From positions 1-35,037 of the IMG/VR virus record IMGVR_UViG_3300036799_000111: a DNA stretch of 35,037 nucleotides; one strand, given 5' to 3'. This DNA comes from a virus. A program made the translations under genes and the position numbers. Positions 1 to 35,037 of this stretch are shown piece after piece; the stretch's first letter is position 1, and every line of letters starts with the position of its first letter. The notes beneath the pieces are model-generated. The model was not told the DNA's origin and did no database searches. It saw only the letters and a program-made list of their open reading frames with translations.

Positions 1-127
1 GATGGTGCCCCACACCCGGTCCCCCCAGGTGCGGGCCAGGCGCAAGTAGTCGTCCCACAGCTGTCCCCACCCGTCGACCGATTCGGGCGCCAGCGAGAGG
101 GCGACGGGCAGCTCGAGCCCGTGCCGG
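1..127. repeat. Exact 127-bp terminal direct repeat, copy 1
   Basis: Positions 1-127 are identical to 34911-35037. The repeat lies inside one coding gene (dpdA) that reads across the join, so it behaves as an end overlap of a circular assembly rather than a separate functional element. The length of 127 is also a common largest k-mer in de Bruijn assemblers, which fits a circular graph path cut open (inference). The unique circle would be 34,910 bp. Confidence 0.95.
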
Positions 128-358
128 GCGGGCGTGCTCGGCGGCCAGCGAGTAGACGCCGGAGTCGAGCAGCACCCGCACGCCCCGGTCGAGCAGCGAC
201 TCCATGAACGGGGCGAACTCGGGGCGGGCGGCGACGTTGACGGCGATGAGCACGTGGCGCACGGCGGGCACCACGGCGTCGATGATGTCGGGGCCGGGCC
301 CGACGATGAAATAGCACGGGCGGTCGGAGGGATCCCACGCCCCGGACGTGGCCGTCAC
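1..358 (-). CDS. dpdA: DpdA-like deazaguanine DNA transglycosylase, 5' part (frameshifted, crosses contig ends)
   Basis: N-terminal part of a gene that continues at 35037-34368. Start GTG at 358-356 overlaps the TGA of the preceding 62-aa gene (GTGA). The first segment reads through a CYFIVGPGPD motif and LLDSGVYSLA, the conserved (D)SG-x-(Y/F)-S region of TGT-fold proteins. The frame is then lost at 126-128, where one extra G (C on the coding strand) separates AAEHAR from HGLELPVALS. Removing one base gives a continuous gene of 900 nt (299 aa). Family knowledge: DpdA proteins are tRNA-guanine-transglycosylase relatives that exchange guanine in DNA for 7-deazaguanines (preQ0 or derivatives). 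It is the last gene of the early operon. The break lies exactly where the terminal repeat ends, so a sequence error is possible. Confidence 0.72.
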   Translation of the reverse strand, partial: MTATSGAWDPSDRPCYFIVGPGPDIIDAVVPAVRHVLIAVNVAARPEFAPFMESLLDRGVRVLLDSGVYSLAAEHARPARARAARRPLAGARIGRRVGTAVGRLLAPGPHLGGPGVGHH

Positions 359-543
359 GGGCGCGTCCCCGAACTGTCGTTAGGGGGCACTTCGATAACG
401 GCTCCCGTCAGGTCGTGCGACTCCACCCACTTGATGATTCGCTCAGCGATGGGCGCACAATCAACGTCGCTCGGTAGGAGCGACCCGAAGAACTCGAACA
501 GAGCCGTTCTAGGGAATGTCACGTAGTCGGCGTTCGGGGTCAT
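355..543 (-). CDS. Small hypothetical protein, 62 aa
   Basis: ATG at 543, and the stop overlaps the dpdA GTG, so translation is probably coupled to dpdA. The protein is acidic and no domain was recognised. It starts MTPNAD, as two other nearby small genes do, preceded by the same GACAGGTCGGAGCC leader as the 52-aa gene upstream. The coding strand near its end also carries CCCCTAACGACAG, which recurs near 560. Confidence 0.6.
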   Translation of the reverse strand: MTPNADYVTFPRTALFEFFGSLLPSDVDCAPIAERIIKWVESHDLTGAVIEVPPNDSSGTRP

Positions 544-558
544 GGCTCCGACCTGTCG

Positions 559-717
559 TTAGGGGGATATCTCAAAGCCAGCCCGCCGCAGGAAGCTGAT
601 CAGGTCGAGGGCGCGGACAAGTAGCTGGTCATCGGGTGCGTCCCGCCCGTCTGCGAGCCAGACGGCGATATCTAGCGCCACCCGCATATCGCGCCCAGAG
701 TCGGCGTTAGGGGTCAT
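559..717 (-). CDS. Small hypothetical protein, 52 aa
   Basis: Short open frame from ATG (717-715) to TAA (561-559). It begins MTPNADSGRDM and has a plausible amphipathic middle (RVALDIAVWLADG) and a C-terminal LIRALDLISFLRR-like helix, read here as VRALDLISFLRRAGF. The ATG overlaps the TGA of the 55-aa gene upstream. The leader and first codons are nearly identical to the 62-aa gene at 543. No known family was recognised. Confidence 0.55.
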   Translation of the reverse strand: MTPNADSGRDMRVALDIAVWLADGRDAPDDQLLVRALDLISFLRRAGFEISP

Positions 718-881
718 GGCTCCGACCTGTCGATATGGGATACCAGGTGGGCCTTGTACTCGGCGCGGATCAGGGATGCGATAGGCCGCCCTCGCACTAG
801 GCGCAGCTTGCGCCGATAGCCGCAGCAGACGGGGCAGTTGACGTACGCGATAACGCGCCCAGTGTCGGCGTTCGGGGTCAC
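714..881 (-). CDS. Small CxxCC protein, 55 aa
   Basis: GTG at 881-879 to TGA 716-714, overlapping both neighbours by four bases. It starts MTPNADTGRVIAYVNCPVCC. The CPVCC motif followed by basic residues (YRRKLRLVRGRP) suggests half of a zinc-binding site, or a small nucleic-acid-binding protein (inference). The start shares the MTPNAD cassette of its neighbours. Confidence 0.55.
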   Translation of the reverse strand: MTPNADTGRVIAYVNCPVCCGYRRKLRLVRGRPIASLIRAEYKAHLVSHIDRSEP

Positions 882-1006
882 AGTGCCAAAGCCTCGGTCA
901 GGTAATCCACGTAGGCGCAGATCGCTTGCCAGAGCAGCTTGAGAAAGGCAGCGATGACGGCCCAGGCTTCCTCTGGGGTGCCTGCATATTCGCCGTCAGG
1001 GGTCAT
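878..1006 (-). CDS. Small hypothetical protein, 42 aa
   Basis: ATG at 1006-1004 to TGA 880-878. It begins MTPDGEYAGTPEEAW and then forms one hydrophobic helix (AVIAAFLKLLWQAICAYVDYL) that could be amphipathic or a weak membrane segment. It overlaps the upstream stop (ATGA) and the downstream GTG (GTGA). The start is a variant of the MTPNAD cassette. Unrecognised. Confidence 0.5.
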   Translation of the reverse strand: MTPDGEYAGTPEEAWAVIAAFLKLLWQAICAYVDYLTEALAL

Positions 1007-1497
1007 GGCTTCGGGTGCCGACGTTCGGCCCGATTGGGTCTGGAGTTAACCAACTCCTGAAAGGCGGCCTGACCTTCGGGGCTGCGTGCCCACTCGTCGG
1101 ACTCCTCCTTCGTGGCATCCCACTCGCCGGCCATGACACCCTCAGCGATCGTTTCCAGCCCAGCGGCGCGGGCGTCGGCGAGTAGCTGCATCTCGGGGAA
1201 GGCGAGCGGGCTCTTGAAGTCGTCGTAATAGCCCTGCCTGGCCCGCTCGATCATGTCGGCGGGCGCTCCCGCTTCCTCAAGCGCCCGGGCCAGCCGTTCG
1301 GTGGTCGGGTCGGTCCGCTCCTCGACGGTCGCGCCGACCTTGGCGGCCATATCCTGTGCGGCTTTCTCCATCGCTCGAAGGTTGTCGACGGTGGGTTCGT
1401 AGCCGGCGCCTCGGACCATCGCCTCGATATCAAAGTGAAACCTGCCGGCGTCGTCGACCCACACGCCCGGCGGATACCCGCCCTCTCGGGACACCAT
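1003..1497 (-). CDS. Hypothetical protein with GYPPGVWVDD domain, 164 aa (paralog 1)
   Basis: ATG at 1497 overlaps the upstream TGA (TGATG). The first ~55 residues (GYPPGVWVDDAGRFHFDIEAMVRGAGYEPT..., ending in an alpha-helical MEKAAQDMAAKVGA) are closely related to the whole 61-aa protein at 3874-4059, so one is a duplicate of the other. The remaining ~105 residues are helical and charged (PTTERLARALEEAGAPADM, then DWDATKEESDEWARSPEG-like text) and end in a basic tail. No catalytic motif was recognised. The longer open frame reaching 1689 overlaps a good gene and is unlikely to be used. Confidence 0.65.
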   Translation of the reverse strand: MVSREGGYPPGVWVDDAGRFHFDIEAMVRGAGYEPTVDNLRAMEKAAQDMAAKVGATVEERTDPTTERLARALEEAGAPADMIERARQGYYDDFKSPLAFPEMQLLADARAAGLETIAEGVMAGEWDATKEESDEWARSPEGQAAFQELVNSRPNRAERRHPKP

Positions 1498-2268
1498 CAC
1501 GCCACCTTCACGATCGACTCGTCGCCGGCGACGGCAGCGTACTTGTCGAGCAGATGCCCGGCGATATACGGCTCGGGCTGCACCAACACCAGCGTCCGAG
1601 ACTCGGCCAGCTCGGTCAGCGCCGCGTACGGGCCCGGGTAGGGCACGAACATGGCGTCGCCGACCAGCAGCGGCGCCCACGACGCCCACCCGGTCATCAC
1701 CTCGCCCACCACCAGGTGGTGGCGGCCGGCCAGCCGGTAGCAGTCGCCCGGCTCGACCTTGTGCACGGGGGCGCCCATGGTCACGTCGGACTCGGCCAGC
1801 AAATCCCGCGGCGGCGGGTTACGCCGCAACACGAGTTTCTGTAACTCGGCGTCGGAGAAACCCGTCACCGCCAGCAGCCCGTCGCCGTCGATGAGCTCGA
1901 GCACGTCGGCCGAGGGAGGCCAGCCAGCCGCCTTTCGGGCCGACACTGTTGAGGGTGACCAGCGCCGTGCGGGCGTGGCCGTCGTCGCGCGACGCCCAGC
2001 CGCGCACCACGTCGACCTTCCACCGGCCGTCCGCCACGGTCACCCCGTCGGGGATCTCGCCCGGCTTGGACTGCCGGCGTTCGATTAGCAGCTTGCGGCG
2101 GCCGTGCCCGGAGATGATGAACCCGGTCCGCTCGTCGAGCACGATCGGCTCGACCAGGCCGAACTCGTCGATCGAGGCGCCCAGCAGCGCCACGGCGTGG
2201 TCCTTGGGGTTCTCGGGGTGGGGGACGAGTTCGTCCAGGTCGGTGAGTTGCAGGGTGCGGGCGGCCAC
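1497..2268 (-). pseudogene. ParB/Srx-domain protein with methyltransferase-like C-terminal part, split by a frameshift
   Basis: The first frame (from 2268) shows a ParB/sulfiredoxin-like domain: LDELVPHPENPKDH, SIDEFGLVEPIVLDE and the signature GFIISGHGRRKL, then a region ending ALVTLNSVGPKGGW. A second frame (ending at 1497) continues logically with PPSADVLELIDGDGLL, GFSDAELQKL and EPGDCYRLAGRHHLVVGE. The switch lies at a tandem CCAG-CCAG (1920-1927, plus strand); removing four bases restores GGWPPSADVL. In many phages ParB domains are fused to DNA methyltransferases, and the text around GDCYRLAGRHHLVVG resembles the linker into that domain. No DPPY motif follows (MFVPYPGPY instead), so a normal methylase is not expected. 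Both halves could be made separately, but one broken gene is the simpler reading. Confidence 0.65.
1920..1927. repeat. 4-bp tandem duplication causing frameshift
   Basis: CCAGCCAG on the plus strand (CTGGCTGG in the coding direction) sits exactly where the ParB-like gene changes frame. A single CCAG would leave one continuous frame. Confidence 0.6.
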
Positions 2269-2272
2269 GGTG

Positions 2273-2554
2273 TCAGTCTTTCGGGTCGTCGCCGCGCAAG
2301 AGGCGCAGCGGGCGTTCGGCGGGCGGGGCCAGCACGAACTTTTGGTAGCGGGCGCCGGCCGGGCATTCGCAGCGGTAGGCCATCGGCACGAAGCGGTAGC
2401 CGCCGGGCAGGCTGCTGTCGTCGACGCGCTGGTCGAGCTCGAGCAGTCCGCTGTCGCCGCAGCGCGGACAGGTCGTGTTGCGGGGCCGGCGGCTGCTGCC
2501 GCGGTCGCGCATCACCGCGAGGCGGTTGAGGATGGCGTCCAGGTCGATGATCAC
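2273..2554 (-). CDS. Zinc-ribbon phage protein, 93 aa
   Basis: Contains CPRCGDSGLLEL near residue 29 and a second cysteine pair, CECPAG, near residue 62. This four-cysteine arrangement, with GYRFVPMAYRCEC between, is typical of small zinc-ribbon proteins in actinophage replication regions. It overlaps the upstream replication-like gene by four bases and ends four bases before the ParB-like start, so it is in the same operon. The exact role is unknown. Confidence 0.65.
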   Translation of the reverse strand: MIIDLDAILNRLAVMRDRGSSRRPRNTTCPRCGDSGLLELDQRVDDSSLPGGYRFVPMAYRCECPAGARYQKFVLAPPAERPLRLLRGDDPKD

Positions 2555-3111
2555 TTTGGTTGCCCTTCGCCGTTTGACCAGTTCGGAAATCGGTACGGGT
2601 CGTCATAGATGCTTTTGCCGTTGGAGGGGGGGTCGGCCGGAACCGGGGGGGTGGCGGCTTCTCCCTCTGCGGCCGCCCGCCGCCCCCGCGGCTGCGGGCG
2701 GCGCGCCGCACTTACGTAAGACTTACTACTTACTGGCGCGCGATTCTGAGCGTCGAATCGAAATGTTTGCGCGCGATTCTGAGCGTCGATTCCGCACCCA
2801 GCGCGCGACATGTCGCGCGCTACCGTTGTGAATTGGGTGCCGACGTCGAGGCGCGGGCCGAGGTCGTAGGCGGTGCGGGCCCGGCCGTTGCCGACCAATG
2901 CGACCTCTAACCAGCCGTCCTCGACAGCCCGAAACAGGAGCTCCCGTATTCGGTAAATGGTGGCGTGGCAACGGTCGGCTAACAGGCGCTGCCCGACCTT
3001 GCCGTCCCGCCCGTCGGCGTCCGCCGAGTAGGCCACGTTGACCAGCAGCCGGAACAGCTTGTCGTCGTCGGGCCCGGCGACGAGCACCCGCTGCACGGCC
3101 TGCCAGCTCAC
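2551..3111 (-). CDS. Putative replication initiator, winged-helix domain, 186 aa
   Basis: Residues ~10-75 form a winged helix-turn-helix of the type found in phage replication proteins: KLFRLLVNVAYSADADGRDG, then a helix with RCHATIYRIRELLFRAVEDGWLEV. The C-terminal half is low-complexity and basic and ends YDDPYRFPNW. The DNA for residues ~105-135 carries two 21-bp direct repeats and a 22-bp perfect palindrome, like the lambda O gene, where the origin lies inside the initiator gene. The position in the early operon between a nuclease and ParB-like and zinc-ribbon genes supports a replication role. Function is inferred and was not verified by a search. Confidence 0.5.
   Translation of the reverse strand: MSWQAVQRVLVAGPDDDKLFRLLVNVAYSADADGRDGKVGQRLLADRCHATIYRIRELLFRAVEDGWLEVALVGNGRARTAYDLGPRLDVGTQFTTVARDMSRAGCGIDAQNRAQTFRFDAQNRAPVSSKSYVSAARRPQPRGRRAAAEGEAATPPVPADPPSNGKSIYDDPYRFPNWSNGEGQPK
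2711..2821. other. Candidate origin of replication: iterons and palindromes
   Basis: Two exact 21-bp direct repeats (GCGCGCGATTCTGAGCGTCGA) start at 2736 and 2769, a 33-bp period equal to three helical turns. A perfect 22-bp palindrome centred on ACATGT lies at 2800-2821. On the other side is a short AT-richer stretch with the palindrome CTTACGTAAG (2711-2720) and two TACTTACT-like repeats. The order AT-rich block, iterons, palindrome inside an initiator-like gene resembles a theta origin. The repeats also encode DAQNRA twice, so protein repetition is an alternative explanation, but the palindrome is not explained by that. Confidence 0.45.
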
Positions 3112-3317
3112 GACAGCGGCCCGAGGTTGCGGGCGACCTCGGCCAGGCGGGCCTCGGTACCGATCACGACGGACCGCAGCGCGCCGAGGTCGCCGATCTC
3201 GATGGCGGCGTCGAGGTCGACGACCGGGATGGCCTCGAAGCGGGCCAGCTGGTCGTTCCAGGTGCGCAGCAAGGTCAGGAGCTCCTGGCGGTTGTAGTGT
3301 TCGAAGGCGCCGTTCAC
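3108..3317 (-). CDS. Hypothetical protein, 69 aa
   Basis: Small, mainly helical protein (NRQELLTLLRTWNDQLARFEAI) with an ATGA overlap with the replication-like gene downstream. No family was recognised. A 63-bp gap with no obvious signal separates it from the nuclease upstream. Confidence 0.6.
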   Translation of the reverse strand: MNGAFEHYNRQELLTLLRTWNDQLARFEAIPVVDLDAAIEIGDLGALRSVVIGTEARLAEVARNLGPLS

Positions 3318-3380
3318 GACCGCACCTTCCGGTGATATTTCATGCCGGCCCCCTGGGGGTGCTAAAAGTTGTGAGCCCGG

Positions 3381-3881
3381 TCAGCGCATGATTCGGGCGA
3401 TGGCGTCACAATCCTTCGGGCGCCACAGATGTACTTCGATGACCTCGACCCGGCGCAGGTCGGACAACCATTCCTCCTGCGCCGGCGAGGTCGGGGCCTT
3501 CTCAGACTTGAGTTCGGCCAGGATCAGCCGGGGTGGGCGGCACAGCGCCTCGTCTGGCCAGCCCGCCGGGGAGAAGTCCGAGCGGTGGGTGTGGTAGCGG
3601 CGCCAGCCGAAGGTGCGGGCCGCGTCCTTGACGAACCGCTCCAAGTCCTTTTCGGTGACGGGCATTACCGGCGGCACGGTGCGCGGGCTCACTCGCCGTC
3701 CGCCAGCGGCCCGCCATGACAGGTACTTGTCGCGCAGCCAGCGGAGCACGCGATCGCGGGCGGGCTGGTCGAGCCGTTCCAACGACTCGGCCATCGTCGC
3801 CATGATCTCAAGCTCGCGCCGCCAGCTCACGCGGACGACGGTGATCTCACCAGACCGCTTCGCGTAGGTCGGTTCAGCCAT
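3381..3881 (-). CDS. VRR-NUC type nuclease, 166 aa
   Basis: Start at ATG 3881 (MAEPTYAKRSGE); the longer open frame overlaps the neighbour and looks out of frame. The C-terminal ~90 residues carry the PD-(D/E)XK pattern of VRR-NUC proteins: FGWRRYHTHRSDFSPAGWPDE, then LILAELKSEKAPTSPAQEEWL, with PDE, ELK and a later Q forming the active site. VRR-NUC domains cut branched or replication-intermediate DNA and are common as single proteins in phage replication modules. The N-terminal half (REITVVRVSWRREL-like, helical) has no recognised domain. Confidence 0.75.
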   Translation of the reverse strand: MAEPTYAKRSGEITVVRVSWRRELEIMATMAESLERLDQPARDRVLRWLRDKYLSWRAAGGRRVSPRTVPPVMPVTEKDLERFVKDAARTFGWRRYHTHRSDFSPAGWPDEALCRPPRLILAELKSEKAPTSPAQEEWLSDLRRVEVIEVHLWRPKDCDAIARIMR

Positions 3882-4059
3882 CGTGTCGTACCTCCACGAC
3901 GGCGCCGATCCGCTCGGCCATCTCGTGCGCGGCTTTCTCCATCGACCGACAGTTCGCCGGCGTCGGCTCGTAGCCGAGGCCTCGGACCATCGCCTCGATG
4001 TCAAAGTGGAGGGCGCCGGCGTCGTCGACCCACACGCCGGGCGGGTAGCCGTCGCTCAC
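3874..4059 (-). CDS. GYPPGVWVDD-domain protein, 61 aa (paralog 2)
   Basis: GTG at 4059-4057 overlaps the upstream TGA (GTGA). The sequence DGYPPGVWVDDAGALHFDIE and the helix MEKAAHEMAERIGAVVE match the N-terminal domain of the 164-aa protein at 1003-1497 nearly position for position. It therefore represents the stand-alone domain. Its function is unknown. It overlaps the VRR-NUC start by eight bases. Confidence 0.65.
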   Translation of the reverse strand: MSDGYPPGVWVDDAGALHFDIEAMVRGLGYEPTPANCRSMEKAAHEMAERIGAVVEVRHDG

Positions 4060-4784
4060 GGGACACACCCCGTGTGGCGCAGGACGGTGCCGGCCACCAG
4101 GTCGCCGATCTCGAACGGCTGCCCGCACCCGTTACAGGTGGCGCCCACGATCTCGTCGCCGTCGACGACCTCGACGATGATGGCCCGCTTGTTGGCGGCC
4201 ACATACCGCTCGCGCTGGTAGGTCTTGTAACACTCCCGGCAGCACCAGCGCAGCGTGCCCTTGTCGTTCTTGGTGTCGAACTCGGCGAGGGGCAGCCAGT
4301 CGTCGCAGCGGGGACAGTGGCGTTCGCCGTCGTGGGTCTTGGTCTTGTAGGCCGCGTTGGACTGGCGGCGTTCCTCGGTGCTGCGCGAGGCAGCGGCGCG
4401 CTGCCAGCCGTTGACGGTGCCGACCGGCAGCCCGTAGGCGGCCGCCACCTGGCGGAGGCTGCCGCCCTGCTCGAGCTCGGCCAGGGCGGCGGCCTTCCGC
4501 TCGGCCTGGCGTTCGGGTCGGGCGGCCTCGCGGGCGACGGCCTGCTGGCAGGCGGCCAGGTCGCGGATCACGAAATCTAGAGCTCTTCTAGAGTCGCCGG
4601 CCATCGTGGCGCGGCGCACGGCCCGCAGCCCGCCGATGTCTCGGTGCAGCCGGGCGATGACCTCGCGCAGATCGGCGGGCGCCCCTAGCGTCCCCGCTGC
4701 GCCCGGGTCGGGCTCGTCGGCGGCTGCTGCTGCGCCGGCGCCGGCGAGGGTGGCAGCGGGCCCGCTGGAGGGCTCTGCGCTCAC
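4056..4784 (-). CDS. HTH and double zinc-site protein, 242 aa
   Basis: An Ala/Gly-rich N-terminus (about residues 8-35) is followed by a helical region and a helix-turn-helix (GGSLRQVAAAYGLPVGTVNGW, around residues 106-126). Then comes a CPRCDDWLPLAEF...CCRECYKTYQRER zinc site and a second CNGCG...HTGC site at the C-terminus. This suggests a DNA-binding regulator or replication accessory factor. One copy of the dispersed CTAGCGTCCCCGCTGCGCCC repeat lies inside the N-terminal coding region in inverted orientation (4684-4706). The stop overlaps the downstream GTG. Confidence 0.65.
   Translation of the reverse strand: MSAEPSSGPAATLAGAGAAAAADEPDPGAAGTLGAPADLREVIARLHRDIGGLRAVRRATMAGDSRRALDFVIRDLAACQQAVAREAARPERQAERKAAALAELEQGGSLRQVAAAYGLPVGTVNGWQRAAASRSTEERRQSNAAYKTKTHDGERHCPRCDDWLPLAEFDTKNDKGTLRWCCRECYKTYQRERYVAANKRAIIVEVVDGDEIVGATCNGCGQPFEIGDLVAGTVLRHTGCVP
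4684..4706 (+). repeat. Dispersed CTAG-hairpin repeat, copy G (inverted)
   Basis: Reads CCTAGCGTCCCCGCTGCGCC on the plus strand, the reverse complement of the other copies. Unlike them it lies inside a coding region. Confidence 0.55.
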
Positions 4785-5293
4785 AGCGCCGCGGCCCGGG
4801 CTAGACGCCAGGCGTCATGGATGGCGTCGACCTCGCGCATGTCCAACTGGCGGGCCCGGCCCTGGTGGCGCATGACCAGCGGCCGCAGAATGGCCCGGGC
4901 CGCGGCGCCGGCGTAGTGGCGGTCGAGGCCGCCGATCCGGTCCAGGTTGACCTCGCCGGCGGCCAGGGTGTCGTAGCCCCGCCCGAGGCGGTAGCAGCGG
5001 TAGCGGGTTTCGGCGCCGACCTCGCCGGTGTCGGCGTCCGCGACGCGGCGCTGTTGGACTTCGACGACGACCAGGCCGGCGCTGTCGATCAGCTCTTCTT
5101 CGGTGCGGGCCGGGTGGATGACCCAGCCGGCCTGCACGGGTTCGAGGGTGAAATCGCGCCCGGCGGCGACGGCGCGCACCGGCACGTTCACCACCGGCCT
5201 GACGTGTCTTGCGGGCTCGGGCGGGTCGGCGTGCAACCGGGAGGCGTGCCGGCGGACGGCGAGGTCGAGCTCGTCGTCGTCAGCCCACGTCAT
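4781..5293 (-). CDS. Hypothetical protein, 170 aa
   Basis: Overlaps the HTH/zinc gene by four bases and starts at the stop of the RecT-like gene. The middle contains a beta-rich pattern (GWVIHPARTEEELIDSAGLVVVEVQQRRV, then RYRCYRLGRGYDTL) and the C-terminus is helical with many Arg and Ala. No family was recognised. Its position between a recombinase-like gene and replication genes suggests a DNA-metabolism accessory role (inference). Confidence 0.65.
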   Translation of the reverse strand: MTWADDDELDLAVRRHASRLHADPPEPARHVRPVVNVPVRAVAAGRDFTLEPVQAGWVIHPARTEEELIDSAGLVVVEVQQRRVADADTGEVGAETRYRCYRLGRGYDTLAAGEVNLDRIGGLDRHYAGAAARAILRPLVMRHQGRARQLDMREVDAIHDAWRLARAAAL

Positions 5294-6309
5294 CAGAACG
5301 GCCTGCCGGGATCGGTCGGCGCGTACTGCGCCTCGGGGTAGGCGGACAGCGGCGGCTGGTCGTCCCCGGCCCCGTGGACGCCGGCGCTGGCGGGTTGCGG
5401 GGCGTCGTGGGGAGGGGGCGGGCCCTCCCGGGGCACGGGACCGGGGATGCGAAGCTCGACCTCGGAGATGAGCCGGTCGAGCAGCAGCCCGTGGGCGGCG
5501 GTGAAACGGGCCGAGCGCAGGTTGGGCACCTTGGCCGGGTGGACGATGCCGCCGAGGGCGTCGAGCTGCTCGCCGGTCAGGCCGGCGACGCGCTCGAGCA
5601 GCCGGGCCCGCACGTCGGGGGCGACCTCGGGTTCGCGCAGGTGCTCGGGGATGGTGGCGCCGGAAGGGGCGACGGACCGGGCCGGCACTTGGAGTGAGCC
5701 CTCCGGGGAGGTGGCGGACGGTGAGGATGCCGTGCCGTTTCCGGAGGGCTCGCTTTCTGTGTAGTCGATGATGCCGGCGCCGGTGACGATGCTGCGCAGC
5801 GCCCCCGAGGCGTAGAGGGAGATGAGCTCCGTCGTGCAGCGGGCCTCGTACATGCGCCGCGGCTTGTCGTCGTAGTTGCGCTTATTGCGAGCGGCGTATT
5901 TCTGGATGTCGCCGAGCTGGCCGTCGATGCGCAGCGGCGACGACCGGGACCCGTCGGGGTAGACCATGACGCCGACCACGTGGTCGTCGGCGAGCTCGGC
6001 GAAGTCCAGCCGGTAACCGTGCCGCTCGATGAGGGCGCGCTGGAGCGTGGCGTACATGCCGAAGTTCAGCGCGCCGGTTCTCTTGTCGGGCACCACAAAC
6101 GTGTCCGGCAGGTTTGCCATCGGGTCGACGTGCAGCATCTCCAGGCGGGCAATCGAAAACATCACCCCGTGCCGGTTGACCTCGCCGGTGTCGGTGTCGA
6201 TGTAACTCTGCGCGGCGGCCACCAGGTGGGCGGGCTGCGTCCAGTAGGCGATGGCCCGGCGCACCGCCGGGCTGGCGTCGGCCAGGATCTCGACTTCGCT
6301 CGACGTCAC
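5293..6309 (-). CDS. Putative RecT-like single-strand annealing protein, 338 aa
   Basis: GTG at 6309 overlaps the stop of the 45-aa membrane protein (GTGA). The first ~180 residues resemble phage RecT/Red-beta-like annealing proteins: RHGVMFSIARLEMLHVDPMANLPDTFVV, a beta-rich VVGVMVYPDGS segment, and the helical YDDKPRRMYEARCTTELISLY...GIID motif seen near the end of the core in this superfamily. A Pro/Ser/Gly-rich linker precedes a helical domain (LLERVAGLTGEQLDALGGIVHPAKVP) with a disordered tail. It would anneal single strands during phage replication or recombination, perhaps with the VRR-NUC protein. The assignment rests on pattern recognition only. Confidence 0.5.
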   Translation of the reverse strand: MTSSEVEILADASPAVRRAIAYWTQPAHLVAAAQSYIDTDTGEVNRHGVMFSIARLEMLHVDPMANLPDTFVVPDKRTGALNFGMYATLQRALIERHGYRLDFAELADDHVVGVMVYPDGSRSSPLRIDGQLGDIQKYAARNKRNYDDKPRRMYEARCTTELISLYASGALRSIVTGAGIIDYTESEPSGNGTASSPSATSPEGSLQVPARSVAPSGATIPEHLREPEVAPDVRARLLERVAGLTGEQLDALGGIVHPAKVPNLRSARFTAAHGLLLDRLISEVELRIPGPVPREGPPPPHDAPQPASAGVHGAGDDQPPLSAYPEAQYAPTDPGRPF

Positions 6310-6443
6310 AGCACGGCCACCAGGTAGCCGATCGCGAACAGGGCGAGCAGGGCCGTGACGACGACCAGCATCACCAGCAGGTACGGGTTGCCGCGCTGCG
6401 CGGGCCAGTCCCAGTCCCGCGGTTCGTCGCCCCAGGTTCTCAT
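6306..6443 (-). CDS. Small single-pass membrane protein, 45 aa
   Basis: ATG at 6443-6441, TGA 6308-6306. A polar, Trp-rich N-terminus (MRTWGDEPRDWDWPAQRG) is followed by one long transmembrane helix (YLLVMLVVVTALLALFAIGYLVAV). Four-base overlaps on both sides place it firmly in the early operon. The role is unknown; early single-pass phage membrane proteins include superinfection-exclusion and host-takeover factors (inference). Confidence 0.65.
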   Translation of the reverse strand: MRTWGDEPRDWDWPAQRGNPYLLVMLVVVTALLALFAIGYLVAVL

Positions 6444-6775
6444 TTGTCGCTCCCATCGTCGTCGGCGCCGTCGTCGCGCTGGTTGAAAAGGCTGGGGATG
6501 TCGAAGCGTTCGTCGGCGAGCATGGCGGCCTCGTCGAGGATGCGGGCGCCCTGGTCGCGGTCGAGGAGGATGGCGGCGGTGGCCTTGACCTTGTGGGTGC
6601 GGGTGAACACGTTCGACACGTTGCCGTGGGCGACGTCGGCGACGACGCCGCGCACGATCAGGTAGATCTCTTCCTCGTTGGCCAGGGCGCCGATGCGCTC
6701 GTCGGAGTGGCCGCTCAGTTTCAGCCGGGCGGCTTTAACGTGCTGGCCCTCGAACCTGGGCAGGCTGGTTTTCAC
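6440..6775 (-). CDS. Hypothetical early protein, 111 aa
   Basis: Mixed alpha/beta protein (RFEGQHVKAARLKLSGHSDERIGALANEEEIYLIVRGVVADVAHG) with an acidic tail (DDGADDDGSDK). It resembles conserved unknown proteins placed after Cro-like genes in actinophages, but no function is known to me. It overlaps the membrane-protein gene (ATGA) and the preceding 59-aa gene by about 41 bases. Confidence 0.6.
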   Translation of the reverse strand: MKTSLPRFEGQHVKAARLKLSGHSDERIGALANEEEIYLIVRGVVADVAHGNVSNVFTRTHKVKATAAILLDRDQGARILDEAAMLADERFDIPSLFNQRDDGADDDGSDK

Positions 6776-6914
6776 GATCGATCCCTCTTTCGTTCGTGGC
6801 GCGGATGGCGACGGCGATGCGGGCCTGGAGGCGGCGCAGCGCTTCGGGTGAGGCGGGCGGCCAGCCGGCGGCGGCTTGGCGGCCGGCAGCCCGGTTCTGC
6901 TCGGCCCGGTCCAT
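6735..6914 (-). CDS. Small hypothetical protein, 59 aa
   Basis: ATG at 6914 overlaps the TGA of the Cro-like gene (ATGA). Basic helical protein (PEALRRLQARIAVAIRATNERG). The 41-base overlap with the next gene is larger than usual for this genome, so the real C-terminus or the next start may differ. No family was recognised. Confidence 0.5.
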   Translation of the reverse strand: MDRAEQNRAAGRQAAAGWPPASPEALRRLQARIAVAIRATNERGIDRENQPAQVRGPAR

Positions 6915-7117
6915 CAGGCCGCCCGCCCGAACCGTTTGAGCAGGCGGGCCAGGGTCACGGCCTCGGGGGCGAACACGTTGCGCTCCCACCGGGAGACAGT
7001 GATGCTCGACACCTTCATGTCCCGGGCGAGCTCCTCCTGGGTGAGGCCGGCATCCAGCCGCCAGGCCCGGATCTGCTCGCCGATCGTCAGGGCCGCAAGG
7101 GGTTGTCGTTTCGACAT
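6914..7117 (-). CDS. Cro-like XRE-family regulator, 67 aa
   Basis: A single helix-turn-helix of the XRE/Cro-CI family fills the protein: IGEQIRAWRLDAGLTQEELA, then VSSITVSRWERN as recognition helix. It is divergent from the 143-aa XRE repressor with a 97-bp operator region between. This is the standard layout of a lysis-lysogeny switch, and this gene would be the first of the early lytic operon. A promoter with a palindromic operator lies directly upstream. Its predicted transcript start is almost at the ATG, so the mRNA may be leaderless. Confidence 0.8.
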   Translation of the reverse strand: MSKRQPLAALTIGEQIRAWRLDAGLTQEELARDMKVSSITVSRWERNVFAPEAVTLARLLKRFGRAA

Positions 7118-7126
7118 AGGCGCATA

Positions 7127-7156
7127 CTCATAGACCCCGATCGCCTAGGCGATCAA
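7127..7156 (-). promoter_or_regulatory. Predicted early promoter (Pcro)
   Basis: On the minus strand, TTGATC (7156-7151) and TATGAG (7132-7127) are 18 bp apart, close to the sigma-70/SigA consensus. The cro ATG begins 9 bp after the -10 box. The 16-bp palindrome overlaps the -35 box and spacer, so repressor binding would block this promoter. Confidence 0.55.
7139..7154. promoter_or_regulatory. Palindromic operator GATCGCCTAGGCGATC
   Basis: Perfect 16-bp palindrome between the divergent cro and repressor genes. Its 10-bp core CGCCTAGGCG occurs again before the integrase/accessory operon (12119-12128). Further TAGGCG half sites lie at 7117-7122 and 7208-7213 on either side. Confidence 0.65.
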
Positions 7157-7214
7157 GACCTAAATGTAGGGCACCACACCTGACGTGCGACGATCCACCT
7201 AAACGACTAGGCGT

Positions 7215-7646
7215 GTGAGAGTAGGGTTCTGGGTCGTGGACAACACGGAGGCGGCCCTGCTGGCCCGGCTCGGGCCGACGATTCGCCAGGCCCGCCAGGA
7301 TGCGCGGCTCACCCAGGTACAGCTGGCCGGCGCGCTCGGCGTCGAGCAGACCCGGCTGTCGCGCTGGGAGCTGTCCAAGAGCACCCCCGGGCTGCTCGAC
7401 GTGGTGCGCATCGAGGACGCCCTGGAGTTGCGCCGCGGCGACCTACTCATCCGGGCCGGGCTGGTCGAGCTGCCCGTGCTCGACGCCGAGCGGGCCATCG
7501 AGGCCGACCCGGTGATCGCGGATGAGAGCCGCTCGGTGCTGCTGCACTACTACCGGGCGTCGGTCGAGGTGGCTAGCGGCCCCGGCCGTTCCGGACGGCG
7601 GCGGAACCGGGGTCGGCCCAAGCCTGATAACAGCGGGCCAGGCTGA
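7215..7646 (+). CDS. XRE-family immunity repressor, 143 aa
   Basis: N-terminal HTH: IRQARQDARLTQVQLAGALG, then VEQTRLSRWELSKSTPG. A helical region follows with DVVRIEDALELRRGDLLIRAGL and a basic tail. It is transcribed away from cro and so is the likely lysogeny repressor. The start is uncertain: GTG at 7215 may be leaderless, and GTG at 7236 gives VDNTEAALLARLG. Half operator TAGGCG sites flank the start, suggesting self-control. There is no recognisable peptidase domain, so SOS cleavage is not predicted. Its 3' end overlaps the convergent gene at 7573 by 74 bp. Confidence 0.7.
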   Translation: MRVGFWVVDNTEAALLARLGPTIRQARQDARLTQVQLAGALGVEQTRLSRWELSKSTPGLLDVVRIEDALELRRGDLLIRAGLVELPVLDAERAIEADPVIADESRSVLLHYYRASVEVASGPGRSGRRRNRGRPKPDNSGPG

Positions 7647-7884
7647 GCAGCTCCTCGTCGGAGGCGCCGTCGAAGACTCGCCGGGCCAGCAGGGCGGCGT
7701 GGTCGCGGTAGGCGGCCTCGGCTCGAGCGGTGACCAGGTCGTCGCCCAGCCGTTCCTGGTCTTGGTATGACTGGGCGAGCTTGGCCCGCAGCCGCTCGTT
7801 CTCCATGCTGGTCTCTCGCATCATCTTTCGCATGACTCGCATCTGCAGCGACCGGATGTCGTCTTGGTTTCCGTCGGCACACAC
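7573..7884 (-). CDS. Hypothetical coiled-coil protein, 103 aa
   Basis: Probable GTG start at 7884 (MCADGNQDDIRSLQMRV), 11 bases after a GAAGGGG ribosome site. The frame is open to 8010, but that part is proline-rich and covers a likely promoter. The centre is a coiled coil (RKMMRETSMENERLRAKLAQSYQDQERLGDDLVTARAEA) followed by helices (LLARRVFDGASDEELLSLARCYQ). It is convergent with the repressor, so it may be expressed in lysogens or on its own. No family was recognised. Confidence 0.55.
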   Translation of the reverse strand: MCADGNQDDIRSLQMRVMRKMMRETSMENERLRAKLAQSYQDQERLGDDLVTARAEAAYRDHAALLARRVFDGASDEELLSLARCYQAWADPGSAAVRNGRGR

Positions 7885-7921
7885 GATTGGGCTCACCCCT
7901 TCACCAAAAAGTGATTGTGGT

Positions 7922-7934
7922 TTAACACCGTTAA
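7922..7934. promoter_or_regulatory. Palindrome TTAAC-ACC-GTTAA upstream of the coiled-coil gene
   Basis: Perfect 5-bp arms with a 3-bp spacer in an unusually AT-rich patch of this GC-rich genome, 38 bp upstream of the GTG at 7884. It is probably an operator or part of a promoter. The stretch 7885-8096 otherwise holds a run of nine G (7958-7966), one TAGGCG half site (8015-8020) and repeat copy A, with no convincing gene. Confidence 0.4.
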
Positions 7935-8073
7935 GGTTGAGCGGCCGGCGGCGTCCCGGGGGGGGGTGGCAGTTCCCCGGAGTCCTGGTCATGCTCGGGA
8001 CCCCCGTCACCGTATAGGCGTTCGCGCTGTTCGTAAAGCCCCAACCGCGCCCAGCGCCAGGGCTGGAGCACTT

Positions 8074-8096
8074 GCGGGGCGCAGCCGGGATTCTAG
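8074..8096. repeat. Dispersed CTAG-hairpin repeat, copy A (IS target)
   Basis: GCGGGGCGCAGCCGGGATTCTAG, preceded by GCGCC that can pair with GGGCGC. The terminal CTAG is the site at which the IS inserted; the second CTAG is at 10183-10186. Confidence 0.6.
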
Positions 8097-8107
8097 GAGG
8101 CTGGTGT
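8097..8107 (+). repeat. IS left terminal inverted repeat
   Basis: GAGGCTGGTGT; mirrors the right end with one mismatch at position 2. Confidence 0.7.
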
Positions 8108-8158
8108 CTTTCGCGAGCGTAGATGCTCGCGTTCGGCGCCCTGGTCTGCGAGAATTAC

Positions 8159-10024
8159 ATGCATGGGATTCTCGCTGAGGGGCGTGCGGTGACTCTGGGG
8201 GTAGCGGATCGCCAGCCGAGCGTGCTCAATGACATGGATCGGTTTTGCGACGATGTGCTGGCGGAGAAGTCGATCTATGCGTTGTTGCACCGGGAGCGGG
8301 ACCGGTTGTTCCCCGATGAGATGTTCGCTGATCTGTTCGCCGATAAAGGGCGGCGCAGTGTGCCGCCCTCGGTGGTGGCCACGGTGATGGTGTTGCAGCG
8401 TCTCGAGGGGCTGTCGGATCGGGAGGCGGTGGAGCGCTACAGCTTTGATGCCCGCTGGCGGTACGCGGCGGGGGTGGGCAGCTATGACTGCGGGGGTTGG
8501 GGCAGTTTCGCGCATACGGTGCTGGTGGACTTCCGGGCCCGGCTGGATCGCTCGCAGGATAGGAGACGGATTTTCAAGGTGACGGTGGAGGCGGCCAGCT
8601 CGGCGGGTCTGGTGGGGGCCAAGCGGGTGCTGGATTCCACTCCTCTGTATGACGCGGTGGCCACCATGGACACCATCACGCTGGTGCGCTCGGCAATCCG
8701 GGGTTTGCTGCAGGTGGCCGACTCGGTGGTGGAAGCCGAGCTGCGGGGGTTGATCAAAAGCGGGGATGATTATGCGACCTCGGCCAAGCCGCAGATCGAC
8801 TGGGATGATCAGGCGGCCCGCGACGAGCTGATCGACTCTCGAGCCAAGGACGGCTACGCCATGCTGGCTCACCTGGATGGCCGAGAGCTCGAGGATCCGG
8901 TGGCTGAGGCGGCCGAGTTGTTGGCCACTGTGTTGGGCCAGGACCTGGAGGAGAACCAAGACGGGGTGTTTCGTATCGCCCGGCGGGTGGCGCCTGACCG
9001 GGTCATCTCCACGGTGGACCCCGAGGCCCGCCACGGACGCAAGACTTCGGCTCGGGGCTATGACGGGTATCGGGGTCATATCGCGCTCGACCCTGACTCT
9101 GAGATCATCACCGACACCGAGGCGAGCGCCGCCAATGTCGGTGACGCCTCTGTGGCGCCGGATTTGATTGATGACCTCACCGGTGGCAACGACGTCGATA
9201 CCCAACACGAGGATCTCCCAGGCGGCGACAGCGGTAGCAGCTCTCCCGCCAGCGACAGCAGCAATCCCGATCGCGGTAGCCAGCGTGCGGTTCGGGCCAA
9301 GCGGGCCGGGGGCCGCAAGCCGGCCCGCAAGGCCAAGAAAGGCCGGGCGGCCAAGGCCGCCGCCCAGGTGGCTCGCAGCGCCCGGGCGGCCGCCCGGCGG
9401 GCCAACGGGCGCGCCCGCCTGGCCCGCCGCCAACCGCACCGCTCGATCAACGGACGGGCCCGCCCGAAGGTGTATGGGGACGCCGCCTATGGCAGCGGGG
9501 AGTTCTTGGATCTGTTGGCCCGGGCCGGTGTCGACTCGGGCTGCAAGACCCAGCCCCCGGTCGCTCCGGGCGGGCGCTATAGCAAAGACGAGTTTTACAT
9601 CGATCTCCACGCTGACACCGTCACCTGCCCCGCTGGCGAGGAAGTGGCGATCCGGCGGAACAAATCCGGCGATGGCATCGCCTCCTTCGCAACGGCGTGC
9701 GCGGACTGCCCGCTGCGATCCGACTGCACCACCGCTGCTGAGGGGCGGACCATCACGGTGGGCCGCCACGAAGCCCGCCTGGTCGACGCCCGCGCCCAGG
9801 CTCAGGACCCACAGTGGCGTGAGGACTACCGGGACACTCGGCCCAAAGTGGAACGCAAGCTCGCTCACATGATGCGACGCCGCCACGGCGGCCGACGGGC
9901 CCGGGTGCGCGGACGAAAGAAGGTCGACGCCGACTTCAACCTGCTCGCAGCCGCCACCAACCTGGCCCGCCTCGCGGTCCTCAGCGTTCGCGGCGGCCCC
10001 GAGGGCGCATGGGCAGTCGCATGA
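8159..10024 (+). CDS. IS1182-family DDE transposase
   Basis: About 621 aa from ATG 8159; GTG at 8189 with a GAGGGG site upstream is an alternative start. It shows the IS1182/DUF772 N-terminus (FADLFADKGRRSVPPSVVATVMVLQRLEGLSDREAVER), the first catalytic Asp region (AKRVLDSTPLYDA), ARGYDGYRGHIALDPDSEIIT, the second Asp (KVYGDAAYGSG), a cysteine cluster (TCPAG...CADCPLRSDC) and the terminal E-containing RPKVERKLAHMMRRRHGGRRARVRG typical of the family. A Lys/Arg/Ala-rich insert (about residues 375-435) lies before the second Asp. The frame is intact, so the element may still be mobile. Confidence 0.88.
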   Translation: MHGILAEGRAVTLGVADRQPSVLNDMDRFCDDVLAEKSIYALLHRERDRLFPDEMFADLFADKGRRSVPPSVVATVMVLQRLEGLSDREAVERYSFDARWRYAAGVGSYDCGGWGSFAHTVLVDFRARLDRSQDRRRIFKVTVEAASSAGLVGAKRVLDSTPLYDAVATMDTITLVRSAIRGLLQVADSVVEAELRGLIKSGDDYATSAKPQIDWDDQAARDELIDSRAKDGYAMLAHLDGRELEDPVAEAAELLATVLGQDLEENQDGVFRIARRVAPDRVISTVDPEARHGRKTSARGYDGYRGHIALDPDSEIITDTEASAANVGDASVAPDLIDDLTGGNDVDTQHEDLPGGDSGSSSPASDSSNPDRGSQRAVRAKRAGGRKPARKAKKGRAAKAAAQVARSARAAARRANGRARLARRQPHRSINGRARPKVYGDAAYGSGEFLDLLARAGVDSGCKTQPPVAPGGRYSKDEFYIDLHADTVTCPAGEEVAIRRNKSGDGIASFATACADCPLRSDCTTAAEGRTITVGRHEARLVDARAQAQDPQWREDYRDTRPKVERKLAHMMRRRHGGRRARVRGRKKVDADFNLLAAATNLARLAVLSVRGGPEGAWAVA

Positions 10025-10171
10025 ACGCCCAAATCCACCAAACCAAAGCGTCTCCCAGGCCATCCGCCCACCGATTGCCATCACAGCTGACAATCAATCA
10101 CCGCCCCAGTTCCTAACAGGCCCGCGACAGTCCTGAACCTCACCACAGTGACCTCAAAACCCCCACGTTTC

Positions 10172-10182
10172 ACACCAGCCAC
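10172..10182 (-). repeat. IS right terminal inverted repeat
   Basis: ACACCAGCCAC on the plus strand, directly followed by the CTAG flank. Confidence 0.7.
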
Positions 10183-10183
10183 C

Positions 10184-10211
10184 TAGGCGCCCTTGCGGGG
10201 GCGCTTAGGCG
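10184..10211. promoter_or_regulatory. TAGGCG half-site pair before the 100-aa gene
   Basis: Two TAGGCG sites (10184-10189, 10206-10211) flank an imperfect GCGCCC...GGGCGC hairpin, 15-42 bp before the ATG at 10226. The first site was joined to repeat copy A before the IS inserted. Confidence 0.4.
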
Positions 10212-10225
10212 TAGGCTGCTGGTGC

Positions 10226-10528
10226 ATGAGCAGCCGCGAACCGTTGCTGCCCCGGCTGGACTGGGCGACGGCGTCGCGGGCCGAGGCGCAACAGTATTTG
10301 CGCGACCTGCTCGACGCCACCGGCTACCGGCGCCGGCGGGGCGCCACCCTGCCCAGCGTGGCCGAGCTCGGCGAGGCCATCGACAGCGTGGCCCAGGTCG
10401 TCAACGAGCTCGGCGGCTACCAGACCCGGGCCGGGCTGCCGGCCGTCCAGGTGCTGGTGCGCCTGGCCGTCGCCGACTTCAACCGGATCTGGCCGCCTAT
10501 GCCACCCGTGCCCGGCGAGCGGCCTTGA
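10226..10528 (+). CDS. Hypothetical protein, 100 aa
   Basis: Start ATG 10226 (MSSREPLLPRLDWATASRAEA). Mostly helical: QYLRDLLDATGY, VAELGEAIDSVAQVVNELGGYQTRAGLPAVQVLVRLAVADFNRIW. The protein is compact and well conserved-looking but I do not recognise it. It is convergent with the integrase, and the two coding ends overlap by 32 bp. It may belong to a repressor-side transcript that the IS has separated from the repressor. Confidence 0.6.
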   Translation: MSSREPLLPRLDWATASRAEAQQYLRDLLDATGYRRRRGATLPSVAELGEAIDSVAQVVNELGGYQTRAGLPAVQVLVRLAVADFNRIWPPMPPVPGERP

Positions 10529-12008
10529 CCTTGCGAGGCTTGATCCGGTCGGTGCGGATCACGTTGCGAGGCCCGACGTGCTCGCTGATCGTGAACCCGT
10601 CGAAACCGTGCAGCGCCAGCGTCTCGGCGATGATCTCCCGCTTGACCTCCGCGGTCAGCTTGGGCCAGGCCGCCTCCAGGGCGCCCGGGTTGCCGGCGTA
10701 AGGGTGCAGCGCCCGGCTGGTGGCCAGCTCGGCCAGCTTCCGCTCGATCTGCTCCCGCTCGACCTTGATCTCCCGGGCGTTGGCCTCGTACTCCTCGTCG
10801 TCGATGGCGTCACGCTGCCAGGCGCCCCGGTTGGCCGCCGCTTTCTTGGCCAGCCGGGCCAGCCGCTCGGCCAGCGCCCCGGCCGTGTGGCGCCCCGAGG
10901 CGGCCGCCATGCGGGCCAGGTCCAGGTTGTCGACCTTCGACCACACCGCCCCGGCCACGAACTCGTCGATGGTGGCCGCGTCCATCGACATGCGATTGCA
11001 GGCCTGCGGGTAGTGGTCCCGGCGCCGGCAGCACAGCAACTCCCGTCCCCGCCCGACGCCCTTCTTGGTCGACTCCTGGTTTCGGGTCATCGGCGTGGCG
11101 CAGCGGCCGCAGAACAGCAGGCCGGTGAGCATCCCCCGCCGTGGCGGCCGCTGGTCCCGGCTGCGGTTGCCGATGGTGGCCATCACCTGGTCGTAGAGCT
11201 CGCCGGCCACGATGCCCTGGTGGTTGTCGCGCTTGATGATGCGCACCTTCTGCGGCTTGCCCCGCTTGTCCCGCTCGATGTAGGCCAGGATCCCGTAGTG
11301 GCGGGGCGCCGCCACCATGCCTTTGATCTGGTTGACCGTCCACCGTTTCCCGCCCAGCTTGGTGGGCACCTGCCGCTCGTTCAGGGAGCGGGCCAGTTCG
11401 GCGTAGGTTTCGCCGGCCAGGAATCGCTCGATCACGTCGGCCACGACCGGCGCCTCGCTGGCCAGGATCTCCCGGCCCTTCCAGCCGAACGCCGGCCCGG
11501 CCGGGATCAGGCCCTGGTCGCGCTCGGACTGGCGATCCCGTTTGACTCGCCGCGAGGTCGCGGCCGATTCGCCTCCTGCCACCGACACCAGCATGCGCAG
11601 AACCAACTGGTGGTCGGTGTTCAGCACGTCGTATTCCATGCTGGAGGTCAGGATGTAGAGCCGGCCCAGGTCCTCGGCGACCTTGATGAGCTCCTCGAGC
11701 TCGTCGTTGCGGCGCAGGAAGCGGTCGACGTGGTAGACGATGATGACGCCGACGCGCCGCTCGGCCACGGTGGCCACCAGCCGCTGGTAGGCCTTGCGGA
11801 CCTTGCGGGCGAACTTGCTGGCCGAGATGTCGTTGTCCACGAAGAACGCTTCGCCGGTCAGCGGATCGGGCACCAGGTTGAGGCCGCGGCGTTCGGCGAT
11901 GCCACGGTCGTCGTCGCGCTGGCGCGTCGTGCCGCGCTGCTCGTCCCGGGGGTCGTCGGAGATCCGGGCGTAGGCTACGGCCGCCTCGCCCTTGATGACC
12001 TCGATCAT
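10497..12008 (-). CDS. int: Large serine integrase, 503 aa
   Basis: Start ATG 12008 with AGGGAA four bases upstream; the frame open to 12056 lacks support. The N-terminal resolvase domain carries AYARISDD with the catalytic Ser17, VDNDISASKFARKVRKAY and IIVYHVDRFLRR. The recombinase domain follows (PAGPAFGWKG, ETYAELARSLNERQVPT, WTVNQIKGMVAAPRHYGI). Next is a zinc ribbon (LLFCGRCATPMTRN...CCRRRDHYPQACNRM) and a coiled-coil C-terminus (EYEANAREIKVEREQIERKLAEL). Such enzymes join phage attP to host attB without accessory DNA bending factors. No separate directionality factor was recognised. Confidence 0.93.
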   Translation of the reverse strand: MIEVIKGEAAVAYARISDDPRDEQRGTTRQRDDDRGIAERRGLNLVPDPLTGEAFFVDNDISASKFARKVRKAYQRLVATVAERRVGVIIVYHVDRFLRRNDELEELIKVAEDLGRLYILTSSMEYDVLNTDHQLVLRMLVSVAGGESAATSRRVKRDRQSERDQGLIPAGPAFGWKGREILASEAPVVADVIERFLAGETYAELARSLNERQVPTKLGGKRWTVNQIKGMVAAPRHYGILAYIERDKRGKPQKVRIIKRDNHQGIVAGELYDQVMATIGNRSRDQRPPRRGMLTGLLFCGRCATPMTRNQESTKKGVGRGRELLCCRRRDHYPQACNRMSMDAATIDEFVAGAVWSKVDNLDLARMAAASGRHTAGALAERLARLAKKAAANRGAWQRDAIDDEEYEANAREIKVEREQIERKLAELATSRALHPYAGNPGALEAAWPKLTAEVKREIIAETLALHGFDGFTISEHVGPRNVIRTDRIKPRKVKAARRARVA

Positions 12009-12084
12009 TTGCTTCCCTTCTGCTGCGCTAGTAGTTCCGTTCCTACCACAGCGCATCAGTGAAGCTCTAGGGGCTGTCTTTCAC

Positions 12085-12115
12085 CAATGCGCTATGACCA
12101 ACCAGAGCATAGCAC
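12085..12115. other. Candidate attP region (imperfect inverted repeat)
   Basis: Upstream of the integrase, GCGCTATG and CATAGCACC form an inverted repeat with a perfect 6-bp arm (GCTATG/CATAGC) around an 11-bp centre (ACCAACCAGAG). Serine integrase attP sites are usually next to int and are imperfect palindromes of about 50 bp. The 3' side of int is occupied by an overlapping gene, leaving this gap as the best candidate. Weak evidence only. Confidence 0.25.
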
Positions 12116-12117
12116 CT

Positions 12118-12162
12118 GCGCCTAGGCGCTGGCTCGGCGGGGCGCCTCTAGACGTCTAGGCG
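12118..12162. promoter_or_regulatory. Operator-like palindromes between int and the accessory operon
   Basis: GCGCCTAGGCGC (12118-12129) is a perfect palindrome sharing the CGCCTAGGCG core of the cro operator. CTAGACGTCTAG (12148-12159) is a second perfect palindrome that runs into another TAGGCG (12157-12162). They lie 23-67 bp before the ATG at 12185 and about 110 bp before int, so a repressor bound here could control both. Confidence 0.5.
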
Positions 12163-12184
12163 CTGTGCGCATAGCTTTAGTGCC

Positions 12185-13204
12185 ATGCGCACTAACCCTG
12201 GCAGCCCGGCCGGGCAGGCCGCCCTCGACGACCTGGCCGGCCTCGGCCGCGCCTACCTCGACGAGAAAAACGGGCGCCTCGAAACGACCTGGCACCCCCG
12301 GGCCGCCGACGTGCCCGACTACCGCGACGAGCTCCTCCGAGCCTGGGCGCCCGACGGCGTGTGGACCAGGATCGCGCCCGTGCTGGCACAGGCCAGCGGC
12401 GGGTCGCAAGACCTGATCCCTGACTGGGAGCTCGCCAGCCTGCAGGACAGCGCGCTGTGGTACGTCGGCGGCGATATGTGCGATCTGCTGGTGGCGGCCG
12501 CCTCGGACCTGCCGGCCATGCCGCTCACCCGGGAGCGCATCCCCGACCTGGCCGGCCTGGTGATCTTCGAGCGGCTGCTCACCGGCATCGACGCCGAGGC
12601 CCTGAACATCGGCGACGTCCACGTGGCCGGCTACCTGTGGGGGCCGGCGGTCTGGGCGCACAGCGGCGACCCGTGCATCGGCATCACCGTCTACAGCGCC
12701 ATGCCCGGCCGCCGGCTGCTCAACCCGCTCGGCGGCCTGATCTGGCCGCTCGGGCGGCACGCCGACGATCCGCTCACTGACGAGCTTTACGCCAAGGGCT
12801 GCGAGAACTATCCACGCCAGTACGAAGGGCAGCGCCTGGCCTCGATCGCCGAGGACCGGCGCCGGCTGCTGGCGCTCTGGCTGCTGTCGTCACAGCCCGG
12901 GCTGGCCTCGTCGACGATGGGCGTGCCGGGCGGGCGGGCCGCCACCCGCAGGGCGCAGCGCAGCGGCCGGGACACCAGGGTCAGGGTGGTGCAGCTACGG
13001 CACCGGCCGGCCAGCGTCGAAGGGGAGTCCGCCCGCCGGCCGGGCCGCACCTTCCGGCATCGGTGGACAGTAGCCGGGTACTGGCGCCGGCCGCCGCGAT
13101 CCCCGCTTGACGCCGACAAGTCGGTCTACGTCAACCCGTTCGTGAAAGGCCCGGAGGGGGCGCCGCTGCTGACCTCACCGAAGGTCAAGGCGTGGACCCG
13201 ATGA
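12185..13204 (+). CDS. Hypothetical actinobacterial protein, 339 aa
   Basis: First gene of a plus-strand operon. No enzyme motif was seen. The C-terminus (VVQLRHRPASVEG..., RTFRHRWTVAGYWRRPPR, KSVYVNPFVKGPEGAPLL) matches a motif I know from unannotated actinobacterial and actinophage proteins, in which HRW.V.GHWR is followed by INPYVKGPEG. The N-terminal 250 residues are mixed, with ERLLTGIDAEALNIGDVHVAGYLWG. A lysogeny-expressed accessory protein is plausible because of the operator sites just upstream (inference). The stop overlaps the next ATG. Confidence 0.65.
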   Translation: MRTNPGSPAGQAALDDLAGLGRAYLDEKNGRLETTWHPRAADVPDYRDELLRAWAPDGVWTRIAPVLAQASGGSQDLIPDWELASLQDSALWYVGGDMCDLLVAAASDLPAMPLTRERIPDLAGLVIFERLLTGIDAEALNIGDVHVAGYLWGPAVWAHSGDPCIGITVYSAMPGRRLLNPLGGLIWPLGRHADDPLTDELYAKGCENYPRQYEGQRLASIAEDRRRLLALWLLSSQPGLASSTMGVPGGRAATRRAQRSGRDTRVRVVQLRHRPASVEGESARRPGRTFRHRWTVAGYWRRPPRSPLDADKSVYVNPFVKGPEGAPLLTSPKVKAWTR

Positions 13205-13512
13205 GCGCCGGCGAAGTCGTCCTCGAAGTACTCGGGGCCGGTGGGTGGGTGCGGGTCGGCTCGATCGGCGAGGCCGAGCCGTGCGGTTCGTTCACCAGTC
13301 ACGGGCCGCTGCGCCGCGACGTCATTGTGTTCGGCTGGATGGAGGGGCGCCCGGGCGTATGGCTGTCGCAGGCTGGTGTCGATGTCGAGAACGAGGCCGT
13401 GCGCGGGATCACGTCCGTTGGGTTTGACTTGCTGAGCGACCTGAGAGAACCGCTCGTGCTCGAAGATGGCCCGGCCGAGCGGCGCCGCAAGATCAGGTTG
13501 AGCCTCGCATGA
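13201..13512 (+). CDS. Hypothetical protein, 103 aa
   Basis: ATG 13201 overlaps the preceding TGA (ATGA). Beta-rich small protein (VVLEVLGAGGWVRVGSIGE, RRDVIVFGWMEGRPGVWLSQ) starting MSAGE. The next gene also starts MSAGES, with the same ATGAGCGCCGGCGA start sequence. No family was recognised. Confidence 0.6.
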   Translation: MSAGEVVLEVLGAGGWVRVGSIGEAEPCGSFTSHGPLRRDVIVFGWMEGRPGVWLSQAGVDVENEAVRGITSVGFDLLSDLREPLVLEDGPAERRRKIRLSLA

Positions 13513-13784
13513 GCGCCGGCGAGAGCGCCAGCTTTCTGTTCTACATCGACGGCGTGGTGGCCATGCGAGACAAGGTGACGGGCCTCGACGGGATCGACGA
13601 AATCTCGACGGTCCACTCCTGGCTGGTGGACCAGTGCGAGACGCACGGGCGCAAGTGGATGGTCGAAATCGTGTTCGCCGACGGCGAGCACGTGCGGTGG
13701 GGCACCGACCGGGACGGCATGGTCTGGCCGATTCAGGGCGGGCTCGAGCAGTTGGCCGAGATGCTGGCCCGGCGGTGGGGCTGA
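13509..13784 (+). CDS. Hypothetical protein, 91 aa
   Basis: ATGA overlap with the previous gene. Alpha/beta protein (ASFLFYIDGVVAMRDKVTGL, HSWLVDQCETHGRKWMVEIVFADGEHVRWGTD). No recognised domain. The shared MSAGE start with the upstream gene suggests a duplicated initiation segment rather than homologous proteins. Confidence 0.6.
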   Translation: MSAGESASFLFYIDGVVAMRDKVTGLDGIDEISTVHSWLVDQCETHGRKWMVEIVFADGEHVRWGTDRDGMVWPIQGGLEQLAEMLARRWG

Positions 13785-13891
13785 TGCGCCGCTGGACGGT
13801 GCCGCCGGTGGCCCGGGGCATCATTCTGGGTGTCGGGCTGGGGCTGGTGTGCTGGGGGCTCATCCTGGCGCTAGTCAAGCTGCTGTCCTGA
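13784..13891 (+). CDS. Small single-pass membrane protein, 35 aa
   Basis: ATG at 13784 overlaps the TGA of the upstream gene (TGATG). It consists of a short basic N-terminus (MRRWTVPPVAR) and one transmembrane helix (GIILGVGLGLVCWGLILALVKLL). The last codons and the stop lie in the first unit of a 33-bp tandem repeat. Confidence 0.6.
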   Translation: MRRWTVPPVARGIILGVGLGLVCWGLILALVKLLS

Positions 13892-13933
13892 GCGCGCTAT
13901 GCGCTAGTCAAGCTGCTGTCCTGAGCGCGCTAT
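13868..13933. repeat. 33-bp tandem repeat, two exact copies
   Basis: Units 13868-13900 and 13901-13933 are identical, each containing CTAGTCAAGCTGCTGTCC and the palindrome AGCGCGCT, followed by a partial third GCGCTA. The array starts inside the 35-aa gene, spans its stop and runs into repeat copy B, between convergent operons. Confidence 0.9.
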
Positions 13934-13975
13934 GCGCTACGGCCCGGCGATTGCGGGGCGCAGCGGGGACGCTAG
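13925..13975. repeat. Dispersed CTAG-hairpin repeat, copy B
   Basis: About 50 bp ending GCGGGGCGCAGCGGGGACGC-TAG. The final CTAG contains the stop codon (TAG, minus strand) of the holin candidate. TGCGC and GCGCA arms can pair. It is most similar to copy C at 24355-24405. It probably acts as the 3' end of the late operon (inference). Confidence 0.65.
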
Positions 13976-14190
13976 AACGGTCTGCGGGGCGGGCGCCGGA
14001 TCCGCTCTTCCAGCGCGGCGGCGAGCACGTCGAGGGGGGCGAGGCCGAGCAAGATCAGGCCGGTGGCGAGCTCGCCGGTGTGGGTGCCCGGGCTGGCGAC
14101 GGCGTCGAGGATCACGGCGATGCCAAGCAAGTTGAGGATCAGCCGCCTGGCTAGCTGACCGACGTGCTCTAGGTGACCGAAGCGGTCCAT
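13972..14190 (-). CDS. Holin candidate, 72 aa
   Basis: ATG 14190 to TAG 13972. Two hydrophobic segments (LILNLLGIAVILDAVA and LATGLILLGLAPLDVLAAAL) separated by a short polar loop, and a basic tail (EERIRRPPRRPF). Small two-helix membrane proteins directly after the endolysin are usually holins, which form the lesion that lets the endolysin reach the wall. It overlaps the endolysin end by 22 bases and is the last late gene. Confidence 0.7.
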   Translation of the reverse strand: MDRFGHLEHVGQLARRLILNLLGIAVILDAVASPGTHTGELATGLILLGLAPLDVLAAALEERIRRPPRRPF

Positions 14191-14978
14191 GCCGCGGCCC
14201 AGGTCTGCGGGCCGACCAGCCCGTCGACATCGAGGCCTTTCTCGGTCTGGAATTGCGCGGCGCAGGCTTCGGAGCTCGGACCGTACATGCCGTCGGCGAC
14301 GAGGGTCCAGCCGCGGGCCGCCATCTGTCGTTGCCAGGTGGCCACGTTCTCGCTGTCGGGCGGCCCGTAATAGCCGGAGTGGCAGTAGGCGTCGGGTGAG
14401 GGCTGGCCCAGGTAGTCGTTCGGGCCGTAGGGCCACGCCGGCGCCTGGCCGGCCGGGAGAGGCGGTGTCGGCGTGGGGGATGGCGCCGGGGTGGCGCCGC
14501 CGAAGGCCACGGCGAGAATGGGCTGGCGTCGATTCTTGCGCAGGTCGCCGGGGCAGCTGGTGTGCCCACCCCACGCAGAGCCGCCCATGCCATGCCAGGC
14601 GAACCCGTCGTCGCCGGGTGTTTCGGCGAGGAGGTTGGGCCAGCCATACGTTTGTGCGCCCCAGGCGTACAGGCGTGCCAGGGTGTCTTCCTGCTGCGGG
14701 GTGAGCGCCTCGTCGTGGTAGCCCTCGGTTTCGACCGAGTTGTAGGTGCTGTTGCCGTCGCTCTGCGCCCAGGCGCACACGTCGGCGTCGACGTACTGCT
14801 CGAGCGCCCCGGCCTTGGATACCCACCAGGTCGCCGAGGCGTCGGCGGCCGGGTTGTTAAACCAGCCGGCCAGCGAGTTGTTGCCCTCCTGGACGTGCAG
14901 CACCAGGCCGAGGTTGCCGGACATGCGGCCACCGTGATTGGCCACGGGTTTCCAGGCGGCGAACGGGCAGACCGTCAT
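14169..14978 (-). CDS. Endolysin: amidase plus peptidoglycan-binding domain, 269 aa
   Basis: Residues ~10-150 form an Amidase_2 type N-acetylmuramoyl-L-alanine amidase: GLVLHVQEG (H28 a zinc ligand), WWVSKAGALEQYVDADVCAWAQ, and FAWHGMGG...GGHTSCPGDL with the distal zinc His and Cys region. A proline-rich linker (APSPTPTPPLP) leads to a C-terminal PG_binding_1 domain (WQRQMAARGWTLVADGMYGP, FQTEKGLDVDGLVGPQTW). It would cleave host cell-wall peptide cross-bridges from the sugar backbone at lysis. No signal peptide was seen, so export depends on the holin. Confidence 0.9.
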   Translation of the reverse strand: MTVCPFAAWKPVANHGGRMSGNLGLVLHVQEGNNSLAGWFNNPAADASATWWVSKAGALEQYVDADVCAWAQSDGNSTYNSVETEGYHDEALTPQQEDTLARLYAWGAQTYGWPNLLAETPGDDGFAWHGMGGSAWGGHTSCPGDLRKNRRQPILAVAFGGATPAPSPTPTPPLPAGQAPAWPYGPNDYLGQPSPDAYCHSGYYGPPDSENVATWQRQMAARGWTLVADGMYGPSSEACAAQFQTEKGLDVDGLVGPQTWAAAWTASVT

Positions 14979-15091
14979 CGGCCGGGGTGCTCTTGCTCGG
15001 GCACGTCCGGCTCATCGGGGTGCTCGCCGGCGAACTCGGATCCGCCCTTGTCGTCGGGTTGGTCTGCGGGCTGGACAGGCGTGTCGCTCAT
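14975..15091 (-). CDS. Small acidic protein, 38 aa
   Basis: ATG 15091 preceded by a strong AAAAGGGGAA site at six bases, and ending with an ATGA overlap with the endolysin. The protein is Asp/Glu/Pro-rich and probably disordered (MSDTPVQPADQPDDKGG..., PDEPDVPEQEHPGR). The good ribosome site and coupling support a real gene, perhaps one that sets endolysin translation. Confidence 0.6.
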   Translation of the reverse strand: MSDTPVQPADQPDDKGGSEFAGEHPDEPDVPEQEHPGR

Positions 15092-15110
15092 GGGTGGTTC
15101 CCCTTTTCTG

Positions 15111-15980
15111 CTAGGTGCCGATGTCTTCGACGACGATAAACGCCGGGTTGGTGGCCGCGGCTATGGCGGTCACGGTGCCGGTGCCGGTCCACCGCTGCAC
15201 GTTGAGTTTGTAGGTGTGCGGGCCGGCCGCCGGCACGCCTTCCCATATGCACATGGCCGTCATCTCGCCGATGGTGCCGGCCCGCAGGATGGGGACGACG
15301 GCCTGCTGCAAAAACGTCGAGCCCTCGAAGAGGCGCAGCAGCGCGAGCACGTCCGTCGTCGTGGCCGACAGCACCCCGCAGAATGTGACCTTGACCCGGC
15401 GGGTACCGTCGGTGACGAACGCCGGCGCCGTAAACCAGTCGACGTTGGTGGTGGTGCCGGGCGAGCTCGCCGTCTGTTTCTGCTCGGCCAGCTTCCCCCG
15501 CGGGTAGCCGCCCAGCCCGCCGGGCCTGATGTCGGTGATATTGGCCGAGGGGATCGACGCGGATCCGCCGGCGACGAGGATGCGGGCCAGGGCCACGGTG
15601 CCCGCCGGCGTGGCCGGGATCGCCGGGCTGGTGGCCGCCACGCCGCTCACGTTGTCGAAGATGAAATCGTTGTTCGAGCCGCCGTCGATGTCGGCCGCCC
15701 GGGGCTGGCAGATGATGAGGTCGTAGCGGCTGTTCCCGGTGGGCGGGGCCGGGTCGAGCGTCACAGTCTCCACGGCGTCGGAGACGCACAGCACCGAGCC
15801 CGTGCTGTTCAGGGTGGGGACGGCCACCGAGCCCGGGGCGATACTCACGGTCATGCCCGAGCCGGGCGTGACCGCGCCGCCGCTCGACGCCGGCCTCGGC
15901 CACAGGGCGCCGAGCAGCCGCCGGTCGACCGAGGCCGCATAGTCGCCGGCCTGCTCCCACAGAGGCGTAAAGCGAGTCAT
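15111..15980 (-). CDS. Tail/baseplate protein, probable receptor-binding part, 289 aa
   Basis: Start at ATG 15980 (MTRFTPLWEQAGDYAASVDRRLLGALW). The N-terminal region with GMTVSIAPGSVAVPT, TVTLDPAPPTGNSRYDLIICQ, GTVALARILVAGGSASIP and ITDIRPGG is typical of actinophage minor tail proteins that sit after the Gp37-like hub protein. The C-terminal ~110 residues form a separate beta-rich domain (VKVTFCGVLSATTTDVLALLRLFEG) that may contact the host surface. It is the last tail gene before lysis. Confidence 0.7.
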   Translation of the reverse strand: MTRFTPLWEQAGDYAASVDRRLLGALWPRPASSGGAVTPGSGMTVSIAPGSVAVPTLNSTGSVLCVSDAVETVTLDPAPPTGNSRYDLIICQPRAADIDGGSNNDFIFDNVSGVAATSPAIPATPAGTVALARILVAGGSASIPSANITDIRPGGLGGYPRGKLAEQKQTASSPGTTTNVDWFTAPAFVTDGTRRVKVTFCGVLSATTTDVLALLRLFEGSTFLQQAVVPILRAGTIGEMTAMCIWEGVPAAGPHTYKLNVQRWTGTGTVTAIAAATNPAFIVVEDIGT

Positions 15981-15984
15981 GGTG

Positions 15985-17178
15985 TCATCTCCTGGCGAGG
16001 GCGTCGATCGAGCGGTCGGCGTGAGCAAACAGATCCGAGAACTTGGCGTCGGGACGGCCCACGGCCACGGCCACGTCCTCCTGGCCGTCGTCGCCAATAT
16101 CCCACGTCAAGCCGATCACCCGAACAAACGAGTTGACATTGAGCCGACCGGCCTTGATGACCAGCGGCACCACGTCACACATGTTCGGCGAGCCGAGTTG
16201 GTAGGCGCCGGCGGTGAGGCCGAGGGTGTAGGCGGGCAGCAGCACGCCGTAGAGCTTGAGGTCGCCGGCGGCCTTCTCGTCGAGGGTGGCCTGGATCGTG
16301 ACGTCGGAGGCGTTGTCGGTGGACATCCACAATCCCTGCGGGTCGGTCGTGACGTTGTTGGCGGCGGGCGAATATCGCTCCGAGAACAACTGCGGCGCCG
16401 TCGGCACCGACGAGGCCTTGTTGCCGAGGATCCGCCAGTAGTTTCCGTAGCTGCCAGAGTCGACCGTGCGGGTGAGCGTCGATACGGTCGAGCCCCACAC
16501 CAGCGCCATATCGGCCCGCTCGACGCCCTGCGCCGGGTAGTACACGTTGAGCAGGTCCTCGGCGTGGTCCTGGCCGAGCGGGGTCAGGTCGTAGTCGTAG
16601 CCGCCGGCCACGTTGGCCAGGTCGTCGAAGGCCTGGCCGATCTCTTGGGAGGCCTCGTAGGTTCGGTCGCGCAGCACACCGGACGGGCTGCGGGCCGAGC
16701 CGTCGGGGTGGGCCTGGTGGATCACGAGCGGCAGCCAGGAGGCCGGGTAGAAGCTGGCGCCGGCGGAGGCGTGGGCGTGCATGGCGTCGTAGATCAGGTC
16801 GGCCACGATGAAGTCCTGGTCCCGGTGGGCCACCACATAGCTGACCGTCAGGTAGCGGCGTTTCAGGAGAGCCAGGTAGTCGTGGGCGGTGAAGGTGACG
16901 GTGGCCGTGTTCTCGTCGATCTGATCCTGCGATTGCGTGATCGGCCCGCGGAACATGGCCACGTTGTCGCGCCAGGCGATGACCTCGTGGGCGAGCTCGG
17001 TGACCAGCGCCGCGTTCGGCGAGTAGCCGTCGAGCGTGAACACGAACTGCGCCGGCTGATTCCAGAGTCGGTCGAGGCGGCGGCCGCGGGCGTCGGTGAG
17101 CTCGGCGATGATCGTGGCCCGGTAGTCGGTCGCGAAGGCGTAGGGCCGTCGGTGCAAGGTCACACGCCAGACGGTCAT
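15985..17178 (-). CDS. Minor tail protein, baseplate hub-like (Gp37-like), 397 aa
   Basis: ATG 17178 overlaps the upstream TGA. The sequence pattern (MTVWRVTLHRRPYAF, FVFTLDGYSP, AHEVIAWRDNVAMFRGPITQS, TVTFTAHDYLALLKRRYL, DLIYDA) matches actinophage Gp37-like tail proteins, related to the hub that lies at the tail tip. The late part carries strong beta structure (TLGLTAGAYQLGSPNMCDVVPLVIKAGRLNVN) as in those proteins. Order after the Dit-like protein supports this. Confidence 0.75.
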   Translation of the reverse strand: MTVWRVTLHRRPYAFATDYRATIIAELTDARGRRLDRLWNQPAQFVFTLDGYSPNAALVTELAHEVIAWRDNVAMFRGPITQSQDQIDENTATVTFTAHDYLALLKRRYLTVSYVVAHRDQDFIVADLIYDAMHAHASAGASFYPASWLPLVIHQAHPDGSARSPSGVLRDRTYEASQEIGQAFDDLANVAGGYDYDLTPLGQDHAEDLLNVYYPAQGVERADMALVWGSTVSTLTRTVDSGSYGNYWRILGNKASSVPTAPQLFSERYSPAANNVTTDPQGLWMSTDNASDVTIQATLDEKAAGDLKLYGVLLPAYTLGLTAGAYQLGSPNMCDVVPLVIKAGRLNVNSFVRVIGLTWDIGDDGQEDVAVAVGRPDAKFSDLFAHADRSIDALARR

Positions 17179-18068
17179 GTGAGATAGCGGTCCTGCCAGG
17201 TGGCGGTGGCCTGCGTGAGGCTGCTGGTCGTCGAGCCCTGCAACGTCATCGAGTACCACTGCGGGTCCGGGTCGAGGACCGGCCACACGGTGTTGATCCA
17301 GTCGATACTCGTGATCACGCTGCGGGCCGGGTCCGAGTTATAAAGCGCCGTCTTGTTGAGGGTGTCGATGTCGAGCCAGTCACCCGAGTCGACGATCAGC
17401 CCGTCGAAGAAAACGATGCTCTCCACGGGCCCGGCACCGGGGCGGAAACTCACGACCGGATTCTCGATCGGCCCGTAGATGCGCAGCGCCGGCGTCACGG
17501 GCAGATCGCCGAGGGAGCGAACCACGCCGGCCACCGGCGCCGTCCCGCCCGCCGGATAGATGCGGTCGGGGGCCAGGTCGTAGGTCCGCCCGGCCACCGT
17601 CGACGAGCCGGTCCAGGCGATCGCCACGCGCACGGTCGGGTCCTTGGCGGCCGGGTCGGCGGCCACCCACTGCAACTGAATGTCGCGCTGGTAGGGGCCC
17701 TGCACCGCCCACGTGTAGCCGGCGGCCCGCAGAGGCCCCAAGACCCGCTCAGGCGCCCCGGGCCGGTCGAGCACGTAATGCAATAGCGGCCGGACGCTGG
17801 CGACCATATAGGGGGCGAACGAGGCGGCCACGTCGTCGACCTGGGCGCCGGCGCCTTCGAGCGCGGTGACGTTCGCCGTCACCCCCCGCGACCCCATGAA
17901 CTGCGTCCGGTCGATCGAGCCGTCGGCGCCGGGCCGGTCGTTGGCCACGGCGCGCACGGTCGGGAAACCGAGGTCGAGCGACGTGCAAAACCAGCCGCCG
18001 GCCCGGTCCTCTAGCTGGATGGTCTGCCCGTTGAGCTCGAGCCAGGCCTGGCGGACACAGCCGGCCAT
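17175..18068 (-). CDS. Distal tail (Dit)-like minor tail protein, 297 aa
   Basis: ATG 18068 overlaps the tape-measure TGA (TGATG); a GTG at 18071 is an alternative. It has an N-terminal beta domain (QAWLELNGQTIQLEDRAGGWFCTSLDLGFPTVRAV, DRTQFMGSRGVTANVTALEG) and a C-terminal domain with PALRIYGPIENPVVSF and VFFDGLIVDSGDWLDIDTLNKT, the usual two-part plan of siphovirus distal tail proteins. It follows the tape measure, as expected. Confidence 0.75.
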   Translation of the reverse strand: MAGCVRQAWLELNGQTIQLEDRAGGWFCTSLDLGFPTVRAVANDRPGADGSIDRTQFMGSRGVTANVTALEGAGAQVDDVAASFAPYMVASVRPLLHYVLDRPGAPERVLGPLRAAGYTWAVQGPYQRDIQLQWVAADPAAKDPTVRVAIAWTGSSTVAGRTYDLAPDRIYPAGGTAPVAGVVRSLGDLPVTPALRIYGPIENPVVSFRPGAGPVESIVFFDGLIVDSGDWLDIDTLNKTALYNSDPARSVITSIDWINTVWPVLDPDPQWYSMTLQGSTTSSLTQATATWQDRYLT

Positions 18069-20065
18069 CACACCCTCGCGGTCTGCACGGCCCAGGCCGC
18101 CTTGCGCATGAGCAGCTCGACGTCGACCTCGCTCGAAAAGTGGGCGTCGTTTATGACCATCGCCGGGCCGCCGGCGCCGGTCGGGGCGGGGGACACGACC
18201 TCGCCGGCGTGGGCGTAGATCAGCCCGTCGCTGGTGATGAGCCCGCCGGCGGCCAGGTGCGGGATGGTCGGTATGTCGGGCACGCCGAGCGTGAAGCCGC
18301 CGAAGTGGACCGGCCCGGCGTGGAAGCCGGGGATCTTGAACTGCAGCCCATTCCAGACTCGGATGATGGCGTTAATAGCCTCAATAAAAGCGTTGGCGAT
18401 CCCGTCGAACATATGTGTTGCCAGGCTGGCGATCCGGCCGGGTATGCCCGTGAAAAAGCTGATGAGGTCGTTCCACCGGGCCACGATCCAGTTCTTGACC
18501 GTGGTGAACCCGTCCTTGACCTTGTCCCAGTTCTTGACGATGGCCAGCACGGCGATGCCGATCGGCCCGGTCAGGATGGCCAGCAGCAGCGGCCAGTTGG
18601 TCTTGATCCAGTTGAAGACCGATTTGAGGGCGTTCCATATGGTGTTCCAATGGCGCACGATTAGCAGCACGGCCAGGCCGATCGGCCCGGTCAGGATGGC
18701 GAGCAGCAAAGGCCAATTCGTCTTGATCCAGTTGAAAACCGCCATCGTGGCGGCCTTGATGGCGGTCCAGATCGTGGTCCAGTTGCGGTAAATGACATAG
18801 CCGATGGCCACCAGCGCGGCGACGGCCAGGACGATGAGCCCGATGGTGGCGATCAGGGGCAGGGATGCCGCGTCGGCCGCGGCGGCGGCGCCGGCCTCGG
18901 CCTCCATCGCGGTGGTCTCGGCGCCGGCGGCTGCGGTGGCGGCCAGCTGGGCGGCTTCGGCGGCCTTCTGGGCCTCGCCGAACTTGCGCACAATCCCCGA
19001 CGTGGCGTCGATCACCCCCCCGACCACGGTGGTGACGGCGCCGGCGGCGGTGATCGCCGGCCCGTATTTCTGGCCGAACGACGCGGCCGCGTCCTCGACC
19101 TTGGCCTTGATGGCGTCCATCTTCCCGGTGAAGGTGTCGGCGGCGGCGGCGCCCTGGCCTTTGAGTTTGGCGGCGAGCTCGTCGACGGCCTGGCCGTGGC
19201 CCTTGGTGGCACCCTGCGCCGCCTGCTGCGCCGCGGTCAGTTTCTGGTGCGCTTCGACCGCGGCCGCCGTGGCGTCGCGGACCTTCTGCTGGGCGTCCCG
19301 CAGCCGGATGGCCTCGGCCGTCGTCAGCTTCTTCTTGCCGGCGTCCAGGAGCTCGATGTCGGCCAGGTGCCGCTTGGCCGAGGCCAGCGCTCTGTCGGCC
19401 CGCTCGGCCTGGCCGGTCGCCGTGGTGACAGCCTTCTGCGTGTTGCCCGTCTTGGTGACGGTGATCCCGAACTCTTTCAACAGCTTGGCGTTGCCGTTGT
19501 ACACCTTGCCGAGCTGCGTGGCCGCCTCGGACAGCCCCTCGTGTTTGGCGGCCGCCAGGTCGGTGGCGGTGCTGAGCATCTGCAGCGCCTTGGCCGGATC
19601 GCCGGTCGCCTGGGTCAAGACGCGCAGCGCGTCCTGGGTCTGGTTGGCGGTGTCGCCGAAATGCTCCTGGTGCTTGATGGCTTTCTCGACCTGATCGCCG
19701 TAGTCCTCGTAGGACTTGCCGGTGGCCTCGATGGCAGCCTGCAGCTGGCCGTGGGCGGCCTGGTCTTTCGATCCGAGCGCCGCGAAGCCGACGCCGGCGC
19801 CGGCGACCACCCCGCCGAGGCCCATCATGGTCTGGCCCACAGATTTGGCCCGGCCGGCCATGCCCATCAGCTGCTCGTCGACCGAGGCGATCGCCTCGCC
19901 GAACGGGCCCAGCACGCCGGTGCGGTTGAGCAGCCCCAGCGTCGAGGCGAACGCCCCGTTTATGCGCGACGACGCCGACTGGGCGGTCTTGCCCGCCGCG
20001 GCCGCCGAGTTGGCGAAACCCTTGAGGTCGCCGAGAACGCGGACGACGATCGACGGGCCGGGCAT
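18068..20065 (-). CDS. Tape measure protein, 665 aa
   Basis: Longest structural gene, directly after the tail chaperone genes. It begins MPGPSIVVRVLGDLKGFANS and has a long coiled-coil region, membrane-like segments (ATIGLIVLAVAALVAIGYVIYRNWTTIW) and two copies of a 40-residue Trp-rich repeat (FNWIKTNWPLLLAILTGPIG). It ends with GGLITSDGLIYAHAGEVVSP, a common C-terminal motif of these proteins. It sets tail length (665 aa suggests roughly 100 nm by the usual rule, inferred) and is ejected with DNA. No lysozyme or peptidase domain was seen. Confidence 0.92.
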   Translation of the reverse strand: MPGPSIVVRVLGDLKGFANSAAAAGKTAQSASSRINGAFASTLGLLNRTGVLGPFGEAIASVDEQLMGMAGRAKSVGQTMMGLGGVVAGAGVGFAALGSKDQAAHGQLQAAIEATGKSYEDYGDQVEKAIKHQEHFGDTANQTQDALRVLTQATGDPAKALQMLSTATDLAAAKHEGLSEAATQLGKVYNGNAKLLKEFGITVTKTGNTQKAVTTATGQAERADRALASAKRHLADIELLDAGKKKLTTAEAIRLRDAQQKVRDATAAAVEAHQKLTAAQQAAQGATKGHGQAVDELAAKLKGQGAAAADTFTGKMDAIKAKVEDAAASFGQKYGPAITAAGAVTTVVGGVIDATSGIVRKFGEAQKAAEAAQLAATAAAGAETTAMEAEAGAAAAADAASLPLIATIGLIVLAVAALVAIGYVIYRNWTTIWTAIKAATMAVFNWIKTNWPLLLAILTGPIGLAVLLIVRHWNTIWNALKSVFNWIKTNWPLLLAILTGPIGIAVLAIVKNWDKVKDGFTTVKNWIVARWNDLISFFTGIPGRIASLATHMFDGIANAFIEAINAIIRVWNGLQFKIPGFHAGPVHFGGFTLGVPDIPTIPHLAAGGLITSDGLIYAHAGEVVSPAPTGAGGPAMVINDAHFSSEVDVELLMRKAAWAVQTARV
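18540..18740. repeat. 120-bp period direct repeat in tape measure gene
   Basis: Two diverged copies of an ~80-bp block containing GCCGATCGGCCCGGTCAGGA begin near 18540 and 18660. They encode the NWIKTNWPLLLAILTGPIG repeats. Confidence 0.75.
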
Positions 20066-20213
20066 TACCGCTTCTTCTTCGAGGCTGTCTCGATGGCGCG
20101 GGCCTCGTTCACCATGTAGCGCACAAACGCCACGTAGGCCGCGTCGTCGAGGTCGTCAACCTGGCTCGGTGTCATACGCCAGTACCGGCAGAAGGCGGCG
20201 AGGTTCTCTAACC
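20065..20213 (-). CDS. Tail assembly chaperone, downstream frame (T)
   Basis: Open in the -1 frame relative to the upstream gene and ending TAATG at the tape measure start. The text GLENLAAFCRYWRMTPSQVDDLDDAAYVAFVRYMVNEARAIE is typical of the T extension made by ribosomal frameshift. On its own it would have only a weak ATG start (20175, 36 aa). It is therefore best read as the end of a G-T fusion. Confidence 0.6.
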
Positions 20214-20537
20214 CTCGCCGGGCGTAGGGTCCAGCTGGCGGGTGACGAAATCGAGCTCGACGGTGCCGGCCTGCTCCCACAGGGCGCCGGCGTCAGGCAG
20301 GTGGCCGAGGCGTGCCGCCCGGCGGTGCAGTTCGGCGAAGGCCATGACCTGGAAGCGCAGGGCGTCGTCGTCGTCGTCTTGCAGCAGATCGGTGAGGGTG
20401 CGCCCGGTGGCTTTCTTCAAACTGCGGATGCCCTCGGCGCTGAGGCGCAGCGGATGGTCGTCGCCGACCTCGATGGGGTCGAGCTCGGGGGTTCGGCTGG
20501 CCGGGGTTCGGCTGGCAGGCCTCTTGCGTTCAGTCAT
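20208..20537 (-). CDS. Tail assembly chaperone, upstream frame (G), 109 aa
   Basis: ATG 20537 (MTERKRPASRTPASRTP), 8-base overlap with the gene before. After a short repeated ASRTP tail it has EVGDDHPLRLSAEGIRSLKKATGRTLTDLLQDDDDDALRFQVMAFAELHRRA, the pattern of siphovirus G proteins that hold the tape measure during tail building. It ends in GAG-GGT-TAG, where a one-base backward slip (GGT to GGG) would enter the T frame. This is a candidate site, not a classical heptamer. Confidence 0.65.
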   Translation of the reverse strand: MTERKRPASRTPASRTPELDPIEVGDDHPLRLSAEGIRSLKKATGRTLTDLLQDDDDDALRFQVMAFAELHRRAARLGHLPDAGALWEQAGTVELDFVTRQLDPTPGEG

Positions 20538-20994
20538 GCACGGCACCTCCGTCCGCGGTCGTGTTCGTCCAGATGCCCGCCGTGCCGAACAGCTTTTCCA
20601 GCGCCTGCGAATACTCGGTGGCGGCCCGGCCGGCGTCCCCGCGGGCGGCCGGGAACAGGTAGCGGCCGCCGGGCACGAACTCACGCGACGACTCGGACGG
20701 GTTGTGGCGGGTGCCGCCGAACTCGACCCACCCGGCGTAGGGCACGGTCGGACGGCCCATCCGCACCGCGCCGCCGGTCTTGGTGCCCGAGGCCCGCACC
20801 GTCATGGCCAGGGCGCCGGTAGCGCGCGGCCCTTTCGGCAAGGCGGCCCGGGTGGCGGGCACGACGGGCTGCACGGCCGCATACCCGGCCCGTTTCATGG
20901 CGTTGAACAGCGGGCCGTTGACGTCCCGGCCCAGCCGGTCCAGGTCGCGGCGCAGCGCCTTGGCGCCCACGATGGCGACAACCGGCTGCGCCAC
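20530..20994 (-). CDS. HK97 gp10-like tail completion protein, 154 aa
   Basis: Pattern of the HK97 gp10 family: GAKALRRDLDRLGRDVNGPLFNAMKRAGYAAVQPVV, followed by RATGALAMTVRASGTKTGGAVRMGRPTVPYAGWVEFGG and GRYLFPAARG. These proteins cap or join the tail end at the neck. It lies after the major tail gene instead of before it, a small reordering from the usual module. Confidence 0.75.
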   Translation of the reverse strand: MAQPVVAIVGAKALRRDLDRLGRDVNGPLFNAMKRAGYAAVQPVVPATRAALPKGPRATGALAMTVRASGTKTGGAVRMGRPTVPYAGWVEFGGTRHNPSESSREFVPGGRYLFPAARGDAGRAATEYSQALEKLFGTAGIWTNTTADGGAVHD

Positions 20995-21456
20995 TCAGCC
21001 GGCCCCGGTGTTGCGCTCCGGCGGGCCGGTCATAATCCAGTCGATGTCGACCTCGGAGGCGGCGCCGGCGTCACCGCCGAACACGGTGTAGGGCTGGGGG
21101 ATCGCCGACCCCTCGAAACTGGGGTTGGTCACCCCGATCGCCCGCGACGAGTAGGGCCGCACCTTGAAGTCGACCGGCGTCCCGGTGGCCTGGTACTCGG
21201 TGAGCGCCTGGTTGAGCGTGTCGTCGGTGGCGCCCACGTCGAAGGCCTGCACGAACTTGGCTTTGAAATGCCACTTGACCGGGCCGGGATAGTCCGTCAC
21301 CCCGCAGAAGGTGGTGACCTCGATGGGCTTGTTCTCGGGCTCGATGCTCACGTTCTCGGCCAGGCAGCGCAGGTTGGCGCCGCCGACCTCGACGTAGGTG
21401 TCGGTCATCATCACCGCCGTGGCCACCGGCGGGGTCGGGTCGGTTCCTATCGACAT
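20995..21456 (-). CDS. Major tail protein, 153 aa
   Basis: Short beta-rich protein: DTYVEVGGANLRCLAENVSIEPENKPIEVTTFCG, GPVKWHFKAKFVQAFD and a final SEVDIDWIMTGPPER. The PVKWHFKAKF strand and the defined N-terminal LRCLAENVSIE pattern fit actinophage major tail tube proteins. The place before the chaperones and tape measure supports it. Confidence 0.75.
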   Translation of the reverse strand: MSIGTDPTPPVATAVMMTDTYVEVGGANLRCLAENVSIEPENKPIEVTTFCGVTDYPGPVKWHFKAKFVQAFDVGATDDTLNQALTEYQATGTPVDFKVRPYSSRAIGVTNPSFEGSAIPQPYTVFGGDAGAASEVDIDWIMTGPPERNTGAG

Positions 21457-21469
21457 TCGTGTCCTCCAT

Positions 21470-21835
21470 TCACATGCGGATCTCTAGGACGAGCTCGGCG
21501 ACGAGCATGTCCACGCCGGCCACGGTCAGGATGCGCCAGTTCCGCCACTCGACGGTCTTGGCGGACTGGACCGTGCCGGCCAGGCTGATGTCGGCCTCGA
21601 CCGCGGCGGTGGCCTGCTCGAGCAGCGCGTCGAGCGCACCACCCTCGGGGGCGCCGACCGCGGCCAGCACGGGCAAGGCGGCCAGGTCGACACCGAAGGC
21701 CGGGCTGTGCTTGGTCACGGTGGTCGGGTACTGGACCACCAGCGCCGGCGGGTTGAAGGTCGCCGGCGGCGCCGGAAACACGGTGACGGTGCCGGCGGTG
21801 CCGGCGCCGAGGACCTCGGCCAGCGCCGCGCTCAT
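21470..21835 (-). CDS. Tail terminator-like protein, 121 aa
   Basis: ATG 21835 (MSAALAEVLGAGTAGTVTVFPAPP); the frame is open up to 21928, but that extension overlaps a dispersed repeat. It has a pattern of small neck/terminator proteins: VVQYPTTVTKHSPAFGVD, LDALLEQATAAVEADISLAGTVQSAKTVEWRNWRILTV, LVAELVLEIRM. Family assignment is from position and pattern. Confidence 0.55.
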   Translation of the reverse strand: MSAALAEVLGAGTAGTVTVFPAPPATFNPPALVVQYPTTVTKHSPAFGVDLAALPVLAAVGAPEGGALDALLEQATAAVEADISLAGTVQSAKTVEWRNWRILTVAGVDMLVAELVLEIRM

Positions 21836-21925
21836 GGTGGGCCGGTCCCAGCTCACCCGCAGGCCCCCCCAGCGGGCCCGCTGCGCCGGCGGCGGGCCCG
21901 CCCGTAGCTGCTGGCGCCCTGACGC

Positions 21926-21950
21926 CATTCGGGGGCGCAGCGGGGAGCAG
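21926..21950. repeat. Dispersed CTAG-hairpin repeat, copy F (degenerate)
   Basis: CCATTCGGGGGCGCAGCGGGGA, preceded by AGCTGCTGGCGCCC; the CTAG end is replaced by GCAGAG. It lies in the gap between the connector and the terminator-like gene. Confidence 0.45.
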
Positions 21951-21964
21951 AGGCGGCGCCCATG

Positions 21965-22300
21965 TCAGCCGAACACCAGCGGGGCCACTGAGGCGTAGAG
22001 GGCGTCGACGTCGGGGTCGGCCCGGCCGACGCGCATGGCGCCCATGTCCCCCCACGAGATGGTGCCGTCGATCGAGTCCCGCCGGCGATACAGCCGGGCC
22101 GCGTGCAGCAGACAGGCCTCATGCGCGGTGTCGGGCAGGCCGCCGTTATCGAACGGGGGAAGCGGGTAGCGGTGATTCAGGCGCAGGTCGCCGTAGTTGA
22201 GGGCGGCGGCCAGCGCGGTCAGGATGACCTGATCCTCGGTCGGGTCGGGCTGCAAGCGCAGCACCGTCCGCACCTCTTTCAGGGTCGGCCACTGACTCAT
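21965..22300 (-). CDS. Head-tail connector, gp6-like, 111 aa
   Basis: Helical protein (WPTLKEVRTVLRLQPDPTEDQVILTALAAALNYGDLRLNHRYP, AHEACLLHAARLYRRRDSIDG, DVDALYASVAPLVFG), the usual form of the HK97 gp6 / phage head-tail connector family, which forms a ring under the portal. ATGA overlap with the IPT-domain gene. Confidence 0.75.
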   Translation of the reverse strand: MSQWPTLKEVRTVLRLQPDPTEDQVILTALAAALNYGDLRLNHRYPLPPFDNGGLPDTAHEACLLHAARLYRRRDSIDGTISWGDMGAMRVGRADPDVDALYASVAPLVFG

Positions 22301-22734
22301 GGCGTGAAAGTGAAGTGCACGACGTTGGAAACCCGAGCCGCATAGGGGCCGTGGACATAGACCGGATACGGCTCGGGGTAGTCGTGCGGCCCGATGTCGA
22401 AGCGCAGCTCTGTGGCCGACACGTAGGTGGTGGGCATATCAAAGTCGGAATCGAAGTTCACCACGTCGTCGGGCCGGAAGCTCGAGCCGAGCACGGCCAC
22501 CGTGGTCCTGGGCGTCTGGTCGCCGGCCGGAACATTGTCGGGGACCAGGGAGTCGATAACCGGTGTCCCGGTCCCCAACAACGTGCCGACTTGATCTTTG
22601 CGGACCAGCACCGTCTCGCTCGCCACGTACCACCGCCACGAGCCGTCGAGCTGCAAAGCGTCGTCCAGCTCGGCCGGGTCGTCGGCGGAACACTCCACCC
22701 ACGACCCGACCGGGTTGATGGTGTGCCAGCCCAT
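22297..22734 (-). CDS. IPT/TIG Ig-like domain protein, 145 aa (capsid decoration candidate)
   Basis: N-terminal ~55 residues (MGWHTINPVGSWVECSA..., SWRWYVASETVLVRKDQVGTL) have no clear family. Residues ~60-145 show an IPT/TIG immunoglobulin-like pattern: PVIDSLVPDNVPAGD, TVAVLGSSFRPDDVVNF, TTYVSATELRFDI, VRVSNVVHFTF-like end (read AARVSNVVHFTF). Ig-like domains often decorate phage capsids or tails. Its place just after the capsid gene suggests head decoration or a neck role (inference). Confidence 0.6.
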   Translation of the reverse strand: MGWHTINPVGSWVECSADDPAELDDALQLDGSWRWYVASETVLVRKDQVGTLLGTGTPVIDSLVPDNVPAGDQTPRTTVAVLGSSFRPDDVVNFDSDFDMPTTYVSATELRFDIGPHDYPEPYPVYVHGPYAARVSNVVHFTFTP

Positions 22735-22741
22735 GGCCGTT

Positions 22742-24145
22742 TTAGGCCTTCGGGGTGTCGCGCCGGGTGCCGGTCTGACGTGACTCTGCCGGTGGCCGCT
22801 CTTGCTGGCCTTCGGGCTGCGCCTCGTGGGCCTGCAGACCGCCGTCTTCGGGCGGCAGTTTGGCCAGGGTGGGCATGCCGGCCGGCGCCGTGAGGCCGAC
22901 GATGCCCGTCGCCGACAGCGTGCCGAACGCCACGTAGCCGCCGTAGGCGACCTGCACGCCCAGGATCGACGGTTCGATCACCGACAGCAAACCGATGACC
23001 TCTTCGTAGACCTCGTAGAGGCTGGCGTTGCCCACGAAACAGGTGCCGGCCGCGAAGGTGGGCACGACGATGCGCGGCGCGCCGAGCAGATCACCCATGA
23101 AGCTGACGAGCTCCTGGGTGCCGGGGGCGCCCATCTCGGCCACGGTGTTCTGGGGCAGCACCACCCGGGCCACGTCGACCAGCGAGCCGAGCGCGGCCCA
23201 CACGTCGAGGCTGCACCAGATGCGGTTCGGCATCATATAGCTGGCCTGGTAGGAGTGCATCGCCGCCGTGTAGAGCGCCAGCACCCAGCCCTTCAGATCG
23301 TTGGTGGCCACCACGACCGGGGTCGCGGTGCTGGCCAACTTGAAGGCGGCGGCCACGGCCGTCTCGGTCTGGATGGCGTACACGTCGGCCAGGTCCTTGA
23401 TCAGGATGTCCCAGGCGCCCGGGCTGGTCCAGTCGATGTCCTGGCGGGAGATGTCAACCGTGCCGCCGTAGGTGGCCTTCGTGAAGTTGATCGGGGTGAT
23501 GGTCATCTTCTGCGACGGCAGCTGTGTTTTCTCGCCGGCTTGCACGCCCACGCTGGTGTGCTGGGTGATCTTCGGCCGCGAGAACGTGGTGCCGGGGATG
23601 CCGGCCATTCCCTTAGCGCCGCCGAGACTTGAGATTAAAGGGCGGTTGGCGTCGATCAGATTGACGACCGGCCCGACGATCGGGGTGGGCAGGATCCCGG
23701 GTGTGTCGCCGGTTTTCTGGTCGGCGACGGCGCGCATCTGCTGTACCCGGGCCATGGCCTCGGGGTCGGGCTGGCCGCGTTGCATGATGCCGGCGGCGCG
23801 CAGGTAGTCGACCAGGAAGGCGCCGGCCGAGGCGTAGTGCGGGGCGCCGTCGAGCCCGTCCATACGGCGAGGTTGGGCCGGCACCCGGTCCGGGGCGCCG
23901 TTGCCGGTCGCCGGCGGCTGGGGCAGACCCCCGACCGTGGCGGCGTGCTGCGACTTGACGGCCTCGTAGTCTTCGAGCGGCTTGATCTGGGCGTCGAGCT
24001 CCTGGATACGGGTGCGGGTGTGGTCGAGGACGGCCTGCTCGGCGTCGGTCAGGTCGCGGCCGTCGACCTGGCCGAGGACCGACTCGATGGTGGCGATGAG
24101 CTCGCTGCGCTCGTTGAGCAGACGGGTGAGAACGACGTTGGGCAC
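22742..24145 (-). CDS. HK97-type major capsid protein, 467 aa
   Basis: GTG 24145 (VPNVVLTRLLNERSEL), 8 bases after a GGAGG site. The N-terminal ~75 residues are the coiled-coil delta domain (TIESVLGQVDGRDLTDAEQAVLDHTRTRIQELDAQIKPLED) that acts as scaffold and is removed by the protease. The HK97 fold follows: PIVGPVVNLIDANRPLISSL, KMTITPINFTKATYGGTVDISRQDIDW, DILIKDLADVYAIQTE, and PRIVVPTFAAG...VGNASLYEVYEE. The C-terminal ~45 residues are disordered and polar. It forms the icosahedral head. Confidence 0.92.
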   Translation of the reverse strand: MPNVVLTRLLNERSELIATIESVLGQVDGRDLTDAEQAVLDHTRTRIQELDAQIKPLEDYEAVKSQHAATVGGLPQPPATGNGAPDRVPAQPRRMDGLDGAPHYASAGAFLVDYLRAAGIMQRGQPDPEAMARVQQMRAVADQKTGDTPGILPTPIVGPVVNLIDANRPLISSLGGAKGMAGIPGTTFSRPKITQHTSVGVQAGEKTQLPSQKMTITPINFTKATYGGTVDISRQDIDWTSPGAWDILIKDLADVYAIQTETAVAAAFKLASTATPVVVATNDLKGWVLALYTAAMHSYQASYMMPNRIWCSLDVWAALGSLVDVARVVLPQNTVAEMGAPGTQELVSFMGDLLGAPRIVVPTFAAGTCFVGNASLYEVYEEVIGLLSVIEPSILGVQVAYGGYVAFGTLSATGIVGLTAPAGMPTLAKLPPEDGGLQAHEAQPEGQQERPPAESRQTGTRRDTPKA

Positions 24146-24354
24146 TTCGGGAACCTCCGCGGTGAGAACAGCTAGGGGCCAGTTCCGATGCAGGTCGCCT
24201 GGCTGTCCGTGCGGTGGTCCCGGGGTGAGCGCCGCTCGACGCATGGCACGCTCGGCCCTGGCACCGGCCGACGGGCGGGCCGGCCGCGGTCTTCACTTGT
24301 TGAGGCCGGATGATACCCGCCCTGCGCCGTCCTCTGCGCGGACCGGCCGGCGCC

Positions 24355-24405
24355 GAGCGCCATGCGCCACGGCCCGCCGGTGGCGGGGCGCAGCCGGGAC
24401 GCTAG
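24355..24405. repeat. Dispersed CTAG-hairpin repeat, copy C
   Basis: About 50 bp with CGCCAC/GTGGCG arms and a GCCGGGACGC-TAG end, the TAG being the protease stop on the minus strand. With the rest of the 24146-24401 gap it separates the protease from the capsid gene, so it may act as a processing or attenuation hairpin in front of the highly expressed capsid gene (inference). Confidence 0.65.
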
Positions 24406-25025
24406 ACGGCGCTGCCGGGAGGGCGCAGGCGCTCGAGCTCGCGCCGCCAGCCGTCGACCTTCGTTTCGCCTCTCGGGCGGGGCCGCTCGGCGGTGCGGAC
24501 CATCGTCACCTCGGCCGAGGCGAACGCCGGCGTCGGCGTAAGGCTCACTTCCAGGAGGCGAGACTCCTGGCGGGTCACGCGGTCCATGTGGTCAGGGCCC
24601 AGGTCGGGATTCCAGTCGTCGACGTACTCCCAGGCCGAGCGGACCGGCGAGAAGCCGATCGACATGTACCCGAGGTCGCCGGACTCGGCGAGAAGGGCGG
24701 CCTGCTGCGCCTCGGGGAGCTCGTTGAGGCGCCACACCCCGTGCAGCCCGTCGGACTGGCTGTCCCACGATTCGGCGTGGCCGATCGGCCAACTCCGGTT
24801 GTTGTGGAACAGCAGCAGCGGCAGGGCCTTGCCGGTGCCGGCCTTGGTGGTCTGGTCGAGCGAGCCGGCCTCGTGCTGCTCGAGAAACCAGCCGACGTCG
24901 GCCCATTCCTCGTAGGGCACGGCCCGGCCCTCCAGGTACTTGAACGGCTTGCCGACCAGTTGGGTGTCGCGCAGTTGCAGCGGCGCCGAGTAGACGCGGG
25001 CCTCGGGCGGCTTGAGCGTGGTCAC
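24402..25025 (-). CDS. Prohead maturation protease, 207 aa
   Basis: HK97 prohead protease (S78/U35-like) pattern: KYLEGRAVPYEEWADVGWFLEQ, LPLLLFHNNRSWPIGHAESW with the catalytic His, LGYMSIGFSPVRSAW with the catalytic Ser, and LLEVSLTPTPAFASAEV near the C-terminus. It cleaves the capsid delta domain and itself. ATGA overlap with portal and position before the capsid gene agree. Confidence 0.88.
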   Translation of the reverse strand: MTTLKPPEARVYSAPLQLRDTQLVGKPFKYLEGRAVPYEEWADVGWFLEQHEAGSLDQTTKAGTGKALPLLLFHNNRSWPIGHAESWDSQSDGLHGVWRLNELPEAQQAALLAESGDLGYMSIGFSPVRSAWEYVDDWNPDLGPDHMDRVTRQESRLLEVSLTPTPAFASAEVTMVRTAERPRPRGETKVDGWRRELERLRPPGSAV

Positions 25026-26236
25026 GGGGTTCCTCCTGTGTCGCCTTCTTCGAGGTCGGCGCTGTCGGCGGGGCTGTCAACGGTGTCGGACGGGGCAGAG
25101 CTCGGGTTGGGCAGGCCGGCCGGGGCCAGGGCGCCGACCGCGGCCGGGGGCAGGCCGATCATGGATCGGGCCTCGGCCAGGGTGGCCAGCCCGGCGTTGT
25201 AGGCGGCGGCGGCCGCCGTGACCGCCGTGGCCAAATCTTCTTGGAGCAATTGCGAGCGGCGGAACCGGACGGTCGTGCCGCGGGGCAGCCAGGCGGCCGA
25301 CCAGATCGACTCGACGTCGGCGAGCACGGGCTCGAGCGAGGTGCGGAGAATCTGCTGATACTGCGGGGCCGCCGTCTTGTAGGTGAGCCCCGCCACCGGC
25401 GAGCCGAGCCAGTAGCCGTCGAGGTTAAACATATTGGCGACGTCGAGCAGCGTGAGCTTTCTGGCCTCGATCAGTTGCGTGTCCGTCGGCGACCAGGCCA
25501 GGGGAATGACCTGCGTGCCGTTCGGGAGGATGACCGGCTCGCGCACCGGGCCGGCGAACTTGGTGGTCCAGCGGTCCTTGGCCTCGTCGGCGACGTCCTG
25601 GGAGACTGTGGCTTGGGGGGCGATGACGGCGACGGACGGGACGGCCGAGCCGGCCAGGGTGGTGCGCTCGTACTCTTCTTCCATCGCGGCCCGGTCGAGA
25701 GTCGAGAGATATTCCTCGACGACGCCGACACCGCGCACCGGGTACCAGCGGTCGGCGCCGCGGCGCACGTGAACAACGTCGTCGATATTGAGCTCCTGGC
25801 CGATGTAGTAGTAGCGCACGTTGGTCTCGACCCACGGATCCCAAATGATGTAGACCCAGGCGGCCGGCAGCCACATGGCGGCCAGCGGCCAGCCGTCGAC
25901 ACCGCGGGCGGTGATAAGGCTGATGGCGTTGCCGTTCAGCAGATAGTCCTCGACCGAGTTCTGAACAAACCACGGGCCGCCGCGGTAGGGGTCGGGGGCG
26001 GACAGCAGCCGGGGTTGCGGCAGGCGGGTGTCGCCCCGGTAGGCGTCCATCGGCATCTGCTTGACCAGGCCGCCGTACAGCTGGATGGCCCGGCCGACCG
26101 CCGGCACGCGCCGGGCCGATTGGGCGTCGTACACGTAGGGGCCGGGTACGGTCAGGGTGCTGGCCGAGGGCGGCACGATCGCGCCGTCGCGGGTGAGCAC
26201 GCCGCGGCCGGTCGGGATGGTGGCGACGAGGCTCAC
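25022..26236 (-). CDS. HK97-family portal protein, 404 aa
   Basis: GTG 26236 overlaps the upstream TGA (GTGA). Core features: VPAVGRAIQLYGGLVKQMPMDAYRG, QNSVEDYLLNGNAISLI, LPAAWVYIIWD, DDVVHVRRG, GVGVVEEYLSTLDRAAMEEEYERTTL and LLDVANMFNLDGYWLGSPVAGLTYKTAAPQYQQILRTSLEPVL. It is the 12-subunit channel for DNA packaging at the capsid vertex. The C-terminal tail is Pro/Ser/Asp-rich. Confidence 0.92.
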   Translation of the reverse strand: MSLVATIPTGRGVLTRDGAIVPPSASTLTVPGPYVYDAQSARRVPAVGRAIQLYGGLVKQMPMDAYRGDTRLPQPRLLSAPDPYRGGPWFVQNSVEDYLLNGNAISLITARGVDGWPLAAMWLPAAWVYIIWDPWVETNVRYYYIGQELNIDDVVHVRRGADRWYPVRGVGVVEEYLSTLDRAAMEEEYERTTLAGSAVPSVAVIAPQATVSQDVADEAKDRWTTKFAGPVREPVILPNGTQVIPLAWSPTDTQLIEARKLTLLDVANMFNLDGYWLGSPVAGLTYKTAAPQYQQILRTSLEPVLADVESIWSAAWLPRGTTVRFRRSQLLQEDLATAVTAAAAAYNAGLATLAEARSMIGLPPAAVGALAPAGLPNPSSAPSDTVDSPADSADLEEGDTGGTP

Positions 26237-26940
26237 GGGGTACCCCACTTCGTCTTGAGACTGGCCTGCAGGGTGTCCTGTTGCGGTGTCGTCAGGATAA
26301 ACGGGTAGAAGATGAGCTCACAGACGGTGCCCTGCCAGAAGGTGCTCGATCCGTCGAAGCCCACGTACAAGTTGCCGAGCCATTTGTTGGTCCCAATGCT
26401 GGCCGCCACGGTGACGGTGTGGGCGTCGGTGCGGATGGTGGACGCAGCGCCATTGAATACGGCGATCACGCAATGCAGACCCGTGCCCGCGCTGTCGGTG
26501 CTGTTGCGGCCCGCTCCGGCCTGGATGCCGTAGCTAATGGCCTTATACATCTCGGCGTTAGAGCCCACCAGGTCCGAGGCCGTGAACAGCGCACGAGAAT
26601 TACCGGACACGTCAAGACCGATGGCAACCGCCGCCACCGTCCAGGGCTGAGCGGTGTTCATGGGCAGGCCCGTGCGGGCCAGTTGATGAGTGCTGCCGTT
26701 GAATATCACGGCCGGCAGCCCGTTAACCGCCCCGGTGGTGTAGGTGGGCCGGGCGGTGCCGGTGGCGGACACATCGAACCCGCCGCCAGACAGGTCCGGC
26801 CAGGAGGCCAAAGCCGAGCCGTTGCTCACCCCGCTAATCCGGCTGGCATCGAACCACAGCGTTTCGCCGATCACCGGCGGACCGATGATCGGCGTCACCT
26901 CTTGCACGAGGATCCGACGTGCTGCGGTTCGACCCGGCAT
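26233..26940 (-). CDS. LamG/concanavalin-like adhesin, 235 aa
   Basis: ATG 26940 overlaps the stop of the collagen-like gene (TGATG). Pattern of a LamG-like jelly roll: ETLWFDASRISGVSNGSALASWPDLSGGGFD, LPAVIFNGSTHQLARTGLP, PWTVAAVAIGLDVSGN, KWLGNLYVGFDGSSTFWQGTVCELIFYPFIL. Such domains bind sugars. Genes of this kind usually lie with tail fibers; here it precedes the portal, suggesting a head-exposed adhesin or a displaced fiber (inference). Confidence 0.8.
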   Translation of the reverse strand: MPGRTAARRILVQEVTPIIGPPVIGETLWFDASRISGVSNGSALASWPDLSGGGFDVSATGTARPTYTTGAVNGLPAVIFNGSTHQLARTGLPMNTAQPWTVAAVAIGLDVSGNSRALFTASDLVGSNAEMYKAISYGIQAGAGRNSTDSAGTGLHCVIAVFNGAASTIRTDAHTVTVAASIGTNKWLGNLYVGFDGSSTFWQGTVCELIFYPFILTTPQQDTLQASLKTKWGTP

Positions 26941-27767
26941 CAGAAGTTCGCCGCTGCGAAGAAACCGAGCCAGTTCACGCCGTCGATACAGACGAAGGTC
27001 AGAATGTCTTGCTTCTGAGCCGTCGTCGTCAACGTCGGGGCTATGCCGCCAGACCATTTCGCCGACGCTGGCCACGTCACCAGCCGGCCCCCGGTCGTGT
27101 CCTGCAGCAGCGAGAGAATGAAACTCTTGCCCGCTCCCGCGGCCGGGAAAGTCACTGTGCAGTTGGCCGCCGTGAGTCTGAGTTGGTGCATGGTCGCGGT
27201 GCCGAAGTCGGGCAGCGTTTGAGCACTTCCTGCCGTGGCGACAGTGTTGACGGCCTCGACAGACGGTGGGCCTGCTGGCCCGGCCGGTCCGGCTGCGCCT
27301 GTCGGACCGGCCGGGCCTGTCGCACCGGCCGGGCCGGTCGGGCCGGGCACCGTCGAGTCGGCGCCAGGCGCGCCGGACGGGCCCGCCGGGCCGGTCGCCC
27401 CATCGTTGCCGGGCGGGCCGGTCAGGCCGTCCGCGCCGGCCGGGCCGGTCGGACCTGCCGGGCCAGTCGGTCCCGCCGGGCCTGTCGTGCCGGCCGGACC
27501 TGTCGGACCTGTCGGACCGGGCGGCCCGCCCTCAGGGCCGGGCGTGCCGGGTATGCCCTGCGGGCCCTCAGGCCCTTGCGGACCTGCCGGGCCGGGCGGG
27601 CCCGTGTCGCCGGCCGGGCCGGCCGGACCCTCAGGCCCGAGCGGCCCGGGCGGCCCGGGGATCAGACCGGAGAGCGGCTGTGTCGCGCTGACGGCGACCG
27701 CGGCGGGGAGCTCGACAGCAACGTCGGGCGGTGAGCCGGCCGAGGCGCTGGCGCCGAAGTCTGTCAA
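26940..27767 (-). CDS. Collagen-like repeat protein, 275 aa
   Basis: Probable TTG start at 27767, overlapping the upstream TGA (TTGA). Residues ~35-165 are Gly-X-Y collagen repeats (for example [16 protein letters not shown]), with one Pro-rich irregular site near the middle. A C-terminal beta head domain follows: [65 protein letters not shown], as in phage fiber tips. Collagen-like stalks form trimeric rods. The plus strand shows a mirror Gly/Pro pattern, which is only an antisense effect. Confidence 0.85.
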
Positions 27768-28207
27768 GTCGTGACCTCGCCGATAACGGTCACGAGACCG
27801 GCGACGAGCGTTACCACCATCGGCCCGACGATCTGCGCGTCCCAGGCGGCCGCGCCCGGCACCAGGTTGGCGGCCTCGGAGTGCGGCAGGCGAAGGTGGA
27901 TGAGGTTGCCGACGTCGGGGTCGACCGCGCACGAGAACGTGGCCTGCAGCGTGCCGTCCGGCTTGTCGCGCACTTGCGAGCTCGGCGTGTAGCCGGTCAG
28001 ATCGGCCGCCGTTCCGTCCGAGTTGGTGACGGTGATGTCGACCACGAAGTCGTCGCCCTGGTAGAGGATGAGGTTGACCGGCGCCGGCAACGACGACAGG
28101 GTTTGCGCCGCGGCCAGAAGCGCCAGGCCGCCGACGGCCGCCTCCTGCTGCTGCTGCTGTCTACTGCTGAGAACGAGGGACACCGCCGGCAAGCGTAGGC
28201 GGCGCAT
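27764..28207 (-). CDS. BppU-like N-terminal domain protein, 147 aa
   Basis: ATG 28207 ([15 protein letters not shown]); GTG 28216 is an alternative. It has a glutamine run (QQQQQ) near residue 17. The second half matches baseplate-upper-protein/fiber-attachment domains: [70 protein letters not shown]. It probably anchors the collagen-like fiber that follows. The three genes form one adhesin block. Confidence 0.65.
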
Positions 28208-28270
28208 ATAGCACACCCCGGGGACGGTGCGGTGGGACCGCCCGGTCGCGATGTTTCACGATTCACGAAG

Positions 28271-29719
28271 CTAGAAAATCTTGAACTCGGTGTCGCCGCC
28301 CTTGACCAGCCCGTAGCGGGCCAGGGTGACGGCCACCAGCGAGCTCACATCGCCGCCCTGGCGGCGGGCCCACGCCCAGGCGTCGCCGAGCACCCGTTTG
28401 CGGGCGGCCGCCACCGCCGCGCCGAGGACCGGCTGGTCGAGGTGGGCGACCTGCCGGTTGGTCACGGCGTCGTAGAACTGGCCGCACGCCGCCGCGTACT
28501 CGCGGGCGCTGGTGGTTTCGGTGGCCACGTCCAGCTGGGCCAGGTCGACGAGCAGCGAGCCGGCCGGGCCGGCCGGGTCGATGATGATCGGCCAGGGATG
28601 CCAGCGCCGGTAGAGCTCGGCCAGGCGGGCCGGCACCCATTCCGTGCCGGGCTGGTGCGCCACGATCTCCACGTGGACCCGCCGGTCGCCCCGGTAGCCG
28701 GCCACCCCGATGGCCGACCAGGCCCGGTCCGGGGTGACGTCCACCGCGAAACACGGGACGCCGGCCATGGCCGACTGGACGTCGCGGCAGGCTTGCCAGG
28801 TGCCGCCGTCGATGACCGGGGCGCCGGTGCCGGTGCGCCGGTTGAGGTAGGCGCGGGCGAACTCGTCGGCGGGCAGCGCGTCATGGTCGACCCGCACGAT
28901 GGCCTCGGTGACGGTGTGGCCCAGCGCCGGCATGCAACGCCACCAGGTTCGCGGGTCGTCGGGATCGTCGTCGTCGCCGGCGGACCACTCGAAATAGGCG
29001 ACCCCGCTGCGCTCCCCGGCCTCGACCCGGGCCCGGCCGTCGTCCACTCGGTCGTTGAGAAAGATCGAGTCGTCGGTGCCCATCGTCGAGAAGATCCACA
29101 CCTGGGCGTTGCCGCGGGTGAGCATGGCGGGCCGGAAGGCTTGCATGAGCCGCTCGTCTTTCTGCGCCCAGGCCTCGTCGATGACGCCCAGGTCGAGGGT
29201 GGGGCCGTGGCCGGAGGTTTCGCCGGATGCGGTGATGCCGATGATCGAGGCTGTGGCCGGCCAGACCATCCGCTCGAGCCCGGTCTGGCGGCGCACCGTG
29301 AACGCCTTTTTGAGCGCGGTGCGTTTCAGGATCTCGGAGTGCTCTTCCCACTTTTCTCGGCTGCGGTTGCGGTCCTGGGCGGCGTAGAGGCAATGCTGGC
29401 TGAGGCCCCAGGCGATGCACCGGTCGACCTCGATGACCAGCACCAGCGTGGTCTTGCCGGACTGGCGGGGCACTGACACGCGGACCTCGCGGTAGGCGGG
29501 CAGCCCGGTCGACGGGTCGATCTCGCCGGCGACGTCGGCGACCTGATCCTGCCAGGGCATAAACCCTCTCGACCCGTCGAGGTGGGGGCCGCCGACGACG
29601 CCGGCCAGGCGGGCCAGGCGCGGCCCGAACGTCGGCCGTTCAGGGCTGCGGGGTGTCGCCCACCGGGGCGGACAGCGCGGCGAGGAGCTCGTCGATACCG
29701 GCGCCGCCCTCTTCCTCAT
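28271..29719 (-). CDS. terL: Terminase large subunit, 482 aa
   Basis: ATPase: Walker A VPRQSGKT (about 83-90), Walker B LGVIDEAW, coupling motif VWIFSTMG. Nuclease: FAVDVTPDRAWSAIGVAG with the first Asp, and PIIIDPAGPAGSL. This motor cuts and pumps phage DNA through the portal. The start is uncertain: ATG 29719 overlaps terS by 80 bases, but no good start lies between there and the conserved GPRLARLAG, and ATG 29560 would remove that segment. The start may use a CTG. The gene ends at 28271, and an apparently empty gap of about 60 bp follows. Confidence 0.9.
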   Translation of the reverse strand: MRKRAAPVSTSSSPRCPPRWATPRSPERPTFGPRLARLAGVVGGPHLDGSRGFMPWQDQVADVAGEIDPSTGLPAYREVRVSVPRQSGKTTLVLVIEVDRCIAWGLSQHCLYAAQDRNRSREKWEEHSEILKRTALKKAFTVRRQTGLERMVWPATASIIGITASGETSGHGPTLDLGVIDEAWAQKDERLMQAFRPAMLTRGNAQVWIFSTMGTDDSIFLNDRVDDGRARVEAGERSGVAYFEWSAGDDDDPDDPRTWWRCMPALGHTVTEAIVRVDHDALPADEFARAYLNRRTGTGAPVIDGGTWQACRDVQSAMAGVPCFAVDVTPDRAWSAIGVAGYRGDRRVHVEIVAHQPGTEWVPARLAELYRRWHPWPIIIDPAGPAGSLLVDLAQLDVATETTSAREYAAACGQFYDAVTNRQVAHLDQPVLGAAVAAARKRVLGDAWAWARRQGGDVSSLVAVTLARYGLVKGGDTEFKIF

Positions 29720-30239
29720 CGACGCCCCGCAGGGTGCGCAGCGCGGTGAGCTGCACCCGGGCCAGCGACGCCACCTGCGCCGGGTAGCGGGCCGCGTCGA
29801 CCGAGTCGAGCGCCCGGGCCAGGTGGCGGGCCAGGGCGGTGGCGGCCGAGTCGACCTCTTCCAGGCGGCCGCCCTTGCGCAGCGCCGTGATGGTCCGCTC
29901 GGTGGCGGCCGAGTTGCGCCACCGGCCCGGCGCCGGTGCCGGCGGCTCGTCGCTGTCGCCCTTGCCGGCCAGGCCCAGTTGGCGGGCCAGGGCCACGATC
30001 ACCGCCGCGTTCTCGGCCTTGACCAGATTGAGCGGGGAGCGCACCGCGCCGCCCCGGGCGCCGCGGATGACCTGGCCGGTCTGGTCCAGGGCCTGCTGCG
30101 CCCTGCCGAAGTCGGCCACCGCGCAGCAGTACACGGTGAGCGCGTCGACGTCGGCGCCGGCCGCCTTGCCTGAGGCCTCTAGCTGGTCCCATACGGCTCT
30201 GGCCTCCGCCGACAGCCATGCTGGCGGGGCCGAGCTCAT
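29640..30239 (-). CDS. terS: Terminase small subunit, P27-like, about 199 aa
   Basis: Probable ATG 30239 (MSSAPPAWLSAEARAVWDQL); the frame is open to 30386 with a low-complexity extension. The P27-family core is visible: DVDALTVYCCAVADFGRAQQALDQTG, followed by SPLNLVKAENAAVIVALARQLGLAG. The C-terminal region (ATALARHLARALDSVDAARYPAQVASLARVQLTALRTL) is a second helical domain seen in actinophage homologs. It recognises the phage DNA for packaging, next to HNH as in many siphophages. Confidence 0.75.
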   Translation of the reverse strand: MSSAPPAWLSAEARAVWDQLEASGKAAGADVDALTVYCCAVADFGRAQQALDQTGQVIRGARGGAVRSPLNLVKAENAAVIVALARQLGLAGKGDSDEPPAPAPGRWRNSAATERTITALRKGGRLEEVDSAATALARHLARALDSVDAARYPAQVASLARVQLTALRTLRGVDEEEGGAGIDELLAALSAPVGDTPQP

Positions 30240-30462
30240 CGACGGCGCAGCGGCCCGTCTGGGGGCTGCTGCAGGCCGTCTCGGGGCGTCTGGCTCTGCT
30301 CCGGTGACAACTCGGGGCGATCCCCGGGAGTTTTCTTCCCCGCGCGCAAAAATGGAGCGTTCGAGATGGGCAGGCGGCGCCACCAAGAAAAGTCGGGCCT
30401 CTCCCGGCGACCTTCGCCCCGTTCCTCGACGGCCGGGAGCGCCTTGCGATACGTGAACCTCA

Positions 30463-30768
30463 TCACCAGATCCGGGAGCGTTGGCCGAGGGAACGCCCGG
30501 CCCGGGCGTCGTTGGTGATCTGTGCGCCGCCCACGCTGTTGCACGGCCGGCAGGCGGCCCGCAGGTTGGCCGGATCCAGCACCGGGCCGCCGTGGTGGCG
30601 GGCGATGATGTGGTCGACGGTGGTAGCCACGCCGAGGCAGCACGGCAGGTTGAGTTGGCAGCGGTAGCCGTCCCGGGCCAGCACGTCGGCCCGGATGCGC
30701 CGCCATTCTCGGGTGTCGAGCTCCGGTTGGCGCCGGCGTCTGCTGCGCTGCGCTGCGGCGGCTGGCAT
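30463..30768 (-). CDS. HNH endonuclease, 101 aa
   Basis: ATG 30768 overlaps the TAA of the 54-aa membrane gene (TAATG). HNH motif VDHIIARHHGGPVLDPANLRAACRPCN, with a CQLNLPCC zinc pair before it and a basic N-terminus (AAQRSRRRRQPEL). HNH proteins beside terminases are needed for packaging cleavage in HK97-like phages. The 225-bp stretch to terS (30240-30462) contains only its possible N-terminal extension and no separate gene. Confidence 0.88.
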   Translation of the reverse strand: MPAAAAQRSRRRRQPELDTREWRRIRADVLARDGYRCQLNLPCCLGVATTVDHIIARHHGGPVLDPANLRAACRPCNSVGGAQITNDARAGRSLGQRSRIW

Positions 30769-30932
30769 TACGGGGCGATCGGCGGTATCGCCGCAGCCAG
30801 CAGCCCGACGCCAGCAGCCAGGCCGGCGCCGGCGAGTAGGTCGACCTCGTTATTGGGGTGGCCGATGAGCACGACGAGCGCCAGCACGATGGCGGCGATG
30901 GCTGCGCCGATCACGACGTAGACGGCTCGCAC
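30768..30932 (-). CDS. Small two-helix membrane protein, 54 aa
   Basis: GTG 30932 (or GTG 30938) to TAA 30768. Two hydrophobic stretches, YVVIGAAIAAIVLALVVLIG and LLAGAGLAAGVGLLAAAIPPI, separated by HPNNEVD. It ends the metabolic cassette and overlaps HNH. It could be a holin-type or membrane anchor protein; the true holin candidate is more likely near the endolysin. Confidence 0.6.
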   Translation of the reverse strand: MRAVYVVIGAAIAAIVLALVVLIGHPNNEVDLLAGAGLAAGVGLLAAAIPPIAP

Positions 30933-30941
30933 TCCCACGGG

Positions 30942-31718
30942 TCAGAGGATAGGCCCGGTGATCGCGGCCAGCGTGGCGTCCCACAATGCCAGCCGGGCGT
31001 CGAGCGCCGCCGTGGCGCTATGGGCCGCCATCCGCCAGTCCGCGTCAGTGTGGCAGGAGGCGGTGACGAGCAGCCGGGCGGCGGGCCCGTGGAGCTGCCC
31101 GTCGAGGGCCACGTGGCGCAGCAGGTAGTCCCGCCACAGCGGCGCCTCGACGGTGGCGGCGGCGAGCATGGCGTCGAACACGTCGGGCAGCAGCCTTTCG
31201 CGCCCGTAGCAGAACGCGGCGGCGGCGGCGGGCAGGCTGTCGGCCAGGCGGGCGGTGACGAGCGAGAAGTCGCGGCCGGCCTCGGGGACGCCCTTCCACA
31301 GCAGGGCGGCGCCGGTGTCGTACCCGTCGAGCAGCCGGTCGAGGTAGTCGAGGATCGGGCCGGTGTCGGCGCCGACCTGGCGCATGGCGGCCAGGTAGAG
31401 CTCCAAATGTGAGGCGTGTCCGCCGGCGCCGTCGTCGTCGGATTCCTCGGCGAGGGTGATCTCGTTGACGGCCCGGGTGGCGGCCGGGTTTATGGGCGGA
31501 AGCCAGCGCGGGCCGGACGGCGCGAAAGCGTTGCGCAGCACGCCGAGGAGGACCATGAAGTCGTAGACCGCCCACACGTGCAGGCCCATAAACGTCTGGA
31601 GTTTCCAGACGTCGGTGATGGCCGAGTAGATCGGGTGGGAGTTCAGGCGGGCGTGGCGGCCGGCGAGGCTCTGCTCGAGCTCGTCAACACCGCGTCGAGT
31701 GCGGACACCAGATCGCAT
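30942..31718 (-). CDS. DUF3050-like heme-oxygenase-fold protein, 258 aa
   Basis: ATG 31718 (overlap of 76 bases with the SLOG gene). The order of motifs fits DUF3050: LNSHPIYSAITDVWKLQTFMGLHVWAVYDFM, RWLPPINPAATRAVNEITLAEESDDDG, HASHLELYLAAMRQVGADTGPILDYL, AFCYGRERLLPDVFDAML, and RDYLLRHVALDGQLHGPAARLL. The His and Glu residues in these segments are the likely ligands of a di-metal site in the heme-oxygenase-like diiron superfamily. DUF3050 proteins have unknown function. The same superfamily contains CADD, which makes para-aminobenzoate for folate; an enzymatic link to FolE here is speculative. Confidence 0.75.
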   Translation of the reverse strand: MRSGVRTRRGVDELEQSLAGRHARLNSHPIYSAITDVWKLQTFMGLHVWAVYDFMVLLGVLRNAFAPSGPRWLPPINPAATRAVNEITLAEESDDDGAGGHASHLELYLAAMRQVGADTGPILDYLDRLLDGYDTGAALLWKGVPEAGRDFSLVTARLADSLPAAAAAFCYGRERLLPDVFDAMLAAATVEAPLWRDYLLRHVALDGQLHGPAARLLVTASCHTDADWRMAAHSATAALDARLALWDATLAAITGPIL

Positions 31719-32182
31719 ATGGCAACCTCCACCGTGCCGGGTATGACCGCCGAGTGGCCTCCGACCGTGAAGACCGGCACCCCACGGTCGAGGGCCACGG
31801 CCATCTCTTGCCAGGTGCCGTGACTGCCGGGCAAGGCGACCATCGCCGCGCACGTCGAGGCGGTGATGACGTTGCGCACTGTCACGGGCAGACCGGTGCG
31901 GATCACGACGTCGGCCGGGCCGATGCAGTCCTCGTCGCCAGGCAGGATCGCTATGACCCGCCCTTGGTGTCGGCGAGCTCCTTCGGCCACCGCGGCCATA
32001 ATCCCGCCGCGGCCGCCGGTGACGATCGAGAAACCCGCTCGCGCCAACACGATTCCGACCGCGTCGGCGAGGGCCAGGTTTAGGACCGGCGGGTCGACCC
32101 GCTTGCCGACCACGGCCACGAGCACGTCATGGCCTCTGATGTTCGTGTCTCGCGCTGGGGATGGCCGTTCGTCGGTTTCCAT
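31643..32182 (-). CDS. LOG/SLOG-family nucleotide-binding protein, 179 aa
   Basis: ATG overlaps the upstream TAA (TAATG). Rossmann-like pattern of the LOG/TIGR00725 group: HDVLVAVVGKRVDP, FSIVTGGRGGIMAAVAEGAR (54-70), RVIAILPGDE, VTVRNVITASTCAAMVALPGSHGTWQEMAVAL. The PGGxGTxxE box of LOG phosphoribohydrolases is altered to PGSHGTWQE, keeping the Gly-Thr and Glu. LOG enzymes split the N-glycosidic bond of nucleotides; others in the superfamily sense nucleotides. In this phage either base release or signal sensing is possible. Confidence 0.78.
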   Translation of the reverse strand: METDERPSPARDTNIRGHDVLVAVVGKRVDPPVLNLALADAVGIVLARAGFSIVTGGRGGIMAAVAEGARRHQGRVIAILPGDEDCIGPADVVIRTGLPVTVRNVITASTCAAMVALPGSHGTWQEMAVALDRGVPVFTVGGHSAVIPGTVEVAICDLVSALDAVLTSSSRASPAATPA

Positions 32183-32457
32183 TACAGGTCGAAGAGGTCT
32201 GACACGAACAGGATCAGGGCGACCTCACGCCGGCGCAGCGTTTCGTCGGCGGTGACGGCGAGCCGTTCCCGGGCGTGGCGGACGATGGTGTGGCCGAGTT
32301 CGAGGCGTTCCTCGGGGGTGAGCTCGGCGCGGACCTGGGACCAAATAACGAGCGGCCCGGCCAGGTGGCCGGCGCAGGCTTGGCACGCTTGCCGGAACCG
32401 GGTTGCCAGCCGGTCGACGGCTACGCCCCGAGAAACGACGGCCGGTGGTTTGACCAT
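32182..32457 (-). CDS. Hypothetical helical protein, 91 aa
   Basis: Starts within the end of folE (37-base overlap). Helical throughout: VAVDRLATRFRQACQACAGHLAGPLVIWSQV, ELTPEERLELGHTIVRHARERL. A cysteine pair (CQAC) near residue 24 could bind metal. No family recognised; it is the second gene of the cassette and translationally linked to SLOG. Confidence 0.55.
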   Translation of the reverse strand: MVKPPAVVSRGVAVDRLATRFRQACQACAGHLAGPLVIWSQVRAELTPEERLELGHTIVRHARERLAVTADETLRRREVALILFVSDLFDL

Positions 32458-33041
32458 GTGGCGTCGAAGGCGGCGCGCAGCGGCCCGTCGGCGAGGCAGC
32501 CGGAATATTCGCTGACGGTGACGAGCTCCTGGGCCGGGGCGTTGGTGCGCAGCGCGATGCAGGTGTGGACCGAGCGCAGCACCACGGCCAGGCCGTCGGG
32601 CTGGAGTTGGTCGAGGACGGCGTCGCGGACTTCGACGACCAGGCGCTCGTTGAGGGTGGGCCGGCGGGCGAAGTAGTTGAGGGCCTTTTTCAGTTTTGAG
32701 TAGCCGACGACACGTTCGCCCGGCACGTAGGCCAGATGCGCCACCCCGAAGGCGGCGGCCAGGTGGTGCTCACAGACCGACACGTAGTGGACGTCATTGA
32801 CGATCACCATGCCGGTCATGCCCGGGTTCGCGAACGTCTTTAGCGGGAGCTCCACGTCGACGTCGGGCGGGTTGATGAACTGGTCCCAGAGCTCGGCCAC
32901 CCGGCGGGGGGTGTTGGCCATGACCTCGGTCTTGTCGTCCTGGCCGAGCCCGTAGAGCAGGGAGGCCACGGCGTCGGCGACGGCCGGCTGGTCGACGTGT
33001 TTGCGGTCGAGGGGAATGGGCTCTGTGTCGGTTGCCACCAT
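32421..33041 (-). CDS. folE: GTP cyclohydrolase I, 206 aa
   Basis: All key elements are present: VSVCEHHLAAAFG with the zinc ligands Cys90 and His93, YVPGERVVGYSKLKKALNYFARRPTLNERLV (substrate-site GxSK and the RP...QER-like motif), and SVHTCIALR with Cys161. Converts GTP to 7,8-dihydroneopterin triphosphate, the entry to folate and to 7-deazaguanine synthesis. First gene of the late operon, after a 135-bp gap with a likely divergent promoter. Phage folE commonly accompanies deazaguanine DNA modification; dpdA ends about 1.3 kb away on the circle. Confidence 0.9.
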   Translation of the reverse strand: MVATDTEPIPLDRKHVDQPAVADAVASLLYGLGQDDKTEVMANTPRRVAELWDQFINPPDVDVELPLKTFANPGMTGMVIVNDVHYVSVCEHHLAAAFGVAHLAYVPGERVVGYSKLKKALNYFARRPTLNERLVVEVRDAVLDQLQPDGLAVVLRSVHTCIALRTNAPAQELVTVSEYSGCLADGPLRAAFDATWSNHRPSFLGA

Positions 33042-33075
33042 GCGGCCGCAGCGTAGCGGCCGCCATTCCCCAGGC

Positions 33076-33096
33076 TGTGGACCGCGCTGTGGATCG
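33076..33096. promoter_or_regulatory. Two DnaA-box-like CTGTGGA repeats in the divergent gap
   Basis: GCTGTGGACC and GCTGTGGATC are spaced 13 bp apart in the folE/plus-strand intergenic region. Half of a DnaA box (TGTGGA) is matched in each, but not the full consensus. The gap (33042-33176) otherwise should contain divergent promoters, which I cannot place with confidence. Confidence 0.25.
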
Positions 33097-33224
33097 CGGC
33101 GGGTCGTTGTTGCTGGCAGGAGACGAGTTTTCCAGATGCGTGGCCTGGCGGGGGCTGCGGTGGTGACCTAAGCGGCGTGGTTGCAAGGCGCAGCCGCAAG
33201 CAAGCGAAAGCGAGAAGCAAGACG

Positions 33225-33783
33225 ATGGCAGTTAGCAAGAACAGCAAGCCGGCAGTTGAGGCGCCGAAGAGCCAGGGGGCCTGGCAGACCTTGAAGGGTG
33301 TGCAGGTCGGCGACCTGATGGCCCGAGGCAACTTGAAGGGCGGGCCGGGCGAGTACGTGGCCATCGTGGCCATCGAGAACAGTGGCAGCGAGCGGGTTGT
33401 GAAGTTGGCGGACGGCTCGACGATGAGCGGTGGGATGGCCACCAAGTTTTGGGTCACCAAGACCGACAGTGTGGCGCCGGTCAAGGCGCAGCCGGCCAAG
33501 GCGCAGCCGGCCAAGGCGCAGCCGGCCAAGGCGGCCGCCGAGGTCGTGGCCGAGGCCTCCGAGAAGGTGCAGCTTCGGGCCGGCTTCGACGTGGCCGATG
33601 CGATCGCCGCCACCGGCAAGAAGCTGAACGCCTTGTGTGTCGAGGCGGGCGGGCCGGCGGCTGGCATGAATCCGAGCCAGTTGCGGCGCATGCTGGTCGG
33701 CCAGGTGAACCGGGTGGAGAAGGGCCGGGCGGCGATTATCGCCAAGAACCTGGGCGTGGCCTTCGACAAGATGTGGGACGCGC
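33225..33783 (+). pseudogene. Unknown protein, first frame, with AKAQP repeats (frame lost near 33780)
   Basis: ATG 33225 (MAVSKNSKPAVEAPKSQGAW); GTG 33177 is an alternative. First domain: GAWQTLKGVQVGDLMARGNLKGGPGEYVAIVAIENSGSERVVKLADGSTMSGGM, beta-rich. A linker of KAQPA repeats follows, then a helical domain (FDVADAIAATGKKLNALCVEAGG, SQLRRMLVGQVNRVEKGRAAIIAKNLGVAFDKMWD). The frame stays open past here but third-codon GC falls to about half, while the +1 frame becomes strongly GC-rich. One extra base at 33780-33784 would explain it. The function is unknown. Confidence 0.5.
33483..33527. repeat. 15-bp tandem repeat, three copies
   Basis: AAGGCGCAGCCGGCC repeated three times exactly, encoding AKAQP/KAQPA units, then a diverged AAGGCGGCCGCC. 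Prone to expansion or slippage. Confidence 0.95.
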
Positions 33784-33933
33784 CTGATCGCCGGCACCAC
33801 GCAGACGCCTCGCCACACGCTGCTCACGCTGCGGCTGACGACGACGCAGGTCGTGTTACAGGTGCGCTGGCAGGACGAGATCACGGTGCGGACCAAGCTC
33901 GGGCCGTACCTGGCCGGCCTGGAGGCGCTGTGA
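33784..33933 (+). CDS. Continuation or separate small gene, 49 aa, frame +1
   Basis: From CTG 33784: LIAGTTQTPRHTLLTLRLTTTQVVLQVRWQDEITVRTKLGPYLAGLEAL to TGA 33931-33933. Third codon positions are G or C in 47 of 49 codons, against 24 of 50 in the frame that continues the upstream gene. There is no ATG, GTG or TTG start after the last in-frame stop (33706). So it is either a CTG-started gene or the end of the upstream protein after a frameshift. Its stop overlaps the next GTG (GTGA). Confidence 0.5.
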   Translation: MIAGTTQTPRHTLLTLRLTTTQVVLQVRWQDEITVRTKLGPYLAGLEAL

Positions 33934-34094
33934 CAAACACGTTCGCCAGCGCCAAGAGCGACGTCGAGCACGCCGAGCTCTTGCTCAACCGGGCGGTCGG
34001 CGTGTACCGGAATCTGGCGCCCGACAGCGAGGCGACCACCGAGTTGACCGCAGCGCATCGGGCCGTGTGGGAATGGAGGGTGAATCACGACTGA
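33930..34094 (+). CDS. Hypothetical helical protein, 54 aa
   Basis: GTG 33930 overlaps the preceding TGA. VTNTFASAKSDVEHAELLLNRAVGVYRNLAPDSEATTELTAAHRAVWEWRVNHD: two helices with a short turn, no known family. It ends 16 bp before the hairpin terminator. Confidence 0.6.
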   Translation: MTNTFASAKSDVEHAELLLNRAVGVYRNLAPDSEATTELTAAHRAVWEWRVNHD

Positions 34095-34110
34095 GCCGTT
34101 TGGAATGGGC

Positions 34111-34140
34111 GAAGCGGGCCGCAGCGATGCGGCCCGCTTC
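34111..34140. terminator. Strong bidirectional hairpin
   Basis: Perfect 13-bp arms GAAGCGGGCCGCA / TGCGGCCCGCTTC around a GCGA (GNRA) loop. There is no U-run on either side, as is usual in high-GC actinobacteria. It lies between the plus-strand genes and the convergent end of dpdA. Confidence 0.8.
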
Positions 34141-34211
34141 CCTCACTCCAGCCGAGCGTCAGCACCCCCCGCAGCACCCCCCAGCGTCCCCGCGCTGCCC
34201 CTCTAAGCCCT

Positions 34212-34264
34212 GAGCGCGCTAGCTGCTGCCCAGGAGCTCGCCAGGGTGGCAGCGGGGACGCTAG
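34212..34264. repeat. Dispersed CTAG-hairpin repeat, copy D
   Basis: From GAGCGCGCTAGCTGCTGCC to GGCAGCGGGGACGCTAG. The arms GCTGCC/GGCAGC differ from those of copies B and C but still pair, which suggests conserved structure. The stretch 34141-34367 has no convincing gene and holds copies D and E, a CACCCCCCGCAG repeat pair (around 34162-34182) and a related CAGCGTCCCCGCGCTGCCCC piece. Confidence 0.6.
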
Positions 34265-34321
34265 GCCCTCATGCGGGCAAGGGTGCGCAGCAAGGCCGCA
34301 GCGCCGGCCCGCAGCGCCGCG

Positions 34322-34371
34322 GGCGCTAGCTGCCAGGGCGCCGGCTGCTCGGGGCGCAGCGGGACGGCTAG
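34322..34371. repeat. Dispersed CTAG-hairpin repeat, copy E
   Basis: GGCGCTAGCTGCCAGGGCGC ... GGGGCGCAGCGGGACGGCTAG. Its CTAG holds the TAG stop codon of dpdA on the minus strand. Confidence 0.65.
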
Positions 34372-35037
34372 GCCGGTCTGCGGCCCGGCTGGACGCCGGC
34401 CTCGTCGAGGCGCGCCAGCCAGTGGCGCCAGCCGGCCTGCATGGCGGCCGCACCCAGGCCGGCCATCTGCACCGCGTCCATCCACGACCCTCGCTCGCTG
34501 CGCTCCACGCCGCGCTGCGACCGGTAGCGGGGGCCGAGCTCGGCGAGCGGGTCGAGCATGGCCCGCTCGGTGTAATCACCCCAGCGGGCCGGCGACAGCC
34601 ACGTCGACGAGTCGGCGCTGTCGACGGTGAACGCATGGCACCACGGCGACGGCGTGAGCCCCAGCAGGTGGATCCACAGCCCGGGGTAGGCCCGCCGGCG
34701 TTCCTCGACGGTCCACAGCAGCGCCAGCCGCAGCCCGGCGTCGGCCTGGACGATGTTGCCGAGACACATCCGGTCGTAGTTTTCGGCGAGCTCGTCGAAG
34801 TAGTCCCACCCGTCTGCTAACGGGTGGTAGACCGGGATCGGGGCCAGGCCCAGGTCTTCGAGGCGGGCCCGGGTCTTGCGCTTGTTGGCGGCGCCGCCCT
34901 GGTCGAGCTCGATGGTGCCCCACACCCGGTCCCCCCAGGTGCGGGCCAGGCGCAAGTAGTCGTCCCACAGCTGTCCCCACCCGTCGACCGATTCGGGCGC
35001 CAGCGAGAGGGCGACGGGCAGCTCGAGCCCGTGCCGG
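34368..35037 (-). CDS. dpdA: DpdA-like deazaguanine DNA transglycosylase, 3' part
   Basis: Continues from position 1-127 across the contig ends. Conserved TGT/DpdA motifs: WGTIELDQGG, LAPIPVYHPLADGWDYFDELAENYDRMCLGNIV, WIHLLGLTPSPWCHAFTVDSADSSTWLSPARWGDY. The (S/V)VDSxxW region and the LGxT strand are typical of this family. It lacks the CxCxxC zinc motif of bacterial TGT in what I can see. It is the final gene of the early operon, ending in copy E of the dispersed repeat. With folE present, a modified base in the phage DNA is the likely outcome. Confidence 0.75.
   Translation of the reverse strand, partial: RHGLELPVALSLAPESVDGWGQLWDDYLRLARTWGDRVWGTIELDQGGAANKRKTRARLEDLGLAPIPVYHPLADGWDYFDELAENYDRMCLGNIVQADAGLRLALLWTVEERRRAYPGLWIHLLGLTPSPWCHAFTVDSADSSTWLSPARWGDYTERAMLDPLAELGPRYRSQRGVERSERGSWMDAVQMAGLGAAAMQAGWRHWLARLDEAGVQPGRRPA
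34911..35037. repeat. Exact 127-bp terminal direct repeat, copy 2
   Basis: Identical to 1-127; see copy 1. Confidence 0.95.

Follow-up and report, generated by a model that had tools for sequence, protein, structure and literature searches.

A phage gene cassette homologous to the 8-azaguanine biosynthesis genes and linked to the DNA-guanine transglycosylase DpdA

A gene cluster for the biosynthesis of 8-azaguanine has been described in Streptomyces hoynatensis, S. morookaense and S. pathocidini (PMC7109123, PMC7674941, PMC11705231), and is referred to as ptnABCDEF or 8-azgF-A in the last of these species (PMC7109123, PMC7674941). The encoded proteins are the GTP cyclohydrolase I-like PtnA, which is required for 8-azaguanine in Streptomyces, the small iron-binding protein PtnB (8-AzgE), which was described without close homologues, the LOG-type monophosphate nucleosidase PtnC with in vitro activity on 8-azaguanosine 5'-monophosphate, the pyrophosphatase and acetyltransferase PtnD, the efflux protein PtnE and the NO synthase PtnF (PMC7109123, PMC7674941). 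The latter is the proven nitrogen source in Streptomyces, and a Nudix domain is present in PtnD.

Two other described systems are relevant here. In known phages, the DNA-guanine transglycosylase DpdA inserts 7-deazaguanines and, to our knowledge, all DpdA products known so far belong to this class. In Rosebush-type phages, the operon slot corresponding to the one analysed below contains ParB, dpdA, queC, queD, queE, folE and terminase. In mammalian cells, the incorporation of 8-azaguanine into tRNA by the tRNA enzyme TGT, a relative of DpdA, is a reversible exchange (PMC8136771). In addition, the DUF3050 family comprises HamA, MgoB and PvfA; a putative role in N-N bond formation has been listed for HamA (PMC11705231), which was dispensable for hydroxylamine intermediates in one study. 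Here, we describe a phage cassette in which homologues of PtnA, PtnB and PtnC are combined with a DUF3050 protein and DpdA.

The cassette and its contig

The window, i.e. the whole stretch of 35,037 nucleotides analysed here, is the record of an IMG/VR virus contig from a phage known solely from metagenome DNA. In a first-pass annotation, five tightly overlapping genes had been proposed to form a metabolic cassette, and all five open reading frames were confirmed on the minus strand (Table 1). They are followed by an HNH gene, the small and large terminase genes, the portal gene and the capsid genes. Four of the five genes held up as members of the cassette, but the 56-aa membrane ORF had no relative in other cassettes in phmmer scans and thus probably lies outside the system.

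Bases 1-127 of the window are identical to bases 34911-35037. Identical ends of 127 bases are expected when a circular contig is assembled with k=127, and since such ends are the usual sign of circular assembly, the dpdA gene runs on at the left end of the window. The window thus probably represents a complete, circular genome of some 34.9 kb. Neither the identical ends nor the 3' part of dpdA at the right end had been noticed before. The gene encodes DSG and DSS motifs and has an apparent frameshift near base 128, at the assembly junction.

Table 1 Features of the cassette and DpdA-related genes in the window.
Feature	Position	Strand	Match or motif
FolE (PtnA-type GTP cyclohydrolase I, 206 aa)	32421..33041	-	PF01227, E 6e-41
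PtnB-like 91-aa protein	32182..32457	-	profile E 1e-21
PtnC-like SLOG/LOG-type 5'-monophosphate phosphoribohydrolase (predicted)	31643..32182	-	PF18306, E 6e-26
DUF3050 HamA-type haem-oxygenase-like dimetal oxygenase (predicted)	30942..31718	-	PF11251, E 8e-58
56-aa membrane ORF	30768..30938	-	
dpdA 3' part, DNA-guanine transglycosylase	34368..35037	-	phrog_887 E 8e-16; DpdA profile E 6e-35; SADSSTW motif
dpdA 5' part, open frame past circular junction	1..379	-	LLDSG motif
ParB-like nuclease-domain gene, companion of DpdA	1822..2511	-	phrog_620 E 1.5e-14

PtnA-, PtnB- and PtnC-type genes in viral contigs and bacterial genomes

The FolE of the window and PtnA of S. pathocidini are of equal length and align over 205 aa without gaps, with 56% of the positions identical. 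The residues reported for PtnA (R47, C90, H92, H93, S115, K116, E132, C161 and R165) are all found under identical numbering in the window protein, which thereby keeps Cys90, His92, His93 and Cys161; Cys90, His93 and Cys161 had already been pointed out in the first-pass annotation, together with the PGSHGTWQE box of the SLOG protein, which is likewise present. Position 165 is Arg in the window and in canonical enzymes, but Lys in most phage PtnA proteins. In a tree of FolE sequences, 16 phage and 8 bacterial proteins, with the window FolE among them, formed a single PtnA clade (support 100/100), separate from housekeeping FolEs and from queuosine-type phage FolEs; a housekeeping FolE was additionally present in 6 of the 7 bacterial genomes searched. 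Diagnostic for the clade are Y114, K119 and N131, which adjoin conserved zinc and GTP residues and are fixed in 24/24 PtnA-clade sequences, whereas 14/14 other FolEs have L, R and Q. We take N131 to be equivalent to Gln151 of the E. coli enzyme.

As a blind test, a profile of the phage FolEs, in the making of which no bacterial sequence was used, was run on 84,980 prokaryote genomes. Eight loci were obtained, and the best three of them belonged to S. hoynatensis, S. morookaense and S. pathocidini, i.e. the species with a described 8-azaguanine cluster. Next to PtnA, all three carry homologues of the 91-aa and SLOG proteins in unchanged order. Among 50,697 records of cultured phages, the PtnA-type clade was absent: all 392 FolE matches had less than 60% identity, with values of 32-39% among the matches listed.

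The 91-aa protein matched the PtnB loci in phmmer searches with E values of 3e-5 to 1e-3 and is 33% identical to PtnB of S. pathocidini; Cys28, His31, Gly34 and Leu88 are invariant among 22 PtnB-like sequences. Its structure was confidently modelled as a four-helix protein (pLDDT 92), for which no fold match beyond the chance level for helical bundles was found. The SLOG protein shares 41% identity with PtnC of S. pathocidini, and its PGSHGTWQE box has a counterpart in the likewise altered PGSHG(A/S)xQE box of PtnC, with the Glu and Arg conserved. In the SLOG tree, it grouped with the protein of viral locus L061 and the Streptomyces PtnCs, with weaker support (88/87) than in the FolE tree. Judged by sequence, the 91-aa protein is a homologue of PtnB/8-AzgE and the SLOG protein a homologue of the monophosphate nucleosidase PtnC/8-AzgD, and the earlier proposal that the LOG-like protein frees a base from a nucleotide is probably correct.

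Single-protein scans of IMG/VR and tblastn searches against the 50,697 phages gave no close relatives of the SLOG or DUF3050 proteins and only FolEs from outside the clade, so that profiles were needed. A DUF3050 profile (A1) yielded 56 viral loci, to which FolE and SLOG profiles added more. In 17 viral contigs, i.e. the window and 16 others, a PtnA-clade FolE has PtnB-like and SLOG genes as neighbours, together with DpdA; L065 and L066, which are near-identical by their match tables, are both counted among the 17. DUF3050 was found in 13 of these contigs, the other four being fragments of less than 16 kb. Four of the five window genes and dpdA thus occur together in 13/17 contigs, a recurrence far beyond chance; the earlier view that the enzymes belong to one base-making module is supported. 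The PtnB-like gene is part of every viral cassette, and there was no viral PtnA-clade FolE without a PtnB-like or SLOG gene, so that the pattern named in the first-pass annotation as evidence against the idea, a folE lacking its companions in most relatives, was not found. The order A-B-C is found in Streptomyces and most phages, and some phages have another order or fusions: L020 encodes a fusion of SLOG with Nudix, PtnB and DUF3050 share a single open frame in L029 and L065, and a Nudix gene adjoins DUF3050 in L065 and L066. The metagenomic origin of the contigs and the frameshift of the window dpdA at the assembly junction might suggest that unrelated genes were united by chance or by misassembly. 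This explanation, to which we give next to no weight, is refuted by the recurrence of the combination in 17 contigs, with varying order and fused forms, and by the presence of PtnA-B-C in named Streptomyces genomes.

As a common first step of preQ0 synthesis, FolE might also boost the synthesis of 7-deazaguanines by the host, whose QueD, QueE and QueC would make preQ0 for DpdA, with the SLOG and DUF3050 proteins as tailoring enzymes. The known activity of phage DpdAs on 7-deazaguanines would agree with this, but the window FolE belongs to the PtnA clade and not to the queuosine-linked phage FolEs, and QueD (PF01242), QueC (PF06508) and radical SAM/QueE (PF04055) were found in 0/17 viral contigs in whole-contig Pfam searches with working controls. 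FolEs outside the PtnA clade (viral loci L078-L082) accompany QueC, QueD or QueE instead. We therefore consider such a boost of host synthesis very unlikely. The pterin, folate, para-aminobenzoate (pABA) or 7-deazaguanine routes considered in the first-pass annotation likewise gave way, since the closest relatives of FolE, the 91-aa protein and the SLOG protein are PtnA, PtnB and PtnC of 8-azaguanine biosynthesis.

The DUF3050 protein, a possible pathway and DpdA

The DUF3050 protein was modelled with a pLDDT of 93.7, and the best match of the model was PDB 9vwb ('HamA, a Heme-Oxygenase-Like Enzyme'; E 4e-13, TM 0.85/0.88, 35% identity), far ahead of CADD, PqqC, UndA and PolF. The predicted dimetal ligands E90/E91, H103, E173, H201, D205 and H209 (counted from the residue after the ATG) are invariant in the 20 viral DUF3050 sequences, which make up the whole alignment, and would provide the set of three His and three carboxylates. 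The dimetal haem-oxygenase fold proposed before is thus supported, and the sequence and model indicate that the protein is a HamA-type dimetal oxygenase, from a family to which N-N bond formation has been linked.

NO synthase was found in 0/17 viral contigs and is present in S. pathocidini (E 1e-154); DUF3050 was found in 0/3 of the ptn-carrying Streptomyces, and S. hoynatensis showed neither of the two. Since PtnF is missing from the viral contigs, the DUF3050 protein probably supplies the N-N step, and the simplest reading is that, together with PtnB, it would supply or perform the nitrosation and thus take the role of the NO synthase in Streptomyces.

A pathway of four steps can be proposed on this basis. 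In the first step, the PtnA-type FolE would open the imidazole ring of GTP with removal of C8, giving a 2,5-diamino-6-ribosylaminopyrimidine phosphate. In the second step, the HamA-type DUF3050 protein, in place of the Streptomyces NO synthase and aided by the PtnB-like protein, would, with O2 and a nitrogen donor, introduce N at the position of the former C8, whereby the 1,2,3-triazole is closed. Pyrophosphate would then be lost through the Nudix domain present in some phages or else through host enzymes, before the PtnC-like SLOG protein cleaves the nucleoside 5'-monophosphate to free 8-azaguanine. Finally, DpdA would swap 8-azaguanine for guanine in the phage DNA, which would hide the DNA from restriction enzymes.

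The dimetal oxygenase could, however, act on the product of PtnA, a diaminopyrimidine or pterin, to give a modified guanine-like base for DpdA other than 8-azaguanine. We regard this as the less probable outcome, at perhaps one chance in a handful: in its favour are the many oxidations performed by the superfamily, the lack of NO synthase in the viral contigs and the DpdA linkage (17/17), but PtnB and PtnC, which are characteristic of the 8-azaguanine cluster, occur in all viral cassettes, and HamA, the closest solved relative of the DUF3050 protein, belongs to a pathway leading to a product with an N-N bond.

DpdA is encoded in 17/17 viral contigs, mostly adjoining the PtnA gene, and near ptnABC in 0/8 bacterial loci; co-occurrence with dpdA, a check proposed in the first-pass annotation, is thus complete among the contigs with a PtnA-type FolE. 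The ParB-like gene, which is also gene 1 of Rosebush-type phages, is kept in L009, L011, L016, L031 and L061. In the DpdA tree, which has long branches, includes the partial row of the window and is unsure in its details, the cassette DpdAs were intermixed with queuosine-linked DpdAs; a single clade was rejected (AU p 8e-5), and the DpdAs of L020 and of the queuosine-type L082 were sisters (98/94). The cassette DpdAs thus represent more than one lineage and came to be paired with the cassette repeatedly, which argues for a function. These observations bear on the idea that free 8-azaguanine serves as an antimetabolite directed at competing phages or at the RNA synthesis of the host, with DpdA as an unrelated neighbour. 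Although the same genes give an antimetabolite in Streptomyces and the bacterial ptnABC loci lack dpdA, we consider this unlikely, given the constant presence of DpdA from several lineages in the viral contigs and the base pathway of the queuosine type in the corresponding slot of Rosebush-type phages.

The linkage to DpdA, the repeated pairing and the TGT precedent make insertion into phage DNA the best reading, and we infer that the product is most likely an 8-azaguanine-type base and that it is most likely inserted into the DNA. The exchange of 8-azaguanine by TGT is reversible, and such reversibility could limit the yield. On balance, we lean slightly towards the cassette being a phage 8-azaguanine pathway coupled to DpdA. 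The fuller account, in which phages took up an antibiotic pathway and write 8-azaguanine into their genomes via DpdA, with a HamA-type oxygenase for the N-N chemistry, has in our estimation an even chance of being right.

In a search confined mostly to freely accessible journal papers, we found none that connects 8-azaguanine to DpdA or to modified DNA in phages, and the link is likely, though not certainly, new in print. If true, it would add a new chemical class, with a 1,2,3-triazole ring, to the natural DNA bases, and we know of no earlier proposal of a triazole base in a natural genome. A base with nitrogen in place of carbon, made by an antibiotic pathway, would broaden the chemical range of natural DNA and of phage counter-defence. 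Two families, PtnB and DUF3050/HamA, would also gain a function, and each of them a testable role. The cassette bears on the question whether an enzyme forms the triazole ring in 8-azaguanine synthesis, and suggests an NO synthase-independent biosynthesis of triazole nucleobases.

Comparison with known systems

CADD, the dimetal pABA synthase of Chlamydia, which had been named as a parallel in the first-pass annotation, shares the superfamily fold with the DUF3050 protein (TM 0.66-0.78) at about 15% identity, and this match is much weaker than that to HamA. A reading in terms of pABA and folate was therefore rejected, HamA being much closer by both sequence and fold. Similarly, the Moco carrier protein and TIGR00725/LOG proteins have the SLOG Rossmann fold in common with the window SLOG protein (PDB 1rcu, 2iz5), but are less similar to it than PtnC, for which reason an assignment as Moco carrier protein (2iz5) was dropped.

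HamA, MgoB and PvfA of the fragin, valdiazen and mangotoxin clusters share family, fold and the predicted six-ligand dimetal site with the window DUF3050 protein. Unlike in these clusters, an NRPS, an AurF-type N-oxygenase and a HamE partner were not seen here, and the substrate must differ.

With the 7-deazaguanine DNA modification systems of phages such as Mycobacterium phage Rosebush (DpdA with FolE, QueD, QueE and QueC), the window has DpdA, its ParB-like partner, a GTP cyclohydrolase I and the slot ahead of the terminase in common. However, it lacks QueD, QueC and radical SAM (QueE), its FolE belongs to another clade, and PtnB, PtnC and DUF3050 are found in their place.

The ptn cluster is matched by homologues of PtnA, PtnB and PtnC arranged in identical order, with the active-site residues and the altered SLOG box; Nudix, as part of PtnD, also occurs in some phages, but not in the window. 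The phage cassette differs from the cluster in that the NO synthase PtnF is absent, with DUF3050 instead, in the addition of DpdA and in being phage-borne. Since the NO synthase is missing, the phage cassettes are best regarded as a variant that would work like the ptn pathway rather than as full members of it.

Contig ends and accessory features

The first 127 bp of the window are repeated exactly and in direct orientation at its other end (1-127 and 34911-35037), and based on this repeat, the genome is probably circular and complete. The DNA-guanine transglycosylase gene dpdA spans this junction, and around base 128 its reading frame appears to shift, which is either genuine or an assembly error. 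The transposase ORF within the phage genome is probably an inserted IS element. The gene that separates dpdA from the PtnA gene gave a weak helix-turn-helix match, and its family is also present in eight of the contigs compared. In addition, a 150-bp stretch is duplicated (1344-1494 and 3915-4066; copies 82% alike).

Coordinates of features in the window and in two viral loci
Feature	Location	Strand	Remark
Opposite-strand gene between dpdA and PtnA gene	window 33177-34094	+	PAKAQ repeats
DDE transposase ORF	window 8123-10024		PF13751, E 9e-22
Second DUF3050 setting, example	L039 8659-9993		
Second DUF3050 setting, example	L044 7131-8246		

DUF3050 outside the PtnABC context

DUF3050 was also found in a different, second setting, namely in 40 viral loci (L018-L064) without PtnABC or DpdA nearby. 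Two ORFs upstream of DUF3050 carry radical-SAM-like cysteine motifs (28/40 and 24/40 loci). Likewise, two radical SAM genes precede DUF3050 on a Mesorhizobium plasmid (L007).

Bacterial PtnA-PtnB-PtnC loci

MAGs of Pseudonocardiales, Myxococcales and Bacteriovorax likewise carry PtnA-PtnB-PtnC (L098, L099, L100, L101), with PtnB-PtnC in a single frame in Pseudonocardiales. The L100 neighbourhood lacks DpdA and contains amidohydrolase, double-cupin, isochorismatase-like and TPP-enzyme-like genes. These four loci possibly represent unknown 8-azapurine-type clusters.
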